DNA of 64,000 nucleotides, from contig JAJFGF010000072.1 of NCBI GenBank assembly GCA_021776245.1, positions 1 through 64,000 on the forward strand, in the 5' to 3' direction. Below are positions 1-64,000 of the stretch, piece by piece. Position 1 is the first letter of the stretch. Every line of letters starts with the position of its first letter. Source of the stretch: Hyphococcus sp. (GTDB lineage: Bacteria > Pseudomonadota > Alphaproteobacteria > Caulobacterales > Parvularculaceae). The translations under genes and the position numbers were made by a program. The notes beneath the pieces are model-generated. The model saw only the letters and a program-made list of their open reading frames with translations, had not been told where the DNA came from and ran no database searches.

Positions 1-1
1 T

Positions 2-127
2 TATCGACGCTTTTATGAAGATCTTTGCCGCAGATGCGCAGCAAAGAAAATCGCCCTCATCGCTGTCGCACGTAAACTCCTCATCGCTCTCAACGCCATG
101 ATCAGAGACCAAAAACAATTTCTATGA
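2..127 (+). CDS. IS110-family transposase, C-terminal end (5' truncated by window)
   Basis: This open frame enters at the window edge and stops with TGA at 125-127. The 41 visible residues include KKIALIAVARKLL followed by LNAMIRD. I recognise these as the extreme C terminus of IS110-family (DEDD/transposase_20) recombinases, which typically end in a K-V/I-A-L-x-A-x-x-RKLL-x-x-LNAM-x-RD stretch. The DEDD RuvC-like domain and the Ser-containing domain must lie upstream of the window, so intactness cannot be judged. The family catalyses RNA-guided (bridge RNA) insertion. The noncoding segment after the stop would then be the right end of the element. The family call is firm; the subgroup (IS110 or IS1111) is not resolved. 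Confidence 0.85.
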   Translation, partial: YRRFYEDLCRRCAAKKIALIAVARKLLIALNAMIRDQKQFL

Positions 128-171
128 ACACAGTTGCCGGACGCATCGCGGCACGAAGCGCCGCATTGCAG

Positions 172-191
172 GTTGGTCGAATTCGACCAAC
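172..191. repeat. Perfect 20-bp palindrome downstream of the IS110 transposase
   Basis: Bases 172-181 (GTTGGTCGAA) are the exact reverse complement of bases 182-191. The site lies 45 bp after the transposase stop. It could be part of the IS right end, a stem of an element-encoded RNA, or an operator for the lipoprotein gene at 411. Confidence 0.7.
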
Positions 192-410
192 GGATCGTTC
201 AAAGCCCAGTGCAACATCGATAGCGATCCCGTGCTGGTACAGCAGAGATTCTCGCTGCAGCGCACCCGGGAAGACGGGCGTTGTTCGGCGACGGCGCCAA
301 ATCATGTCATTGGGATTTGCGTCTCGCGGCGCCAGCCATCTCGTGCTAGATGTCGCCGCTGGAGAATACGCACAGATGCGGCCCCAAGACATCGACAAAG
401 AGAAAAACAA

Positions 411-1373
411 ATGACGATCAAAGCAACTCAGATGATCGGCGCAGCTTTTGCGCTCGCTGCGTTCCTTGGCGTGAGCGCATGCGCCAATGAAGCAGACGAC
501 GCGCAGGACTGGCGCGAGGACGTGCTCAATGCGGCGGCCGACATTCTGGAGCGCGAATATATTTATGAAGATAAGGGCGCACAATTGGCGGGCTATCTTC
601 GAGATGAACATGCGGAATATTCCGAGCTCAATGACAAAAAGCAATTTGCCCGGCAACTGACTTTAGACCTTTTTGAATTGGCGAACGACAAGCACTTACG
701 CATTGTTCACAATCCGGAATCAGAAGCTCAGGGCGTGGGAGGAGGCGATGATCGTCCGCAACGGGACTATTGCAGGACAGCGCCGCTGTCATATGATGTA
801 ATTGGCGATGTCGGGATCATTACGGCGCCGCGCTTTTTCGGCGATGATGACTATACAGCAAAATTTGACGATGCGATGATACAAGTCGCCGACACAAATG
901 CCCTTGTGCTTGATCTGCGCGGCAATTGCGGCGGCGGACCAATGCTTGTCCGGCATATATCAACATACTTTTTCGGTGAGAAAACCCATCTTGTGAGCAC
1001 CGAAGCGCGCGGTGAAAATACGCGCGAGCGATGGACTTTTGATGATGTCCCCGGGCCGCGTTATTTGAATAAACCGCTCTATATCCTGACCAACGAAAAT
1101 ACGTTCTCGGCTGCTGAGTCGTTCACGTTCGGAATGAAAACAACTGGCCGCGCGCTCACTGTCGGTGAAGAAACCGGCGGCGGCGGTCATTTCGGCGACA
1201 TGCAGCGCCTCAGCGAAGACTTTGAAATGTTTGTTCCGATGGGACGTACTTTTGATCCGCGCACCGGCATCGGCTGGGAAGCGAGCGGCATAGCGCCCGA
1301 CATTGAAAGCGCTGCCGACGACGCTCTTGAAACCGCGGTGGCGCATTTTGAAAAGTCGCGGGGGGCGGATTAG
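411..1373 (+). CDS. S41-family (IRBP/tricorn-like) peptidase lipoprotein
   Basis: The protein has 320 aa. I chose the ATG at 411 because it begins a lipoprotein signal peptide (hydrophobic stretch ending VSAC at Cys 24), preceded by a weak AAAGAG ribosome site; longer in-frame starts run into noncoding DNA. Residues 30-100 form a helical N-terminal region like that of IRBP-type S41 proteins. A core with LVLDLRGNCGGG, then FSAAESF carrying the presumed nucleophilic Ser, then VGEETGGGGHFGD follows. The CtpA-type Lys in that last motif is absent, as is usual for the IRBP/tricorn-like branch. No PDZ domain is seen. It is probably an outer- or inner-membrane-anchored periplasmic protease or ligand-binding relative. 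It stands alone just downstream of the IS110 remnant; the substrate is unknown. Confidence 0.8.
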   Translation: MTIKATQMIGAAFALAAFLGVSACANEADDAQDWREDVLNAAADILEREYIYEDKGAQLAGYLRDEHAEYSELNDKKQFARQLTLDLFELANDKHLRIVHNPESEAQGVGGGDDRPQRDYCRTAPLSYDVIGDVGIITAPRFFGDDDYTAKFDDAMIQVADTNALVLDLRGNCGGGPMLVRHISTYFFGEKTHLVSTEARGENTRERWTFDDVPGPRYLNKPLYILTNENTFSAAESFTFGMKTTGRALTVGEETGGGGHFGDMQRLSEDFEMFVPMGRTFDPRTGIGWEASGIAPDIESAADDALETAVAHFEKSRGAD

Positions 1374-1616
1374 CAATCAAGGCGATCAGAGCCTTCGCGG
1401 GCATCGAAGCGATCCAGAAGATCATCGGCGGCGACGCTGAGGATGCATTGACCGAAGAAAACATCCGCAGAATCATCCGCGGCTCGCGCGGCTGAAACGG
1501 CCCCAACCCTGCCTGCATCGCACCCTTGCGCCGGGGGGCGGATTCGCTAAGGTCCCCCCGGATTTCGAAAGCTGTCCCCCCAATCATCAAGCGGCGGGAC
1601 CAATAAGGAGGAATAG

Positions 1617-1913
1617 ATGGCTGTTGATGGCAAGTGGAACATCGTAATCAAAACGCCTATGGGCGATCAGAATGGCGTGCTGACCCTGAAGCAGGAGGGC
1701 GATGCGCTGACCGGCTCCATGGATGGCGCCTCCGGTAATGCGCCGATTGAAAACGGCAAGGTCGAAGGCGAAAAATTGAGCTGGCAAGCCAAAGTTACGA
1801 CGCCAATGCCGATCACGCTGGAATTTGAAGGCACGATCGATGGCGACGCCATTTCCGGCAACGTAAAACTTGGCGCTTTCGGCACGTCGACATTTTCGGG
1901 CACAGCCGCTTAA
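1617..1913 (+). CDS. Small lipocalin-like beta-strand protein
   Basis: This 98-aa protein has a very good ribosome site (AAGGAGGA about 6 bases before the ATG). No signal peptide or membrane segment is visible, so it should be cytoplasmic. The sequence is alternating short beta-type stretches rich in Gly, Thr and Asp, with two similar halves built on the pattern hydrophobic-x-G-x-x-x-G and ending in NVKLGAFGTSTFSG. Such proteins appear as lone small hypotheticals or as domains attached to amidohydrolases. The DUF885 gene begins only 9 bp after its stop and lacks a clear ribosome site of its own, so the two are probably co-transcribed and perhaps translationally coupled. The biochemical role is unknown. 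Confidence 0.75.
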   Translation: MAVDGKWNIVIKTPMGDQNGVLTLKQEGDALTGSMDGASGNAPIENGKVEGEKLSWQAKVTTPMPITLEFEGTIDGDAISGNVKLGAFGTSTFSGTAA

Positions 1914-1922
1914 GCTGCAGCC

Positions 1923-3266
1923 ATGATCAAAATCGCCGCCGTCATTGTCGCCGGGCTCGCGCTAGCGGCTTGCGGCGGCGATATTTCATCCGAAAACCAA
2001 ACCCAAACAGCAAATGCCACCACTGACAGCCATGTCGCCGTTGCAGTGGACGCGGCCAGTCTTGACGCCATTGGCGAAGAATTCGTCAAACTTGCGCTCG
2101 GCGTCGGCGTCCATGACGCTGCATTCGTTGACGCTTATCACGGGCCCGAAGAATGGGCTGAAGCCGCGAAGTCGCAAGCGCGCTCGCTTGATGCGCTCGA
2201 AAGTGACGCCCAGGGGCTTTTGATCAGCCTTGCCCGCGCCAATGGCGATGATCCATCCATTCGCGGCGCGATGCTTGAAAAATTAACGCGGGCCGCGCTG
2301 ACGCGCATTCAGATGACCGGCGGCGATCAATTTACTTTCAATGAAGAAACCCGGCTTCTTTATGACGCAGTTGCGCCGGAATATGATATCGCACTGTTTG
2401 ACGCAACGCTTGTGGAGATCGATGCGCTGATCCCGGGCGATACGCCACTTAATGAGCGAGTCGATAATTTCCGCAATAGTCTCGCGATACCCTCAGAAAA
2501 ATTGCAGGCCGTTTTTGACGCCGCAATCGCCGAATGCCGTGCGCGCACGCTGGCGCATTATGATCTGCCGGACAATGAACGTTTCGATCTTGAGTTTGTT
2601 AATGACAAACCCTGGAGCGGCTATAATTGGTATCAAGGCGATTATCACAGCCTCATACAGGTCAATACGGATTTTCCGATCATCATTGACCGCGCTGTCG
2701 ATCTTGGTTGTCATGAAGGTTATCCGGGTCACCACACCTGGAACATCATGCTGGAACGCGATATTTTAAATGAAGCGGGCTGGATCGAATATTCCGTCTA
2801 CCCGCTATTTTCGCCAATGTCGGTTACCGCTGAGGGTTCGGCAAATTACGGCATCCAACTTGCCTTTCCCGGCGATGAAAAAATCGCCTTTGAGCGTGAC
2901 GTCTTATTCCCGTTGGCCGGGCTTGATCCGGCGGAGGCCGGCAGGCTGGAGCAATTGAACAAACTGCGCAGCAAGCTGTCTCATGCACGCAACCATGTCG
3001 CCCGGGAATATCTCGACGGTCGCATTAACCGGGACGAGGCGATCGAGATGAATATGAAATACCGGCTTGAATCGCGCGAACGGGCGGAACAGGGCGTGCG
3101 GTTTATCGAGACCTATCGCGGTTACGTATTGAACTATAATCTCGGCCGCGATTTGGTTGAAGATTATGTCGCCCGAAAAGCGGCCGGCGGCATGGACCGG
3201 TGGGATGCGTTCGAGAAATTGTTGACGACGCCGCTTTCTGCGTCGGATATAGAGAGCGAATTATGA
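1923..3266 (+). CDS. DUF885 family lipoprotein (putative metallopeptidase)
   Basis: The product has 447 aa. The N terminus is a lipoprotein signal (hydrophobic core, lipobox LAAC with Cys 17), so it should sit on the periplasmic side of a membrane. The diagnostic motif HEGYPGHH lies near residues 263-270 and matches the HExxH-like metal site of DUF885 proteins. Members are predicted zinc peptidases or carboxypeptidases with mostly helical folds. The length is somewhat shorter than the roughly 580-600 aa of many members, the N-terminal part being compact. The stop overlaps the next ATG by 4 bp (ATGA), indicating a transcription unit with the PepSY-type membrane protein. The substrate is unknown; the family assignment is strong. 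Confidence 0.85.
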   Translation: MIKIAAVIVAGLALAACGGDISSENQTQTANATTDSHVAVAVDAASLDAIGEEFVKLALGVGVHDAAFVDAYHGPEEWAEAAKSQARSLDALESDAQGLLISLARANGDDPSIRGAMLEKLTRAALTRIQMTGGDQFTFNEETRLLYDAVAPEYDIALFDATLVEIDALIPGDTPLNERVDNFRNSLAIPSEKLQAVFDAAIAECRARTLAHYDLPDNERFDLEFVNDKPWSGYNWYQGDYHSLIQVNTDFPIIIDRAVDLGCHEGYPGHHTWNIMLERDILNEAGWIEYSVYPLFSPMSVTAEGSANYGIQLAFPGDEKIAFERDVLFPLAGLDPAEAGRLEQLNKLRSKLSHARNHVAREYLDGRINRDEAIEMNMKYRLESRERAEQGVRFIETYRGYVLNYNLGRDLVEDYVARKAAGGMDRWDAFEKLLTTPLSASDIESEL

Positions 3267-4006
3267 GCTTCAAGGCGATAGTCCAGCGCATCCATCTATG
3301 GACCGGGCTCTTGCTCGGAGCGCAGGTTTTACTGTGGATGGCGAGCGGCGTCATCATGAGCTGGTTTCACCTCGACCTTGTACGCGGCGAAACCAACGCC
3401 GTCAAAACGACGCCGCCGGAACTTGAGGCGACGGCCTATGCCTCACCGGGCGGCGTCATCGCGCAAATGAATGGCGCCACTTCCCTTGAGTTGCGCACTT
3501 TCCAGGGCCGTCCCGTCTATGAAGTGAAGGACGTCGATGGGATCGCACTATTTAATGCAAGAACCGGCGACAGGCTCGCGCCAATATCCGAAGAAACAGC
3601 ACGCCGTGTCGCCAGAAACGATTATTCAGGCGACGCCAAAATTATCAAATCCGCCCTAATGACCGATCCGCCCCATGAATACCGGCGCGACAAACCGGTT
3701 TGGCGTGTCGATTTTGATGACAGCCTGCACACGCGTATCTATGTCTCGCGTCTGACCGGAGAAGTCGCCTCACGGCGCAACGATATCTGGCGTGTCTATG
3801 ATTTCTTCTGGATGCTGCACATCATGGATTATGGCGAGCGGACTAATTTCAATAACTGGTTTGTCAAAATCGCATCAGCAGCGGGCCTCATCTTCGCAAT
3901 TTCCGGCATGATCATTGTCGTTCTTCGCTTCCGGCACGGGCGCTATAAAAATGACGTGATGCTGTTCGCCGGGACGAAGCCGCACAAACAAAAACGCGCC
4001 GAATAA
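3263..4006 (+). CDS. PepSY-domain membrane protein
   Basis: The protein has 247 aa, starting at the ATG that overlaps the preceding TGA. An earlier in-frame start at 3200 lies inside the upstream gene and is unlikely. One membrane helix lies at about residues 10-35 (RIHLWTGLLLGAQVLLW-type) and a second at about residues 205-230. Between them is a periplasmic PepSY-like region containing a VWRVDFDDSLHTRIYVSRLTGEV-type segment, seen here as pieces such as RIYVSRLTGEVASRRND. PepSY-TM proteins often accompany TonB receptors or siderophore reductases, but no receptor is present here; the neighbour is the DUF885 lipoprotein. The role is therefore open. The inverted repeat around its stop codon may terminate transcription. 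Confidence 0.75.
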   Translation: MSFKAIVQRIHLWTGLLLGAQVLLWMASGVIMSWFHLDLVRGETNAVKTTPPELEATAYASPGGVIAQMNGATSLELRTFQGRPVYEVKDVDGIALFNARTGDRLAPISEETARRVARNDYSGDAKIIKSALMTDPPHEYRRDKPVWRVDFDDSLHTRIYVSRLTGEVASRRNDIWRVYDFFWMLHIMDYGERTNFNNWFVKIASAAGLIFAISGMIIVVLRFRHGRYKNDVMLFAGTKPHKQKRAE

Positions 4007-4030
4007 AATCGACGCGCGTTCATTTATTGT
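3994..4030. terminator. Possible bidirectional terminator between convergent genes
   Basis: Arms AACGCGC (3994-4000) and GCGCGTT (4015-4021) are exact reverse complements with a 14-base loop, followed by CATTTATTGTGTT. The stop codon of the PepSY gene lies in the loop. The position between convergent genes supports a terminator role, but the U-tract is weak. Confidence 0.4.
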
Positions 4031-4043
4031 GTTGCGGATTTAA

Positions 4044-4373
4044 TCAGAAACCGAAGTAAATAGGTTCCGGTCCGACGGGCTCGGCTTTTTTCGTCTTTGC
4101 CGCTTCTTCTTCATCATCCGCAGATTTGTTGGCTTCATCACATTGTGTTGGCGCCGTGGACTTATATTCAGTCGATTTTCCTGTGGACCCGCCGACGGCG
4201 CCGCGCATTGCCGACATCGAAAATTTCAATTGCTCCATCACCGAAGAAACAAGTGATTCTTCGCTTTTTTGGCTGGATTTTTCGTGCGCACCGCTGACGG
4301 TCACAGGACCGGCCATGGCCGCCTGGGCGCTGAGCGCAAAGGCTGCTGCGACAAATATTGTGGCCTTAATCAT
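4044..4373 (-). CDS. Hypothetical secreted protein
   Basis: This 109-aa product has a typical Sec signal peptide (MIKATIFVAAAFALSAQAAMA) with probable cleavage after AMA at residue 21. The mature protein is short, low in complexity, with a highly acidic segment SADDEEEAAKTKK near residues 84-96 and a C terminus ending EPIYFGF. A ribosome site GGAGAG precedes the ATG. No conserved domain is recognised. It is convergent with the PepSY gene and lies downstream of ald on the same strand, but 178 bp separate it from the next upstream gene's region, so it probably has its own promoter. Coding status rests on the signal peptide and ribosome site. Confidence 0.6.
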   Translation of the reverse strand: MIKATIFVAAAFALSAQAAMAGPVTVSGAHEKSSQKSEESLVSSVMEQLKFSMSAMRGAVGGSTGKSTEYKSTAPTQCDEANKSADDEEEAAKTKKAEPVGPEPIYFGF

Positions 4374-4551
4374 GATGCGTCTCTCCTGCGCCGATTATGC
4401 CTGCGATCTGAGCCTTCAGGCAAGCGGCAGATCAGACCGCGTTACACTGATTACCTTACAGTGACGTAACAAAAGGCTCAATTTCGACCATTTCGGCCCA
4501 TTTTCACAAAGAAGTGACCGTCTCCCGAGCGACATATGGCCTGGGCGCGGC

Positions 4552-5664
4552 TTATTTCAAGGCTTCAAGGGCCGGCGTAAAATCGACCCCCAGAGCCTCG
4601 GAAACTGCCTTATAGGTTACTTTTCCCCGGTGAACATTAAGACCGTCCCGCAAATGACTGTTTTCCCTCAAGGCGTCTAGGCCCTTATTGGCCAGCATCA
4701 AGCCAAAGCGAAGCGTTGCATTATTGAGGGCGTGAGAAGAGGTCAGGGGTACAGCGCCCGGCATATTGGCGACGCAGTAATGCAGGACATCGTCAACGAC
4801 ATAGGTCGGGTCTTCGTGCGTCGTTGCCTTTGATGTTTCAAAACAACCGCCCTGATCAATCGCAACATCAACCAGAACCGCGCCTTCCTTCATGCCCTTG
4901 AGCATCGGCCTTGTGACAAGCTTGGGCGCGCTCGCCCCTGGAATAAGGACTGCGCCGACGATGACGTCAGCATGATGAGTTTCTTCGTCAAGCGCCTCAT
5001 AGGTTGAATAGCGCGTCTTCGCGCGGCCTTCGAACAGCTCGTCAAGTTCAGCAAGACGGCGCTGGCTGCGGTCAAGAATGGTGACATCGGCGCCAAGGCC
5101 AACCGCCATGCGCGCGGCATGGGTGCCGACGACGCCGCCGCCGATGACCATGACTTTGGCAGGTAAAACGCCGGGCACGCCGCCCATCAGCAAGCCGCGT
5201 CCGCCTTGATGCGCGGTCAGCGCATAGGCTGCGGCCTGAATTGAAAGCCGCCCGGCGACTTCGCTCATCGGCGCCAATAATGGCAGGCCGCCATGCGCGT
5301 CCGTCACGGTTTCATAAGCAACGCCGGTAACGCCTGATTCCATCAGGCCGCGCGCCTGTTCGGGATCGGGCGCCAGATGAAGATAGGTATAAAGAATTTG
5401 CCCTTCGCGCAGTTGCACCCATTCGCTGGGTTGGGGCTCTTTTACTTTGACGATCATGTCCGAAGAGGCGAACACGGTTTTTGCATCCGGCGCGATCTTC
5501 GCGCCCGCCGCTTCATAGTCAGCGTCGCTTGCCTTAATGCCTGCGCCGGCGCCGGTCTGGATCAGCACCTCATGGCCATTTTGCACATATTCCCGGACAC
5601 TGCCCGGCACGAGGCCGACGCGAAATTCGGAATTTTTGATTTCCTTTGGCACGCCAACACGCAT
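4552..5664 (-). CDS. ald: Alanine dehydrogenase
   Basis: At 370 aa this is the standard family length. It interconverts L-alanine and pyruvate plus ammonia with NAD in the cytoplasm. The N terminus [18 protein letters not shown] is classical, with the pyruvate-binding Arg 15, Lys 75 (VKVKEP) and active-site His 96 (YLHLAPD). The Rossmann glycine motif [10 protein letters not shown] lies near residue 175, and [11 protein letters not shown] near 300. All key residues are present. It is monocistronic in appearance, with a long upstream region of over 400 bases toward the divergent gene at 6137, giving room for regulation. An Lrp-type regulator often lies next to ald in this class but none is found here. 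Confidence 0.95.
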
Positions 5665-6136
5665 GGCTCATCTCCGTTTTAAAACAGCCGCGACGCCAAG
5701 ACGGCGAGGGGGTCTGACTTTCCAGATGGGGCGGACCGGCAGTCTGTCTTTGGCCGGCTATCCTCGGCGCTCATTTAGCATAATGTTCCAAGAAGCAAAG
5801 GGAAAAACTGCCTCATCCCGGAACACATTTTATGGTTGGGCGAGGCTTGGGCATTTTGCCTCTGTTACAGCGCGGTCAGGTCGCGGCGCGGGATAATTTT
5901 TCGGCGCCTGCACCCGGTGACGCGGCCCACATTAACCTTGCGCGCAGTTAAGCTGAACGCAAAGCTAATTGAGGCGCCGGGCGGGCGCTCAAGCGGCACA
6001 GTTTAGCCATAATTAGCGTAAAGACGCCCCCTCGTTTTCGGACCAATGCGATTAAATTTGGCGGCGGGTTTTTAAGCGCGCCTCAAAAGTTGCGCTTCAT
6101 TCTTCTTTGAAAGCCTTTATGCACCCTGGAGGAAAA
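5665..6136. other. Intergenic region between divergent genes, no gene recognised
   Basis: This 470-bp segment separates ald (minus) from the membrane-protein gene (plus) and presumably carries both promoters. A frame open on the plus strand for about 119 codons (5537-5896) overlaps ald and has no protein-like features. I see no strong hairpin, tRNA or consensus sigma70 promoter that I would defend. Confidence 0.5.
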
Positions 6137-6862
6137 ATGCTTACGACTGCCCGCGTGAATATTCCCATTCCTGTCGAAGCGCGCCTTAAGACGGTGGCGG
6201 ATTATTCCGACAATGTTAATGACTATGCCCGCGAAGATTTGATCGGATTTGGTCGGCCAATCGCGGCGACATTTGCGCTGATTGCGCCAGTGGCGCTTTC
6301 ATTCGTTTATCACGGCGCGGGCTTCACGGCGATGTTGCAGGTGGCGACCGTCCTCATTCTGGTCGTGGGCGGCGGGCTTGCCTATATCGGCAAGCATGAA
6401 TGGCCGGCGATCGTAGCGAAATTTCAGAGCCACGTCGTCGCCAAACGCAAAGCCATTGCCGATCTTCGCTGCGGCTTCGGCGAATCGTCATTTCTCAGTA
6501 ATGGCCGCGCGCCGCGCTTTTTCGAGCATGAACATGGCGTCATTGTCCTGGCGGATGCCGGCGATCTGAAAACCCTTTTCTTTGATATCTCCAATGACGG
6601 CCGCGATCCCCGCTGGGAGCTTTACGCCAATGGTGAAATGGATCGCCGGGTGTGGCGGTGGCTGCGCTTGCCGGTCTCGCGCGAGGTCGTGAAATTTTCC
6701 ACCGAAGGCTCCAAGCTTGCCCGGCATCGCGCCGCGCCGGCAATCGACTCGATTGAAGAGTGGGAAGCAGTCAACGTCGCTCTTGGCGAGCCCCTTGACG
6801 GCGCCATTGTGCACCGGCCTTTCGACGAACTGACCGAAGCGATTGGACGACTGATTTACTAG
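6137..6862 (+). CDS. Hypothetical membrane protein
   Basis: The predicted product has 241 aa. I prefer the ATG at 6137 over the in-frame ATG at 6107 because GGAGG lies 4 bases upstream of it. Two adjacent hydrophobic segments at about residues 45-90 (IAATFALIAPVALSFVY, then LQVATVLILVVGGGLAYIG) form a probable membrane hairpin. The C-terminal 150 residues are soluble and include a repeated acidic and aromatic pattern such as FFDISNDGRDPRWELY. No family was recognised. It is followed by a very strong intrinsic terminator at 6905-6938, so it is probably a single-gene unit. Confidence 0.7.
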   Translation: MLTTARVNIPIPVEARLKTVADYSDNVNDYAREDLIGFGRPIAATFALIAPVALSFVYHGAGFTAMLQVATVLILVVGGGLAYIGKHEWPAIVAKFQSHVVAKRKAIADLRCGFGESSFLSNGRAPRFFEHEHGVIVLADAGDLKTLFFDISNDGRDPRWELYANGEMDRRVWRWLRLPVSREVVKFSTEGSKLARHRAAPAIDSIEEWEAVNVALGEPLDGAIVHRPFDELTEAIGRLIY

Positions 6863-6904
6863 CCGCCATTAACTGAGCCTAAGCCTCCCTGTCCCCAAAA
6901 ACTT

Positions 6905-6938
6905 CCCGGGAGCGGCAATGCCGTTCCCGGGCTTTTTA
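6905..6938 (+). terminator. Strong Rho-independent terminator
   Basis: A 13-bp stem, CCCGGGAGCGGCA against TGCCGTTCCCGGG with one G-T wobble and a very tight loop (6905-6931), is followed by CTTTTTATT. It ends the unit at 6137-6862 and insulates it from lipA. Confidence 0.85.
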
Positions 6939-7024
6939 TTACGCAAGAGACAGCCCAAGCCTCCTGGCTGTGTGGCGCCCGGAGCCCCTTACAATCCGCA
7001 GGCGCCGCTGCTACATGACGGTTT

Positions 7025-7993
7025 ATGGCGACGATTATCGACAAAACCCGCGACGGCCGAAGTGACAAAAAGCGGCCGCGCCACCCGGAAAAGCAAAACC
7101 GGCCAGACAGTCCGGTCTTGCGCAAACCGGAATGGATTCGCGTCAAGGCGCCGGTTTCAAAAGGCTTTGCCGAGACGCGCGCCATTGTGCGCTCGAAAAA
7201 TCTTCATACAGTCTGTGAAGAAGCGGCGTGTCCCAATATCGGCGAATGCTGGGACAAAAAACACGCAACCATGATGATCATGGGCGACACCTGCACCCGG
7301 GCTTGCGCATTCTGCAATGTGAAAACCGGCGTGCCGGCGGCGCTTGATCCGGAGGAACCCGCACATGTGGGTGAAGCGGTCGCCGAAATGGGCCTCAAGC
7401 ATGTGGTGATCACATCGGTTGACCGCGATGATCTCAGCGATGGCGGCGCCGATCATTTTGCCAAAGTTGTCAGCGCGATCCGCCTGGCTTCGCCGACAAC
7501 AACAATTGAAATCCTGACGCCGGACTTTTTGCGCAAAGACGGCGCAGCAGAAATCGTCATCGCATCCAAACCCGATGTTTTCAACCACAATCTTGAAACC
7601 GTGCCGCGGCTCTATCTGTCGATCCGGCCCGGTGCGCGCTATTTCAATTCGCTTCGGCTGCTTGAAAAAGTCAAAGACCGCGATCCGCAGATGTTCACCA
7701 AATCAGGCATCATGGTCGGCCTCGGCGAGGCCCGCGAAGAAGTCATGCAGGTGATGGACGATATGCGCTCGGCTGGCGTCGATTTTATCACCATTGGCCA
7801 ATATCTGCAGCCAACGCGCAAACATGCTCCCGTCGATCGCTTTGTGCATCCCGATGAATTCAAGTCTTATGAAAATGTCGCGCGCGCCAAAGGCTTTTTG
7901 ATGGTGTCGGCGTCGCCCCTGACCCGCTCGTCGCATCACGCCGGTGAGGATTTTGCGAAATTGCGTGCGGCGCGGGAAGCCCTGCGAGACTGA
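7025..7993 (+). CDS. lipA: Lipoyl synthase
   Basis: The enzyme has 322 aa, normal for the family. It is a radical-SAM protein that inserts two sulfurs into octanoyl groups on lipoyl domains of 2-oxoacid dehydrogenases and the glycine cleavage system. Both iron-sulfur clusters are accounted for: the auxiliary cluster Cys 64, 69 and 75 ([13 protein letters not shown]) and the SAM cluster CTRACAFC at Cys 90, 94 and 97. [25 protein letters not shown] and the C-terminal [11 protein letters not shown] are intact. The basic N-terminal 30 residues are variable in the family. In many alphaproteobacteria the COQ10/RatA gene follows directly; here about 2 kb of extra genes lie between. Confidence 0.97.
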
Positions 7994-8026
7994 CGCAGCC
8001 TTGTTTACGATTCGGCGCCGGAGCGA

Positions 8027-8668
8027 TCAGCAACGGTCCTTGGCACAGCCCTGGCGGCATTTGCGTTTGAGAAGATTACGCGCGTCGCCGCACAGCACCA
8101 GAACATCCTGATCCTCAATATCGTCGCCGACATGCGTATCGGTTGTCTGATCATTCGACTGGGTGACATTGGTTTCAACCTCAACGCGCACACCCGGTTT
8201 TTTTGCCTTGCCGTGCGCGCGTTTTTTATCAAAGTCGCGCTCGATTTGGCGCAGCCGTTGAGACAAGTCGGAAAACTGTCTTTCGGCCTCTCTGCGGTCA
8301 ACCGCGGACATGTAACATCTTGCTTCATCATACATTTGCACTTCAAGGCAATTCATATGTGTTTTGCAGCGCATAACGACAGTGTTGTAGGAAGCATTGA
8401 TTTCAGCGCGAAACCGGTCCAGCGGCGCGGGCGCCGGATTCGGCGCTGCATTGAGTGCGTTAATCGCCGTCTGAATCGCAGACAGGTAATTCTGCCTCTG
8501 GCCAGCGTATTGCGCCTCGCAGGTTTTGTCAGCGATATCCGTTCGCTCAACAATCGAAGGCTGTTGTGGGCCCGGTGGGAAGCCATTCGGGGGCAATTCT
8601 TTATTGTCGTGCGCACACCCAGTCAGAGCGATGATCGCTGACGCTGCTGTGCAAAACATATTTTTCAT
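8027..8668 (-). CDS. Hypothetical lipoprotein with coiled-coil segment
   Basis: This protein of 213 aa is read from the ATG at 8668, where a lipoprotein signal begins (MKNMFCTAASAIIALTGC, lipobox LTGC). A GTG at 8680 in the same frame would add four residues but looks like part of a G-rich ribosome site. The mature part is Pro-rich at first, then helical and charged around residues 110-145 (REAERQFSDLSQRLRQIERD-type), then an acidic and Thr-rich tail. Several Cys residues suggest disulfides in the periplasm. No known family was recognised. It lies with the next small membrane protein in a segment that interrupts the usual lipA-COQ10 neighbourhood, so it is probably accessory. Confidence 0.65.
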   Translation of the reverse strand: MKNMFCTAASAIIALTGCAHDNKELPPNGFPPGPQQPSIVERTDIADKTCEAQYAGQRQNYLSAIQTAINALNAAPNPAPAPLDRFRAEINASYNTVVMRCKTHMNCLEVQMYDEARCYMSAVDRREAERQFSDLSQRLRQIERDFDKKRAHGKAKKPGVRVEVETNVTQSNDQTTDTHVGDDIEDQDVLVLCGDARNLLKRKCRQGCAKDRC

Positions 8669-8743
8669 TTTAGCCCCCACATTTTAAATCAGAATAATTC
8701 GACGAGACGAAACGAACGAATTCATTAAACGGCGCATCAGCCG

Positions 8744-9007
8744 TCAAGAGCTTGGCGTATCTGCGGGCGATGTTTCAAAATCAAAATCCAGTTCGAGCAC
8801 GCCAAAACAGCAACCGGGGTCAGGCGGCGGCAACAGGCCGGTCTCGATACAAATGAAATAGCCAATCCCGATCAATATGATGCTGAACAAGACGCCAATA
8901 ATGACGTATAGCCATCTGCTGCTCTTCGACTTGTCATCACCACTGCCGGATTTTCCGAAATTGATAAATGCAATATCGAGATATTGACGACGAGTGCTGT
9001 TTGGCAT
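8744..9007 (-). CDS. Small single-pass membrane protein
   Basis: The predicted protein has 87 aa. Residues 1-30 are polar and basic (MPNSTRRQYLDIAF then SGDDKSKSSR), residues 32-55 form one strong membrane helix (WLYVIIGVLFSIILIGIGYF), and a short tail contains PPPDPGCC and an acidic end. Topology by positive-inside would put the N terminus in the cytoplasm. A G-rich stretch precedes the ATG. It lies 75 bp upstream of the lipoprotein gene on the same strand, so the two may be one unit. Base composition here and upstream is more AT-rich than in the flanking core genes, consistent with acquisition. No function can be assigned. Confidence 0.55.
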   Translation of the reverse strand: MPNSTRRQYLDIAFINFGKSGSGDDKSKSSRWLYVIIGVLFSIILIGIGYFICIETGLLPPPDPGCCFGVLELDFDFETSPADTPSS

Positions 9008-9392
9008 TCTGCGCCCCCCGGAAATGCGTTTAGTTTAGACAATTATCGCGAAAGTAACAGCTTTATTGTTTGCTTACATAATTAGTTTTCCACAAACCTA
9101 CATATAGTGTATGTTATTTCTATACAACACATATTAAGTCACTGGTATCATATAACAAAGATGGCGATCCAGCTGGTGATTGCGCGCAATCGGAATGTGC
9201 GTGTGACAATCACAAGCCACACCAATTCACTAACCGGACACACTGTCCGCCGACGGCAGTATTGTGGTTCAAGGCCGTGCAATCTGGCGGCTCCAGCAAA
9301 TTGGACCGCCCATGTCTTGCCGGAAGCGTCGAAGCGCGCGTATGACACCGGGCTGAACATTCTTGATCCCGTACCGGGTTTTCGGAAGGCCT
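9008..9392. other. AT-richer intergenic stretch, no gene supported
   Basis: The segment lies between divergent genes. Its first 150 bases are clearly AT-rich (TTACATAATTAG, TATAGTGTATG). A plus-strand frame of 98 codons (9107-9403) runs into the GST start but lacks a ribosome site or recognisable features. This probably contains promoters for both flanking genes. Confidence 0.45.
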
Positions 9393-10079
9393 ATGACGCT
9401 TAAACTATACGATCTCGCGCTTGCCGATCCGGATGTCCGGATAAGCCCGCCTTGCTGGCTGGCGAAGTTTGCGTTGCTCCACAAGGGCCTGGACTTCGAG
9501 ACTGTTCCCTTGCGTTTTACCGACAAGGAGCATTATCCCGACAAGGATCACGGCAAGCTGCCGATCTTGACGGATAGTGACGAGATCATTTGCGACAGCG
9601 CCAATATCATCGCACATCTCGACAGGAAATTTTCTGACAAGCCTTTTGCAACGACCGCAGCCGAGCGCGCGGCCGCAGATTTTTATCAGGCCTGGCTGAG
9701 CGCCAATCTCTATCCGGGATTAGTTGGGATGATGTTTGTGCGCGTTCACGCGACCGCCCATGAAGATGACAAGGCGTATTTTCGCAAGACCAGAGAAGAG
9801 CGGATCGGAAAAACGCTTGAAGAATTTGCGGCGACGCCAGGGCTGAAAGTACAAATTGAGGCCGCCCTCCAGACTTTGTCCGCGCCGCTCGTTCGCCACA
9901 AGTTTCTCGGCGGGATTGAGCCAAATATCAGCGATTATACGGTCATGAGCCCGTTCATGTGGCAGCGCTGCGTCACATCGGAAACGCTCTATGAGACGCC
10001 GCAAGCAGTCGCGGCCTGGCAGGAACGCATGCTCGATCTTTTTGACGGCTATGGGCGCAAGGCAAAACGGGCCGCGTGA
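9393..10079 (+). CDS. Glutathione S-transferase family protein (beta-etherase-like)
   Basis: The protein of 228 aa starts at the ATG at 9393, preceded by GGAAGG; an upstream in-frame TTG at 9363 is less likely. The N-terminal thioredoxin-like domain begins KLYDLALADPDVRISPPCW, with the pattern RISPxCW-x-AKFAL and then KGLDFETVPLRF. This resembles LigE/LigF-like GSTs rather than the classical beta class. The glutathione-binding DSANI (residues about 66-70) is present. The C-terminal helical domain spans about residues 90-220. Its stop overlaps the next GTG start by 4 bp, so it is translationally coupled to the COQ10-type gene. The substrate is unknown. Confidence 0.85.
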   Translation: MTLKLYDLALADPDVRISPPCWLAKFALLHKGLDFETVPLRFTDKEHYPDKDHGKLPILTDSDEIICDSANIIAHLDRKFSDKPFATTAAERAAADFYQAWLSANLYPGLVGMMFVRVHATAHEDDKAYFRKTREERIGKTLEEFAATPGLKVQIEAALQTLSAPLVRHKFLGGIEPNISDYTVMSPFMWQRCVTSETLYETPQAVAAWQERMLDLFDGYGRKAKRAA

Positions 10080-10534
10080 CCGAACGGCGTACGACCACCG
10101 AAGTTCCCTTCAGCGCGGCGCAGATGTTCGATCTGGTCGCTGATATTGAGCGCTATCCGGAATTTCTTCCCTGGTGCGCAGCGTTGCGCATAATCATTCG
10201 TGAAGGCGACGCTGCAAAAGTTACGCTTACCGCCGATATGGTGGTCGCCTATAAGGTTTTCCGGGAACGCTTCAAAAGCCGTGTCCTTCTTGACCGTGCA
10301 GCGGGCAAAATCGACGTCGATTATATGGATGGACCGTTCCGGTCGCTGCAAAATCACTGGCAGTTTACGGCCTTACCCGATGGGGGATCGGTGATCCACT
10401 TTGAAATCGCTTTCGAGTTCAGCAATTTTATTCTTCAGGCGACCGCCCGCACCGTGTTCGACAAAGCATTTGCCCGAATGAGTGAGGCGTTTGTGAAACG
10501 CGCAAATGAAGTCTACAAATCGGCAGGCAAATGA
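10076..10534 (+). CDS. COQ10/RatA-type START-domain ubiquinone-binding protein
   Basis: At 152 aa this matches the family length. It begins with GTG overlapping the upstream TGA. The sequence MFDLVADIERYPEFLPWC is the hallmark of the polyketide-cyclase/START family that includes yeast Coq10 and bacterial RatA. Later GPFRSLQNHWQF and the C-terminal DKAFARMSEAFVKRA are also typical. Coq10 homologues bind ubiquinone and support respiration; the RatA ribosome-association name derives from E. coli. In alphaproteobacteria the gene usually follows lipA; here it is coupled to a GST gene instead. Confidence 0.9.
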   Translation: MTERRTTTEVPFSAAQMFDLVADIERYPEFLPWCAALRIIIREGDAAKVTLTADMVVAYKVFRERFKSRVLLDRAAGKIDVDYMDGPFRSLQNHWQFTALPDGGSVIHFEIAFEFSNFILQATARTVFDKAFARMSEAFVKRANEVYKSAGK

Positions 10535-10551
10535 TATGATGAGAGACTGCA

Positions 10552-10848
10552 ATGTTTATTGTGATTACGCGATCTGCATTTTCACCGGAAATTGAGGCTG
10601 ATGTCCTGGCGTTAGCGCAACAATCCGGCCCCATCGCCCGCGCCCAGCCGGGGCTGAATTCAATGGTGATGCATATCAGTCATGATCGGACCCAATTGAT
10701 GACCTATTGGAACTGGGCGCGCCGTGAAGATCACGAAAACTGCATGTCCAGCGATGAATGGCGCGCATTTATGCCAAAATGGGAAGCATTGATCGAAGCG
10801 GGAAAACTAAAATTCGATCTTGAAACCTATGAAGTGCTCGATTTTTGA
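10552..10848 (+). CDS. ABM-domain (antibiotic biosynthesis monooxygenase-like) protein
   Basis: This small protein has 98 aa. It shows the ferredoxin-like ABM/dimeric alpha-beta barrel pattern: an initial strand MFIVITRSAF, then a helix with AQQSGPIARAQPGLNS, then a strand MVMHISHDRTQLMTYWNW and a second helix. There is no signal peptide. Such proteins range from small monooxygenases to heme-degrading or purely structural relatives; the catalytic residues are not diagnostic here. It follows the COQ10 gene by 17 bp and is probably in the same operon. It is only distantly related to the frameshifted ABM gene at 43539. Confidence 0.65.
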   Translation: MFIVITRSAFSPEIEADVLALAQQSGPIARAQPGLNSMVMHISHDRTQLMTYWNWARREDHENCMSSDEWRAFMPKWEALIEAGKLKFDLETYEVLDF

Positions 10849-10884
10849 TTCTGCGCTCATCGACATGCATCTGCCGCCGTACCG

Positions 10885-13182
10885 CTACTCGCCCAATGCG
10901 CCGCCGCCGTCGGCTTTTGCGGCAATGGCGCCGAGGATGTATGAATAATCGTCAGTCCAGGGATTGACGTATTCATGCGGGGAAAAGCGTTTCCAATCTG
11001 GAAATTGCTCCAGCACTTTCATCAAGTGCTTTTCGTCTCCAATGATGACGCCGCGCACCGGAGCGCGAAGCTTCTTCAGCGATACGTCGTCAGGCGGCGC
11101 ATAATTGATCGCGCGCGCCGATAATCCGGCGTCCTCGGCGAGCAAAGCAGCCACAGAGGTTACATCCACGAATCGATTGGATGTATGAAAAAACACAAGT
11201 CCTCCGGATTTCAACTTAGACCGGTAGAGGGCCAGCGCTTCACGCGTCAAAAGATGCGTTGGGATTGAATCAGAGGAAAACGCATCAACAATAATCAAAT
11301 CAAAAGCCGCTGTCTGCTCTTCTTTCAGCATCAAACGCGCATCGCCGAGTTCAATCCGCGCATCAGGCTGACAATCGCTGATATAGGTGAACAGAGACGG
11401 ATCCTTCGCCATGTGGACAACTGCCGGGTCGATTTCGAAAAAGACCCAATCTTCTTCATTGTTCGCGTAACAAGCGATGGCGCCGGCGCCGAGACCGATA
11501 ATGGCGACATCAAGCGGCGCCTGGCGCAGTTGCCGCATCGCGTTGATCGCCTGTGAAAAAGGCGCGCCAGGACTGTAATAAAGCAACGGTTCGCGCCGTT
11601 TGTCGATTTCGCGGAGTTGAACATTGTGATTGGTGTCGCCATGAGTGAACAAGTGATAGGCGCCATATTCACCCTGGCGCTCATAGACATTAATGACGCC
11701 GAAAAAATTACGCTCGTTAAAGACTGTTTTACTCTGTTCAACCGATTGCACGACGAAATCTGAGAAATGCGTGATCGCGGCGAACGCAGCGAGCGCCGAC
11801 GCAAAAACGAGCTTGTTGCGATAAACGCGAATAATTCCGATACATATGGCAATGAGGGTTGCCGTCCTGATCAAGTTCTCCAGTCTCTCCGGCAGAAGAA
11901 ACGCATCCAAAGCAAATCCGATGAAGAAAATTGACGCGAGAATAATCAACGCAGCGCCAAGCGCCCGGCGATATTCGCGCATTTTCGGCAGTACGGTAAT
12001 ACCGATAAGCGCGCTGGCGACAATGAGCAGCGGATATTCATAAACATTGTCAAAGACGACTGGCGCGACAAGCGCTGTAAATGCGCCGCCGATGACGCCG
12101 CCAAGTGACATGGCGAGGTAGAATTCCGTCAGCCGCGCAACGGACGGGCGCAGCGCCGCCAATCGATGATGGCAATGCATCGCAATGACGAAAAAAACTG
12201 CAAGATTAACAATGACGACAAGCCAGAACGATTCGATCCGCAGCGTTGCGTAGATAATTCCCAATAGAGCGATATAGGGAAACATGCGCTCGACGATTTG
12301 CGGCCGAAGCGCCGGCTTTTTTGAAAACGCGATAATGAAAGTCAGGAGATAGAGCGCAAGCGGGCCGACCCAAAGAAATGGCGCAGCGGCTACATTGGTG
12401 GATAAATGAGAGGTCACGCCAAGCATCAGCGCAGATGGAACAGCGGCAATTATCACCCACTCGGCGCGCTGCGCCCAGCTTACGGATTTCACATTTACAG
12501 CATCAGATATTGAAAGTCCTTCCGCGGCGCCTTTGTTCGCCAGGGCGATAATGCCGGATCCGCCGATTACCGACAGCAGGATGACATAACCGACCATCCA
12601 GATGTTGCTCTGCATCGCAAGTCCCAGGCCTGGTTCAATCAGAAGCGGGTAGGAAATCAGCGCCAGCAGACTGCCGAGGTTGCTCGCTGCATATAAAAAA
12701 TATGGATCTTGCGCGTTGGCATGGTTTGTATGTGAAAACCAGCGCTGCAATAGCGGTGCATTCGCGGATAGTGCAAAGAATGGCAACCCCAGCGATGCCG
12801 CGAAAAGCCCGATCAACCAGACGCCCGGCGCCTCAATCGTTGGCCTGACATTGTCAGATATTGCAATCGGCAGAAAGAGGAAAGCGATGGTGATGAGCGA
12901 AATATGAATGACCAGCTGTATTTTGAGTGAAAGATGCTTGGCGATGAGGTGGGCATATACATATCCGGCAAGCAAACTTGCCTGAAAAAACACCATCGCG
13001 ATGTTCCAGACATTTGGCGCGCCGCCGAGATAAGGCAGCGCCATTTTTGTAAACATTGGCTGGACGGAAAACAGCAAAAATGCGCTTAGGAAAATGGATG
13101 CTGTAAAGGACGCAACGAGCAGCGCATCAACACGCGTAGTTGAGGCGACCATGCGCCCTGATCCCACTGTTTGCTCGCTCAT
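10885..13182 (-). CDS. Membrane-embedded spermidine-synthase-like protein
   Basis: The protein has 765 aa. Residues 15-430 contain about ten to twelve hydrophobic segments (first helix LLVASFTASIFLSAFLLFSVQ), followed by a soluble C-terminal methyltransferase-fold domain (about 510-760) with IGLGAGAIACYANNEEDWVFFEIDP-like elements and FDLIIVDAFSSDSIPTHLLT, the usual spermine/spermidine synthase signature. Such fused transporters plus SpeE-like domains are common in proteobacteria, but their substrate is not established. FFHTSNRFVDV is also conserved. Notably an inverted C-terminal fragment of a paralogue lies directly upstream at 13372-13602. Confidence 0.85.
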   Translation of the reverse strand: MSEQTVGSGRMVASTTRVDALLVASFTASIFLSAFLLFSVQPMFTKMALPYLGGAPNVWNIAMVFFQASLLAGYVYAHLIAKHLSLKIQLVIHISLITIAFLFLPIAISDNVRPTIEAPGVWLIGLFAASLGLPFFALSANAPLLQRWFSHTNHANAQDPYFLYAASNLGSLLALISYPLLIEPGLGLAMQSNIWMVGYVILLSVIGGSGIIALANKGAAEGLSISDAVNVKSVSWAQRAEWVIIAAVPSALMLGVTSHLSTNVAAAPFLWVGPLALYLLTFIIAFSKKPALRPQIVERMFPYIALLGIIYATLRIESFWLVVIVNLAVFFVIAMHCHHRLAALRPSVARLTEFYLAMSLGGVIGGAFTALVAPVVFDNVYEYPLLIVASALIGITVLPKMREYRRALGAALIILASIFFIGFALDAFLLPERLENLIRTATLIAICIGIIRVYRNKLVFASALAAFAAITHFSDFVVQSVEQSKTVFNERNFFGVINVYERQGEYGAYHLFTHGDTNHNVQLREIDKRREPLLYYSPGAPFSQAINAMRQLRQAPLDVAIIGLGAGAIACYANNEEDWVFFEIDPAVVHMAKDPSLFTYISDCQPDARIELGDARLMLKEEQTAAFDLIIVDAFSSDSIPTHLLTREALALYRSKLKSGGLVFFHTSNRFVDVTSVAALLAEDAGLSARAINYAPPDDVSLKKLRAPVRGVIIGDEKHLMKVLEQFPDWKRFSPHEYVNPWTDDYSYILGAIAAKADGGGALGE

Positions 13183-13371
13183 ATCGCCCCGTTTCGCGCA
13201 TCTATGCCGACCCTCGATCCAATATTGCGGCTTTGCGTTGAAACAAGGTTAACTAATTATGGTTTCGCAAATGCAGGCGAAATTGTGTTCCAGGCGGCCG
13301 GCGTTAAGCTGTACCGGCGAGCTGCGGCGCCATCGCCGTAGCGCATGCCTCATGCCTCATGCCGTAACGCC

Positions 13372-13602
13372 GTCGCCAATGACTATTTTCCGCCGGACGA
13401 TATCAGGTTCAAATTATTGCGTTCCCAGACGTCAGCAGTTCTGGTCGACCACAACGCGTCTCTCGATGAAATCGCGAAAAGCTTGCCGCAATGGACGGTG
13501 CGCGATCCGCATCATTTTGCAGAACCATGGACCGATGATTTTTCCAATATCGTCAGCGCAATAGCGGCGCATTCCAATGGTGGCAGTCGCGGCGGCGGCT
13601 AA
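13372..13602 (+). pseudogene. C-terminal fragment of a spermidine-synthase-like paralogue
   Basis: Translation of this plus-strand frame gives NDYFPPDDIRFKLLRSQ near its start and PWTDDFSNIVSAIAA near its end. These align residue for residue with the last 80 residues of the full-length protein encoded on the minus strand at 10885-13182 (NYAPPDDVSLKKLRAPV and PWTDDYSYILGAIAAKAD). There is an in-frame stop at 13339-13341 and no plausible start or N-terminal domain. The reading frame upstream keeps a vague GEIVFQ stretch only. Identity is moderate, so the fragment derives from an older, diverged paralogue rather than a recent duplication. Its end overlaps the pncC stop codon region on the other strand. 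Confidence 0.75.
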
Positions 13603-14087
13603 TCCTTCGATATATCGGTCAGCAGTATTTTCAGCGCCGTCTCAACGGCTTTTTCGCGAATAAAATGCCGGCCATTGTCATTGAAAAGGTGATGAATTGC
13701 GCTGACCTGGCCTGCCTCATCGGCAAGCCCGAACCAAACAAGGCCCACCGGTTTTTCGTCCGTACCGCCGCCGGGTCCCGCAATCCCGGTCACTGAAACC
13801 GCAAGCGTCGCGCGGGAATGGGCGATAGCGCCTTCCGCCATGGCGCGCGTGACTTCTTCGCTGACCGCGCCGTGTTCGTCGATCAACGCCATGGGGACGC
13901 TGAGCATTTCGTTTTTGGCTTCATTGGAATAGGTGACAAAACCGCGATCGACGACCATTGATGAGCCGGCAATATCGGTCAGCGCGCCGGCAATCAATCC
14001 GCCGGTGCACGATTCCGCGGTTGCGATCATGACGCCTTTTTCTGTCGCGGTTTTGATTATTTTTTCCGCCAGCGAATAGCTGTCCAC
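13599..14087 (-). CDS. pncC: CinA C-terminal domain protein, nicotinamide-nucleotide amidase
   Basis: The protein has 162 aa, the size of stand-alone PncC/CinA-C proteins. It deamidates NMN to nicotinate mononucleotide in pyridine nucleotide recycling. Recognisable motifs are ATAESCTGGLIAGALTDIAGSS (in pieces, TAESCTGG and AGSS) and VTGIAGPGGGTDEKPVGLVW. The start is GTG at 14087. The gene follows ispDF with a 31-codon open frame squeezed between them, forming a tight minus-strand unit. The order ispDF-pncC is common in this class. Confidence 0.93.
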   Translation of the reverse strand: MDSYSLAEKIIKTATEKGVMIATAESCTGGLIAGALTDIAGSSMVVDRGFVTYSNEAKNEMLSVPMALIDEHGAVSEEVTRAMAEGAIAHSRATLAVSVTGIAGPGGGTDEKPVGLVWFGLADEAGQVSAIHHLFNDNGRHFIREKAVETALKILLTDISKD

Positions 14088-14088
14088 C

Positions 14089-14184
14089 TTATGTTTCCTT
14101 CAGATCATCAGGATTCTTTATTGGGTAGACCTCATGCTTGAATCCGGCATCATCAATGCGCATAATTTCTTTCATCACGGTCAC
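14089..14184 (-). CDS. Possible 31-aa small protein between ispDF and pncC
   Basis: Directly after the ispDF stop a GTG (14184) overlaps the TGA in the arrangement GTGA, and the frame runs for 31 codons to a TAA ending one base before the GTG start of pncC. The peptide contains MKEIMRIDDAGFKHEVYP, then IKNPDDLKET. An internal ATG at 14175 could also serve as start. The perfect end-to-end packing, with overlap upstream and a 1-base gap downstream, is what a translated cistron would show, and composition is protein-like. No family is recognised. It may alternatively be a translated linker that couples pncC translation to ispDF. Confidence 0.45.
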   Translation of the reverse strand: MTVMKEIMRIDDAGFKHEVYPIKNPDDLKET

Positions 14185-15368
14185 GCATCCTCTGGCAAAG
14201 CAATGGTCGCGGTCGCCATGGCGGCGATGCCTTCGCGGCGGCCGGCAAAACCCAGCTGTTCCGTTGTTGTTGCCTTAACCGAGATGCGTGATGACTCGAT
14301 TTCAAGGATATCAGCCAGAGCGGTGCGCATCTTGTCGCGATGTGGACCGATTTTCGGCGCTTCGCAAATAATCGTCACGTCGCAATGGGTAATCCGGCCT
14401 TTGCGCTCGGCGACAAGGTCGCGCGCGCGCGCCAGAAACACTTCACTGCCGACGCCTTTCCATTGAGGGTCTGACGGTGGGAAATGATCGCCAATATCGC
14501 CTTCGCTGATTGCGCCGAAAATTGCATCGGTGAGGGCGTGCATCCCCGCATCGGCGTCGGAATGGCCTTTGAGTTTCTTTTCATGGACGATCTCAACACC
14601 GCAGAGGATGACGGCGTCGCCGTCCTCAAATTCGTGGACGTCAAAACCGTGACCCGTGCGATATTCCATTTTGCTCATCTTCCGTCCGAGGAGGGTTTCG
14701 GCCATGCCGAAATCCTGCGCCTGCGTGATTTTCATATTATCCGGCGAGCCGGCGATCAGCGCGACCTGCATGCCCGACGCTTCGGCAACCGCTGCATCGT
14801 CGGTCAGCATTTGTCCCGCGGCGTTGCGGTGGGCGGCGAGAATTTTATCGAATTGAAAACCTTGCGGCGTTTGCGCCCGCCACAAGCCGTCCCGGGAAAC
14901 GGTTGTATCGATTAGCTTGTCGGTGCCGCTTCGCTTTAATGTGTCGTGAACGGGCAGGGCGGCAATCGCCCCGTCATTTGTATTGAGCGCATCGATAACG
15001 CGGGAAATCGTGCGCTCATCAATGAATGGCCTGGCTGCGTCATGAATGAGCACCCGGCGGGGCCCCTGATCTTCGATGCTTTCCAGGCCGATGCACACGG
15101 AATCCTGCCTTTCAGCGCCGCCAAATACCGGCTCGAGCAATTTTGCATGAAAGAGCAGCTCACCCATGGCCGCGTCATATTCACTGCGGTCGTCACGGTG
15201 AATGATGATGCGCACCGCATCGATTTGCGGATGATCGAGAAACACCGCCGCCGACCTTGCAATAACGGCGCGGCCTGCAAGACTGCGATATTGCTTCGGC
15301 CCGCCTGCGCCAGCGCGGGCGCCGCGACCGGCGGCGACAATGATGGCTATGATTTTTGTATCAATCAT
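14181..15368 (-). CDS. ispDF: Bifunctional IspD/IspF enzyme of the MEP isoprenoid pathway
   Basis: The protein has 395 aa with two catalytic domains. Residues 1-230 are the cytidylyltransferase (IspD), with the nucleotide-binding loop AAGRGARAGAGGPKQY and HDAARPFI. From about residue 234 the IspF domain follows, with GFDVHEF supplying Asp and His metal ligands, HSDADAGMHALTDAIFGA and GDIGDHFPPSDP. The fusion catalyses the third and fifth steps of the MEP pathway and is characteristic of alpha- and epsilonproteobacteria. The gene is divergent from dusB (87 bp between starts) and is followed by the small ORF and pncC. Confidence 0.97.
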   Translation of the reverse strand: MIDTKIIAIIVAAGRGARAGAGGPKQYRSLAGRAVIARSAAVFLDHPQIDAVRIIIHRDDRSEYDAAMGELLFHAKLLEPVFGGAERQDSVCIGLESIEDQGPRRVLIHDAARPFIDERTISRVIDALNTNDGAIAALPVHDTLKRSGTDKLIDTTVSRDGLWRAQTPQGFQFDKILAAHRNAAGQMLTDDAAVAEASGMQVALIAGSPDNMKITQAQDFGMAETLLGRKMSKMEYRTGHGFDVHEFEDGDAVILCGVEIVHEKKLKGHSDADAGMHALTDAIFGAISEGDIGDHFPPSDPQWKGVGSEVFLARARDLVAERKGRITHCDVTIICEAPKIGPHRDKMRTALADILEIESSRISVKATTTEQLGFAGRREGIAAMATATIALPEDA

Positions 15369-15455
15369 CGTGTTGCAGAGTCATTTGCCGAATGTTGTTT
15401 GTAAGTCTTTGGTTTAGAGGCTAAAGCTCCGCGCCGCAAAGCTCTTCGGGCAAGT

Positions 15456-16466
15456 ATGTTCTCAATCGCCGATATAAAGCTCAAAAACAACGTGGTCCTG
15501 GCGCCAATGTCAGGCGTTAGCGATTTGCCGTTCCGGCGTGCAGTCCATCGCTTCGGCGCGGGGCTCGTGGTTTCCGAGATGGTCGCGAGTGAAGAACTGG
15601 CGCGGGCGCGGCCTGATATGGTGCGCCGCGCCGCCGGGCACGAGGAGATTTTTCCCTTTGTGGTTCAACTCGCCGGCCGGCAGGCCCAGTGGATGGCGGA
15701 GGGCGCAAAGCTGGCGGAGGCCGGCGGCGCCGATATCATCGACATCAATATGGGCTGCCCGTCGCGTCAGGTCACCGGGCAGCTTTCCGGGTCTGCACTG
15801 ATGCGCGATCTCGACCAGGCGCTGCGGCTGATTGAGGCGACAGTCGATGCGACATCAAAGCCCGTCACCCTGAAAATGCGCCTGGGCTGGGATTACGATA
15901 ATCTCAACGCGCCGGCGCTTGCGGCGTGCGCCGAGAGCGCGGGCATTCAGATGGTCAGTGTTCATGGCCGGACGCGCAATCAATTCTATACGGGCCACGC
16001 TGACTGGGCGGCAGTGCGGGCGGTCAAGCAGGCGGTCTCGATCCCGGTCATCGTCAATGGCGATATTATCGACGATGCTGCAGCGCGGGCGGCGATTGTC
16101 CAATCTGGCGCCGACGGGGTGATGATCGGCCGCGCCGCGACTGGACGGCCGTGGCTGCCCGGGGCGATCGCCACAGCGCTTGCGACTGGATATCCCATGT
16201 CTGCGCCTTCATTGGCGGTTCAGCGCGACGCGGCGATTTCCCATTATCGTGAAACCATTGCCCATTATGGCGCGCCTTTGGGCGTCCGCATGGCGCGAAA
16301 ACATCTTGCTGCTTATATCGATCTTGCGCCGGTCCCTATGGATCCGGTCGCCCGCCGGGCGTTCCGGGCGTCGATCTGCAAACGCGCTTCACCGGACCAT
16401 GTCATCGAGGCGCTGGGTCTTTATTTTGATAACGACCCGCAGGCGGCCGCCCGGCTGGCCGCTTGA
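15456..16466 (+). CDS. dusB: tRNA-dihydrouridine synthase B (NifR3)
   Basis: The 336-aa flavoenzyme reduces uridine in the tRNA D-loop. FMN-binding and catalytic motifs are present: NNVVLAPMSGVSDLPFRR at the start, INMGCPSRQVTG with the catalytic Cys 101, KMRLGWD, and VNGDIID with GADGVMIGRAATGRPW. In alphaproteobacteria this gene (nifR3) normally begins the dusB-ntrB-ntrC-ntrY-ntrX cluster. Here ntrY follows after only 170 bp, so ntrBC is missing at the usual place. The 170-bp gap contains no gene. Confidence 0.96.
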   Translation: MFSIADIKLKNNVVLAPMSGVSDLPFRRAVHRFGAGLVVSEMVASEELARARPDMVRRAAGHEEIFPFVVQLAGRQAQWMAEGAKLAEAGGADIIDINMGCPSRQVTGQLSGSALMRDLDQALRLIEATVDATSKPVTLKMRLGWDYDNLNAPALAACAESAGIQMVSVHGRTRNQFYTGHADWAAVRAVKQAVSIPVIVNGDIIDDAAARAAIVQSGADGVMIGRAATGRPWLPGAIATALATGYPMSAPSLAVQRDAAISHYRETIAHYGAPLGVRMARKHLAAYIDLAPVPMDPVARRAFRASICKRASPDHVIEALGLYFDNDPQAAARLAA

Positions 16467-16635
16467 GCTAGCTCACCGCCTATTTCCCACTGTTTCATTT
16501 TAGCAACAAATGTGTTGATTTTTTGCAACAATCGCCGCAGCATCCCAGCTGGTTCGGGGCTTGCAGAGGTCTGCAGCCGGATCCGGCAGGCGCAGCAGCC
16601 GAGGGTAACGCGGCGTCGCGGGGGTTTTAGTTTGG

Positions 16636-18939
16636 GTGTTTGATCCCGCAGGACAGCGCGAGTTGGCAAGAGAAACGCAAGAACATTCCGAAGAAGAAGG
16701 CGGCGTCCGCGCGGCGCGCCGTTTTGTGCCGCAATGGGCGCTGTCGAATACGACGGCCGCAGCGGCGCTTTTTGGCGCTGGCATCGTCGCCTTTTTGACC
16801 ACCTGGTTTTTGATGTCGCCGCTGGTCGAGCGCGTCGATCGCGGCTTCCTGATGGCGATGATCATCGGCAATATCGTCATCGCTGCAGGTTTTGCGCTGC
16901 TCGTCGGCGCCCGTTTGTTTCACGTTTGGTCCGATCGCCGCAATCAACTGGCGGGCTCACGCACCCACATGCAGCTTGTCGGGCTCTTTTCGCTGCTTGC
17001 CGTGGTGCCGGCGATTATTGCATTTTTGTTCGCTTTCACTATTTTGCGCGCCAGCCTCAATGATGTGTTCAGTGAACGGATCGATAAATACCAGAACACC
17101 GCGCGCGACCTCGCCAATGGTCTGGTTGAGATAAAGGCGGCTGAACTCGAACAGCCCATGCGCCTCATTGCCCAGGATATAATTCGTCAGGAAGAAACCG
17201 GCGTTGGTTTTGAACAAACGCCGATCAGTTTTCGCCGATATTTCTACGCTCAGGCGCAAGTCCGCGGGTTATCTGCGCTTTATCTGGTTGACGGCGCTGG
17301 CCGGGTTGTTATTCGCGCAGAAATTGATCCTGGGCATTTCAATCTTCCGTCGGCTCAGGCGTTGGCAAATCTCAAAAGCGGCGAACCGGGAGAAGTGTTT
17401 GTCTTTGGCGTCAATGACGATGCGACGCTGGACATTTTTCGCGGCGCCCTGAGCCTTGATTATTATGGCGGCGGTTATCTGATCGGCTATCAGCCGATTG
17501 ACCAGATTACGACGGCCCGTCTTTTTGCAGTGCGCGACGTGCGCGCCGACTGGCAGGAGGCAGAACTTGGGCGGTCACGTCTCGAGCGGGTTTTCCTCGC
17601 CGGATATGTCGTGCTCGCGGTGATTATTCTGTTCGGCGCTATCTGGCTCGCGTTGTGGGCGGCGACGCGGATTGTTCGGCCTGTCGGACGCCTCGTTAAA
17701 ATGGCGGAAAGGGTTTCCGGCGGCGCGCTTGATGCGCGTGTTGAGGTTTATAAAGAAGACGGCGAACTCGGCGCGCTGGCCAGGTCGATGAACCACATGA
17801 CCGCGCAGTTACAGACCCAGCGCGATGATCTGATCGATACAAACCGGCAATTCGACGATCGCCGCCGCTTTACCGAGGCGGTGCTTTCGGGCGTCACCGC
17901 TGGCGTGATCGGCCTTACCGAGGACGGGGCCATTACAATTGCCAATAAATCGGCAGCGGAATTTCTCGGTGAGGACGGCCCCCGCCTGACCGGGCAAAAC
18001 ATTAATGAGGTGATGCCGGAACTCGGGCGTCTCCTGAAACGGGCGACCCAATCATCGTTTTCCGAAGTTGGCGATCAGATCGACCTGGTTCGAGAGGGCC
18101 GAACCCGAATGCTTAATGTGCGAATCGTTAAAGACGACGCCAAAGAGGAACAAAGCTATGTCGCCACCTTTGACGACATTACCCAGCTCATCGCAGCGCA
18201 GCGTAACGCAGCCTGGGGCGATGTTGCGCGCCGCATTGCTCATGAAATCAAAAACCCGCTAACCCCAATTCAGCTTTCAGCGGAAAGGCTGCGGCGGAAA
18301 TATCTCAGCGAAGTGAAATCAACGCCTGAGGTTTTTGATAAATGCACGGAAACCATTATCCGTCAGGTCAACGATATCGGACGCATGGTGGATGAGTTTT
18401 CGTCATTTGCGCGCATGCCGAAACCTGTGATTGGCCGTGAGGATATTCGCGAATTGATCAAGGCCGCCGTATTCCCGCAAAAGGTGACGTTTGCGGATAT
18501 TGAATTTACGGTCGAACTGCCGGATGAACCAATCTATGCCGAATGTGACGGCAGATTGATCGTTCAGGCGCTTTCAAATCTTCTTAAAAACGCCGGCGAG
18601 TCGATTGCGGCGCACGTTGCCGACCGGGACGACGCTGCGCAGGGTAAAATTGATGTACGCCTTGAGGCCGATGGCGCCGTGTCGCGTATCCAGATCATTG
18701 ATAATGGCGTCGGGCTGCCCGCCGCCGAACGGCACCGGTTGACAGAGCCATATATGACGACACGGTCGAAAGGCACAGGTCTCGGCCTCGCGATTGTCAA
18801 AAAAGTGGCGGAGGACCATGGCGGCTCTTTGGAATTTTTTGACGATCACAGTCTCGGGACAAGCGGCGCCCGGATGACAATTACATTGCCGCGTGCAGGG
18901 GAAGAACGAGGCGCTGCGCATGCAGCCGCGGCGGAATAA
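16636..18939 (+). CDS. ntrY: Sensor histidine kinase NtrY
   Basis: The protein has 767 aa. Four membrane segments lie at about residues 38-60, 68-95, 108-132 and 315-340, with a periplasmic domain between the last two. HAMP (about 340-395), PAS (about 405-510), a HisKA domain with phospho-acceptor His 536 in RIAHEIKNPLTPIQL, and an HATPase domain with NLLKNAGES (N box), DNGVGLP and GTGLGLAIV follow, so all kinase boxes are intact. NtrY senses an unknown envelope or redox signal and phosphorylates NtrX. The start is GTG at 16636. It is transcribed with ntrX and trkA. In the absence of a neighbouring ntrBC it may carry most of this regulation. Confidence 0.95.
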   Translation: MFDPAGQRELARETQEHSEEEGGVRAARRFVPQWALSNTTAAAALFGAGIVAFLTTWFLMSPLVERVDRGFLMAMIIGNIVIAAGFALLVGARLFHVWSDRRNQLAGSRTHMQLVGLFSLLAVVPAIIAFLFAFTILRASLNDVFSERIDKYQNTARDLANGLVEIKAAELEQPMRLIAQDIIRQEETGVGFEQTPISFRRYFYAQAQVRGLSALYLVDGAGRVVIRAEIDPGHFNLPSAQALANLKSGEPGEVFVFGVNDDATLDIFRGALSLDYYGGGYLIGYQPIDQITTARLFAVRDVRADWQEAELGRSRLERVFLAGYVVLAVIILFGAIWLALWAATRIVRPVGRLVKMAERVSGGALDARVEVYKEDGELGALARSMNHMTAQLQTQRDDLIDTNRQFDDRRRFTEAVLSGVTAGVIGLTEDGAITIANKSAAEFLGEDGPRLTGQNINEVMPELGRLLKRATQSSFSEVGDQIDLVREGRTRMLNVRIVKDDAKEEQSYVATFDDITQLIAAQRNAAWGDVARRIAHEIKNPLTPIQLSAERLRRKYLSEVKSTPEVFDKCTETIIRQVNDIGRMVDEFSSFARMPKPVIGREDIRELIKAAVFPQKVTFADIEFTVELPDEPIYAECDGRLIVQALSNLLKNAGESIAAHVADRDDAAQGKIDVRLEADGAVSRIQIIDNGVGLPAAERHRLTEPYMTTRSKGTGLGLAIVKKVAEDHGGSLEFFDDHSLGTSGARMTITLPRAGEERGAAHAAAAE

Positions 18940-18966
18940 GGAACTGAAAATTATGTGGGTCTGTAA

Positions 18967-20355
18967 ATGAGTATTGATATTCTGGTCGTTGACGACGAAG
19001 AAGACATCCGCGAATTAGTGTCCGGCATTCTTGAGGATGAAGGATTTAGTCCACGCACTGCGTCGGATTCAACGACGGCGCTCGCCGCGGTTCGGGACCG
19101 GCTCCCCTCGCTCGTTATTCTTGACGTGTGGCTGCAAAATTCCGCGATGGACGGAATTGAAATACTTGAGCAATTGAAAAAGCGTCACCCGGAACTGCCG
19201 GTGGTTATTATTTCCGGCCACGGAACAATTGAGACCGCGGTCGCCGCGATCAAAAAAGGCGCTTATGATTTCGTTGAAAAACCGTTCAACGCCGACCGGC
19301 TGATCCTGGTGATCAATCGGGCCCTTGAGGCGACGCGATTGCGGCGTGAGAATTCCGAATTGCGTGAACGAACGCCGGATTGGGGTTTAATTGGCTCATC
19401 TTCAGCGATTTCAGCCTTGCGCGGCGTTATCGATCGCGTCGCTGATGCGCGTTCGCGGGTTCTCATCTCCGGCCCGCCGGGATCCGGAAAAGAGGTCATT
19501 GCGCGCCTGTTGCATACGACGTCGCAACGGGCGGGGCGTCCATTTGTCGTTGCCAGTGCGGCGTCGATTGCGCCCGACCGCATGGAAGAGGAACTTTTCG
19601 GCATTGAGGGCGAGGATGGCGCGCCGCGCATGATCGGCCTGATGGAAAAGGCCCATGGCGGCACGCTGATGTTTGATGAAATCGGCGACATGCCGCTGGA
19701 GACTCAAGGCAAGATCCTTCGTGTCCTGGTCGAACAGCGGTTCAAACGTGTCGGCGGTGAAAAAGCGGTAGAGGTCGATGTCCGCATCGTTTCAACGACG
19801 TCGCGGGACCTTCTTGCCGCCGCCGCTGAACGCTCCTTCCGCGAGGACCTCTATCATCGTCTTAATGTTGTTTCGATCATTGCACCGGGCCTCGATGAAC
19901 GCCGCGAAGATATTCCAGCGCTCGTCGCCTATTTTATTGACCGTATTTCCCGGGCATCAGGCCTTCCGAAACGGCCGCTTTCGGTTGAATCCATGGCGGC
20001 GCTTCAGACCTATAGCTGGCCGGGCAATGTCCGCCAGCTGCGTAATGTGATTGAGCGCACACTGATCTTGATGGGCCGCGATCCCGAGTTGGAAATCACC
20101 TGCGATCATTTGCCTTCAGAGGTGATGGATGCGGGGCTTTCCATTCCGGCCGGGGAAGGCCTCGAACAGATCATCGCGCTGCCGTTGCGCGACGCCCGTG
20201 AACGCTTTGAGCGCGAATATCTGATCACGCAGATTAATCGATTCGGCGGCAATATTTCTCGTACCGCGGCGTTTATTGGGATGGAACGCTCCGCGTTACA
20301 CCGTAAACTCAAGGCGCTTGGCGTAAACGGCCAGGCGCGTGTAGAGAGCGCGTAA
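18967..20355 (+). CDS. ntrX: Response regulator NtrX (AAA+ domain without GAFTGA loop)
   Basis: The protein has 462 aa: a receiver domain with acidic pocket DDEED and phospho-acceptor Asp 53, an AAA+ domain with Walker A GPPGSGKE (from residue 169) and Walker B GGTLMFDEIGD (near 233), and a Fis-type HTH at the C terminus (NISRTAAFIGMERSALHRKL). The stretch after ELFG reads IEGEDGAPRMIGLMEKAHGG. The GAFTGA loop used by sigma54 activators to contact the holoenzyme is absent and the region is shortened. I infer that this NtrX probably does not open sigma54 promoters but acts as a direct DNA-binding regulator. It pairs with NtrY immediately upstream. Confidence 0.95.
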   Translation: MSIDILVVDDEEDIRELVSGILEDEGFSPRTASDSTTALAAVRDRLPSLVILDVWLQNSAMDGIEILEQLKKRHPELPVVIISGHGTIETAVAAIKKGAYDFVEKPFNADRLILVINRALEATRLRRENSELRERTPDWGLIGSSSAISALRGVIDRVADARSRVLISGPPGSGKEVIARLLHTTSQRAGRPFVVASAASIAPDRMEEELFGIEGEDGAPRMIGLMEKAHGGTLMFDEIGDMPLETQGKILRVLVEQRFKRVGGEKAVEVDVRIVSTTSRDLLAAAAERSFREDLYHRLNVVSIIAPGLDERREDIPALVAYFIDRISRASGLPKRPLSVESMAALQTYSWPGNVRQLRNVIERTLILMGRDPELEITCDHLPSEVMDAGLSIPAGEGLEQIIALPLRDARERFEREYLITQINRFGGNISRTAAFIGMERSALHRKLKALGVNGQARVESA

Positions 20356-20385
20356 TAAAGGGCGAGAGATAAGGATTTTCAGATC

Positions 20386-21759
20386 ATGAGAGTGATCGTT
20401 TGCGGCGCTGGCCGCGTCGGCGTCGGCATCGCGCGCAGGCTTGCGCGAGAAGAAAACGACGTGACCGTTGTTGATCAATCCAAAGAGTTGATCCGCAAAG
20501 TCGCGGAGCGTCTCGATGTTCGCGGCGTTGTCGGCAACGGCGCTTATCCGGAAACCCTGGACGAGGCCGGCGCGCGCGAGGCCGACATGATCATTGCGGT
20601 CACCTATTCCGACGAAGTCAACATGGTCGCCTGCCAGATCGCCCATTCGCTTTTCGACGTGCCGACAAAAATTGCACGCGTGCGCGCCCAAGCCTATCTC
20701 GATCCGAAATATTCCGACTTGTTTACGCGCAACCATTTGCCGATTGACGTAATTATTTCCCCGGAGCGTGAAGTTTCCGAGGCGATTATGCAGCGCATGT
20801 CAACGCCGGGCGCGTTCGAGCTTAAATCCTTCGTCGATGGCCGCGTCTGGGCGGTTGGCGTCAAGCTGCGGGACAATTGTCCAATTATCAATACGCCGCT
20901 GCGGCAGGTCGCCGAGCTGTTTCCTGATCTCAAAATCACCATCGTCGCCATCAAGCGCAATGAAAAAATGTGGCGCGCCCATGCTGACGATCAGCTTGCA
21001 GCCGGCGACCAGATTTTCTTCATCGCCGATCGCCATGACGTCACCCGCGCATTGGAGATCATGGGTGAGGCTGCGCGCCAGGCCCGGCGGGTTATTATCG
21101 TCGGCGGCGGCAATATCGGCCTTTTTGTCGCCAAGGGCCTGGAAAAACTCGGCGCAATGAAAATCCGGCTCATTGAGCGCGACCAAAAGCGCGCTGAGTT
21201 CATTGCAGAAGAGCTTGAACGTACGATCGTTCTCAAAGGTGACGGACTTGATCGGGCGATTTTACGTGAAGCGGGGGTCAGCGAAGCCGAAACCGTTGTC
21301 GCCGTGACCGATAATGATCAGGTCAATATTTTGACATCTGTTGTCGCCAAGCGCGAAGGCGCCCGGCGATCGATGGCGCTGATCAATGATCATGATTATG
21401 GTCCGGTCGCCGAAGCGGTCGGCATAGACCGGTTTATCGATCCGCGGGCGACGACAATTTCGACGATCCTGCAACATATTCGCCGCGGCCGCATCAAGGG
21501 GGTTTATTCATTGTCGGACGGCGCCGCGGAACTCGTCGATGCTGTCGCGCTTGAAACGTCGCCGCTTGTGAACAACCCCTTGCGGGATGCGCCGCTGCCG
21601 GAAGGCGTGATGATCGGCGCCGTTTGTCGCGACGGTGAAGTCATCATGCCGACGGGCGATACAATTATTAATGCGGGCGACCGCATTGTTTTGATGACCA
21701 TGCGTGAAAACGTCAAGGACGTCGAGCAGATGTTCCGTGTCAGCATTGAATACTTTTAA
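20386..21759 (+). CDS. trkA: Trk potassium uptake regulatory subunit TrkA
   Basis: The protein has 457 aa with two tandem RCK units. Each starts with a Rossmann nucleotide site: GAGRVGVGIARRL at residues 5-17 and GGGNIGLFVAKGLEKLG near 240, each followed by a TrkA-C domain. It is a peripheral cytoplasmic NAD(H)-binding regulator of the TrkH channel, which is encoded next at 21886. The trkA position after ntrX is conserved in the class. A hairpin right after the stop may separate it transcriptionally from trkH. Confidence 0.96.
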   Translation: MRVIVCGAGRVGVGIARRLAREENDVTVVDQSKELIRKVAERLDVRGVVGNGAYPETLDEAGAREADMIIAVTYSDEVNMVACQIAHSLFDVPTKIARVRAQAYLDPKYSDLFTRNHLPIDVIISPEREVSEAIMQRMSTPGAFELKSFVDGRVWAVGVKLRDNCPIINTPLRQVAELFPDLKITIVAIKRNEKMWRAHADDQLAAGDQIFFIADRHDVTRALEIMGEAARQARRVIIVGGGNIGLFVAKGLEKLGAMKIRLIERDQKRAEFIAEELERTIVLKGDGLDRAILREAGVSEAETVVAVTDNDQVNILTSVVAKREGARRSMALINDHDYGPVAEAVGIDRFIDPRATTISTILQHIRRGRIKGVYSLSDGAAELVDAVALETSPLVNNPLRDAPLPEGVMIGAVCRDGEVIMPTGDTIINAGDRIVLMTMRENVKDVEQMFRVSIEYF

Positions 21760-21800
21760 AACCGTTCCGATTATGTTCGACGCCCGGAACGGTTTAATTT
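21759..21800 (+). terminator. Terminator-like hairpin after trkA
   Basis: AAACCGTTCCG (21759-21769) and CGGAACGGTTT (21785-21795) are perfect 11-bp complements with a 15-base loop, starting in the trkA stop codon and followed by AATTTCTTTG. It could be an attenuating terminator between trkA and trkH. Confidence 0.6.
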
Positions 21801-21885
21801 CTTTGTATGGTCGCATTTTCATCGCGCGAGCCGATTCCCACTTCGCCTGGAAATGCTCCGGTAACCTGCGCGAGAGTAACGACGC

Positions 21886-23277
21886 ATGGGACTGACAAGC
21901 ATTTTTCGCGGCTTTTCGGCCATGTTGATCACCGTCGGCCTGATGATGCTTGCGCCGATGGCGCTGGCATTTAGCGGCAACGAAGACAGCGCCGGCGCCT
22001 ATCTTTTTGGCGCAGCGGCGACGCTTATCTCCGGCGGAGGCGCATTTGCCGCCAGCATCGGCCGGCGCCCGGCGGCGGATTTTCGCGGGGCGCTGATTAT
22101 CGTCTTGCTGTGGTGGGCGGTCGTCCCTGTTTTTGCCTCATTGCCTTTTATGATGGGCTCAGCGTCCTTTGCTGACGCCTATTTTGAGGCTGTCTCCGCG
22201 ATGACAACGACAGGCGGCTGGCTGTCAAATGCCGCCGCCATTGAGAGCCCGGCGGGCATGTTGTGGCGCGCGCAACTGCAATGGCTTGGAGGGCTCGCAT
22301 CGCTTGCGATTGCGGCGGCCATTTTCATTCGGCCCGCCTTTATCGGTATTGACACATTATTGCCGCCATTTTCACGAGGCGAGAGGGACTCGTTTCTGCA
22401 CTCGTTGCGCAACGCGACCACGTCCTTTGCATCGATTTACCTGCTGTTGACCGCGGTTGCCTTTTCAATCATCGCGCTTTCAGGCGCGCCGTTGCTTGAT
22501 GCTATCGTGATAGCGATGTCAGCAGCAGCGTCCGGCGGGTTTATTCCAAATGAAGCCGGCCTTGACGGTTACTCGCTAAGCGTCACCAGAGCCGTTTTTC
22601 CATTCATTGTCCTCGGCGGCGCCAATTTTGTTCTTCTGGCGCGCCTGTTGAGCGGCAAGCGTGAACGGGTCACCGACGTTGAAACGGGCGGCTATCTTAT
22701 GATCATGGTTTGGGTCGGCGTCCTTTTCTGGGTCACGGCCGGCGCCGGCGACATAGAATTATTTGCGCCGCAGCTTTTCAATGCTGCTTCGCTTCTTTCC
22801 ACCAACGGTTATGTAATTGGCGAAGCGCCGCCGCTCACCGTAGCGCTGGTGACGGCGATTATCGGCGGCGCCGCGGTCTCAACGGCGGGCGGGTTTAAGA
22901 TATTGCGCTGGATCGTGATCATGCGCCGGGCCCGCGAAGAGATCAGGAGACTGGTGATCCCCAGCGCGGTCTTTGGCATCAGACGCGTGTCAAACGAACT
23001 TGGCGTGTGGATGCATTTTATTGTCTTTACAATGACGCTCGCGGTTCTCGTCGTCGCACTGTCTACGGGCGGCCACAATTTCGACCTGGCGGCGGCGGCG
23101 GCCACAGCGGCGTTGAGCAACACCGGACCCCTCATCCAGCTTGCCGAGGGCGGCGCAGCGGGATACGCCGGTTTCAGCGAACAATTGCGCTGGCTGCTTG
23201 TCGCAGCGATGATCCTTGGACGGCTCGAAGCGGCGGCGGCGCTGGCGCTTATTAACCGCGCCTTTTGGAGGTCTTGA
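21886..23277 (+). CDS. trkH: Trk potassium uptake channel subunit TrkH
   Basis: The integral membrane protein has 463 aa with multiple hydrophobic segments and the repeated selectivity-filter-like glycine motifs of the Trk/Ktr superfamily: TTTGGWLSN near residue 106, SAAASGGFIPNEAG near 211, LLSTNGYVIG near 305 and ALSNTGPLIQ near 407. One Gly per repeat lines the potassium pore. It works with TrkA. The downstream dat gene begins 6 bp after the stop, so these are co-transcribed. The second half contains the conserved TAGGFKILR-like arginine region (VSTAGGFKILRW). Confidence 0.92.
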   Translation: MGLTSIFRGFSAMLITVGLMMLAPMALAFSGNEDSAGAYLFGAAATLISGGGAFAASIGRRPAADFRGALIIVLLWWAVVPVFASLPFMMGSASFADAYFEAVSAMTTTGGWLSNAAAIESPAGMLWRAQLQWLGGLASLAIAAAIFIRPAFIGIDTLLPPFSRGERDSFLHSLRNATTSFASIYLLLTAVAFSIIALSGAPLLDAIVIAMSAAASGGFIPNEAGLDGYSLSVTRAVFPFIVLGGANFVLLARLLSGKRERVTDVETGGYLMIMVWVGVLFWVTAGAGDIELFAPQLFNAASLLSTNGYVIGEAPPLTVALVTAIIGGAAVSTAGGFKILRWIVIMRRAREEIRRLVIPSAVFGIRRVSNELGVWMHFIVFTMTLAVLVVALSTGGHNFDLAAAAATAALSNTGPLIQLAEGGAAGYAGFSEQLRWLLVAAMILGRLEAAAALALINRAFWRS

Positions 23278-23283
23278 GAGATT

Positions 23284-24138
23284 ATGGCGGGAATAGTCTA
23301 TGTGAACGGGCAATATCTGCGCAGCCGCGATGCGCGGGTTCATATAGAAGATCGCGGCTATCAATTTGCCGACGGCATCTACGAAGTCTGCCTCGTCATT
23401 GACGGCCGCTATTGGGACGCGGACGGACATCTCGACCGCATGGACCGCTCGTTGCGCGAGTTGCAAATCAGCCCGCCTATGTCGCGCACGGCGCTTGGCG
23501 CCGTGATGGCGGAGCTGTTGACCCGCAACCGGCTGAAGAATGCGCTGGTCTATATACAGATCACCCGCGGCGTTGCACCCCGAAACCATCCATTTCCCGC
23601 GCCGGAAACGCCGCCAGCGCTGGTCATGACGGCGCGGCGGTTCGATCTTGACGCCAGTGATGAGCGCGCCCGCAGGGGCGTCGCCGTCATCACCCAGCCG
23701 GACATACGCTGGGGCCGCGTCGATATCAAATCAGTCTCGCTATTGCCGAATGTGCTTGCCAAACAGGCCGCATTCGAGGCCGGCGCAGTGGAGGCGTTAC
23801 TGGTCAAAAACGGCAAAATTACCGAGGGCTCGTCGTCCAACGCCTGGATCGTCAATCAGTCAGGCGCAATTGTCACCCACCCAAAAGGCCAGGAGATCCT
23901 CGGCGGGATCACCCGGGAAACGGCGATCGCCTGCGCCAGGGATTTGCAGATCAAAATCGAGGAGCGCCCGTTCTCCGTGGAGGAAGCGATCCAGGCTAAA
24001 GAAGCATTTATCACCGCAGCAACGGTTTTGGTGATGCCGGTGATAGCTATCGATGGGCGCCAAATCGGCGACGGGGTCCCGGGACCAATCGCAATCCGCC
24101 TGCGCGAAGCCTATAAGGACCGGGCGCGGCTCGCTTGA
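23284..24138 (+). CDS. dat: D-amino-acid (D-alanine) aminotransferase
   Basis: The fold-type IV PLP enzyme has 284 aa. It converts D-alanine plus 2-oxoglutarate to pyruvate and D-glutamate. The catalytic lysine is in DIKSVSLLPNVLAKQ, near residue 146; EDRGYQFADGIYEV (about 22-35), ITRGVAPRNHPFP and ITEGSSSNAW are typical of Dat rather than of BCAT. The gene sits between trkH and hfq, its usual location in alphaproteobacteria. With ald in the same window it offers a route for alanine turnover and peptidoglycan D-glutamate supply, although that link is inference. Confidence 0.9.
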   Translation: MAGIVYVNGQYLRSRDARVHIEDRGYQFADGIYEVCLVIDGRYWDADGHLDRMDRSLRELQISPPMSRTALGAVMAELLTRNRLKNALVYIQITRGVAPRNHPFPAPETPPALVMTARRFDLDASDERARRGVAVITQPDIRWGRVDIKSVSLLPNVLAKQAAFEAGAVEALLVKNGKITEGSSSNAWIVNQSGAIVTHPKGQEILGGITRETAIACARDLQIKIEERPFSVEEAIQAKEAFITAATVLVMPVIAIDGRQIGDGVPGPIAIRLREAYKDRARLA

Positions 24139-24241
24139 GGTCGAAGGCGGCGCGAATGTCTCCTATTGCACAAGCGGGCCATCCGGGCCACAATGGTGCT
24201 GCACTGCAATAAATTACAAGAAGAGGTGAGATGCGGCGCAA

Positions 24242-24478
24242 ATGAGCGATAAAAAACAAAACCTTCAGGATACTTTTCTCAATCACGTCCGTAAAAGCAA
24301 AGTGCCAGTCACAATATTCCTTGTGAATGGCGTGAAACTGCAGGGAATTGTCGGCTGGTTTGACAATTTCTGCGTTCTTTTAAAACGCGACGGCCAGTCC
24401 CAGCTTGTCTATAAGCACGCCATATCCACGGTGATGCCGCAGCAGCCTGTGACGCTCTGGGATAATGAAGACGAGTAG
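24242..24478 (+). CDS. hfq: RNA chaperone Hfq
   Basis: The protein has 78 aa, typical of alphaproteobacterial Hfq, which lacks the long C-terminal tail. The Sm1 motif ([21 protein letters not shown], in pieces VTIFLVNG and GIVGWFD) and Sm2 motif with [10 protein letters not shown] are intact, including the YKH residues that build the distal and proximal RNA surfaces. It pairs small RNAs with mRNAs as a hexamer. A ribosome site AAGAGGTGAG precedes the ATG. hflX starts 9 bp downstream, so the conserved hfq-hflX unit is present. Confidence 0.97.
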
Positions 24479-24487
24479 TTTCCACTT

Positions 24488-25840
24488 TTGCCGGATCAAC
24501 AAACCGCCATTATCATCCACCCGGCGCTGAAAGGCGGCGCGGGCGCACGTCCGCCACAGGCGCGGCTTGATGAGGCCGTCGGTCTCGCCGCCGCCATCAA
24601 TCTTGATGTCGTCGCGGCAAACGTCGTTACAATAGCGCAGCCAAAACCTGCGACCTTAATTGGCGGCGGCAAGGTCGAAGAGATTAATACGCTGCTCGAC
24701 AGTTTCGATCCGCGTCCGGATCTTGTGATCATCGACGGCGCCTTGTCGCCCGTACAGCATCGCAATCTTGAGAAAATTTGGAATTTGAAAGTCGTTGATC
24801 GCACGGCGCTAATCCTTGAGATATTTGGCGAGCGCGCCCAGACCGCAGAAGGCAGTCTGCAAGTTGAGCTTGCGCATCTTGATTATCAACGCTCGCGGCT
24901 GGTGCGCTCCTGGACCCACCTTGAGCGGCAGCGCGGCGGCGCAGGGTTTCTTGGCGGGCCGGGCGAACGCCAGATTGAATCTGACCGCCGGGCGCTGTCG
25001 AGCAAAATTGTTCGATTAAAGAAAAAGCTTGAAGAGGTAACGCGCACGCGCACATTACAGCGCGCCAGGCGAAAACGCGCGCCGCACCCGGTCATTGCGC
25101 TGGTCGGTTACACAAATGCCGGGAAATCGACGCTATTTAATCGCCTGACGCAATCCGCGGTGAAAGCCGAGGATCTGTTATTTGCAACGCTCGATCCGAC
25201 CATGCGCGCAATTGATCTTCCTTCCGGCATACGCATCATCCTTTCCGATACGGTCGGATTTATTTCCGACCTGCCAACGCAATTGGTCGCCGCCTTTCGC
25301 GCAACCCTGGAAGAAGTTCTGGAAGCGGATCTGATCATCCATGTGCGCGATATCGCCCATGAAGATACAAATGCCCAGCGCGACGACGTCATTGCGGTGC
25401 TTAAAGAACTCGGTATTGACGCCGAGGACGAGCGCCCGGTCATCGAGGCGCTCAACAAAATCGACCTTCTCGACGAAGACGGCCGGGCGGCCATTGAGGC
25501 GATTGCACGCGCGAGTGAGGCTGACAAACCGGGCGCGATTTCTGCGCCAGTGCGCCTTGCGCTGTCGGCCGAGACCGGCGAAGGCGTTGGCGATTTGCGC
25601 GACCTCATCGAAGAAACGCTGACTGCCGCGCATGACACAATGGTGGTGATTATTCCCGCGGCGGACGGCGCAGCGCGGGCATGGCTGCATCAGCGCGCGG
25701 AAATTATCGACGAAGCTGCACGCGAGCATGAGCTGGCGCTGACAGTGCGCTTGTCAAAAAAGACACAAGGTCAGTTCTTTAAGTCCTTTCCCGCTGCCCG
25801 CGCTGAACCCATCGCGGAAGGCGCGCGCAAAACCACATGA
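24488..25840 (+). CDS. hflX: Ribosome-associated GTPase HflX
   Basis: The GTPase has 450 aa. It starts at TTG (24488), 9 bp after hfq; no better start exists before the conserved HPAL region. The N-terminal domain with TLIGGGKVEEI, and FLGGPGERQIESDRR in the linker, are family hallmarks. The G domain from about residue 199 has Walker A GYTNAGKSTLFN, the switch DTVGFISDLP and NKID. HflX splits stalled or stressed 70S ribosomes. The last 4 bp overlap the next ATG, so an inositol-phosphatase-like enzyme is translationally coupled to it. Confidence 0.95.
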   Translation: MPDQQTAIIIHPALKGGAGARPPQARLDEAVGLAAAINLDVVAANVVTIAQPKPATLIGGGKVEEINTLLDSFDPRPDLVIIDGALSPVQHRNLEKIWNLKVVDRTALILEIFGERAQTAEGSLQVELAHLDYQRSRLVRSWTHLERQRGGAGFLGGPGERQIESDRRALSSKIVRLKKKLEEVTRTRTLQRARRKRAPHPVIALVGYTNAGKSTLFNRLTQSAVKAEDLLFATLDPTMRAIDLPSGIRIILSDTVGFISDLPTQLVAAFRATLEEVLEADLIIHVRDIAHEDTNAQRDDVIAVLKELGIDAEDERPVIEALNKIDLLDEDGRAAIEAIARASEADKPGAISAPVRLALSAETGEGVGDLRDLIEETLTAAHDTMVVIIPAADGAARAWLHQRAEIIDEAAREHELALTVRLSKKTQGQFFKSFPAARAEPIAEGARKTT

Positions 25841-26640
25841 TTGTTGACCCGCAGAAAATCGCTTCGCTGATTGCAGAAATTGCCGCGGAAGAAATCGCGC
25901 CGCGTTTCGGCAAGCTCACTGCCGCCGATATCGACACGAAAACCGGCCCCAATGATTTTGTCACGCTGGCCGATCGCGGCGCAGAGGAAAAATTGCAGCG
26001 GGCGCTCACCGGGGTTTATCCGAGCGCCGCGTTTATTGGAGAAGAGGGCGCTGCCGACGACCCATCGATCCTTGAAAAGCTTCACGGCGACGGCGCCTTC
26101 TGGATTGTCGATCCCCTCGACGGCACCGGAAATTTTGTAAAAGGAAGGCCTGAATTTGGGACGATCGTGGCGCTGGTCGAAAATGGAGAGACGCGCGCCG
26201 GATGGATTTATGCAATTCCCGACCAGGCATTCGCCATCGGTTCCAAAGGCGATGGCGCGACCTGGCGCGGCGACACGCTGCTCCCGACAGCGCCGTCCGG
26301 CGATCAGCTCAAAGGCTATCGTGCGATCGGCAAGCTCATAGAGCCATGGAAATCGCAACTGACGCAACCGCTTCGCGCTGCTTTTGAAACCGAACCCACA
26401 AAATGTGCAGCTTATGGTTATATCAATCTCATTCGCGGCAGGCGCGATTTTGGCTTATATTCGAGGTGTCATCCCTGGGATCACGCTGCGGGCATTGTGA
26501 TGCTTTCCGAGATTGGCGGCCGCGCCGAATATCTCGATAATGAGGCGGCTTATACGCCCATTCCGACCTCCGGTCGGCCTCTGCTGGTTTCCGGAAATCA
26601 GGAAAATTGGACGCGTGTGCGGCATACCTTATTGAAATAG
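25837..26640 (+). CDS. Inositol-monophosphatase-family phosphatase (HisN-like possible)
   Basis: The protein has 267 aa. Metal-binding motifs of the Li-sensitive phosphatase family are present: IGEEG (near residue 67), WIVDPLDGTGNFVKGRP (near 90) and the C-terminal HPWDHAAGIVMLSEIGG. In alphaproteobacteria members in this position have been annotated as histidinol-phosphatase or inositol/3'-phosphoadenosine phosphatase; sequence alone does not decide. The ATGA overlap with hflX makes it part of the hfq-hflX operon. Residues GRRDFGLYSRCHPWD fit a small-molecule phosphatase. Confidence 0.85.
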   Translation: MIVDPQKIASLIAEIAAEEIAPRFGKLTAADIDTKTGPNDFVTLADRGAEEKLQRALTGVYPSAAFIGEEGAADDPSILEKLHGDGAFWIVDPLDGTGNFVKGRPEFGTIVALVENGETRAGWIYAIPDQAFAIGSKGDGATWRGDTLLPTAPSGDQLKGYRAIGKLIEPWKSQLTQPLRAAFETEPTKCAAYGYINLIRGRRDFGLYSRCHPWDHAAGIVMLSEIGGRAEYLDNEAAYTPIPTSGRPLLVSGNQENWTRVRHTLLK

Positions 26641-26711
26641 AACTGGCATATTCCAGCGGTCCTGTTTTTGAATTAGGACATAAACAGACATTTGCGAGAA
26701 AAAGGCCCTGA

Positions 26712-28763
26712 ATGAAAAATCTCTGGTCCGATCGGGAAGCGGCTGCTTCGGTTGAGAAATACGCAACAGAAGGCGTCAATGAAGACGTCGCTTTGCGCGT
26801 CTATACCAGCCGCCTCATTGGCGTTGAACCGCAACTTGTCATTCATGGCGGCGGCAACACGTCGGTCAAAACACGCATCAAGGACTTCCTCGGAACTGAG
26901 CGCGATGTCATTTGCGTCAAGGGCAGCGGATGGGATCTCGCGACGATTGAACCGGCCGGCCTGCCGGCGCTGGAATTGGCGCCGCTGCATGAAGTCCGCA
27001 AATGGGAAAAACTAAACGACGAAGACATGGTTGCTTTTCAGCGCCTTAATTTGCTCGACCCTTCATCGCCGAACCCCTCGGTCGAAGCGTTGCTGCACGC
27101 ATTTTTACCGCAGAAATTTGTTGATCATTCGCATGCGACAGCAATCCTGGCGCTTTCCGACCAGGCGGACAGCGCAATGCTCTGCCGCGAATTATTTGGC
27201 GCGCGGGTCGCGTTCGTGCCTTACGTCATGCCGGGGTTTCTTTTGGCCAAAGCGACCGCTGACGCTTTTGACACAAATCCGGAGGTCGAAGGCATCATTC
27301 TCGAGCGACATGGGCTTTTTACTTTTGGCGATACAGCGCGCCAGTCCTATGACCGGATGATCGCCTTTGTCAGCGAGGCGGAAGCGGCAATTGAAAAAGC
27401 AGCGTCCCACAAAAGAGGCGCGGCCAGCCTTGAACGCGCGGCGCCGCCACAGGCGGTTGCGCCGATCCTGCGCGGCGCCTGCGCCAATAAAAACGGTCCC
27501 GGCGAATTTGACAGGTTTCTTCTGGATTATCGCACATCTGACGCTATTCGCGAATATGTTGACCGGGAAACCATCGCTGAAGACGGCGCCCGCGGTGTCG
27601 TGACGCCGGATCACATCATCCGGACAAAGAATAAACCGCTCATTGTCCCGTTCCCAAAAGCCGGCGATCTTGAAAGCTTTAAGGAGGCTGCGCGCAGCGC
27701 CGTTACGGCGTATCGGACTGCCTATGACGCTTATTTCGAACGCAACAATGCGCGCTATGACGGCGGTAAACAAAAACTCGATAGCGCACCGCGGGTTATA
27801 CTGGCGCCGGGTATTGGCCTTTTCGGTCTGGGCCAAAGCGCTGGCGCCGCGAAAATTGCAGCCGACCTTGCAGAAATCACTGTTGATACAGTCCTTAAAG
27901 CTGACCGGGTTGGCCGTTTTGAAGCGCTCGGCGAGGCCGATCTTTTCGATATGGAATATTGGTCGCTTGAGCAGGCAAAGCTCGGCAAAGCAAAGCCAAA
28001 AGCCTTGCAGGGCCAGATTGTCGTTGTAACCGGGGCCGCCGGCGCAATCGGCGCCGCAACGGCGCGGGCGTTTGCCGACCAGGGCGCCGCGGTCGCACTC
28101 CTTGATATCAACCTTGACGCGGTTAAAAGCACCGCCGAGGCAATTAACGGACCCGCCTTTGCAGTCCCCTGCGATGTCACCGATGAAAGTTCGATTGCCC
28201 GCGCCTTTAACGCCGTCATCATGCAATTTGGCGGGCTTGATGTGCTCGTTTCGAATGCCGGCGCCGCCTATGAAGGGCCGATCGCCGATCTCGACGATAA
28301 TATTTTGCGCAACAGTCTCGAACTCAATTTTTTCAGCCACCAAAGCGTCGCGCAGCATGCAGTGCGGATCATGCGCGATCAGGCAACCGGCGGCGCGCTG
28401 CTCTTTAACGCTTCAAAACAGGCAATTAATCCGGGCGCAAATTTCGGGGCTTACGGCGCTGCGAAGGCCGCAACGCTTTTTCTCGCCCGGCAATATGCGC
28501 TGGAATGCGGCAAGTATGGTATTCGCGCCAATGTCGTGAACGCCGACCGGATTCGCAGCGGCATATTGAGCGACGATATGATCCGCCGCCGCGCAGGCGC
28601 GCGTGGATTAACCGAAGACGCCTATCTCGGCGGCAATCTGCTCGGCCTGGAGGTGCGCGCCGAAGATGTTGCGCAGGCCTTTGTTCATCATGCGCTGGCG
28701 CTTCGAACGACCGGCGATGTGACAACGGTTGATGGCGGCAATGTCGCAGCGATGTTGCGGTAA
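26712..28763 (+). CDS. Class II aldolase/short-chain dehydrogenase fusion
   Basis: The protein has 683 aa in two domains. Residues 1-400 form a class II (zinc) aldolase/adducin domain with GGGNTSVK near 46-53, VDHSHATAI with zinc-ligand candidates His 139 and His 141, and ERHGLFTFG with His 200. Residues 430-683 form an NAD-dependent SDR with TGAAGAIGAAT (near 438) and catalytic YxxxK in YGAAKAA (near 581). Homologues are named RhaD-type rhamnulose-1-phosphate aldolase/lactaldehyde dehydrogenase. No rhamnose genes are nearby. The convergent neighbour mtnA suggests 5-methylthioribulose-1-phosphate or 5-deoxyribulose-1-phosphate as substrate, with the SDR handling the released aldehyde; this is inference. 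Confidence 0.85.
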   Translation: MKNLWSDREAAASVEKYATEGVNEDVALRVYTSRLIGVEPQLVIHGGGNTSVKTRIKDFLGTERDVICVKGSGWDLATIEPAGLPALELAPLHEVRKWEKLNDEDMVAFQRLNLLDPSSPNPSVEALLHAFLPQKFVDHSHATAILALSDQADSAMLCRELFGARVAFVPYVMPGFLLAKATADAFDTNPEVEGIILERHGLFTFGDTARQSYDRMIAFVSEAEAAIEKAASHKRGAASLERAAPPQAVAPILRGACANKNGPGEFDRFLLDYRTSDAIREYVDRETIAEDGARGVVTPDHIIRTKNKPLIVPFPKAGDLESFKEAARSAVTAYRTAYDAYFERNNARYDGGKQKLDSAPRVILAPGIGLFGLGQSAGAAKIAADLAEITVDTVLKADRVGRFEALGEADLFDMEYWSLEQAKLGKAKPKALQGQIVVVTGAAGAIGAATARAFADQGAAVALLDINLDAVKSTAEAINGPAFAVPCDVTDESSIARAFNAVIMQFGGLDVLVSNAGAAYEGPIADLDDNILRNSLELNFFSHQSVAQHAVRIMRDQATGGALLFNASKQAINPGANFGAYGAAKAATLFLARQYALECGKYGIRANVVNADRIRSGILSDDMIRRRAGARGLTEDAYLGGNLLGLEVRAEDVAQAFVHHALALRTTGDVTTVDGGNVAAMLR

Positions 28764-28770
28764 ATATCAA

Positions 28771-29859
28771 TCATCGCCGCTCGGGAAAAAGCTTCAACAA
28801 CCCTTCTTCGCTCGCCTCAGCAACGCCGCGATCGGTAATCAGACCGGTAACCAGCCGCGCCGGAGTGACGTCAAAGGCGTAATTTGCCGCCGGGCTGCCC
28901 GCTGCCGCAATATCAACCGTGACAACATCGCCGCCGGGAAGACGGCCGGTCATTTGTGTGACTTCTTGAGAACCGCGCTCTTCGATCGGTATTTCTTTCA
29001 CGCCGTCGCGAATTGACCAGTCGATGGTGGTGTTGGGAAGCGCCACATAGAACGGCACATTATTATCATGGGCGGCCAGCGCTTTCAGATAGGTGCCGAT
29101 TTTGTTGCCCACATCGCCGGCGCGGGTGGTGCGGTCGGTGCCGACAATACAAAGATCAACTTTTCCATGCTGCATCAAATGCCCGCCGGCATTATCGACG
29201 ATAATTGTATGCGGCACGCCATGAGCGCCAAGTTCGAACGCGGTGAGGGATGCGCCCTGATTGCGCGGGCGGGTTTCATCGACCCAGACGTGAATCTCTA
29301 TGCCTTTTTCATGGGCCAGATAAATCGGCGCCGTTGCTGTGCCAAGATCAACCGTTGCCAGCCAGCCCGCATTGCAATGGGTGAGAATGTTAACCGGACC
29401 GGATTTTTTCGCGGCGATCGCTTCAATCAGTTTCAGTCCATGTTCGCCCATGGCGCGGCTGATTTCCACATCCTCGTCGCAAATTTCTTCGGCGCGGGCA
29501 AGCGCAGCAACAGCACGCTCTTCTTCCGGCAGCGCGGCAACAGCTTTTGTTATCTCATCAATCGCCCAGGCAAGATTAACTGCGGTGGGCCGTGTTTTCG
29601 CAAGCCGGGTTTGCGCACGTTCCAAACCGGCGTCGCTTGGGTCTTCAGCAATGCCCAGAAACATGCCGTAAGCGGCCGTCGCGCCGATGCATGGCGCGCC
29701 GCGCACTTGCATCGTCTCAATCGCGATCGCTGCGTCTTCGAGCGTATCGAGCGGTGCAATAACAATCTCATGAGGCAGCCGCGCCTGATCGATGATTTCA
29801 GCGCCGCGCCCGTTCGGCGCGGTCCAGATCGTTCGGTAATGTTTGCCGTTAATGTTCAT
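28771..29859 (-). CDS. mtnA: Methylthioribose-1-phosphate isomerase
   Basis: The enzyme has 362 aa. It converts 5-methylthioribose-1-phosphate to the ribulose form in salvage of the polyamine by-product methylthioadenosine. Signature pieces are [13 protein letters not shown] near residue 54, [12 protein letters not shown] with the catalytic Cys, and [18 protein letters not shown] with the catalytic Asp, separating it from eIF2B relatives. It ends 7 bp from the end of the aldolase/SDR gene, transcribed toward it. No mtnB, C or D genes of the classical pathway are seen in the window, which leaves room for an aldolase-based shunt. Confidence 0.95.
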
Positions 29860-29928
29860 GGCCGGGCCCCTGATATTCTACGATTGACTGGCGGTGGTCG
29901 GGTACAGATGCAAGACGCGCAACGACGC

Positions 29929-30300
29929 CTAATTGGCCAGGCGCCGACAGGCGACGCCGCGCAGCGGAAATTCATCACCCGTATCGCGCCGCACGACAAA
30001 ACACGCAGATCCCTGCATCATGATGTCGAATTGCGTGGGCCTTACCGTGCTTCGGCTCTCGTTCGGGCCCGGTTTTGGCGGCAACACGGAAATCACCGAT
30101 GTTTTGGTTAAATCTCCCGGGCCGATTTCGATATTTGCTCTGTTCATGGCCCTGGCAAGAGCGGATTTTACAACGCCCATTGTTTGACTGTCCGTGGTCG
30201 CCAGCGCTGCATAGGTCCGGGACGGCTTTGACTGGCAGGCGCCTGTTGTTAATGCGGCAACCATCAACATCATGCCAAACTTGCGCAAAGAGATCGTCAT
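29929..30300 (-). CDS. Hypothetical lipoprotein
   Basis: The protein has 123 aa with an N-terminal lipoprotein signal (basic SLRKFG, hydrophobic core, lipobox TGAC with Cys 22). The mature part is a single small domain with SVISVLPPKPGPNESRS in the middle and GSACFVVRRDTGDEF before two further Cys-containing stretches. A ribosome site-like GGCGGCAG precedes the ATG. It follows the S41 peptidase gene on the same strand by 16 bp, so the two are probably an operon, perhaps acting together in the periplasm. No family is recognised. Confidence 0.65.
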   Translation of the reverse strand: MTISLRKFGMMLMVAALTTGACQSKPSRTYAALATTDSQTMGVVKSALARAMNRANIEIGPGDLTKTSVISVLPPKPGPNESRSTVRPTQFDIMMQGSACFVVRRDTGDEFPLRGVACRRLAN

Positions 30301-30316
30301 TTACTGCCGCCTTTAT

Positions 30317-31966
30317 TTAGTTGGGCATCGTCATATCACGATTGGTCTCGTAAATATCCCCGACGGGCTTCCCGATTGCCAGCGCCGGCGCCCCGGCTTT
30401 GGCTACGCTGGCCGTGCTGATTTTTGGTGAAGCAGGCGGGGGCGTCGGGCAGGCGCCGGTTTGGCGATATTGCAGCGCTGCCGCCAGCAGCGCCTCATTT
30501 TGATCGCCCAGAGCATGATCAAAATCGTCACTGACGGCGCATCCGGGCGCTCTTACGCCAAAGGCGGCGTTGGAATTGCCGGCAATAAACCCATCGGCAT
30601 AGTCTCCAAATCCCTTGTCGTTGACGCCTCGAAACTGGATTGTGTAATAGGTCTCGCCGCAATTGTCCTGCGGGTAAAAGCCAAACGGTTTACCGCAGGT
30701 CCGGTTGCCGATCAGAATAACTTCGACGTCGATCCCACGCAGCGCGTTCATAACGGATTCGCTGGCGCTGCAGGTGCCGCCGGTGGTCAGGATGAAAACT
30801 CGCGACAGGTTGAGGCTGCTGAGGGGCGCGCCGTCCGGTAACGAAAACCCGAGCCCGGTATCGATGAATGGAAATGGGTCATTGACCGCGCCGGTCACCG
30901 GATTCCGGTTCCCTGCGGCGGCGTTAAACTGAAGTTGTTCATAGATCTTGCCGCTCGTCCGCACATCGCCCGCCACCATATAGCCAAGCTGGGCGGCGAC
31001 GGCGAGGAGGCCTCCGCCATTATACCGCAAATCAAGCACAAGGTCGGTAACCCCGCTGGTCTTCATGGCTGTTATTGCATCGGCGATGGCTTTTTCCGAA
31101 GCGAACGGACTGAATGTGTTAAACAGAATATAGCCGACATCGCCGGTCGGTGTGGCGATGACGCTCGTCCGATTGACCGGTTTGGGCGTTATATCCGCCG
31201 AAATCATCATCACCGTCCGGGTAAGGGCGCTGCCCGCATCCTGAACAAGAAAATTGTGCTGTTCTCCCGCACTGGCGGGAAAGAGACCGTCATTGAGAAT
31301 GTCGATTTGCGCATTCGTATTGGCGTTGACGAGGTCTACGCCGTCTACTTCAAGAATTTTGGTTCCCCGCATGAAATTCGCCTGTCCCGCGATGACCGTC
31401 GAAGCAGGAGAATTCGCCTCAGTGAAGGCGACACGAAAATCACGCGGCACGGTGGTGGAAAGGGCGATAAGTCTGGCGCCATAACCCGAAGTCGGCGCGG
31501 AGTTTCGCTCCCGCAGAAATTCATCCGTTGGCTGACTGAAGTGAAAATCGTCCTTGTCTTTGCCCGACGGCGTTGTCGCCGTAGTGCGCAGCACGTCAAA
31601 ATAGGCGATAGGGTTGTTAAAACTGCGCGGATCCCGGTCAATAACTTCGGTGTTCCACAAATAGGTCTCCTGGGTCCACGACCGCAGCCAGAAATTTTCT
31701 TCGACCGTGGACCCGGGACGGTCGATAAATGGATTGCCTTCAAAATCCACGCCGGTTCGAACGGTCTGGCATCGATCCTTGAACTGGCTCGCTGACGCAT
31801 ATACGCCCGAAGTCCAGCTCGGGCCGGTTGGCGCAGGCGTTGGCGTGGGGATTGGCGCCGCGCGCGTCGGCGCGCCGCCGCTCTGACCGCATCCCAACGC
31901 CAGGAGGATAGTTAAAAGGAGGAACGGCGCGATCACGCGCCTGCCTGTGAGTGCTTTTATTATCAC
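30317..31966 (-). CDS. S41 (CtpA-like) peptidase lipoprotein
   Basis: The protein has 549 aa. The start is GTG at 31966, chosen because it supplies basic residues (KALTGRR) before the hydrophobic core and lipobox LALGC (Cys 26). A Pro/Thr-rich linker follows (PIPTPTPAPTGP). A PDZ-like region lies at about residues 190-265 and the protease core at about 275-470, with VLDLRYNGGGLL, the nucleophile in GTCSASESV and the Lys in GNRTCGKPFGF, so the Ser-Lys dyad is intact, unlike in the S41 gene at 411. The C-terminal tail has many prolines. It is a membrane-tethered periplasmic protease. Confidence 0.85.
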   Translation of the reverse strand: MIIKALTGRRVIAPFLLLTILLALGCGQSGGAPTRAAPIPTPTPAPTGPSWTSGVYASASQFKDRCQTVRTGVDFEGNPFIDRPGSTVEENFWLRSWTQETYLWNTEVIDRDPRSFNNPIAYFDVLRTTATTPSGKDKDDFHFSQPTDEFLRERNSAPTSGYGARLIALSTTVPRDFRVAFTEANSPASTVIAGQANFMRGTKILEVDGVDLVNANTNAQIDILNDGLFPASAGEQHNFLVQDAGSALTRTVMMISADITPKPVNRTSVIATPTGDVGYILFNTFSPFASEKAIADAITAMKTSGVTDLVLDLRYNGGGLLAVAAQLGYMVAGDVRTSGKIYEQLQFNAAAGNRNPVTGAVNDPFPFIDTGLGFSLPDGAPLSSLNLSRVFILTTGGTCSASESVMNALRGIDVEVILIGNRTCGKPFGFYPQDNCGETYYTIQFRGVNDKGFGDYADGFIAGNSNAAFGVRAPGCAVSDDFDHALGDQNEALLAAALQYRQTGACPTPPPASPKISTASVAKAGAPALAIGKPVGDIYETNRDMTMPN

Positions 31967-32102
31967 AATGTTTTACTAATAACTGTATTTGCGCAGAAGG
32001 CTGTACCAACGGCAAATAGTGCCCATTTGTTGACCGCAGTCAATGCATGCCGTCACGCCGCTCATCATACGGGCATCCGGCGGCCAGGCTTGGTTCGGCA
32101 GC

Positions 32103-33224
32103 CTATTCGCCGTCGCCTGTGAGCGCGGCGAGGGCAGCGCGCAATAGGGGCGAAAACGGGGCCCCTTCATCATTGGTGACGAACAGGATCGCCTGGCCTT
32201 CATCCGGCATAATGAGAAGGGCGGAGCGAAAGCCGTCATCCCAGCCAAAATGGCGCAACATGCGTTGTCCGTTCTGGTCCGCATGGACCCAGCCCATGGT
32301 TGCTGCGCTATAAGGGTCTTCGCGGATCGTCCAGCGCGGCGCCCACATATCAGCGAGTGTTTCAGTCTCCAAAATGCGCACGCCATCCAGCGCACCGCCA
32401 TTCATCAGCGCCAGCGCATAGCGCGCCATGTCTTCGACATTGGTGTTCAAAGTCGAGCTCGGAGCGTGGCGGCGATTATAAGGATAGTCGTCAACCGCGG
32501 TTTTCGCGCCCGGGTCGCCAGAATGGCCTTGCGTGCGCCTGGACGGGGGGACGTCCGGGTAGATGAAGGTCGTGTTGTTCATTTTCAGCGGAGCAAAAAT
32601 ATTATTCGCCATATATTGTTCAAAGGATTTGCCGGAGACGCGTTCGATCACGGCCCCGAGTACCTCAAATCCGACATTGGAATATTTGCGCTCCGTGCCC
32701 GGTTCGAATAGCAACGCCCGCGGAGAGTCTTTCAGCGCCCATCGCTGCAGGGCGCCGTCGTCAAATTCAGGTTTATCCCATCCATAATCTTCGACATCAG
32801 GCATGCCGGATGTGTGCAGTAAAATTTGTCGGATAGTGATTTCTTTTTGTTTCGGTTCGGTCACCACATAACCCGGCAACACATCCACAAGCTTTGTATC
32901 GATATCGAGCTTGCCGCGTTCGGCCAACTGCATGATCCCCGTCGCCACCAACGGCTTTGACACTGACGCCCAGTGAAATACTGATTTTGTTGTGATCGGA
33001 TCGCCGCCGCCAAGCGCCTTTTCTCCGAACCCTTGTGCGTAGATGAGTTCCCCATCATCGATGATGCTGATGGCAAAGCCAACAGTTTGCGATTCTTGTT
33101 GAATGTCGCTGAGCTTTTCGGTGAGGGCTGCGGCGTTGAAGTCACCGGTAGATTCCGCGCTGGCGGACGCGCCCGCGATCGCGACTATTAACCCAAACAA
33201 GCGCATCGTAGTAATTTTCAGCAT
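32103..33224 (-). CDS. Beta-lactamase-fold serine hydrolase
   Basis: The protein has 373 aa. A strong GGAGGGG ribosome site precedes the ATG at 33224. The N terminus looks like a signal peptide (FGLIVAIAGASASA, cleavage after ASA). The class C/PBP-like motifs are SVSK (Ser-x-x-Lys, in FHWASVSKPLV near residue 85), KYSNVG (Tyr-x-Asn) and a C-terminal HFGWDDG box. Such proteins include esterases, D-aminopeptidases and PBP4-like enzymes; true beta-lactamase activity is not implied. It stands alone between the S41 gene and cysNC, probably periplasmic. Confidence 0.85.
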   Translation of the reverse strand: MLKITTMRLFGLIVAIAGASASAESTGDFNAAALTEKLSDIQQESQTVGFAISIIDDGELIYAQGFGEKALGGGDPITTKSVFHWASVSKPLVATGIMQLAERGKLDIDTKLVDVLPGYVVTEPKQKEITIRQILLHTSGMPDVEDYGWDKPEFDDGALQRWALKDSPRALLFEPGTERKYSNVGFEVLGAVIERVSGKSFEQYMANNIFAPLKMNNTTFIYPDVPPSRRTQGHSGDPGAKTAVDDYPYNRRHAPSSTLNTNVEDMARYALALMNGGALDGVRILETETLADMWAPRWTIREDPYSAATMGWVHADQNGQRMLRHFGWDDGFRSALLIMPDEGQAILFVTNDEGAPFSPLLRAALAALTGDGE

Positions 33225-33351
33225 CGGCCCCTCCAGGCGTCGAACAGACCCCAGCCTTATGGAAGTCAGTGTGTCAGTTCAATGTAAAAGGCGACGAATG
33301 GTTGCTGCAGGCGGCCAATGCGAAGGCCGCGGGAAAAGACTTCATCAGCCT

Positions 33352-35256
33352 TTACCCCTCCAGATAGCCGTTCCCCTGCAAAAATTCGACAATGCGGTCG
33401 GCGGCGTCGGCGGCGGAGATTTCAGACGTGTCGACGTCGATCTCAGCGCCCTGGGGCGCCTCATAGGCGCTGTCGATGCCGGTGAAGTTTTTGATTTCGC
33501 CGCGGCGCGCTTTGGCGTAAAGGCCCTTGACGTCGCGCTGTTCGCAAACTGCAAGCGGCGTTGAGATATAAACCTCGATAAATTCGCCGTCCGGCATCAG
33601 ATCGCGCGCCATGCGCCGTTCGCTCTGGAACGGCGAAATGAACGAGACAAGGGTGATCAACCCGGCGTCGGCCATCAGCCGCGCGGTCTCGCCGACGCGG
33701 CGAATATTTTCAACGCGGTCCGCGTCCGTAAAGCCAAGGTCCTTGTTCAACCCGTGACGCACATTATCGCCGTCAAGCGTATAGGTATGACGCCCGAGAT
33801 CATGCAGGCGCTTTTCAACGAGATTGGCGACCGTCGATTTGCCGGAGCCGGAAAGTCCGGTGAACCATAAAACGCAGGGGCGCTGATGCTTGGCGCTGGC
33901 GCGCGCCTTTTTATTGATGTCGAGATCCTGCCAGTGCACGTTCTGCGCACGCCGCAGGGAAAAATCGATCATGCCGGCGCCGATGGTGGCGTTCGAACGT
34001 TTGTCGATCAAAATAAATGCGCCGGTGCGGCGATTGTCTGCATAGGAATCAAAAGCAATCGGCTGGGCCAGGTTCAAATTGCAATAGCCGACTTCATTTA
34101 GCTCCAGCGTCTTGCCGGACATATGTTCCAGCGTGTTCACATGGATTTTGTGTTTTAGCTCAGTGACCGTTGCCGGAATTATACGATTGGCGGTTTTCAT
34201 TAAATATTGCCGGCCGGGAAACAGCGTGTCTTCGGCCATCCACAAAAGATGCGCCGCGAACTGGTCGGTCTGCTCGGCGGGGGCCTGGCCGGCGCAGATA
34301 ATATCACCGCGGGAGATATCGATTTCATCTTTCAAGGTGACTGTCACGGCCATATCCGGGCCAGCTTCATCCAAATCGCCGTCCATCGTCACGATACGCG
34401 CAACTTTGGAGCGCTTGGCCGAAGGCAGGACAACAATCTCGTCGCCGGGTTTGACTTTGCCGCTGGCGATCGTGCCGGAAAAGCCTCTGAAATCGAGGTC
34501 CGGCCGGTTCACCCATTGCACCGGCAGGCGGAACGGTTTTTCTGCCAAATCGCTGCGCACATTCACTGTTTCAAGAAACGGCAATAGCGCCGCGCCGTCA
34601 TACCATGCCATCCGGCGGCTTCTGGTAATGATATTGTCGCCTTCGAGCGCCGACACCGGAATGCAGGCGATCGTCTCAAAACCAAGCGGCTTGGCGAAGG
34701 CGCGATATTCATCCTCGATCTTGCGGAAGGTGTCTTCGTCATAGCCCACAAGGTCCATCTTGTTGACCGCAAGAACGATATGGCGAATGCCGAGCAGCGA
34801 CGTGATAAAACTGTGACGCCGGGTTTGGGTTAAAATCCCCTTACGCGCATCAATGAGGATTACCGCAAGATCGGCGGTTGAGGCGCCGGTCGCCATATTG
34901 CGGGTATATTGTTCATGGCCCGGCGTATCGGCGACAATGAATTTGCGCTTTTCCGTTGAGAAAAAGCGATAAGCGACATCGATGGTGATGCCTTGCTCGC
35001 GTTCGGCGGCAAGACCGTCAACCAGCAACGCAAAGTCAATTTTTTCGCCTTGGGTGCCGTGTTTCTTGGTATCGCTTTCAAGCGTCGCGATCTGATCGTC
35101 ATAAAGAAGCTTTGAATCGTAGAGGAGCCGCCCGATCAGGGTTGATTTGCCGTCATCGACGCTGCCGCAGGTGATGAACCGCAACAGCCCTTTGCGTTCA
35201 TGGGCGGCAAGATAGTCAATGACATTATCATCAGCGGTGAGGGGAGCATTGGCCAT
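33352..35256 (-). CDS. cysNC: Sulfate adenylyltransferase large subunit fused to APS kinase
   Basis: The protein has 634 aa. Residues 1-430 are the CysN GTPase, with [18 protein letters not shown] (P loop), [13 protein letters not shown] and [11 protein letters not shown]; residues 445-634 are the APS kinase CysC, with [14 protein letters not shown] and the [15 protein letters not shown] region. Together with CysD it makes APS from sulfate and ATP at the cost of GTP hydrolysis, then phosphorylates it to PAPS. The fusion is common in alphaproteobacteria (NodQ type). It begins 1 bp after the cysD stop, so both are in one operon. Confidence 0.96.
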
Positions 35257-35257
35257 G

Positions 35258-36406
35258 TTAGAAATACCCCTCCTGTTTTTTCTTCTCCATCGAGGCGGCC
35301 TGATCGTGATCGATGACCCGTCCCTCGCGCTCGGAGTTTCGCGCCGTCAGCATTTCCTGAATGATTTCCGGCAGCGTCGAAGCGGTTGAGCGCACTGCGC
35401 CGGTGAGGGGGTAACAGCCGAGCGTGCGGAAGCGGACCATTTCTTCGGTTGGCGCAACACCATTCAATGGCATGCGCTCGTCATCGACCATGATCTCTGT
35501 GCCGTTCAGTTTAACGACCGGGCGCTTTGCGGCAAAATAAAGCGGCACAATGGGAATATTTTCCCGATAAATATATTGCCAGATATCAAGCTCGGTCCAG
35601 TTGGACAGGGGAAAGACGCGGATCGATTCGCCCTTGTGAATGCGCGTGTTATAAATATTCCAAAGCTCCGGGCGCTGATTTTTCGGGTCCCAGCGATGTT
35701 CCGCCGAGCGGAACGAAAAAATGCGTTCCTTGGCCCGGGATTTTTCTTCATCGCGCCGGGCGCCGCCAAACGCAGCGTCAAAACCGTATTTGTCAAGCGC
35801 CTGTTTCAGCGCCTGTGTTTTCATCACATCAGTATGGATCTGACTGCCATGGGTGAACGGGCCGATCCCCTGATCGACGCCGTCCTGATTGATGTGAGCG
35901 ATCAGATCGAGACCAAGACGTTTTGCGGTCTCATCGCGAAACTTGATCATCTCCTTGAACTTCCAGGTGGTGTCCACATGCATCAAGGGGAAGGGCGGTT
36001 TCGATGGATAAAACGCTTTCATCGCCAGATGCAGCATCACTGCAGAGTCTTTTCCCACGGAATAGAGCATCACGGGGTTTTCCGCTTCCGCGGCAACCTC
36101 GCGCATGATGTGAATCGACTCAGCTTCAAGCCTGTCGAGATGAGTCATGACTCGCGCATCAATTTCTGCGGGCGGCTTTATATCCGCCGCCGGTGAAACG
36201 ACGGATACAGACGATCCATCACTTTCAAGCGCGTCAAGACGGGCTCGCGCGGTGTCCAGCGTTTTCAACGTGCATTGGCCGCCGGCTTTTAGCCGGGCAA
36301 GACCCTTGCCGTCATTGAACAACTTGCGCGAGACGGTCGAAAGCGAGAGGTCCTTGCGTGTTGCCACCGCCTCGGCCCGCCGGATGAGTTGCTCTATTTC
36401 TGACAT
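35258..36406 (-). CDS. cysD: Sulfate adenylyltransferase small subunit CysD with N-terminal HTH-like extension
   Basis: The product has 382 aa, about 80 more than usual. The catalytic part begins near residue 87 ([20 protein letters not shown]) and has the PP-loop ATP pyrophosphatase motif [14 protein letters not shown] and later [20 protein letters not shown]. Residues 1-62 resemble small alphaproteobacterial helix-turn-helix proteins: [19 protein letters not shown], then [11 protein letters not shown] and [17 protein letters not shown] Ser/Val/Pro-rich linker (63-84) joins them. Met 87 could be an internal start, but no ribosome site precedes it, so I favour a genuine fusion. It heads the cysD-cysNC operon and is divergent from the GbsR-type regulator. 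Confidence 0.92.
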
Positions 36407-36551
36407 ATGCGCCCCTGAGTTGGGAAGTATCCCACGTATGATGCATTAATTTATCCCCAATTAACAAAGAAATCACGTCGATCAAGCAAAAACTTTGCGA
36501 TATAACGAATTGTGATGGGATTGTGCCCACCTTTGGAACCAGGTGAACCTG

Positions 36552-36596
36552 TTGACTTTGTTTCTGTCGCTTCTTATATTTCTGTTATGACAGAAA
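36552..36596 (+). promoter_or_regulatory. Consensus sigma70 promoter with overlapping inverted repeat, probably leaderless transcript
   Basis: TTGACT (36552-36557) and TATATT (36575-36580) are separated by exactly 17 bases. The expected start of transcription falls at about 36587, which is the A of the ATG. No ribosome site precedes that ATG, as expected for a leaderless mRNA. An inverted repeat, TTTCTGT (36579-36585) and ACAGAAA (36590-36596), straddles the end of the -10 and the start codon, and a further TTTCTGT lies in the spacer at 36561. This would suit an autoregulatory operator. Confidence 0.7.
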
Positions 36597-37213
36597 ATAC
36601 CGTAACTTCTATCGAGCTCAGCCCGGCGATCCGCCGGTTTGTTCTTCATTGGGGCGATCTTGGCGGACAATGGGGCGTCAACCGGTCCGTCGCCCAAATT
36701 CATGCGCTGCTTATGGTCAGCGACCGCGCCTTAACAGCGGAAGACATTGCAGAAGCGCTCGGGCTGGCGCGTTCAAATGTTTCCAACTCGATCAAGGACC
36801 TCCTTGGCTGGAACCTGGTGAAGCGCGTGCCCGTGATGGGCGACCGCCGCGATCATTTCGAAGCTGAAGGCGATATGTGGGAGATGGTCTCGCGCATCGT
36901 CGCTATTCGCAAAACGCGCGAGCTTAATCCTGCCGCTGCCGTTCTCGAAACGTGCCTGACAGACGTTAAGGCCGATCCGGCATCGAACGAGACGGCGGTA
37001 AAGCGTCTCACCGAGCTCCAGGATCTGATCTCATCGCTGAACGAGTGGTACGAGCAAATGAACAAAGTGCCCAAGTCGTCGATTGCGCCGCTCTTAAAAC
37101 TCGGCGCCCGCGCCGTCGATCTTCTGGCGCCATTCATTAAGTCGAAAAAGGAACAGACGCCGAGAAAAACGGAACGATCTGCCGATCTAAGCAAGGAACA
37201 ACCAGTGGACTGA
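36587..37213 (+). CDS. GbsR/MarR-type transcriptional regulator
   Basis: The protein has 208 aa from the ATG at 36587; longer frames would place the promoter inside the gene. The winged-helix region at about residues 20-95 has FVLHWGDLGGQWGVNRSVAQIHALL, then LTAEDIAEALGLARSNVSNSIKDLLGW and a wing with MGDRRDHFEA, closely following the GbsR/MarR family. The rest is helical (residues 100-180, likely dimerisation), with a polar tail. It is divergent from cysD and precedes a DUF3429 gene by 39 bp with a good AGGAGA site, a pairing that suggests co-transcription. Whether it controls the sulfate genes is open. Confidence 0.85.
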   Translation: MTENTVTSIELSPAIRRFVLHWGDLGGQWGVNRSVAQIHALLMVSDRALTAEDIAEALGLARSNVSNSIKDLLGWNLVKRVPVMGDRRDHFEAEGDMWEMVSRIVAIRKTRELNPAAAVLETCLTDVKADPASNETAVKRLTELQDLISSLNEWYEQMNKVPKSSIAPLLKLGARAVDLLAPFIKSKKEQTPRKTERSADLSKEQPVD

Positions 37214-37252
37214 GAAGCGGCGTTTGGCGCAATAACAACAGGAGAACGAGCC

Positions 37253-37750
37253 ATGGCCTATGATGCTTTTGTTGCGGACAAGAATCTCACTGACGTTGTT
37301 GAAGTCTCTCACGGGCCGACAAAAACCGGCGCGGCAATGTTGCTTTCATATCTCGCCGCAGCGCCGCTTATCGCTGCAGCGCTTGTCATTGTTGCAGACG
37401 GCGCCAGCCCGGCGCTCACCTATTTTATGGGACTTTACGGCGCAGCGCTGATTGTCTTTTTTGGCGGCGTGCGCTGGGGCGTTGCGGTGATGAAACCCAA
37501 TGGCCCGACGATGAAAAGCCTCGTTGGCGCCATCCTTCCACTGTTACTAGCCTTACCGCTATTTTTGCCCGGCGACGCTTCTTGGAAATTCCCAGCCGTT
37601 ATGGCGCTTGTCGCTTTGCTGTTGATCGACGATCTGCGTGCGACGCAGCGCGGCTCTGGGGCGCCCGCCTGGTATCTCGGCGTTCGTCTACCACTCACGG
37701 TTCTCATCGAATTGGCATTTCTGGTCGCGGTGGCTGGAATGAGAACATAG
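37253..37750 (+). CDS. DUF3429 membrane protein
   Basis: The protein has 165 aa with five hydrophobic segments (roughly residues 27-48, 55-73, 84-101, 108-126 and 140-160). Characteristic residues of DUF3429 are present in the central FFGGVRWGVAV, a conserved G-x-RWG motif, and in LPLLLALPLF. No catalytic residues are known for the family. The ribosome site AGGAGA is clear. It is downstream of the GbsR-type regulator and presumably regulated with it; the role is unknown. Confidence 0.8.
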   Translation: MAYDAFVADKNLTDVVEVSHGPTKTGAAMLLSYLAAAPLIAAALVIVADGASPALTYFMGLYGAALIVFFGGVRWGVAVMKPNGPTMKSLVGAILPLLLALPLFLPGDASWKFPAVMALVALLLIDDLRATQRGSGAPAWYLGVRLPLTVLIELAFLVAVAGMRT

Positions 37751-37900
37751 TCAAAACGATGCTCGACCGAGCGGCGCCTGCGAATTTGTTTTCAGTGCTT
37801 TTTTTGGATATGCGGATCTGCAATTGTCTTGCCTCACATAACGTGAATATTAAGGCCAGCGTTTATTAGGATCACAGAGATTTCAGACCCGCTTCAAATC

Positions 37901-38626
37901 ATGCTCCTTTTCGCCGCTGGCGTCGCCTCGGGCTGGATCAATGTGCTCGCCGGCGGCGGATCGATCCTTGCGGTGCCGATCATGGTGTTTCTCGGCCTGC
38001 CCGGACCCGTCGCCAATGGCACCAACCGCATCGGCATCATCGCCCAGAATCTTGTCGCCGTGTACGGATTCTTCCGCAAAGGCTTTTCAGATTTCAAACT
38101 CTCGGCGTCGCTTGCGGCTTGCGCTTCAATCGGCGCGTTTTTCGGCGCCAATCTCGGCGTGCGACTTGATGGGGTCTGGTTTGACCGGACGCTGGCGCTG
38201 ATCATGCTCGGCATTCTCGTGATCATGATGACCGGCGCCGGACAAAAACCAGCATCGGAAACCGGCAAGGCGCGCAATCTTATTCTTGGCCATATTCTTT
38301 TCATCGGCGCGGGGTTTTGGGGCGGGTTTATTCAGATTGGCGTCGGGCTGATTCAGATGCCGATCCTTAATCGCGTGATGGGGCTCGATCTGGTGCGCGT
38401 GAATATGCACAAGGTCTTCGTCGCGCTCGTCTTCTCAATTGTCTCGCTCGGCGTTTTCGCCAGCCAGGTTAAAATTGAGTGGGTGTTAGGGATTGCGCTG
38501 GCGGCTGGTTACGCCTTCGGCGGCTGGCTGGGCGCCAATGCGACAATCGAAAAAGGCGCACCGCTGATCAAGCGAGTCTTTTATCTAGCTCTTGTCGCAA
38601 TGGCCATAAAATTGCTGTTTTTCTGA
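37901..38626 (+). CDS. TauE/SafE (TSUP) family membrane transporter
   Basis: The protein has 241 aa with about eight membrane segments. The N-terminal GWINVLAGGGSILAVP and NGTNRIGI motifs and the second-half FWGGFIQIGVGLIQMPIL and GLDLVRVNMHKV repeats are typical of TSUP exporters of sulfite or sulfonates. The frame stays open upstream for several codons without a better start, so a few N-terminal residues may be missing. The location near cysD-cysNC would suit sulfur anion export, but it is on the other strand. Its last 20 codons have a diverged second copy at 39334-39396. Confidence 0.87.
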   Translation: MLLFAAGVASGWINVLAGGGSILAVPIMVFLGLPGPVANGTNRIGIIAQNLVAVYGFFRKGFSDFKLSASLAACASIGAFFGANLGVRLDGVWFDRTLALIMLGILVIMMTGAGQKPASETGKARNLILGHILFIGAGFWGGFIQIGVGLIQMPILNRVMGLDLVRVNMHKVFVALVFSIVSLGVFASQVKIEWVLGIALAAGYAFGGWLGANATIEKGAPLIKRVFYLALVAMAIKLLFF

Positions 38627-38663
38627 ATTAGCGACGCTTGCCAGGCAATTATAGGCGAATGAA

Positions 38664-39329
38664 ATGCTCTTTGGCGCTTGGGCAATACTGTGTGTTGGTT
38701 CAGTTCTTTGGATGGTTCTATACCTGATAGGAAAAATTCGGAGCAGCGACGAAAACCAGATATGGCCTTTGGAAACATTCCTGGGAATGACTTGGCTATT
38801 TTGGACGGCTGCCCTCATAATATTTGGCGTCTATCTTCCCTTCTTGGTTTACGGGCCTGTTACGGCGTTCGTGGTGGCAATTGTCATAATTGGATTTTTA
38901 GTAGACATTTCGATTTTCGTTTTGCCTGCCTTCTTGGTCAGTTTCATTTCAGGAGCCGTGAGTTATTTCTATTTTTTCAGCAAACGAAAATACTGGACGG
39001 CAGCGTTTGCCGGAAATCTTTTTGCGCTAAGTACTCTTTTTCTGATGACGCCTAGTTATCTCGATAAGCCAATCAAACTTGCTGCCTTAGAATGCGCTGG
39101 AACCTCTGAAACACTGAACATGACGCATTCTTCCACTCGGCTTTGGGAAAAGCTGGCGTCCTTCAATAATTTCTTTCTCTATGAGTCCTTTCGGAAACCC
39201 CACGCGGTTCTCATCACGCGCAACGGCGTCTACCACTGGAGTTATAAAGAGAACCGATTTTATCGAGTAGGCCAGGTAGAACGGTCACCCGAAGAGGCGC
39301 GTGCGCACTATTTTTGCCCGCCGAAGTGA
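38664..39329 (+). CDS. Orphan membrane protein, AT-richer than neighbours
   Basis: The protein has 221 aa. Residues 1-140 contain four or five hydrophobic stretches (first MLFGAWAILCVGSVLWMVLYLI), residues 140-221 form a soluble C-terminal part with HAVLITRNGVYHWSYKENRF. Codon usage is unlike the surrounding genes, with many TTT, ATA and AAA codons and lower GC. It sits exactly between the real 3' end of the TSUP gene and a second homologous 3' end, so it is probably the cargo of a small integrated element or of a recombination between tandem relatives. No homologous family is recognised. Start ATG at 38664 lacks a strong ribosome site. Confidence 0.65.
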   Translation: MLFGAWAILCVGSVLWMVLYLIGKIRSSDENQIWPLETFLGMTWLFWTAALIIFGVYLPFLVYGPVTAFVVAIVIIGFLVDISIFVLPAFLVSFISGAVSYFYFFSKRKYWTAAFAGNLFALSTLFLMTPSYLDKPIKLAALECAGTSETLNMTHSSTRLWEKLASFNNFFLYESFRKPHAVLITRNGVYHWSYKENRFYRVGQVERSPEEARAHYFCPPK

Positions 39330-39333
39330 CGTT

Positions 39334-39396
39334 TTAGTTCGACGCGTTTTCTACCTGCCACTAATGGCAATGGCTGTTAAGCTGTTGTTTTTCTAA
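39334..39396 (+). pseudogene. Second, diverged 3' end of a TSUP gene
   Basis: This frame reads LVRRVFYLPLMAMAVKLLFF then stop. The true TSUP gene ends LIKRVFYLALVAMAIKLLFF then stop at 38564-38626. Fourteen of twenty residues are identical and the rest mostly conservative, while the DNA has diverged by about a third. There is no start codon or upstream homologous coding sequence, since the orphan gene's stop is only 5 bp before. This is a displaced gene end. Confidence 0.8.
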
Positions 39397-39533
39397 GATA
39401 AGTTTTCCAGAGGCGTTATGACGCCGTTTTCCCCAATGGACAGTCTGTCGCAGTTCCGGCAGGTAGGGCGTAACTGTTTGAGGGCCGCAGCGCCGCCCTC
39501 CTACGATTACCGACATTTCAACAAGGATGCCCA

Positions 39534-41066
39534 ATGATCACCCATGACGTTCACGCCCATCGCTCCAGGGATAATCTAAAGCGCGAAGACCAGCTTGCCT
39601 GGAAAATTGCAGCGGTCGCGGCCGATCCGGTTGAGGTCGATAGCGAAGCGACAGACATGATCATCAACCGCATCATCGACAATGCGTCCGTCGCGGTCGC
39701 ATCGCTTAACCGCGGACCCATCAAATCTGCGCGGGCGATGGCAAACGCGCATTTGCGGTCGGGCGGCGCAACGCTTTTCGGCGCGCCAGCAGATCACAAG
39801 GTCTGCGCCGAGTGGGCGGCCTGGGCCAACGGCACGGCTGTGCGCGAGCTTGATTTTCACGACACGTTTTTAGCCGCTGACTATTCGCATCCCGGCGATA
39901 ACATCCCGCCGGTGCTCGCTGTCGCGCAGCAATGTGGGCGCGACGGCCGCGATCTCATACGCGGCATCGCGACCGGCTATGAGATTCAAGTCAATCTGGT
40001 TAAATCGATCTGTCTTCATGAACACAAGATCGATCACATTGCGCATATCGGCCCGTCGGCCTCCGCTGCCGTCGGCACGCTGCTTGGTCTTGATACGGAG
40101 ATTATTTACCAGTCGGTGCAACAGGGCCTTCATACGACTGTAACGACACGCCAGTCGCGCAAAGGCGAGATTTCCTCATGGAAAGCCTTTGCCCCGGCCT
40201 ATGCGGGAAAACTTGCGATTGAGGCTGTTGATCGCTGTATGCGCGGCGAGGGTGCGCCGAGCCCGATTTATGAGGGCGAAGATTCAGTTATTTCCTATAT
40301 TCTTAATGGCCGTACCGCACGTGACAAAGGCGAGAGCCCCTATGCGCCGAGCTATCAGGTGCCGCTGCCGGGCGCGGGTGAGGCGAAACGGGCAATCCTT
40401 GAAACCTACACCAAGGAGCACTCGGCGGAATATCAGTCACAGGCGTTGATCGATCTGGCTTTTCGCATGGGCCGAGAGATCGGCGATTTCGACAAGGTGA
40501 AATCGATCGTTCTCCATACGTCGCATCACACCCATTATGTCATCGGCACCGGCGCCGGCGATCCACAGAAGATGGATCCCAATTCCAGCCGCGAAACCCT
40601 CGACCATTCGATCATGTATATCTTTGCCGTCGCGCTGCAGGATGGCGCATGGCATCACGTCAATTCATACGCACCGGAACGCGCCAGGCGCGAAGACACG
40701 GTGCGCCTGTGGCACAAGATTTCGACGATCGAAGATCCGGAATGGACGCGGCGTTATCATTCCCATGATCCCAATGAAAAAGCCTTCGGCGCCCGCGTTG
40801 TCGTGACCATGGAAAATGGCGACGTCATCGAGGACGAGCTTGGCATCGCCAACGCCCACCCCTTTGGCGCGCGTCCTTTCGGCCGGGCCGAATATATCAA
40901 GAAATTCCGGACCTTGACGGAAGATATTCTGAAACGGTCTGAATCCGAGCGCTTCCTCGATCTGGTGCAGCAGCTGCCTGATTTGTCTGCAGCGCAAGTC
41001 CTGGCGCTCAATCCCGTCGCGCCGGCGGACTATCTGGTTGAGAATGAGGCGAAGGGGATTTTTTGA
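39534..41066 (+). CDS. prpD: 2-Methylcitrate dehydratase
   Basis: The protein has 510 aa of the MmgE/PrpD family, converting 2-methylcitrate to 2-methyl-cis-aconitate in propionyl-CoA catabolism. Family features include [45 protein letters not shown] and FCNGCAVREL-like [11 protein letters not shown]. The ribosome site AAGGATG precedes the ATG. The gene starts the prp cluster; AcnD/PrpF are not needed when PrpD is present. It is followed after 19 bp by a REPIN-like repeat that may affect expression of the downstream genes. Confidence 0.93.
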
Positions 41067-41085
41067 ACATTTGTCACACATACAA

Positions 41086-41227
41086 TCCTCATCCTTATCT
41101 GTGAGGATGAGCACTGGCACATGCCGGCGGGGTCACTCGCTGAGGAACGGTGTCTAAAGCACTATGGATGAGACGGCCTCCGCCAGCACCCTTCCAATAA
41201 CACCATCCCCACAGATAAGGATGAGGA
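41086..41227. repeat. REPIN-like inverted repeat pair between prpD and the SnoaL gene
   Basis: Bases 41086-41103 (TCCTCATCCTTATCTGTG) are the exact reverse complement of 41210-41227. Beyond these 18 bp the match continues for 6 more with one mismatch, so the arms are 24 bp, separated by about 94 bp. The left arm also folds locally: CTCATCCT (41088-41095) pairs with AGGATGAG (41104-41111). The right arm contains GAGGAG (41223-41228), the ribosome site of the gene at 41236. Such paired REP elements are dispersed by REP-associated transposases elsewhere in the genome. Confidence 0.8.
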
Positions 41228-41235
41228 GTCAATAA

Positions 41236-41649
41236 ATGACTGCTGATAGAATCAAAGAAACCATCGGCCGCTGGCACGAAATGATCGCTTCGCGCGATCT
41301 CAATGCGCTGCATGAACTCATTCATCCCGACGCCGTGTTTCGTTCTCCCGTTGCACACACGCCTTATCAGGGGCGCGACGCCCTGGTGCTGGCGCTTTCC
41401 ACGGTGATCAACGTCTTTGAGGAATTCACTTATTACAGGGAATTTACCACCGAGGATGGCAAGGATGTCGTTCTGGAATTCAGCGCTAATGTGGGCGGCA
41501 AACAGTTGAAAGGCGCCGATTTTATCAATTTCGATGATGAGGGTTTGATCCGCGAGTTTGAAGTGATGATCCGTCCGGCCAGCGGGCTGATGGCGCTGGG
41601 TGAGGAAATGGGTAAGCGCGTCGGTGCGAAACTGAGCGCATTCAAATAG
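41236..41649 (+). CDS. SnoaL/NTF2-like protein
   Basis: The protein has 137 aa with the cone-shaped alpha+beta NTF2-like pattern: an N-terminal helix MTADRIKETIGRWHEMIAS, then LNALHELIHPDAVFRSPV, a basic stretch and RDALVLALSTV, and the final helical VMIRPASGLMALGEEMG. In this superfamily members act as isomerases, dehydratases or limonene-epoxide hydrolases; the pocket residues are not diagnostic. The ribosome site GAGGAG overlaps the upstream REPIN arm. The stop codon abuts the ATG of the thioesterase gene (no gap), a translationally coupled pair. Confidence 0.75.
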   Translation: MTADRIKETIGRWHEMIASRDLNALHELIHPDAVFRSPVAHTPYQGRDALVLALSTVINVFEEFTYYREFTTEDGKDVVLEFSANVGGKQLKGADFINFDDEGLIREFEVMIRPASGLMALGEEMGKRVGAKLSAFK

Positions 41650-42102
41650 ATGGCGGCGGTTCTTTCATCCGAAGCCGAAAGACGCGTTCGCGACAGCTTT
41701 GCGCGCCAGGGCTTCATGAAGAAACTCGGGGTTGAATTTCACCGCCTCGATTATGGAATTTGCGAACTCACCGTCGCGTTTGACGAGAGCATGACCCAGC
41801 AACACGGGTTCTTTCATGCGGGCGTGACAACGACGCTCGCGGACAATGCTGCCGGTTACGCCGCCTATTCCATCATGCCGGAAAACTCGACGGTCTTAAC
41901 CACAGAATTCAAGATGAACCTGTTGGCGCCGGCGCGCGGACCAAAACTCCTCGCGCGCGCAGAAATTATCAAACCAGGACGGACGCTTATTGTGGTGCGT
42001 TCCGATGTTTATACGATTGATCACGATCAGGAGACCCATATCGCGACCATGCTTGCAACCGAAATGTGCCTGATGGACAAGGAAGATAAACCGCGAGCCT
42101 AA
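41650..42102 (+). CDS. PaaI-type hotdog thioesterase
   Basis: The protein has 150 aa with a hotdog fold signature: QQHGFFHAGVTTTLADNAAGYAA holds the HGG-like catalytic motif (here HAG) of PaaI thioesterases; the following strand reads TTEFKMNLLAPARG, also typical. Acyl-CoA thioester hydrolysis is the probable activity, perhaps preventing CoA sequestration during propionate or acyl breakdown. It begins directly after the SnoaL stop, and the prpB gene starts 28 bp later with its own ribosome site. Confidence 0.85.
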   Translation: MAAVLSSEAERRVRDSFARQGFMKKLGVEFHRLDYGICELTVAFDESMTQQHGFFHAGVTTTLADNAAGYAAYSIMPENSTVLTTEFKMNLLAPARGPKLLARAEIIKPGRTLIVVRSDVYTIDHDQETHIATMLATEMCLMDKEDKPRA

Positions 42103-42130
42103 CTCTGCCGCTAAACGGAAAGAATGAAAA

Positions 42131-43042
42131 ATGCTGTTCACGACAAAATCAGCTGCCGAAAAACGCGCAGCTTTTCGAAAAGGCCTCGCCTCAGGCAAGC
42201 TCCTGCAGTTTCCCGGCGCGTTTAATCCGCTTTGCGCCCAGATGATCGAAAACAAAGGCTTTGACGGCGTTTACATATCCGGCGCCGTGATGGCTGCCGA
42301 TCTTTGCTTGCCGGATATCGGCATCGCGACGATGACGGAATTTGCCGATCGCGGTCATCAGATCGCGCGCGTCACCGACTTGCCTGCGTTTATCGACATC
42401 GATACCGGCTTTGGCGAGCCCATGGCGGCGGCGCGCACGGTGCGGACGATGGAGGAGATGGGGCTTTCCGGCTGTCATATCGAAGACCAGGTGATGCCCA
42501 AGCGCTGCGGTCATCTCGACGGCAAGGAAATCGTACCGACGGATATCATGGTCCAGCGGGTGAAAGCTGCGGCGGAAGCAAAACGCGATCCGAATTTTGT
42601 GTTGATTGCCCGTTCCGATGCGCGAGCGGTGGAAGGGCTCGACAGCGCCATCGATCGCATGAAAGCTTATGTGGATGCCGGCGCCGACATGATTTTCCCG
42701 GAAGCGATGAAGTCGGAAAAAGAATTTAAAGCGGTGCGCGCAGCGCTTGACGTACCGATCCTCGCCAATATGACGGAATTTGGAAAAAGCCGCTTGTTGA
42801 ACAAAAAAGAGCTGGAAGACCTCGGCTTTAATGTGGTGATTTACCCGGTAACGACCTTGCGTCTCGCAATGGGCGCCTGCGACCGCGGGCTTGATCGCAT
42901 ATTGAAAGATGGCGACCAGAATGGCATCCTTGATGAAATGCAGCATCGCCGCGATCTGTATGATTTATTGCGCTATCATGATTACAACAAATTCGATGAG
43001 TCGATCTATAATTTTCAGGTGAGCGATACGCCTGCGGAATAG
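42131..43042 (+). CDS. prpB: 2-Methylisocitrate lyase
   Basis: The protein has 303 aa of the PEP-mutase/isocitrate-lyase superfamily. It cleaves 2-methylisocitrate to pyruvate and succinate, the last step of the methylcitrate cycle. The diagnostic loop KRCGHLDGKEIV with the catalytic Cys lies near residue 125 (usually KKCGH). Mg-binding DIDTGFGEP near residue 86 and IARSDAR near 158 are present. Together with PrpC and PrpD it completes the cycle within this cluster. Confidence 0.93.
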   Translation: MLFTTKSAAEKRAAFRKGLASGKLLQFPGAFNPLCAQMIENKGFDGVYISGAVMAADLCLPDIGIATMTEFADRGHQIARVTDLPAFIDIDTGFGEPMAAARTVRTMEEMGLSGCHIEDQVMPKRCGHLDGKEIVPTDIMVQRVKAAAEAKRDPNFVLIARSDARAVEGLDSAIDRMKAYVDAGADMIFPEAMKSEKEFKAVRAALDVPILANMTEFGKSRLLNKKELEDLGFNVVIYPVTTLRLAMGACDRGLDRILKDGDQNGILDEMQHRRDLYDLLRYHDYNKFDESIYNFQVSDTPAE

Positions 43043-43066
43043 TTATCGAAACTCTCGGAGAGCATT

Positions 43067-43438
43067 ATGAGCGATGGAACAAATTACAACATAAAGACCG
43101 ATGTCAAATATCCGGCGATGGCAAAGTTCGACATCAAAGATGTCATCGACGCCAACGATGATAAATGGTTCAACCAGACGCTGGTGAAAATCAATGACAG
43201 CGTATTGCGGCTTGGCGTTTTGGAAGGCGAATTTCATTTTCATAAGCATGACGACGAAGCTGAATTGTTTTACGTCCTTGAAGGAAATCTGCTGCTGGAC
43301 GTTAACGACGAAACCCACGAATTGGGACAGGGGCAGGGCTATGTCGTGCCCAAAGGCGTCGTCCATCGAACCCGGGCGCCGTCGCGAGTCGTGGTGTTGA
43401 TGACGGCGTCGGCCGGGGTTGTGCCGACCGGCGACTAA
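43067..43438 (+). CDS. Cupin-domain protein
   Basis: The small single-domain cupin has 123 aa. Motif 1 is HFHKHDDEAELFYVLEG, giving two His and a Glu metal ligands, and motif 2 is GYVVPKGVVHRTRA with the last His. A mononuclear metal site is therefore likely intact. Function in the cluster is unknown; comparable cupins act as isomerases, dioxygenases or sensors. It follows prpB by 24 bp with GGAGAG before the ATG. Confidence 0.8.
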   Translation: MSDGTNYNIKTDVKYPAMAKFDIKDVIDANDDKWFNQTLVKINDSVLRLGVLEGEFHFHKHDDEAELFYVLEGNLLLDVNDETHELGQGQGYVVPKGVVHRTRAPSRVVVLMTASAGVVPTGD

Positions 43439-43538
43439 GACCCTGCAATGCGCACTCAACCCATTGTTTCAATTGTAAAAATACAACAGCTCCCGGGCCT
43501 TTCCTTCCACCCGGTAATATAGCATAACGCGCTGCAAC

Positions 43539-43890
43539 ATGACCGCAGTCCGGACCCTGGAACTTCCATATTATGCTGTCATTTTTTCAGCGCAGCGCGC
43601 CAGGGGCGATGCCGGTTATGGCGCGGCGGCGGCGCGCATGGAACAGCTGGCGGCGACAGCCGGGTTATCTCGGAATTGAATCGGCGCGGGACGAAGCGGG
43701 ATTTGGCATAACGGTTTCCTATTGGGAGTCAGAAGAGGCGATCAAAGACTGGAAGCAGAACGCAGAGCATTTGGAGGCGCAGCGCCGCGGCGTTGAAAGC
43801 TGGTGCTCAAATTACATTGTACGCATCGCGAAGGTTGAGCGTGCGTATGGGATGAAGAATAAAAAGACCGATCAGGAGAAGACTGGATGA
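43539..43890 (+). pseudogene. ABM-domain gene with a frameshift near 43657
   Basis: The first part reads in frame from ATG 43539: LPYYAVIFSAQRARGDAG, then GYGAAAARMEQLAAT. The second part continues in the next frame as QPGYLGIESARDEAG, FGITVSYWESEEAI and ends ERAYGM, stop at 43888-43890. The two pieces together make one normal ABM protein. The join lies at ACAG (43656-43659), where loss of a CA dinucleotide (from ACACAG) would explain the shift. In the first frame translation stops at 43677. The final codon overlaps the prpC start by 4 bp. Either a decayed gene or a sequencing error. Confidence 0.8.
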
Positions 43891-45023
43891 CGGAGACTAA
43901 AATCAAATATGGCCTGGCAGGCGTGGTGACCGACGACACTGCAGTGTCGAAAGTGATGCCTGAGACGAACTCGCTCACCTATCGCGGCTACGCCGTTCAG
44001 GATCTCGCCACCCAGTGCCGGTTTGAAGAAACCGCTTATCTGATCTGGAATGGCGAATTGCCGACAAAAACGCAGCTTGAGGCCTTTAACGCCCAGGAAA
44101 AGGCCAATCGCGGCCTGACAGACAACATGATCGCGGTCATGCGCAGATTCCCGAAGGGCGCCCATCCCATGGCGACGCTGCGGACTGGCGTGAGTTTTCT
44201 CGGCCTCGAAGATAAAGAGATCGAAGATCACGCCACAGATAAACTCTATGAGCGTGCGATCAGCCTTTACGCAAAAATTCCGCAAATTGTCGCAACGGAT
44301 TTTCGGTTGCGCAACGGCAAAGAGCCGATCGGGCCCGACGCCAGTCTCGGGTTTTCCGAAAATTTTTTCCATATGTGCTTTGGTGAAGTGCCCGCGCCGG
44401 AAGTGGTCAAGTGTTTTGACATTTCGATGACGCTTTATGCAGAGCATTCGTTTAACGCCTCGACTTTTACCGCCCGCGTCATCGCATCGTCGCTTTCCGG
44501 CATTTATTCCGCCGTCACCGGCGCTATCGGCTCGCTCAAAGGCCCGCTCCATGGGGGCGCGAACGAAGCCGTCATGCATATGCTGGAAGAAGTCGGCGCA
44601 GCGGAGAATGCAAAAGCGTGGATGCTCGACGCCCTCGCGACTAAGAAAAAGATCATGGGCTTTGGCCACCGGGTTTATCGCTCCGGCGACAGCCGCGTGC
44701 CGACCATGACAGACGCCTATAAAGAGATGGTCGATATTATCGGCAGTGACGAAGCCAATAAATATTGGAATATGTCGCGCATTCTTGATGAGACAATGGT
44801 CGGCGAAAAGGGCATATATCCCAATCTCGATTTCCCTGCTGGACCGGCTTATTATCTGATGGGTTTTGAAATTCCGATGTTCACACCGATTTTTGTGATA
44901 AGCCGCATAACCGGTTGGACGGCGCATATTATGGAACAGCTGGGCGACAATAAGCTCATTCGTCCGCTTTCAAATTACACCGGTCCCGCGCAGCGAGATG
45001 TGATTGCAATGGCAGACAGGTAG
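43887..45023 (+). CDS. prpC: 2-Methylcitrate synthase
   Basis: The protein has 378 aa, short for a citrate synthase but right for PrpC. It condenses propionyl-CoA with oxaloacetate. Conserved segments are [12 protein letters not shown] with a catalytic His, [12 protein letters not shown] with the second His, GFGHRVYR, and [11 protein letters not shown] with the catalytic Asp. It starts at the ATG overlapping the frameshifted gene's stop, with AGGAGA upstream. With prpB and prpD it forms the methylcitrate cycle; a propionyl-CoA synthetase is not in the window. Confidence 0.93.
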
Positions 45024-45031
45024 GACTGGCG

Positions 45032-45625
45032 ATGGCGGGACAACTAAGAGAGCGAACGGATGAAGAACGCGCGCGCGCCATGGAAGCCGTATGTGAGCTG
45101 ATCGAATGGATCGGCGACGATCCGAAGCGCGAAGGTCTTGCCGATACGCCGCGCCGCGTCGTTGACGCTTTTCTTGAATATTTTCAAGGCTACGAGCAAT
45201 GTCCGGAAACCTATCTTGAACGCACCTTCGAGCAGGTCGGCGGCTATGACGAAATCGTCTTGTTGCGCGATATTCCGTTTCATTCTCACTGTGAACACCA
45301 TATGGCGCCGATCATCGGCAAAGCTCATGTGGCCTATCTCCCGCACAACAAGGTCGTCGGCATTTCCAAACTCGCCCGCGTTGTCCACGCCTATGCCAAA
45401 CGCCTCCAGGTCCAGGAGCGCTTGACCGCAGAAATCGCTGATTGCATCCAGAAAGTGCTGGAACCTTGTGGTGTCGCGGTGGTGATTGAGGCGACTCATG
45501 CCTGTATGACGTGCCGCGGCGTAGAAACGCCTGGCGTGATTATGACGACTAGCCGGATGATGGGCGCATTTCGCGATGACGTAAAAACACGCGAAGAAGT
45601 CATGCGGCTGATTGGCCTTAAATAG
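45032..45625 (+). CDS. folE: GTP cyclohydrolase I
   Basis: The enzyme has 197 aa. It forms dihydroneopterin triphosphate from GTP, the first step of folate synthesis. The zinc site is intact: [10 protein letters not shown] gives Cys and His, and [12 protein letters not shown] gives the second Cys; [20 protein letters not shown] is also conserved. It begins 8 bp after prpC, so it is co-transcribed with the propionate genes, an unusual partner for folE. Confidence 0.95.
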
Positions 45626-45643
45626 CAGGATAGAGATTGAACA

Positions 45644-46420
45644 ATGCCATATGAATGCATTCTTACTGAAACCGAGGGCAGCGTCGGCGTTATTACGCTG
45701 AACCGGCCGGATGCGCTTAACGCATTCAACAAGACATTGATGGATGAGCTGACAGATGCGGTAAAGAAATTCGAAGCTGATGACGCCATTGGGTGCCTGA
45801 TCATCACAGGCTCGGAAAAGGCCTTTGCCGCCGGCGCTGACATCGTTGAAATGGCGTCAAAGAATTATATCGACGTCTTCAAAGAAGAATTCATTACCGC
45901 AAATTGGGAAGAGGCCTCTCGCGCAAGAAAGCCGGTCATCGCTGCGGTTTCCGGATACGCCCTTGGCGGCGGCTGCGAACTCGCATTGATGTGCGATTTC
46001 ATCATCGCGGCCGACAATGCAAAATTTGGTCAGCCGGAAATTTCCATTGGGGCGATGCCCGGCGCCGGCGGCACACAGCGCCTCGCGCGGTTCATCGGCA
46101 AGTCTAAAGCGATGGAAATGTGTCTGACCGGCCGTATGATGGAAGCCAAAGAAGCAGAACGTTGCGGCCTTGTGAGTCGAATTGTGCCGAAAGGCGAATT
46201 ACGGGAAGAAGCCATCCGGGTCGCTAAACAGATTGCAGGATTTTCACGCCCGATTGCAATGCTGACCAAGGAAGCGGTAAACCGCGCTTATGAAACGACC
46301 TTGTCCGAAGGCATTCGGTTCGAGCGGCGCGTCTTTCATTCTGTGTTCGCCTTTGAAGATCAAAAAGAAGGCATGGCGGCGTTTACCGAAAAGAGAAAAC
46401 CGAATTTCAAGCACCGGTAG
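45644..46420 (+). CDS. Enoyl-CoA hydratase
   Basis: The protein has 258 aa of the crotonase family. The oxyanion-hole segments are [11 protein letters not shown] near residue 60 and [20 protein letters not shown] near 105, with the catalytic Glu pair in the region [16 protein letters not shown]. Most likely it hydrates medium or short-chain trans-2-enoyl-CoA in beta-oxidation. It follows folE by 18 bp and is the last gene of this run; 78 bp separate it from the antiporter. Confidence 0.92.
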
Positions 46421-46498
46421 CGCAGCGGGGCGTGTTTGGCGCACTAATTCCGGCAGCTTCATTGGCGCTGTCTTGCAACTGATCTAAAAGGGGCGCCG

Positions 46499-48388
46499 AT
46501 GGATAATCTCGTATTGGCATTTGCAATTATTGGCGCTCTTGGCGTCGGCGCCCAATGGCTTGCCTGGCGGTTTAATTTTCCAGCGATTGTGTTGATGGCA
46601 ATCGCCGGTGTCCTCGCAGGGCCTGTCTTTGGGGTTTTTTCAAATCCAGATGCGCCGGCGGGCGCGCCGCCAATGGAATTTTTGTTCGGCGATTTTTATC
46701 GGCCGATTATCGCCATCGCCATTGCTGTCATTTTGTTCGAAGGCGGACTGACGCTGAACTTTGGCGAAATCCGCGGTCTGATGAAGGGCGTGCGGCGGCT
46801 TGTTATTCTAGGCGCGCCCATCGCATGGATTCTTGGCGCTGTCGCCGCCTATCTGATTGCAGGGCTGTCCTGGCAGGCGGCGCTTTTGTTCGGCGGCGTG
46901 ATGGTGGTCACCGGACCGACGGTGATCATTCCCTTGTTGCGTCAGTCCAGACTGAATCAGCGGCCGGCGACGCTGTTGAAATGGGAAGGCATTATCAACG
47001 ATCCAATCGGTGCGCTGCTTGCGGTTCTTGTCTATGAATTTCTGGTATTCGGCGATCTTCATGCATCGCCGGGAGAAATCATCGGTTCAATTGTCGCCGC
47101 TGCAATCCTTGCCGGGAGTTTCGGTTTTGGCCTTGGACGATTTGCCGCCATGGCGTTCAGGCGCGGCTGGGTGCCTGAATATCTCAAACCGCCTGTTTTG
47201 CTAACGCTGGTGCTGGTTTGTTTCGAGGCGACCAATCTTTTGCAGGAAGAAGCCGGTCTTCTAGCGGTGACGGCGATGGGCGTCACAATTGCAAATTCAC
47301 GCATCGCCAGCATCAACGATCTGCGGTTGTTCAAAGAAAATATCACTGTGTTGCTGGTGTCTGGCGTTTTCATCATGCTCACAGCAAACTTAACTTTCGA
47401 ATCTGTGGCTGCGCTCGAATGGTCGTCCTTCTGGTTTATCGCTGCGATGCTGTTTGTCGTGCGCCCGGTTACGGTATTTCTTTCAACCATTGGCGCCGGG
47501 CTCTCCTGGCAGGAGCGCCTGCTTGTCGGCTGGATTGCGCCGCGCGGGATTGTCGCCGTCGCGGTGTCGAGCTTTTTTGGCGCATCCCTGATGGCGGAAG
47601 GTTATATCGATGGAGAAAAACTGATCCCGCTGGCCTTCGCGATGGTGTTTGCAACAGTGACGCTGCACGGATTTACTATCGGGCCGATTGCGAAGGCGCT
47701 CGGACTGGCGTCACGGGACCAGCCGGGCGTCCTGATCGTCGGCGCATCGCCATGGTCAACCGCGCTGGCGGCAAAGCTGAAGGAGCTGGAAACGCCGGTC
47801 CTCATTGCAGATACCAGCTATCGCCGGTTAAAGCCTGCAAGGCTGGCAAATGTGCCAACCTATTATGGTGAAATCCTGTCAGAAGTGACCGAACACCATG
47901 TTGATCTTAACCGCTTTGGCTATCTATTGGCGGTGGGCGGCAACGAGTCGCATAACGCGCTTGTATCAACAGATCTCGCGCCCGAGTTGGGGCGCGCATC
48001 GATCTTTCAGGTCAACGCCCGGGGCAAAGAAGAAGAAGATCGACAGGCGCTTTCTTACACGCTTCAAGGCCGAACATTTCTTCATTCTGCTGCGCCTCTC
48101 GACGAACTTCAACGGCGCCATTACAGCGGCTGGGTCTATCAGCGCACCAGACTGTCGGAAGAATATCCGCCGGAACGCTATCTCGACGATCTGGGCGACG
48201 AATATGAGATTGTCCTTGTGATCCGCAGGGACACCCTGATGTTTGCGTCAAAGGAAGCTCCGCTAACGCCGGAAATTGGCGATACGGTGCTCGCTTATCT
48301 ACCCAAGGCGCCGGATCCAAAACCGGAAAAAACCAAACCGGCCGGCGACGAAAATGAAATCAAAACGCCTCCGCCCGTAGAGGCTTGA
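46499..48388 (+). CDS. CPA1-type sodium/proton antiporter with C-terminal RCK-like domain
   Basis: The protein has 629 aa. Residues 1-405 hold about twelve membrane segments of the Na/H exchanger family, with GGVMVVTGPTVIIPLLRQS and NDPIGALLAVLVYE carrying the acidic ion-binding residue. Residues 410-570 form a TrkA-N/RCK-like regulatory domain (GVLIVGASPWSTALAAKL), then a TrkA-C-like end and a Lys/Pro-rich tail. It is a cytoplasmic membrane cation/proton antiporter with nucleotide or ion gating. Directly downstream lie tandem CtrA-type boxes. Confidence 0.88.
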   Translation: MDNLVLAFAIIGALGVGAQWLAWRFNFPAIVLMAIAGVLAGPVFGVFSNPDAPAGAPPMEFLFGDFYRPIIAIAIAVILFEGGLTLNFGEIRGLMKGVRRLVILGAPIAWILGAVAAYLIAGLSWQAALLFGGVMVVTGPTVIIPLLRQSRLNQRPATLLKWEGIINDPIGALLAVLVYEFLVFGDLHASPGEIIGSIVAAAILAGSFGFGLGRFAAMAFRRGWVPEYLKPPVLLTLVLVCFEATNLLQEEAGLLAVTAMGVTIANSRIASINDLRLFKENITVLLVSGVFIMLTANLTFESVAALEWSSFWFIAAMLFVVRPVTVFLSTIGAGLSWQERLLVGWIAPRGIVAVAVSSFFGASLMAEGYIDGEKLIPLAFAMVFATVTLHGFTIGPIAKALGLASRDQPGVLIVGASPWSTALAAKLKELETPVLIADTSYRRLKPARLANVPTYYGEILSEVTEHHVDLNRFGYLLAVGGNESHNALVSTDLAPELGRASIFQVNARGKEEEDRQALSYTLQGRTFLHSAAPLDELQRRHYSGWVYQRTRLSEEYPPERYLDDLGDEYEIVLVIRRDTLMFASKEAPLTPEIGDTVLAYLPKAPDPKPEKTKPAGDENEIKTPPPVEA

Positions 48389-48419
48389 CCGCACCCCATG
48401 GCGCGCCGGGTTTGTGTGG

Positions 48420-48474
48420 TTAACAGCCCGTTAACGCCTGCACACATGATGTGAATGCTTAACGGCGTATTAGC
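48420..48474 (+). promoter_or_regulatory. Tandem CtrA binding boxes
   Basis: TTAA (48420-48423), seven bases, then TTAAC (48431-48435) is a perfect match to the CtrA consensus TTAA-N7-TTAAC. A second site, TTAA (48459-48462), seven bases, TTAGC (48470-48474), differs at one position. Both lie upstream of the histidine-kinase-like gene at 48527. CtrA is the cell-cycle master regulator of alphaproteobacteria. Confidence 0.65.
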
Positions 48475-48526
48475 GCTTCTTGCGTTACGTTTTTCGCCAA
48501 GTTGAAACCATTCGCGAGCGCCAAAA

Positions 48527-49411
48527 TTGTTTACAAAATCAGAAGGATCGCTGCTTGCTGATTTCGGATCGCGCATGAGTGAGGCACTCGTGCATCATCG
48601 CGCCGAATTGGAAATCCAGTCTGCGCGCATTGAGGCGGAGCTTGCGATCAAGGCCCGGTCAGAATTCCTCGCGAATATGAATCACGAATTGCGCACGCCG
48701 CTGAACGCGATCATCGGTTTTGCATCAATGTTGCGCGACACGGGCGCCTATGATCTGGATGATGAGCGGCGCGGCGAATATGCAGAATATATTCTGCAGT
48801 CGGCTGACCTTCTGCTGGGGCACATTAACACGATATTGGAAGTGGCCGCTCTCGAAAGCGGCGGCGTTGAGATGCAGGGCGACGCCGTGGAACTCGGCGC
48901 TGCGCTGTCCGCGGCGCTCGATCGCGCCAGAATTCGCGCTGATGCGGCCGGCGTCAGTTTGGAGCGCCGCGACGACGATACGGAAATCTTTGCCTGGAGC
49001 GACCATGATCGCACCTGTCAGGCGATCGATCATCTCTTACAGGCAGCGATAAAATCCTGCCGAGAGGGCGGCCGCGTCCTCGCCCGCGCCAGCATTGACG
49101 AAAATGGCTGGGCGGAAATTGCCATTCGCGATGACGGCGATGGATACACTGACGAAGAGGTCGCCGACGCGCTGGAAGCCTTCAAGGAATTACACCGGGG
49201 CCTCGACCGGTCGTTCTCGGGACCTGGCGTCGGCTATGCGGTGGCGAAAACCTTTGCCGAAATGCAAGGCGGCCAATTCCATATCAAAAGCCGTAAGGGA
49301 AAAGGCACGCTGGTGCGTATGATCCTGCCGCCGTCGGATGGGGGCGCCGCATCGCAGCCTTTCGACAATGAAGAAGAAATCAACGTGGAGATGACCAATG
49401 ACGCCGCATAA
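48527..49411 (+). CDS. Histidine-kinase-like protein with degenerate N box
   Basis: The protein has 294 aa from a TTG at 48527; an ATG at 48575 is an alternative (278 aa). There are no membrane segments or sensor domain. A short coiled region (residues 20-45) leads to a canonical H box, NMNHELRTPLNAIIGF, and a HATPase domain. The N box reads HLLQAAIKSC where N-L-L-x-N-A-I-K-F is expected, so the Asn that holds the Mg-ATP is Ala; DDGDG (G1) and GPGVGYAVAK (G2) remain. It may bind ATP poorly or serve as a phosphatase or scaffold. It overlaps the HerA gene by 14 bp. Confidence 0.85.
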   Translation: MFTKSEGSLLADFGSRMSEALVHHRAELEIQSARIEAELAIKARSEFLANMNHELRTPLNAIIGFASMLRDTGAYDLDDERRGEYAEYILQSADLLLGHINTILEVAALESGGVEMQGDAVELGAALSAALDRARIRADAAGVSLERRDDDTEIFAWSDHDRTCQAIDHLLQAAIKSCREGGRVLARASIDENGWAEIAIRDDGDGYTDEEVADALEAFKELHRGLDRSFSGPGVGYAVAKTFAEMQGGQFHIKSRKGKGTLVRMILPPSDGGAASQPFDNEEEINVEMTNDAA

Positions 49412-51119
49412 TGCAGCAGTGAAAAGGTCGCGGGTTGGGGTTCAAAAAGGCGCTGCGGCGCCGACGTCAGAACCGATCGACTCGGCGTTTCAGGAAAAAC
49501 CGCGTGTCGGCACCGTAATCTCGATTACCGGATCGCACGCCCTGGTGATGCTCGATCCGGAACAGCCAAACGACGATCGCGAAATGCGACCGCAGCTCGG
49601 CGCTATTATGAGCGTCGATGTCGGCGCCACCATTGTTCTTGGCCTGATCTCGGCGATGAGCGTGCCCGCGCCGTCCCTCGACGGATCGTCGCCGGCATTG
49701 CGCATTACTGAAGTTGAATTGATTGGCGAATTTACGAAGCCGACAGTGAACGCACCGGCGCGGTTTCGGCGCGGCGTTTCGGCCTATCCAACTCTTGGCG
49801 ACGAAGTGCATGTCGCCACTCGTGACGAATTGGCCTCGCTGTTTGTTGTCAATGGACCGGCAAGCGTGCGCATCGGCGCCGTCAAACAGGATACGCACAT
49901 CCCGGCGACGATCAATGTCGATGAAATTTTCTCCCGCCACTGCGCGGTATTAGGCACCACCGGCGCGGGCAAGTCCTGCGCAATCGCGCTGTTGTTACGC
50001 GCTGTTTTGCAGCGCTTTCCTCACGGTCATATTGTCATTCTCGATCCGCATAATGAATATTCAAGAAGTTTTGATGACGGCGCGGTCGTATTTGACCCAT
50101 CGAATTTCACCTTACCATATTGGATGCTGACTTTCGACGAGTTGGTCGAGGTTCTTTATCCCACCCGGGAAAATTATCCCGAGGAGATCGAAATTCTTGC
50201 CGATCTGGTGCCGTCGGCGAAAAGGCAGCATATGTCGCAGACAAATCGGCTTGCAAAGCTTCGCGGCGCCGACGCCAATGCCGTCACTGTTGATACGCCC
50301 TTGCCATATCGGCTCTCCGAATTAATCGGCATCATCGACAAGACGCTCGGCTCCCTCGACAGTAACCGCAACCCGGCGCCCTACAAGCGGTTGCGCAACC
50401 GTCTTCAGGCCATCAGTCAGGATCTGCGTTATGCTTTCATGTTCGGCAGCCTCACCGTTCAGGACACGCTGGCGGACCTCCTCGGCGCGTTGTTTCGCAT
50501 TCCCGCCGCCGGACAACCGGTTAGCGTGATCGAACTTGGCGGATTGCCGCCGGAAGTCGTTCAGGTTGTCGTCTCTGTCGTGTCGCGCCTGGCGTTCGAG
50601 TTCGGGCTGTGGAGCAATGGTGCGGCGCCGATCGCGTTGATCTGCGAAGACGCGCACCGTTACGCGCCGCGTGATCCCAAGGAAGGCTTCGGACCGACGC
50701 GCCGTTCGTTGATCCGCATCGCCAAGGAAGGCCGCAAAACCGGCGTATCCTTGTGGCTGGCGTCTCAGCGTCCAACAGAACTCGACCCAACCGTCCTGTC
50801 GCAGTGCAATACGATTTTCGCGATGCGCCTTGCTAATCAGGCCGACCAGGACGCGTTGCGGGCGGCAGTCCCGGACGCATCGACAAGTCTTATGAGCTGC
50901 CTGCCGTCACTGGGGCTTGGCGAGGCTATCGCTGTGGGTGAGGGCGTGCCGATGCCAACACGGATCCGCTTCGACGCATTGCCCGCGAGCGCCATCCCCA
51001 GCAGCCTGACGGCGAGTTTCACGGATGGCTGGTCTGTCGAAATCGAAGACAGCAGCTTTATTGAGCGCATTGTTGAGCAATGGCGCGCGCAGAAAATGCT
51101 GACGCCTGATATCGAATAA
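49398..51119 (+). CDS. HerA-like DNA-translocase ATPase
   Basis: The protein has 573 aa. The N-terminal HAS-barrel region (about residues 30-110, GTVISITGSHALVML) leads into a FtsK/HerA ATPase: Walker A GTTGAGKSCA near residue 190, VILDPHNEYSRSF, Walker B LICEDAHRYAPRD near 416, and a C-terminal SQCNTIFAMRLANQADQD motif typical of HerA. HerA usually works with NurA nuclease or with SIR2/DUF4297 effectors in DNA end processing or defence; neither is adjacent. Here it is translationally coupled to the kinase-like gene. Confidence 0.88.
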   Translation: MTPHNAAVKRSRVGVQKGAAAPTSEPIDSAFQEKPRVGTVISITGSHALVMLDPEQPNDDREMRPQLGAIMSVDVGATIVLGLISAMSVPAPSLDGSSPALRITEVELIGEFTKPTVNAPARFRRGVSAYPTLGDEVHVATRDELASLFVVNGPASVRIGAVKQDTHIPATINVDEIFSRHCAVLGTTGAGKSCAIALLLRAVLQRFPHGHIVILDPHNEYSRSFDDGAVVFDPSNFTLPYWMLTFDELVEVLYPTRENYPEEIEILADLVPSAKRQHMSQTNRLAKLRGADANAVTVDTPLPYRLSELIGIIDKTLGSLDSNRNPAPYKRLRNRLQAISQDLRYAFMFGSLTVQDTLADLLGALFRIPAAGQPVSVIELGGLPPEVVQVVVSVVSRLAFEFGLWSNGAAPIALICEDAHRYAPRDPKEGFGPTRRSLIRIAKEGRKTGVSLWLASQRPTELDPTVLSQCNTIFAMRLANQADQDALRAAVPDASTSLMSCLPSLGLGEAIAVGEGVPMPTRIRFDALPASAIPSSLTASFTDGWSVEIEDSSFIERIVEQWRAQKMLTPDIE

Positions 51120-51181
51120 ATCGGAAACAAAGCCGGATTGCCTCTTGATCGCCTGCGCCCTTCGCGCACAATGCGGTCAAC

Positions 51182-51283
51182 AGCAGGATCATCTCGCTTG
51201 GATCATCTATCCTGCTTTTGATTCTTTGATTTGTCGCGTGATCGAACCGGAAAACCGATATTCACTTTTCCTGATCACGCTCC
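51182..51283. repeat. Palindromic intergenic repeat, copy 1
   Basis: Two hairpins in a row: AGCAGGAT (51182-51189) with ATCCTGCT (51209-51216), and GCGTGATC (51236-51243) with GATCACGC (51273-51280). Between them lies TTTTGATTCTTTGATTTG; the second hairpin holds GAACCGG and CACTTTTC. The layout and words match the dispersed palindromes known from Rhizobiales genomes. A related copy is at 55623-55724. Confidence 0.65.
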
Positions 51284-51299
51284 GGTAGGGCCAGATTCG

Positions 51300-52322
51300 A
51301 TGATGAAAACATTATTGACCATCGTTGCGGCTGCGGCGCTGCCGCTTTGCGCAGCCGCGCAGGATGCGCACTCCATCAATCCTGCATCCATCACCATTGT
51401 AATTCATGGGGGTGCGGGAGCGCTCGCACCCGGGCGTTATACAGCGGAAGAAGAGGCGGCCTTCAGGGCGAAACTCACCCAGGCGCTTGATGCCGGTTAT
51501 GCGATATTGGAAGCGGGCGGTTCATCGCTCGATGCGATCTCAGCGGCGATTGTGCTGATGGAAGACGCCCCAATGTTCAACGCCGGCAAGGGCGCGGTTT
51601 TCACCCATGAAGGCAAAAATGAACTCGACGCGTCAATTATGGACGGCGCCACGCGCAATGCAGGCGCGATTACTGGCGTCACGCGTGTCAAAAACCCTAT
51701 CAAGCTCGCACGGGAAGTCATGGAAAATTCCCCCCATGTGATGTTTGCCGGCGAAGGCGCTGATCAATTCGCAAAAGAGCATGGCCTTGAAACCGTCAAA
51801 CGAAAATATTTTTATACGGATCATCGCTGGCGCGCCTATAAGGAAGCCTTGGCCAAAGAAAAAAACAAAGACGAAAACAAAGAGGAAAGCGCGCTGCCGC
51901 ATGATTTCAAATATGGCACGGTCGGCGCGCTGGCGCTCGATCTCGACGGAAACCTTGCTGCAGGCACATCAACCGGCGGGATGACGTTAAAGCGCTATGG
52001 CCGCGTCGGTGATGCGCCGATTATCGGCGCGGGCACCTTTGCCGATAATAATTCCTGCGCCGTCTCATCTACAGGTTGGGGCGAATATTTCATGCGCCTG
52101 ACGATTGCCCGCGATATCTGCGCCCAGGTTGAATATGCCGGCAAAAATGTAACGGACGCCGCCAATGACGTTATTCACAATCGATTGCGGAACCTTGGCG
52201 GCGATGGCGGCGTTATTGTGCTTGGACCGGATGGCGATTACGCGATGACGTTCAATTCCGCCGGTATGTTCCGCGGCGTGAAGAACGCGAGCGAAGAGTG
52301 GGTCGCGATTTACGGGGAGTAA
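51300..52322 (+). CDS. Secreted isoaspartyl peptidase/L-asparaginase (Ntn hydrolase)
   Basis: The precursor has 340 aa from the ATG at 51300, where a signal peptide (MKTLLTIVAAAALPLCAAAQ) begins; longer frames would run through the upstream repeat. The plant-type asparaginase pattern is clear: VIHGGAG, NAGKGAVFTHEGKNELDASIMDG, and the self-cleavage site before Thr in KYGTVGALALD, followed by AAGTSTGGM and GAGTFADNNSCAVS. It hydrolyses isoaspartyl dipeptides or asparagine after autoprocessing, probably in the periplasm. There is a lysine-rich, unusually charged KEKNKDENKEESA insert just before the cleavage site. Confidence 0.9.
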   Translation: MMKTLLTIVAAAALPLCAAAQDAHSINPASITIVIHGGAGALAPGRYTAEEEAAFRAKLTQALDAGYAILEAGGSSLDAISAAIVLMEDAPMFNAGKGAVFTHEGKNELDASIMDGATRNAGAITGVTRVKNPIKLAREVMENSPHVMFAGEGADQFAKEHGLETVKRKYFYTDHRWRAYKEALAKEKNKDENKEESALPHDFKYGTVGALALDLDGNLAAGTSTGGMTLKRYGRVGDAPIIGAGTFADNNSCAVSSTGWGEYFMRLTIARDICAQVEYAGKNVTDAANDVIHNRLRNLGGDGGVIVLGPDGDYAMTFNSAGMFRGVKNASEEWVAIYGE

Positions 52323-52427
52323 TAGATATTAGCGCGTTTTCAGCGCGCATGGAAATAGTTAAGTCGGGATCTATGTATTATTGAAACTGACAATCATAAT
52401 GCTTCCCGCAACCAAAGAGGTCGCCCC

Positions 52428-52916
52428 ATGACCGATCCAGATGAAAACACCCTGTCGATTACCCGTATGATCGATGCGCCGCGCGATGTGGTCTGGCGCT
52501 GCTGGACGGAAGTAGATCTGCTCAAGCAATGGTATTGCCCGAAACCCTGGACCGTGCCTGAAGCTGACTTTAATCTCAAACCCGGCGGGCGGATGAATTG
52601 CACCATGGCTGGTCCGGATGGGGAGCGCGTAGAGAATGTGGGTTGCTTCCTGGAGGTCGTGCCGCGTGAGCGCCTGATATTTACGGATGCGTTTTCGGAA
52701 GGTTACATGCCGCGCGGCGAAACCTTCATGACCGGCTTTGTTGAACTCTCGGCCGCAGCTGGCGGTCAAACCCAGATGATCTGGGGTGCGCGCCATGCGA
52801 CTAAAGAGGCGCGTCAAAAACATATAGAAATGGGATTTGAGCCGGGTTGGAACGCCGCCGCCGACCAGTTGAATGCGCTGGCGCGGAACCTCGCCGGTCC
52901 TGAACAGGTCATCTGA
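52428..52916 (+). CDS. SRPBCC (AHSA1-type) protein
   Basis: The protein has 162 aa. Recognised by the N-terminal TRMIDAPRDVVWRCWTEVDLLKQWYCPKPW, shared by AHSA1/CalC-type proteins of the START-like fold, and the later GGRMNCTMAGPDGE, GCFLEVVPRERLIFTDAF and the C-terminal GWNAAADQLNALA. These proteins bind hydrophobic ligands in a cavity. A GAGG-containing ribosome site precedes the ATG. No operon partner is apparent; 190 bp follow before the GFA gene. Confidence 0.85.
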   Translation: MTDPDENTLSITRMIDAPRDVVWRCWTEVDLLKQWYCPKPWTVPEADFNLKPGGRMNCTMAGPDGERVENVGCFLEVVPRERLIFTDAFSEGYMPRGETFMTGFVELSAAAGGQTQMIWGARHATKEARQKHIEMGFEPGWNAAADQLNALARNLAGPEQVI

Positions 52917-53107
52917 TGACCAGCTTCCAGAAAAGAGCCGGATCGATGAGGTCTTTCAGCACGGTGCGAACGCGCTGCTCGCGGCCTGTTACAATGACAA
53001 CGAGATGAACAATTTGGTCGGGCGCAGTTATCGCGTGTCCTAAAATGTCACTACGCGGTTTTGTGGTGTATAAGCCAAATTTCATGCGAGGCTAAGGGGA
53101 CGGGAAT
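52917..53107. other. Short gap with fragmentary reading frames
   Basis: No gene with a start codon is present, though a plus-strand frame (52905-53043, RIDEVFQHGANALLAACYND) and a minus-strand frame (VTGREQRVRTVLKDL) both look somewhat protein-like. One may be a remnant; I cannot tell which. Confidence 0.3.
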
Positions 53108-53536
53108 ATGACAGATAAATATACCGGGCGCTGCTTTTGCGGGGCTGTTGAAGTTACCGTGACGGGCGCGCCCGCTGGAATGGGATATTGCCATTGCGAC
53201 AGTTGCCGGTCGTGGTCAGCGGGACCAGTGAATGCGTTCACCTTGTGGGATCCCGATATGGTCAAGATTACACAAGGCGCCGAATTTGTCGCCACATTCA
53301 ACAAGACAAAAAATAGCGACAGGAAGTGGTGCACAAGATGCGGCGGTCACATTATGGCGGGCCACCCTGGTCTCAAACTGACTGATGTGTACGCCGCGAT
53401 GCTTCCGGATTTGAAATTTGAGCCGGGAGTCCATGTGAATTATGCAGAGACGGTGCTGCCAATGAAAGACGGGCTGCCCAAGATGAAGGACTTTCCCGCC
53501 GAATTCGGCGGCTCAGGCGAGACTGTTCCAGAATAG
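53108..53536 (+). CDS. GFA-family zinc protein
   Basis: The protein has 142 aa. Cysteine pairs typical of the glutathione-dependent formaldehyde-activating (GFA/CENP-V) family are in order: GRCFCGAVEV, YCHCDSCRSWSAG and WCTRCGGHIM, giving the two zinc sites. It is a small cytosolic protein; a role in binding S-hydroxymethylglutathione is possible, but many members have no known substrate. It is monocistronic in appearance, followed by a 575-bp gap. Confidence 0.85.
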   Translation: MTDKYTGRCFCGAVEVTVTGAPAGMGYCHCDSCRSWSAGPVNAFTLWDPDMVKITQGAEFVATFNKTKNSDRKWCTRCGGHIMAGHPGLKLTDVYAAMLPDLKFEPGVHVNYAETVLPMKDGLPKMKDFPAEFGGSGETVPE

Positions 53537-54111
53537 CCCGCGCAATATATCACAGGTAATTGCGGTCGTTACTGAATCTGACCGGACCCGTTTGTCAGAA
53601 TGCCGGCAAAGATCACCGGTTCCCGAACCGCCGCGTTCGAGTCTGTTTCCGACACATACTCAACGATCGCCTGATTGATATCTCATAACGCCCGAAACCG
53701 GCCACCGTTGCTTACCAAAACCTTAACCTCCCGTTTAACCGCTTGACTTTGGGGAAAACACCGACGATATACCGCACGCACGTTCCCTTTGGCTGCCGCG
53801 TGAGCAGCCCGCACTCCCGAAAAACCGAGCGATTTTGTTGCTCCATTCCGGTGCAATGATTGACGATGCGCTGTCCAATTCTGGCGTTTCCGCCAGGAAC
53901 TGGGCGAACACCAAGTTCCCACATCACGCGGGGTTCTGACGATCTGGCGGCCCTAAAAGACAATTCTGTCCAGGATCAGTCCATGGTCGCAACCGCATAA
54001 GACGGACAATACCGCAGGCCATGATGGCGATGCGGCAATCCTGTTCGTTTCGATTCATGACGGGTGGAACGGCGTTTTAGGGCCGGCGTCATCCGCTAAA
54101 AGGTAGTTATT
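53537..54111. other. 575-bp region without recognised gene
   Basis: Upstream of the helicase, this stretch shows only a small CGGTTC/GAACCG hairpin near 53617-53633 and an open frame on the minus strand (53712-53963) whose translation resembles no family. TTAAC repeats near 53717-53737 are spaced eight, not seven, bases apart, so they are not a proper CtrA site. It may hold an untranslated leader for the cold-shock-type helicase. Confidence 0.4.
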
Positions 54112-55617
54112 TTGACACAGTTTGAAGCCCTCGGGCTTTCCCCCGGCATTTTGAAATCCGTTGAAGCGCTTGGTTTTAGCGAACCGACGCCAATTCAGCG
54201 CGAAGCGATCCCGCTGGTCATTGCCGGCCATGATTTGATGGGCCTTGCCCAGACCGGCACCGGCAAGACGGCGGCCTTTGGTTTGCCGCTGGTCCACCAT
54301 CTTCTCGCTGAAAAGGCGCGGCCCGCGCCGAAATCGATCCGCTCGCTGATCCTTGCGCCGACGCGCGAGCTGGCCAACCAGATTGCCGGCAATCTCCGGG
54401 ATTATGTTCGGCGCACGCCATTGCGCATCAATGTCGTTGTCGGCGGCGCCTCGATCAACGCACAGATCAGAGATTTAAAACGCGGCACGGATATCCTTGT
54501 CGCTACACCGGGGCGCCTGCTTGATCTGGTGGATCGCAAAGCGGTCTTTCTTGATACAGCAAAATTTCTGGTGCTCGATGAAGCCGATCAAATGCTTGAC
54601 CTTGGCTTTATCCATTCGCTCAAAACCATTGCGAAACTTCTGGGCACGCCGCGCCAGACACTCCTGTTTTCGGCGACGATGCCGAAATCAGTCGAAACGC
54701 TTTCGCGCGCCTATCTCACGGATCCGGTGCGGATAGAAACATCACCGTCGGGCCGCGCTGCCGACAAAGTCAGCCAGTCGGTTCATTTTATGCCGCAAAA
54801 AGGCAAGACTGATCTCCTGCGCGATTTGCTCGCCCAACGGCCAAATGATTTATCTCTGGTTTTTTCTCGCACCAAACATGGCGCAGAAAAGCTGATGAAA
54901 ACGCTTGCCGGGTGGGGTTTCAAGACGGACTCCATTCACGGCAACAAAAGCCAGGGCCAGCGCGACCGCGCAATCAAGGCTTTCCGCAGCGGTCAAATTC
55001 GCGTGCTCGTCGCAACTGATGTTGCAGCACGCGGGATCGATATTCCCGGCGTCAGCCATGTCTATAATTTCGACCTGCCGGAAGTCGCGGAAAACTATGT
55101 TCACCGGATCGGCCGCACCGCGCGCGCCGGCGCTGAAGGTGAAGCGGTTGCGTTTTGCTCAGCCGATGAATTCCATCTTCTGCGTGGTGTCGAAAAATTA
55201 ATGGGGATCAAGGTTCGCGTCGCCAGCGGTTCGCTGACGGAAGAAGAAAAAGCGATGTCCAGCCGTAACGCCAAGGCACGCGGGCGGCGAGGCGCTCGAC
55301 CGAACAATGGCGCCCGCGGCAAACCGCAATGGCGCGGTCGCAAAGGCGAAAATTCGGGCGGCAAATCCGCTGATCAAGGCGCCGCCGGACCAGCTGGCAA
55401 AAATCGCCATACGCGGAACGGCGACGCAGCTGAAGTGCAGGAGAAAATTCGCGCAGCAGCGAATGCGGGCAATGACGGCGCCAAACGCAAAAAGTACAAG
55501 CCGGGCCGCAAGCGTTCAAAGCCTGGTGCGCCGGCGAATGAAAACCACCCAAACAATAACAGCGGCAAGCGACCGGCCAAGCGCTACAAGCCAAAGAGAA
55601 AATTCGCCGCCGCCTAA
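54112..55617 (+). CDS. DEAD-box RNA helicase (RhlE type)
   Basis: The protein has 501 aa. It starts at TTG with AAGGT upstream. All helicase motifs are present: Q motif (PTPIQREAIP), AQTGTGKT (I), PTRELA (Ia), DEADQMLDLGF (II), SAT (III), RGIDIPGVSHVYNFDLP (V) and HRIGRTARAG (VI). The last 110 residues are basic, low in complexity, Lys/Arg/Gly/Asn-rich, typical of RhlE-like tails binding RNA. Such helicases assist ribosome assembly and cold growth. The gene is followed by a palindromic repeat that could act as terminator. Confidence 0.93.
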   Translation: MTQFEALGLSPGILKSVEALGFSEPTPIQREAIPLVIAGHDLMGLAQTGTGKTAAFGLPLVHHLLAEKARPAPKSIRSLILAPTRELANQIAGNLRDYVRRTPLRINVVVGGASINAQIRDLKRGTDILVATPGRLLDLVDRKAVFLDTAKFLVLDEADQMLDLGFIHSLKTIAKLLGTPRQTLLFSATMPKSVETLSRAYLTDPVRIETSPSGRAADKVSQSVHFMPQKGKTDLLRDLLAQRPNDLSLVFSRTKHGAEKLMKTLAGWGFKTDSIHGNKSQGQRDRAIKAFRSGQIRVLVATDVAARGIDIPGVSHVYNFDLPEVAENYVHRIGRTARAGAEGEAVAFCSADEFHLLRGVEKLMGIKVRVASGSLTEEEKAMSSRNAKARGRRGARPNNGARGKPQWRGRKGENSGGKSADQGAAGPAGKNRHTRNGDAAEVQEKIRAAANAGNDGAKRKKYKPGRKRSKPGAPANENHPNNNSGKRPAKRYKPKRKFAAA

Positions 55618-55622
55618 AGCCA

Positions 55623-55724
55623 GAGCAGTTTAACCAATCTCCGATTTGGTTAAACTACTCTCAGTTATTGTTTGGTCACGTTTTCAAACAGCGAAACCGG
55701 GCCCACTTTCGCTGAAAACGCTCT
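55623..55724. repeat. Palindromic intergenic repeat, copy 2, and probable bidirectional terminator
   Basis: First hairpin: AGTTTAACCAA (55627-55637) with TTGGTTAAACT (55646-55656), flanked by GAG/CTC. Then TTATTGTTTGGTCACG and a second hairpin CAGCGAAA (55689-55696) with TTTCGCTG (55707-55714), enclosing CCGGGCCCAC. Same two-hairpin plan and shared words as the element at 51182. Lies between the convergent helicase and pfkB genes. Confidence 0.65.
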
Positions 55725-56649
55725 AAGTCTGGGTCGTTTGATACAAGCGCTCCACATCCGCCGGATCGAACAAAGCTGTGCCTTCTGTCATTCGCGTGGC
55801 TGCCGCCGCAGCCATGCCGTAATGCAAGGCCTTTTCATCGCTGTCGCCGCGGGCAAGGCCCACCAGCAACGCGGCGACAAAAGAGTCGCCAGCGCCAACG
55901 GCGCTATGCGCCTTTACTTTTAGCGCGCCGACGCGAACAGCGCCGTTCTTTGACGCCATCACAGACCCATCGCCCCCATGGGTGACGATCATGCGTTCGA
56001 CGCCGCCTTCGCCGACAGTTGCCTTGGCGTATTCGGTGATTTCATCAGGCCAATGGAGATCGCGGCCGGCGAGTTCCTGATATTCATGCTTGTTCTGGCG
56101 AAGCATATAGATGCCTTCGGATATGGCTTCGCGAACGCCGCTGATCGAGTCGAGAACAAAAAGCGCGCCCTTGTCCTTTGCCGCGCGCGCGGCCTGCGCC
56201 CAGAAATCCGCCGGCGCCCCCGGGGGCAGACTGCCGCTGCCGACGACATAGCCGCCAGGCTTTGCATTATCGCGGACCGCGTCAAGCAGATTTTTGGCGT
56301 CGGCAGCGGACAATTGCGCGCCCGGCAGATTAAACCGGTATTCATTTCCTTGCGCGCGTTCCGTGATGTGAAATGCGAGCCGCGTCTCACCGGAGACCGG
56401 CACTGTCAGCATCGGCACTTTTTCCGCCGCGACCACACGCACCAGCGCGTCCCCATAAATGCCCGCAGTCGTAAAAATCGCCAGCGTTTCGCCGCCGAGG
56501 CGCGATACGGCGCGCGCCACATTGATGCCGCCGCCGCCGGGATGGGTTTGGGGATCGCGGCAGCGTAACTTTCGGTTCGGTTCAACGAAATCCGCCTGAA
56601 CCGCATAATCGAGAGCAGGGTTGGGCGTTAACGTGATGATGCGCGGCAC
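55723..56649 (-). CDS. pfkB: 6-Phosphofructokinase II (PfkB, ribokinase family)
   Basis: The protein has 308 aa. The substrate loop PGGGGINVARAVSRLGG matches E. coli Pfk-2 closely, with the later NEYRFNLPGAQLS also typical. The ribokinase family catalytic motif is AHSAVGAGDSFVAALL (Asp base near residue 251). Tagatose-6-phosphate or fructose-1-phosphate kinases are possible alternatives. It starts one base overlapping the radC stop, so it ends the sfsA-map-radC-pfkB operon. Confidence 0.85.
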   Translation of the reverse strand: MPRIITLTPNPALDYAVQADFVEPNRKLRCRDPQTHPGGGGINVARAVSRLGGETLAIFTTAGIYGDALVRVVAAEKVPMLTVPVSGETRLAFHITERAQGNEYRFNLPGAQLSAADAKNLLDAVRDNAKPGGYVVGSGSLPPGAPADFWAQAARAAKDKGALFVLDSISGVREAISEGIYMLRQNKHEYQELAGRDLHWPDEITEYAKATVGEGGVERMIVTHGGDGSVMASKNGAVRVGALKVKAHSAVGAGDSFVAALLVGLARGDSDEKALHYGMAAAAATRMTEGTALFDPADVERLYQTTQT

Positions 56650-57353
56650 TATAATAATCCCAGTGATTTAAAGCTCGCATGGTCTTTATGGCCAATGATC
56701 AAATGATCATGTACGGAGATATTCAGCGCTTTGGCGGCGCCGGCGATCTGATTGGTCATGTCAATATCGGCGCGGGAAGGCGTCGGATCGCCTGACGGAT
56801 GATTGTGGACAAGGATAATCGCTGAGGCGCCCAGTTCCAGGGCGCGCTTGACCACTTCGCGCGGATAGACCGGCGTGTGATCAACGGTGCCGCGCTGTTG
56901 CACTTCATCAGCGATGAGAATGTTTTTTCTGTCAAGAAATAGAATGCGAAAGAGTTCGGTTTTTTCGTCCGCCATTGCCGAACGGCAGTAGGCGATCAAA
57001 TCATTCCAGGACGACACAACCGGGCGTTTCAGGACGCGCTCCTGGGACAGTTTCACAGCGGCGGCGTGAACAATCTTGAATTCCTGCACAACGCGGTCCG
57101 AAACGCCCTTGATCTCCTTCAGCCGTTCCGGCGGCGCGGCGATGGCTTGCGAAAATCCGCCAAAAGTGGTGATCAGTTCCTTGGCGAGCCGTTTTACATC
57201 CACGCGCATGATGGCGCGGAACAAAACCAATTCCAGAAGCTCGTAATCCTGGACGCCGTCAACGCCGGCCTTCATGAAACGGTCGCGCAAGCGATCGCGA
57301 TGGCCTGCAGAGTGGTCCCGCGCGCCGCCGGATTTCGGCGAACCGTCACCCAT
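56649..57353 (-). CDS. radC: RadC family JAB-domain protein
   Basis: The protein has 234 aa. An N-terminal HhH region (residues 15-80, [10 protein letters not shown] and ELLELVLF) precedes the MPN/JAB metallo-domain with [18 protein letters not shown], supplying His, His and Asp zinc ligands and the Ser. A DNA repair role was long assumed but is not established. It overlaps map and pfkB by one base at each end (TAATG), a tight operon. Confidence 0.93.
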
Positions 57354-58201
57354 TATGCGTAGGGCGGCTGATCAAGCCCTTTTGGCGATTTTGTAAAAAT
57401 CTCAAATCCCGTTTCCGTAACGCCAATCGAATGTTCAAACTGCGCCGACAGGGACTTGTCGCGGGAGACCGCTGTCCAACCATCCTTCAACAGTTTTACA
57501 TCCGGACGACCGTTGTTGATCATCGGTTCGATGGTAAAAAACATACCTTGTCTGAGCACGGTGTTCGAGGCGCGGTGTACGCCGCCGAAGCTGTCTTTAA
57601 ATTGCGCGTAATGGACGATGTTTGGCGGTGCGTGAAAGACACGGCCAAGGCCATGGCCGCAAAAATCACGGACGACGGAAAACCCTTGCCCCTCGGCCAG
57701 CGTCTGAATGGCGTGGCCGATATCACGAAGGGTCGCGCCGGGCTTGACGGATTCGATACCCGCCATCATTGCGTCATAGGTTGCATCGATCAGACGGCGC
57801 GCTTTTACCTTCGGCTCACCTGCATAATACATGCGGCTGGTGTCCCCATGCCAACCATCGACGATCACCGTGACGTCGATATTCATGATATCGCCATTCT
57901 TCAGCGCTTTCGGGCCCGGAATGCCGTGGCAAATAACATGGTTGAGGGAAATGCAGCTTGAATGGCGATAGCCGCGATAGCCGACTGTTGCCGGTATGGC
58001 GCCGTGATCAAAAACAAATTCGCGTACAAGATCGTCAAGCGCGCCGGTCGTGACGCCGGGCGTCACATGTTCCGTGAGCATATCGAGGGCAGATGCGGCG
58101 ACGCGGCCGGCTTTGCGCATGCCTTCAAAATCCGCCGCATCGTGGATTGTAATTTCGCCTTCACGAGGCGATTCCTCATAGTCAATTGCGGTTTCCGTCA
58201 T
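57353..58201 (-). CDS. map: Methionine aminopeptidase
   Basis: The protein has 282 aa, starting at the ATG at 58201 whose first bases overlap the sfsA stop (ATGA). It removes N-terminal Met from nascent proteins. Pita-bread fold metal ligands: Asp in [18 protein letters not shown], His in GHGLGRVFH, and Glu in TIEPM and [24 protein letters not shown] is the class I substrate motif. An upstream frame extension lies within sfsA and is ignored. Confidence 0.95.
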
Positions 58202-58926
58202 GCCTGTTCCAGCTTTATCTCCAATGCGCGTCGAAGACGTACCTCGACCGTTGTAACTTCGCAATCATAACAGAGCGTTTCAACACCTGCAGCAACCGCC
58301 GCTTTGAGGCCCGCTGCATAGGCGGGGTCAAGGTCGGCGGCGGGCGTAAAAGCCCTGCAATCATTGCGCTGTACGATAAAAAGCATGACCGCACGGGCGC
58401 CGTCAGCGGCGATCTGCATCAATTCTTTCAAATGCCTGGCGCCGCGTTTGGTCACCGAATCCGGGAATTCGGCAAGCCCGGGCTGGCGTGACAAATGAAC
58501 GTTTTTGACCTCAACATAGCAGGGCGCGGTGCGGCCGGTGCGATTTGCGGCGGGTGTTTCCAGCAACAGGTCAATGCGGCTCGCCTCGCCATATTTCACT
58601 TCCCGGCGGATCGATTCATAGCCGGTGAGTTCAGGGATGACGCCCGCTTCGATTGCTTCATGGGCGATCTTGTTGGGGTTCGATGTATTGATGGGAATGA
58701 GCGTCTTGCCGATCTCAACGAGTTCCCAGGAGAACGCCAGTTTGCGTTTTGGATTTTGGTGCTCATTGACCCATACAGCTGCGTCCTCAATCGCAACGCC
58801 CAGCATGGAACCCGGATTGGCGCAATGAGCGGTGATCTCGCGGCCGTCATCCAGTGCGATATCTGCGAGAAAGCGCTTATAGCGCTTGATCAGCCGCCCG
58901 TGCAGGAGAGGGGATGGAAGACGCAT
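58198..58926 (-). CDS. sfsA: Sugar fermentation stimulation protein A
   Basis: The protein has 242 aa from the ATG at 58926 preceded by AAGGAA; upstream frame is noncoding. Conserved segments are LIKRYKRFLADI, HCANPGSM, SRIDLLLE and PCYVEVKNVHL with FPDSVTKRGARHLKEL. SfsA is a putative nuclease-fold, DNA-binding protein with an unclear role. It is the first gene of the operon with map, radC and pfkB. Confidence 0.93.
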   Translation of the reverse strand: MRLPSPLLHGRLIKRYKRFLADIALDDGREITAHCANPGSMLGVAIEDAAVWVNEHQNPKRKLAFSWELVEIGKTLIPINTSNPNKIAHEAIEAGVIPELTGYESIRREVKYGEASRIDLLLETPAANRTGRTAPCYVEVKNVHLSRQPGLAEFPDSVTKRGARHLKELMQIAADGARAVMLFIVQRNDCRAFTPAADLDPAYAAGLKAAVAAGVETLCYDCEVTTVEVRLRRALEIKLEQA

Positions 58927-59081
58927 GGCGCGGTTCCTTATAGGAATGCCATGGGGAACACCACCGGCCGCCAGCGGCGGGCCGCAATAACATTCAAAAG
59001 TGGCGTCGGCGCGCTCACATGCTAGATTGCGCGCAAGCTCCGTGTGTTGCGTTTTACGGCATATGAAAAAGGAGACAACAC

Positions 59082-59531
59082 ATGAAATATATTTCGATAT
59101 TGCCTGTGCTTTTGCTGCTGGCCGCTTGCGCCCGGGACGGCGCTGAAACAGAAAATCCAGCGAATGGTGATCCGGTGAAAGGCGACCCTTCATCGGCGAC
59201 TGATTGCCCGGTGATCAGCAGCCACAGTTGGAGCGCCTGGATTGATGCGGAGCCGCCCGAGCCCGCACGATTGCACATTCGCGGCGAAGCCGTTTTGCCC
59301 ACGCCCGGATATACAGCGTCATGGCGCATTGGCGCTGCTGATCGCATGATACCGCCGGGTCAGCATATGCATCTGTCATTCGCTGCGCCGGATGCCGTCG
59401 TCACGCAGGTCATCACAACAGAAAACGTCGCCTATGAAGGCGAGGCAACCTATCCCGAATATCGCGTGATCTATGTTCATTGCGGCGACGCGCAGCTGGC
59501 GGAAATCAGCGACATTACAACAGCGCATTAA
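59082..59531 (+). CDS. Hypothetical lipoprotein
   Basis: The protein has 149 aa with a lipoprotein signal (MKYISILPVLLLLAAC, Cys 16 in lipobox LAAC). The mature domain has CPVISSHSWSAWID followed by EPARLHIRGEAVLPTPGY and a late VHCGDAQLAEISDI, with two Cys that might pair. Small secreted proteins with this motif occur in related genomes as hypotheticals. A ribosome site AAAGGAG precedes the ATG. It lies 90 bp before the M1 peptidase on the same strand. Confidence 0.7.
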   Translation: MKYISILPVLLLLAACARDGAETENPANGDPVKGDPSSATDCPVISSHSWSAWIDAEPPEPARLHIRGEAVLPTPGYTASWRIGAADRMIPPGQHMHLSFAAPDAVVTQVITTENVAYEGEATYPEYRVIYVHCGDAQLAEISDITTAH

Positions 59532-59621
59532 GCGCCATACCGCCCAATTTGCCGCCTTGCCGCTTATCGGCCGCGCCGCTAGGGTGCGCCGCGCTTATCC
59601 AGTATTTTCGAGGTATTCCCT

Positions 59622-61538
59622 ATGATTTATCGTGTCGCCCTCCTGTTTTCCGGTCTCACAATTTTGCTCGCCGCCTGCTCTCGCGAACCGGAAGTTAGCG
59701 CAACGCCGCCGGAGGAGGGCGTCGAAAAAGAAGCGACCTGGACGATGTTGGCGCCGGAAGATGCGATCGATCCCTTTACCTACGCCAACTACAACGAAGT
59801 GCGCGTCACCAATGTGGATCTCGATCTCAAGGTCAGTTTTGACGAAAAGACGCTTACAGGCGCGGCGGAAATCGATTTTGAGCGGCTAAACCCCGAGGCG
59901 GCAATTCTGGTTTTAGACGCCAACGATCTGGCGATCAGCAATGTTGAAGCGTTTTCAAATAGTGATTGGGTCGAGACGGCTTACACCATGGGCGAAGACG
60001 ATCCGGTGCTTGGTTCGCGGCTTGAAATAAGCCTCCCCAACGGCGCCAAGAAAGTCCGCATCGCCTATGGCACCAGCCCAGATGCAGAAGGGTTGCAATG
60101 GCTGTCGCCGGAACAGACCGCGGGAAAGACGCATCCATTCATGTTCAGCCAGTTTCAGCCAATGCTCGCGCGCAGCATGGCGCCCTTACAGGATACGCCG
60201 GCCGTGCGCATGACTTATTCCGCCCACATAAAAACGCCGCCGGCGCTGATCGCCCTGATGAGCGCACGTCAGGATCAAAGCGGTAACCGGGACGGCGATT
60301 ATACCTTCAAGATGTCGCAGCCGATCCCGTCCTACCTGCTCGCGATTGTTGTCGGCGATTTTGGCTTCAAAGCGATCAACGATCATATCGGCGTTTATGC
60401 GGAAGACTATATTCTGTCAGCTTCGGCTGCGGAATTCGCCGATACGCCGGCCATGGAAGAAGCCAATGCAGCGCTCTACGGCCCCTATCGCTGGGGACGC
60501 TATGACATGATTGTCCTGCCGCCGAGCTTTCCGTTTGGCGGCATGGAAAACCCGCGCCTGTCTTTCCTGACGCCAACGCTGATCGCCGGCGACAAAAGCC
60601 TCACCAATGTTGTCGCGCATGAACTGGCGCATTCATGGTCCGGTAATCTCGTCACCAACGCGACGTGGCGCGACGCCTGGCTCAATGAAGGCTTTACCTC
60701 CTATGTAGAAAACCGCGTCATGGAAGCGCTCTATGGAGAGAGCCGCGCGGTCATGGAACGCGCGCTGGATCTTGAGACATTGAAAAGAGCTATCGCCGAG
60801 GCCGACCGGCCGGAGCTGACAGCGCTGAAAATGCCGGCGGACCTGGCCCATCCCGACGACGCCTTCAGTCAGGTTTCCTATGCGGGGGGCATGTTCTTTC
60901 TAAAATTTCTGGAAGAACGCTTTGGACGCGAAGTTTTTGATCCCTTTATCAAGGGCTACTTTGATCATTTTGCTTTTCAGAGCATCACGACAGAAGATTT
61001 CCTCGCCTATTTTGAAGATAATCTGTGGACCGATCATCCGGATGCGGTGACGAAAGCGGAAATAGATGCGTGGGTTTTTGAACCCGGCTTACCCGATACC
61101 GTCCAAAATCCGCAATCGGACGCTTTTGACAAGGTCACGGCGCAACAATCGGCCTGGCTCGGCGGCGGCGACCTCGCCGGCATTGAAACCGCGGCCTGGA
61201 CGACCCATGAATGGCTGCATTTTATCAATACATTACCGTCGGATTTGTCGCTTGATGATTTTACGGCGCTTGACGGGCTGTTTTCCCTCAGTACATCGCA
61301 AAATGCAGAGATCGCATTTGCCTGGTATATGAAGGCGATTGCCGCAGGCTATGAACCGGCGCTGGATCCGCTCGACGCATTTTTAATGCGTGTCGGCCGC
61401 GGCAAGTTCATTTACCGACTTTACCAAAGGCTCGTTGATCAGGATAAGCGCGAATGGGCCGAGGCGGTATACGAACGGGCGCGGCCTGGCTATCACCCGA
61501 TTGCCCAGCGGCGGATTGATGCGATATTTGCGGAGTAG
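59622..61538 (+). CDS. M1 family metallopeptidase lipoprotein (leukotriene-A4-hydrolase-like)
   Basis: The protein has 638 aa with a lipoprotein signal (FSGLTILLAAC, Cys 22). The substrate motif GGMEN (near residue 307, usually GAMEN) and the zinc motif HELAHSW with NEGFTSYVE (HExxH-x18-E, His 333 and 337, Glu 356) are intact. A C-terminal helical domain resembles the LTA4H C domain. It is a periplasm-facing aminopeptidase. Its last 131 bp overlap the 3' end of the convergent gene at 61408. Confidence 0.92.
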   Translation: MIYRVALLFSGLTILLAACSREPEVSATPPEEGVEKEATWTMLAPEDAIDPFTYANYNEVRVTNVDLDLKVSFDEKTLTGAAEIDFERLNPEAAILVLDANDLAISNVEAFSNSDWVETAYTMGEDDPVLGSRLEISLPNGAKKVRIAYGTSPDAEGLQWLSPEQTAGKTHPFMFSQFQPMLARSMAPLQDTPAVRMTYSAHIKTPPALIALMSARQDQSGNRDGDYTFKMSQPIPSYLLAIVVGDFGFKAINDHIGVYAEDYILSASAAEFADTPAMEEANAALYGPYRWGRYDMIVLPPSFPFGGMENPRLSFLTPTLIAGDKSLTNVVAHELAHSWSGNLVTNATWRDAWLNEGFTSYVENRVMEALYGESRAVMERALDLETLKRAIAEADRPELTALKMPADLAHPDDAFSQVSYAGGMFFLKFLEERFGREVFDPFIKGYFDHFAFQSITTEDFLAYFEDNLWTDHPDAVTKAEIDAWVFEPGLPDTVQNPQSDAFDKVTAQQSAWLGGGDLAGIETAAWTTHEWLHFINTLPSDLSLDDFTALDGLFSLSTSQNAEIAFAWYMKAIAAGYEPALDPLDAFLMRVGRGKFIYRLYQRLVDQDKREWAEAVYERARPGYHPIAQRRIDAIFAE

Positions 61539-62781
61539 TTTTTTTCGGCTGTCCCGGCGCCGCCTTAACAGCGCTTTTTTGCAACCGGTGCTTGCGTTTG
61601 TCTTTTCCGGCGCGAGCAGCCGCAGCAATGCGGGCGCGTGCGAAATCGATAAACTGTTGGTAATGCTGCTTGTCCTTAAAGGCGCGTTTCGGCGCGGCGA
61701 TTGCTTCATAAGCGCTGAGGACGAGATAGGCGGTGCGTTTTTTTTCCAGAATGTTTTCAAAAGCAACCCATTCGAACGCCTGTTTAACACCGCGGCTCTC
61801 GCGATATACCGCAGAATTTGAAAGCGTTATTGTCGTCAGATTGGTCTGGTTGAAAGGCCAGTCACTGTCCCGCCGAAACTGCGGCGCAAACTGCATAATC
61901 CCGTGATAATTTGTCAGCAATGTAATGGCGGCGATGAAAGCGAACAAAATCCCCATCATGAGCAATGGATATGCCTGTTGCAGCAAGGCGCCGTAAAATC
62001 CGGCCGCCGACATCAGGACTGACAGACAAAACCCGGTCAGGATAAGCGGTTTTGACAAGGAAAGCCGGCGCAGCATTGGCCGTTTTTTCTCTTTTCCTGA
62101 TCTCCGCCAATCGCGGAATTCGTCATAATCGGAAGGAGACGCCTCATATAAAACGGCAACGCTGTCATTATCGCGGTTTTCCGCAACCGATAACGGCGCT
62201 TCGATACGCCCGGCAAGACGGGCAAATATCTTTTCCTTATTTTCCCGTTGCGGGATCGCATTTTTCGGCAGGAATTCATAATCGCCATTCTTAAAGCGAA
62301 ATATAAAACTGGTTTTGGTTTCCTGAATCCCGTCAAACGCCGCCCAGAGAATTTTCTGCGTTTTTAACGGCGTTTTGATGGTCAGGTTATCGGGGGAAAG
62401 ATCGATCAGCGCCCTGCCGGTCGATAAGCCGTCTTTGACAAGCCCGGCTGGCGGCGCTTTGGGGCGCAGTTTGCGGCCAGCCCGATAGAGCCAGAACCAT
62501 AGAAGCGCCGTAACGGCGGCGCCGGCAATTCCGATAATCAGTCCCGGCGCGTCCGCACCCATACCCATGGCCTGATCCATCAAAGCTGAGCCGGCGCGAT
62601 TGGCCGCATTTTCCGCAAAGCTCGAGAGTTCGACATAAAGATTGAGAATGACCGTTACCGTCACCGCGCTTAAAAGGACGAAAGCGATGACAGTGCGGGC
62701 GATCTCCCATTCCAGCCGGCGCCGGGCGCCAAGGAATGCATCCAACTGATCCTGTTTATCAATATGCGCCTGGATGATCAT
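61408..62781 (-). CDS. Membrane protein with two YcxB-like modules
   Basis: The protein has 457 aa, built as an internal duplication: two membrane helices (about 27-48 and 78-100) then a YcxB-like soluble module (about 115-200), and again two helices (about 250-300) then a second module (about 325-415). Each module has the pattern L-S-x-x-x-hydrophobic...W-x-A-F-x-x-I and a Pro-Lys-x-A-hydrophobic turn. The last 43 residues are low complexity and are encoded opposite the M1 peptidase's end, suggesting loss of an earlier stop. No function is known. Confidence 0.75.
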   Translation of the reverse strand: MIIQAHIDKQDQLDAFLGARRRLEWEIARTVIAFVLLSAVTVTVILNLYVELSSFAENAANRAGSALMDQAMGMGADAPGLIIGIAGAAVTALLWFWLYRAGRKLRPKAPPAGLVKDGLSTGRALIDLSPDNLTIKTPLKTQKILWAAFDGIQETKTSFIFRFKNGDYEFLPKNAIPQRENKEKIFARLAGRIEAPLSVAENRDNDSVAVLYEASPSDYDEFRDWRRSGKEKKRPMLRRLSLSKPLILTGFCLSVLMSAAGFYGALLQQAYPLLMMGILFAFIAAITLLTNYHGIMQFAPQFRRDSDWPFNQTNLTTITLSNSAVYRESRGVKQAFEWVAFENILEKKRTAYLVLSAYEAIAAPKRAFKDKQHYQQFIDFARARIAAAARAGKDKRKHRLQKSAVKAAPGQPKKTTPQISHQSAAGQSGDSQAAPVRIPPRPIRAYPDQRAFGKVGK

Positions 62782-63002
62782 GTCGAGCCCTTGTCTGGAG
62801 CGTTTCAGCGGTTGACAGGGATGCTTTCAATGGAATCCTTTGGCGGCTTCACCGGCAAACTCGCCGTTCCAGTGAAGCGCGTCAGCGCCGAACGCAATAA
62901 AGCATCATTTGAATCGGATTGACTGAGCCTTGATTCAGCCAGCCCGCTCCAACGCGCTTTACTATGAACAAAGGCCGATAATCGTTTGTTAAATGAATAT
63001 GG

Positions 63003-63027
63003 ACAAAGCCGAAAATCCCGGCTTTGT
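63003..63027 (-). terminator. Hairpin downstream of the lactonase-like gene
   Basis: ACAAAGCCG (63003-63011) and CGGCTTTGT (63019-63027) form a perfect 9-bp stem with a 7-base loop just beyond the minus-strand stop at 63039. There is no clear U-tract, so the terminator role is tentative. Confidence 0.45.
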
Positions 63028-63038
63028 TGCGCGCAATT

Positions 63039-64000
63039 TTATCGAAGTGGGCAGACCATCACATGGCCGTCAAAGACAGCGCCGACGATCAGCGTATCGT
63101 CATTTGCCGCGCCTACGGACGAAGCGTTGATTTCGCCGTCAGTTGAGATGAAAATATCTTCATATTCACCGCTTTCCGGGTCAATACGCACCACATGAGA
63201 CGGGGCGATGCTTGATGGGTCCTTGGCGTGGGCCAGGAAATCGAAAATCCTGGAGTGACCGCCGATCCATAATGCCCCGTCGGGCGCAATGTCGATATTA
63301 TCCGGCGCTGTATTTGCTTTGAACGAAGTACGCCACGTCAAGGCGCCGGTGGCAACGTCACGGTCAAAAACGGTAATGCGGCGCTTCAGCAATTCAGCAA
63401 CATAGAGCGTCTTACCGTCAGGTGACTGATTAACGCCGTTCGCGTAGGTCATGCCTTTTTGGATGATCCTGCCATTGTCGCCGTCGAAGTAAACAACGCT
63501 GGAAAATGGCAAAGCCATATAGGCTTCAAGCCACGCCATAAATCCTTTTTCATAGCCGCGATCGTTCGATGCGTAGAATGTGCGCGGCCCGACGCCGACA
63601 ACATCGTTGGGCGAATGCATGGCGCCAAAAGAAATGCTTTCCAGATGGGTGAGGGCGGCGTCTTCTCCGACAGAGAAAATCTCAACAATCTCACCGCCAT
63701 TCGGCGGGTGATTGACGACGAAGAGGCGTTTTTCGCCATTGTCTCCATGCCACAGGCTGGTGCCATGAGGAAGAAAATTATCGATTTCCGGCGACACACG
63801 CGCAATCGTGTCTGAACCGTCCAGCGCCAGCGTATAGATGCCGTTTTTCGGATTGGTTTCACCGTCGCCGGATTCGTTATACCAGCCACGTCTGTCCGCT
63901 GCTGAGATAAACGCAAGGTTCAGATCGGCGTCGATCGCAACATCTTCCGTACCCGGCGCCACATCCACCCGGCGGCATTGGTCAACCAGTTTGGGTTCCA
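63039..64000 (-). CDS. SMP-30/arylesterase-like beta-propeller protein, 5' truncated by window
   Basis: The frame continues to the window edge without a start (EPKLVDQCRRVDVAPGTEDVAID is read in pieces before residue GTEDVAI), so the GTG at 63968 is not the true start. Recognised elements of six-bladed propeller lactonase/arylesterases (paraoxonase/strictosidine-synthase relatives) are APGTEDVAIDADLN, HGTSLWHGDNG, HSPNDVVGVG, ANGVNQSPDGKTLYVAE and PDNIDIAPDGALWIGGHS. These include the metal-binding Glu and Asn residues. Hydrolysis of lactones or aryl esters in the cell envelope is likely, but the signal peptide is not visible. Confidence 0.85.
   Translation of the reverse strand, partial: EPKLVDQCRRVDVAPGTEDVAIDADLNLAFISAADRRGWYNESGDGETNPKNGIYTLALDGSDTIARVSPEIDNFLPHGTSLWHGDNGEKRLFVVNHPPNGGEIVEIFSVGEDAALTHLESISFGAMHSPNDVVGVGPRTFYASNDRGYEKGFMAWLEAYMALPFSSVVYFDGDNGRIIQKGMTYANGVNQSPDGKTLYVAELLKRRITVFDRDVATGALTWRTSFKANTAPDNIDIAPDGALWIGGHSRIFDFLAHAKDPSSIAPSHVVRIDPESGEYEDIFISTDGEINASSVGAANDDTLIVGAVFDGHVMVCPLR

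Follow-up and report, generated by a model that had tools for sequence, protein, structure and literature searches.

How does a bacterial genome come to hold a lone AT-rich gene between two homologous copies of the same gene end, and which of the two ends belongs to the original gene? The question is raised by a locus in a window of 64,000 nucleotides (the whole stretch of DNA analysed) from Hyphococcus sp., where a gene for a TauE/SafE (TSUP) transporter is followed by an orphan gene and then by a second, diverged copy of the transporter's last codons. A first-pass annotation, made from the letters alone, had proposed that an integrating element brought a replacement 3′ end and displaced the original one, and had put forward a largely replaced tandem TSUP paralogue as the alternative. 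Here we analyse the two ends, the gene between them, the corresponding loci of relatives and other gene ends of the same genome, and we weigh the explanations that these data allow.

Materials and methods

TSUP loci with their flanks were compared from 30 relatives. In the mosaic test the two halves of each end, the left 36 nt and the right 27 nt, were compared separately with 25 same-genus ends; this panel leaves out L054, where the end is one residue longer, and the other-genus loci L062, L071, L072 and L073. Short, stop-anchored copies of gene tails were screened for in 2.00 Mb of the 4.14-Mb genome, and the directional control used the ends of 2,900 mechanically defined ORFs, each 150 codons or longer.

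Results

The locus comprises the following features.

37901..38626, forward strand: TauE/SafE (TSUP) transporter, the host gene; 241 aa, intact, with the putative replacement 3′ end (PF01925, E 1.8e-38; orthologues in the genus)
38564..38626, forward strand: End1, the last 20 codons and stop of the TSUP gene; left ~36 nt native-like, right ~27 nt not
38597..38604, forward strand: putative left crossover, GCAATGGC, the shared run within the breakpoint plateau
38627..38663, forward strand: spacer of 37 bp after the TSUP stop
38664..39329, forward strand: orphan ORF, the cargo; 221 aa, with a hydrophobic N-terminal half and a more polar C-terminal part
39334..39396, forward strand: End2, the TSUP tail that was putatively displaced; native over the right ~27 nt, not native-like over the left ~36 nt
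39367..39374, forward strand: putative right crossover, the second copy of GCAATGGC, 770 bp from the first
39397..39453, forward strand: conserved non-coding element upstream of prpD, which marks the native junction; sequence AAGTTTTCCAGAGGCG...
39534..41066, forward strand: MmgE/PrpD family gene, the native downstream neighbour; 510 aa (PF03972 and PF19305)

The initial description of an AT-rich orphan between two homologous TSUP 3′ ends proved correct, with exact coordinates. Its claim that the segment at 39334-39396 repeats the last 20 TSUP codons and stop in diverged form is likewise borne out by a profile of TSUP C-termini, which matches End2 with 41.5 bits (E 1.3e-10). End1 (38564-38626) translates as LIKRVFYLALVAMAIKLLFF and End2 (39334-39396) as LVRRVFYLPLMAMAVKLLFF, each followed by a stop, and the two agree at 39/63 nucleotides and 15/20 residues. 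Since the DNA match alone is not above chance (local score 26, against a maximum of 30 in 500 first-order Markov resamples), we read the resemblance as homology that is visible at the protein level. In a six-frame profile search, TSUP homology is limited to the last 24 TSUP residues; the possibility that the orphan is a frame-shifted TSUP copy was ruled out on this result. With the stop included, four codons of the two ends are identical, 12 differ synonymously and five are replacements; because the differences are mostly synonymous, both tails appear to have diverged largely while they were part of working genes.

The replacement end leaves the TSUP reading frame whole: the 241-aa product aligns to its end with its orthologues, and the gene's closest named relatives are in Marinicaulis and other Parvularculaceae. 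The 37-bp spacer (38627-38663) has no blastn-short match in the collected loci, own copies left out. A 13-nt inverted repeat, 92% complementary, lies within the TSUP gene (38534-38546 and 38592-38604); its right arm includes the putative crossover GCAATGGC, possibly by chance.

The spacer and orphan have 46% GC, against 55-60% in windows across neighbouring genes. All 11 neighbouring genes compared outscore the orphan in codon usage, and none of 2000 resamples has a stop-free stretch as long as its 224 codons (maximum 217). It is the one long ORF of the insert and has no Pfam match, and the insert contains no recognisable integrase. Judged from hydropathy and a low-confidence model, the N-terminal half of the predicted protein may form membrane helices, and we infer that it is probably an accessory membrane protein. 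The model, obtained with AlphaFold without an alignment, has a pLDDT of 59.6 and a pTM of 0.31; its best Foldseek match is at E 0.32, and we make no claim as to fold.

Searches for homologues of the orphan were carried out in samples that overlap one another. It matches only itself in its own genome, nothing better than E 0.013 in 59 relatives, and nothing in phages or plasmids or in 397 other genomes of the order. Three matches each were returned from the class sample (384 other genomes, E 0.006-0.009) and from 61 other genomes of the family (searched at E 0.1; E 0.03-0.08), none of them convincing. No homologue was confirmed in genome_contigs or viral_contigs, where the peptide patterns used reach close relatives only, and neither PADLOC nor the PDB sequences gave a match. 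A single match in the phylum sample (397 other genomes; E 3.3e-4, 56 residues) contains three internal stops and was taken as noise, and a PHROG match at E 0.018 over 29 residues was ignored. At the DNA level a 35-bp match in G015 (89%, E 3.3e-4) was set aside, the open frame there being different; a further match, in G016, was found at E 0.007 among 28 genomes of the genus, own genome included. The suggestion that the orphan might turn up beside other gene ends is not supported, as the searches made gave no homologue, nor did the 59 relatives, the 28 genomes of the genus or the family and order samples yield a donor with a TSUP anchor followed by the orphan.

Comparison with relatives identifies the junction that the insert interrupts. 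The first-pass annotation had suggested looking for an uninterrupted TSUP gene running directly into the sequence that here follows position 39396, and this arrangement is seen in 16 of the 30 relatives, the nearest (G021) included: the conserved element lies at most 5 bp after the TSUP stop and is followed by prpD. The distance from the stop to the matched element is 27-118 bp in three further relatives and 0.9-2.4 kb, behind other genes, in seven; the element is thus detected in 26/30 and missing in four, the contig ending in two of those. The prpD gene itself lies downstream of TSUP in 28/30, and the contig ends in the remaining two. In the window the element follows End2, not End1. Because it follows the TSUP stop in relatives and End2 here, we take End2 to mark the native junction and some 770 bp to have been added.

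The element at 39397-39453 contains a GGCG...CGCC hairpin and a TTGACA-like motif and is perhaps a terminator plus the prp promoter. Its 16-bp core has one exact copy in the genome, and up to three mismatches give 67 matches against 42 for the reversed pattern; the idea of a genome-wide repeat was dropped. No Rfam family scores above threshold and no tRNA is found within the window. What lies between TSUP and the prp element (38627-39396 in the window) varies among relatives: L047, L049, L051, L054, L055, L056 and L063 have differing genes there, which we take to be acyltransferase-like, PRC-barrel-like, dioxygenase-like, LemA-like and DUF2207-like.

The mosaic test indicates that neither end is native throughout. 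Over the left 36 nt, the mean number of identical sites is 25.4 for relatives (minimum 23.3), 25.6 for End1 and 19.5 for End2; over the right 27 nt, it is 23.0 for relatives (minimum 20.9), 20.3 for End1 and 23.8 for End2. The two ends are therefore complementary mosaics: the left part of End1 joined to the right part of End2 is native-like, and the reverse combination is not. A breakpoint at nt 31-42 fits best; this plateau includes the 8-bp run GCAATGGC, which the two ends share. The chimaera gains 3.6 sites over either whole end, a gain reached by none of 600 ordered pairs of relatives and by none of the 30 most diverged pairs. In a random-substitution null where End2 alone decays, 0/4000 draws reach it at each of four settings; 0.4-1.4% do so when End1 also changes, though less, and 4.8% with eight random changes in both ends. 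The signal is carried by 63 nt only, with shared runs of just 8 and 9 bp, and whole End1 is no outlier against single relatives (12/220 TSUP windows are equally extreme). Along the TSUP body, a search for a breakpoint by nearest relative gave no clear switch. On this sequence pattern, End1 and End2 would represent the attL-like and attR-like products of one crossover between a circle and the native tail.

The tail screen found six copies of gene tails downstream of their gene (0.25-3.5 kb) in 243,203 comparisons, none upstream in 241,105 and none at 20-40 kb in 1,188,624. The six copies correspond to five places, three of which, TSUP included, share the same layout. The other two with this layout are listed here.

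G000:C24:35021-37150 (C24:36020; L221, 15021-17150), minus strand: M14 carboxypeptidase (peptidase) gene with a 999-bp insert, one cargo and a displaced tail
G000:C76:5867-11136 (C76:8758; L299), minus strand: salicylyl-CoA hydroxylase-like array with two cargos and three tails

At the M14 locus the cargo encodes a trypsin-like protein of 303 aa (PF13365), the insert has a GC content of 0.46, and the displaced tail ends YLAVMAQMIDVVR. Here a PEMT gene follows the displaced tail, and in 2/25 relatives (L246 and L253) it follows M14; it was not found within the 700 bp viewed after M14 in the other 23. The mosaic test is uninformative at this locus, its gain being reached by 151/272 pairs of relatives after eight of the 25 were dropped because their ends could not be aligned without gaps. 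At C76 the host gene resembles that for a bifunctional salicylyl-CoA 5-hydroxylase/oxidoreductase (NCBIfam NF006101, 1001 bits, below the cut-off of 1078). Its tail is followed by a 310-aa nucleotidyltransferase-HEPN protein, a diverged second tail, a 341-aa unknown protein and a third tail nearly identical to the first; further downstream lies an ORF that is presumably DNA cytosine methyltransferase-like. The HEPN cargo was also searched on plasmids (397 records), and three regions were viewed by annotation.

These loci give four cassettes, counting two at C76, and in all four, host gene and cargo share a strand and recognisable tail homology begins about 0-6 bp past the cargo stop, as read from the alignments. 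The gap is 4 bp at TSUP and a few bp and 2 bp at C76, and at M14 tail and stop are adjacent; a gapped DNA alignment at C76 extends the tail homology further left, weakly. Spacer and cargo together have GC contents of 0.46, 0.45, 0.54 and 0.46, so that one of the four is not AT-rich. The three sites have no 8-bp motif in common and share one 7-mer.

Repeated tails were also encountered at the other two of the five places, C2:67045 and C43:24530, and elsewhere. At C2:67045 (L239, 7045-7740) the last ~15 codons of a long gene, which looks to us like a TonB-dependent receptor, and the next ~60 bp are repeated, nearly identically, 695 bp downstream; the repeat surrounds a reverse-strand GIY-YIG gene, and a similar repeat occurs at C2:69755. 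Further duplicated ORF tails came from the screens at G000:C43:24530 and G000:C2:39920. Among the relatives' loci (116 loci, 1.0 Mb) the tail screen gave no clear case of the same layout. In L050 (7400-8808, from G007) a CysNC-like tail recurs 1345 bp downstream, the two copies separated by a 363-aa ORF on the reverse strand, and the gene concerned resembles the CysNC-like gene of the window (33352-35256). L177 was flagged as well. L072 (also L139) passes the screen mechanically; its repeats run in several frames and on both strands and were judged to resemble repeated DNA more than gene tails.

Discussion

On balance we favour a reading in which about 770 bp carrying one gene were inserted within the last 20 codons of the native TSUP gene, by one crossover between the native tail and a foreign TSUP tail carried on a circle. 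The incoming DNA would have consisted of the orphan gene and a TSUP-like 3′ tail of foreign origin; its simplest form would be a circle of about 770 bp with a single TSUP tail reading LVRRVFYLPLMAMAIKLLFF. A single reciprocal crossover of this tail with the native one, around GCAATGGC, would give End1 from native left and foreign right parts, with the TSUP gene intact, and behind it the orphan, then End2 as the displaced tail of foreign left and native right parts, and then the native downstream sequence. We infer the circular form, the exact crossover point and which halves are foreign from the mosaic pattern. In general terms, a tail behind a cargo gene would recombine with the host's tail, the host gene would stay whole, and the old tail would move downstream; repeated events would build an array such as that at C76. 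A recombinase supplied in trans may be the agent, or else ordinary recombination on short homology; the insert has no recognisable enzyme of its own. At C76 and M14 the tails are near-identical over long stretches, and at TSUP they share only runs of 8 and 9 bp. As the host gene stays whole, the cargo would be gained at little cost. The early proposal that the insert brought a replacement TSUP end and displaced the original is supported by the mosaic of the two ends and by the empty sites of relatives.

The best reading of the TSUP locus is thus 3′-end integration, a known kind of event, in variant form. We regard the e14 prophage at icd of E. coli as the closest precedent for its geometry: as described in PMC6379469, e14 provides an in-frame replacement end and leaves the old end as a pseudo-fragment of 163 bp. 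The TSUP insert likewise sits at the 3′ end of a protein gene, with the replacement end in frame and the old end displaced to the far side. Unlike e14, a prophage that integrates site-specifically, it measures 770 bp, holds one gene and no recognisable integrase, and its ends share runs of 8-9 bp.

More tentatively, the three loci might represent mobile cassettes of a single gene each, with a copy of the host gene's own 3′ tail, immediately after the cargo stop, as the recombination site. Such cassettes would enter the ends of conserved genes with help in trans, leave these genes whole and stack into integron-like arrays; we hold this extension to be rather unlikely. In integron gene cassettes a site-like segment comes straight after a single ORF, and the cassettes form arrays beside a fixed site. 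Both properties are found here, with the difference that the segment is the host gene's own tail. The analogy with integron cassettes is also drawn in passages of PMC5361080, which attribute T6SS immunity gene arrays and displaced 3′ regions of Rhs genes to homology-facilitated illegitimate recombination. In those passages, as here, successive incoming modules arrive behind a constant gene and push the older 3′ parts further downstream. The 3′ parts described there belong to variable effector or immunity modules, whereas the gene that keeps its end here is a conserved one for transport or metabolism and bears no relation to its cargo. Passages of PMC2884548 ascribe small variable genome segments, most of which do not match known mobile elements, to illegitimate recombination, sometimes homology-assisted; a regenerated host-gene tail, as proposed for TSUP here, is not described in them. 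Within the open-licence literature and the terms used, no paper apparently describing a host-gene tail immediately behind a lone cargo gene came up.

Homology-facilitated illegitimate recombination is also the strongest of the competing explanations for the TSUP locus, and we consider it possible but not likely. A linear donor would have been anchored by homology on one flank, either the TSUP gene or the prp side, and joined by microhomology inside the TSUP tail; the donor may have carried a TSUP end and then the orphan, or an empty-site donor may have entered a locus that already bore the orphan. A homologous anchor with an illegitimate far junction is a known process, as passages of PMC2884548 and PMC5361080 describe, and exchange at this spot is not rare, because other genes occupy the space between TSUP and the element in 7/30 relatives. 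The process predicts, however, a displaced end derived wholly from the recipient, and End2 does not conform: its left part, with 19.5 identical sites against the relatives' minimum of 23.3 (on 36 nt), is non-native and its right part native, with the reverse in End1. Nor does it explain why the tail begins about 0-6 bp past the cargo stop in all four cassettes.

The remaining accounts fare worse. If slippage or repair had duplicated the tail and one copy had then decayed, the tails would need no foreign DNA, and random change in both ends reproduces the mosaic in up to 4.8% of draws, but decay of End2 alone never does (0/4000 at each of the four settings). The codon differences between End2 and the end of G021, eight synonymous and four replacement, are not the pattern of unconstrained drift, and the orphan and its composition are left unexplained; we judge such an origin very improbable. 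A tandem TSUP paralogue that lost all but its tail and was replaced by the orphan, the alternative of the first-pass annotation, is very improbable, even though the stop-to-stop distance (770) is near the length of one TSUP gene (726 bp). Only the last 24 residues are present, with nothing else TSUP-like in six frames. The scan for a TSUP C-terminus covered 137 sequences (the window plus L044-L179, with many genomes represented twice); 111 gave a match, and two matches occurred only in the window and in L074 and L085, which are copies of it. The other scanned loci thus show no second TSUP tail, and relatives with two complete tandem TSUP genes and no orphan, which would have pointed to deletion, did not occur among them. 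Least probable of all is an assembly chimaera: the genome is a draft of 76 contigs, but this contig (C70) is 133 kb long, the insert lies between native sequences in their expected order, and a similar layout recurs at two other loci.

If the tails are true recombination sites, the crossover of a cargo-borne tail with a host tail would provide a cassette route of gene gain in which the host gene is spared and the cassette can do without an integrase of its own. Many of the lone genes that bacteria acquire come with no visible mobile element. Displaced tails immediately after a foreign ORF would leave such gains legible in the sequence, so that their junctions, donors and rates could be counted across genomes.
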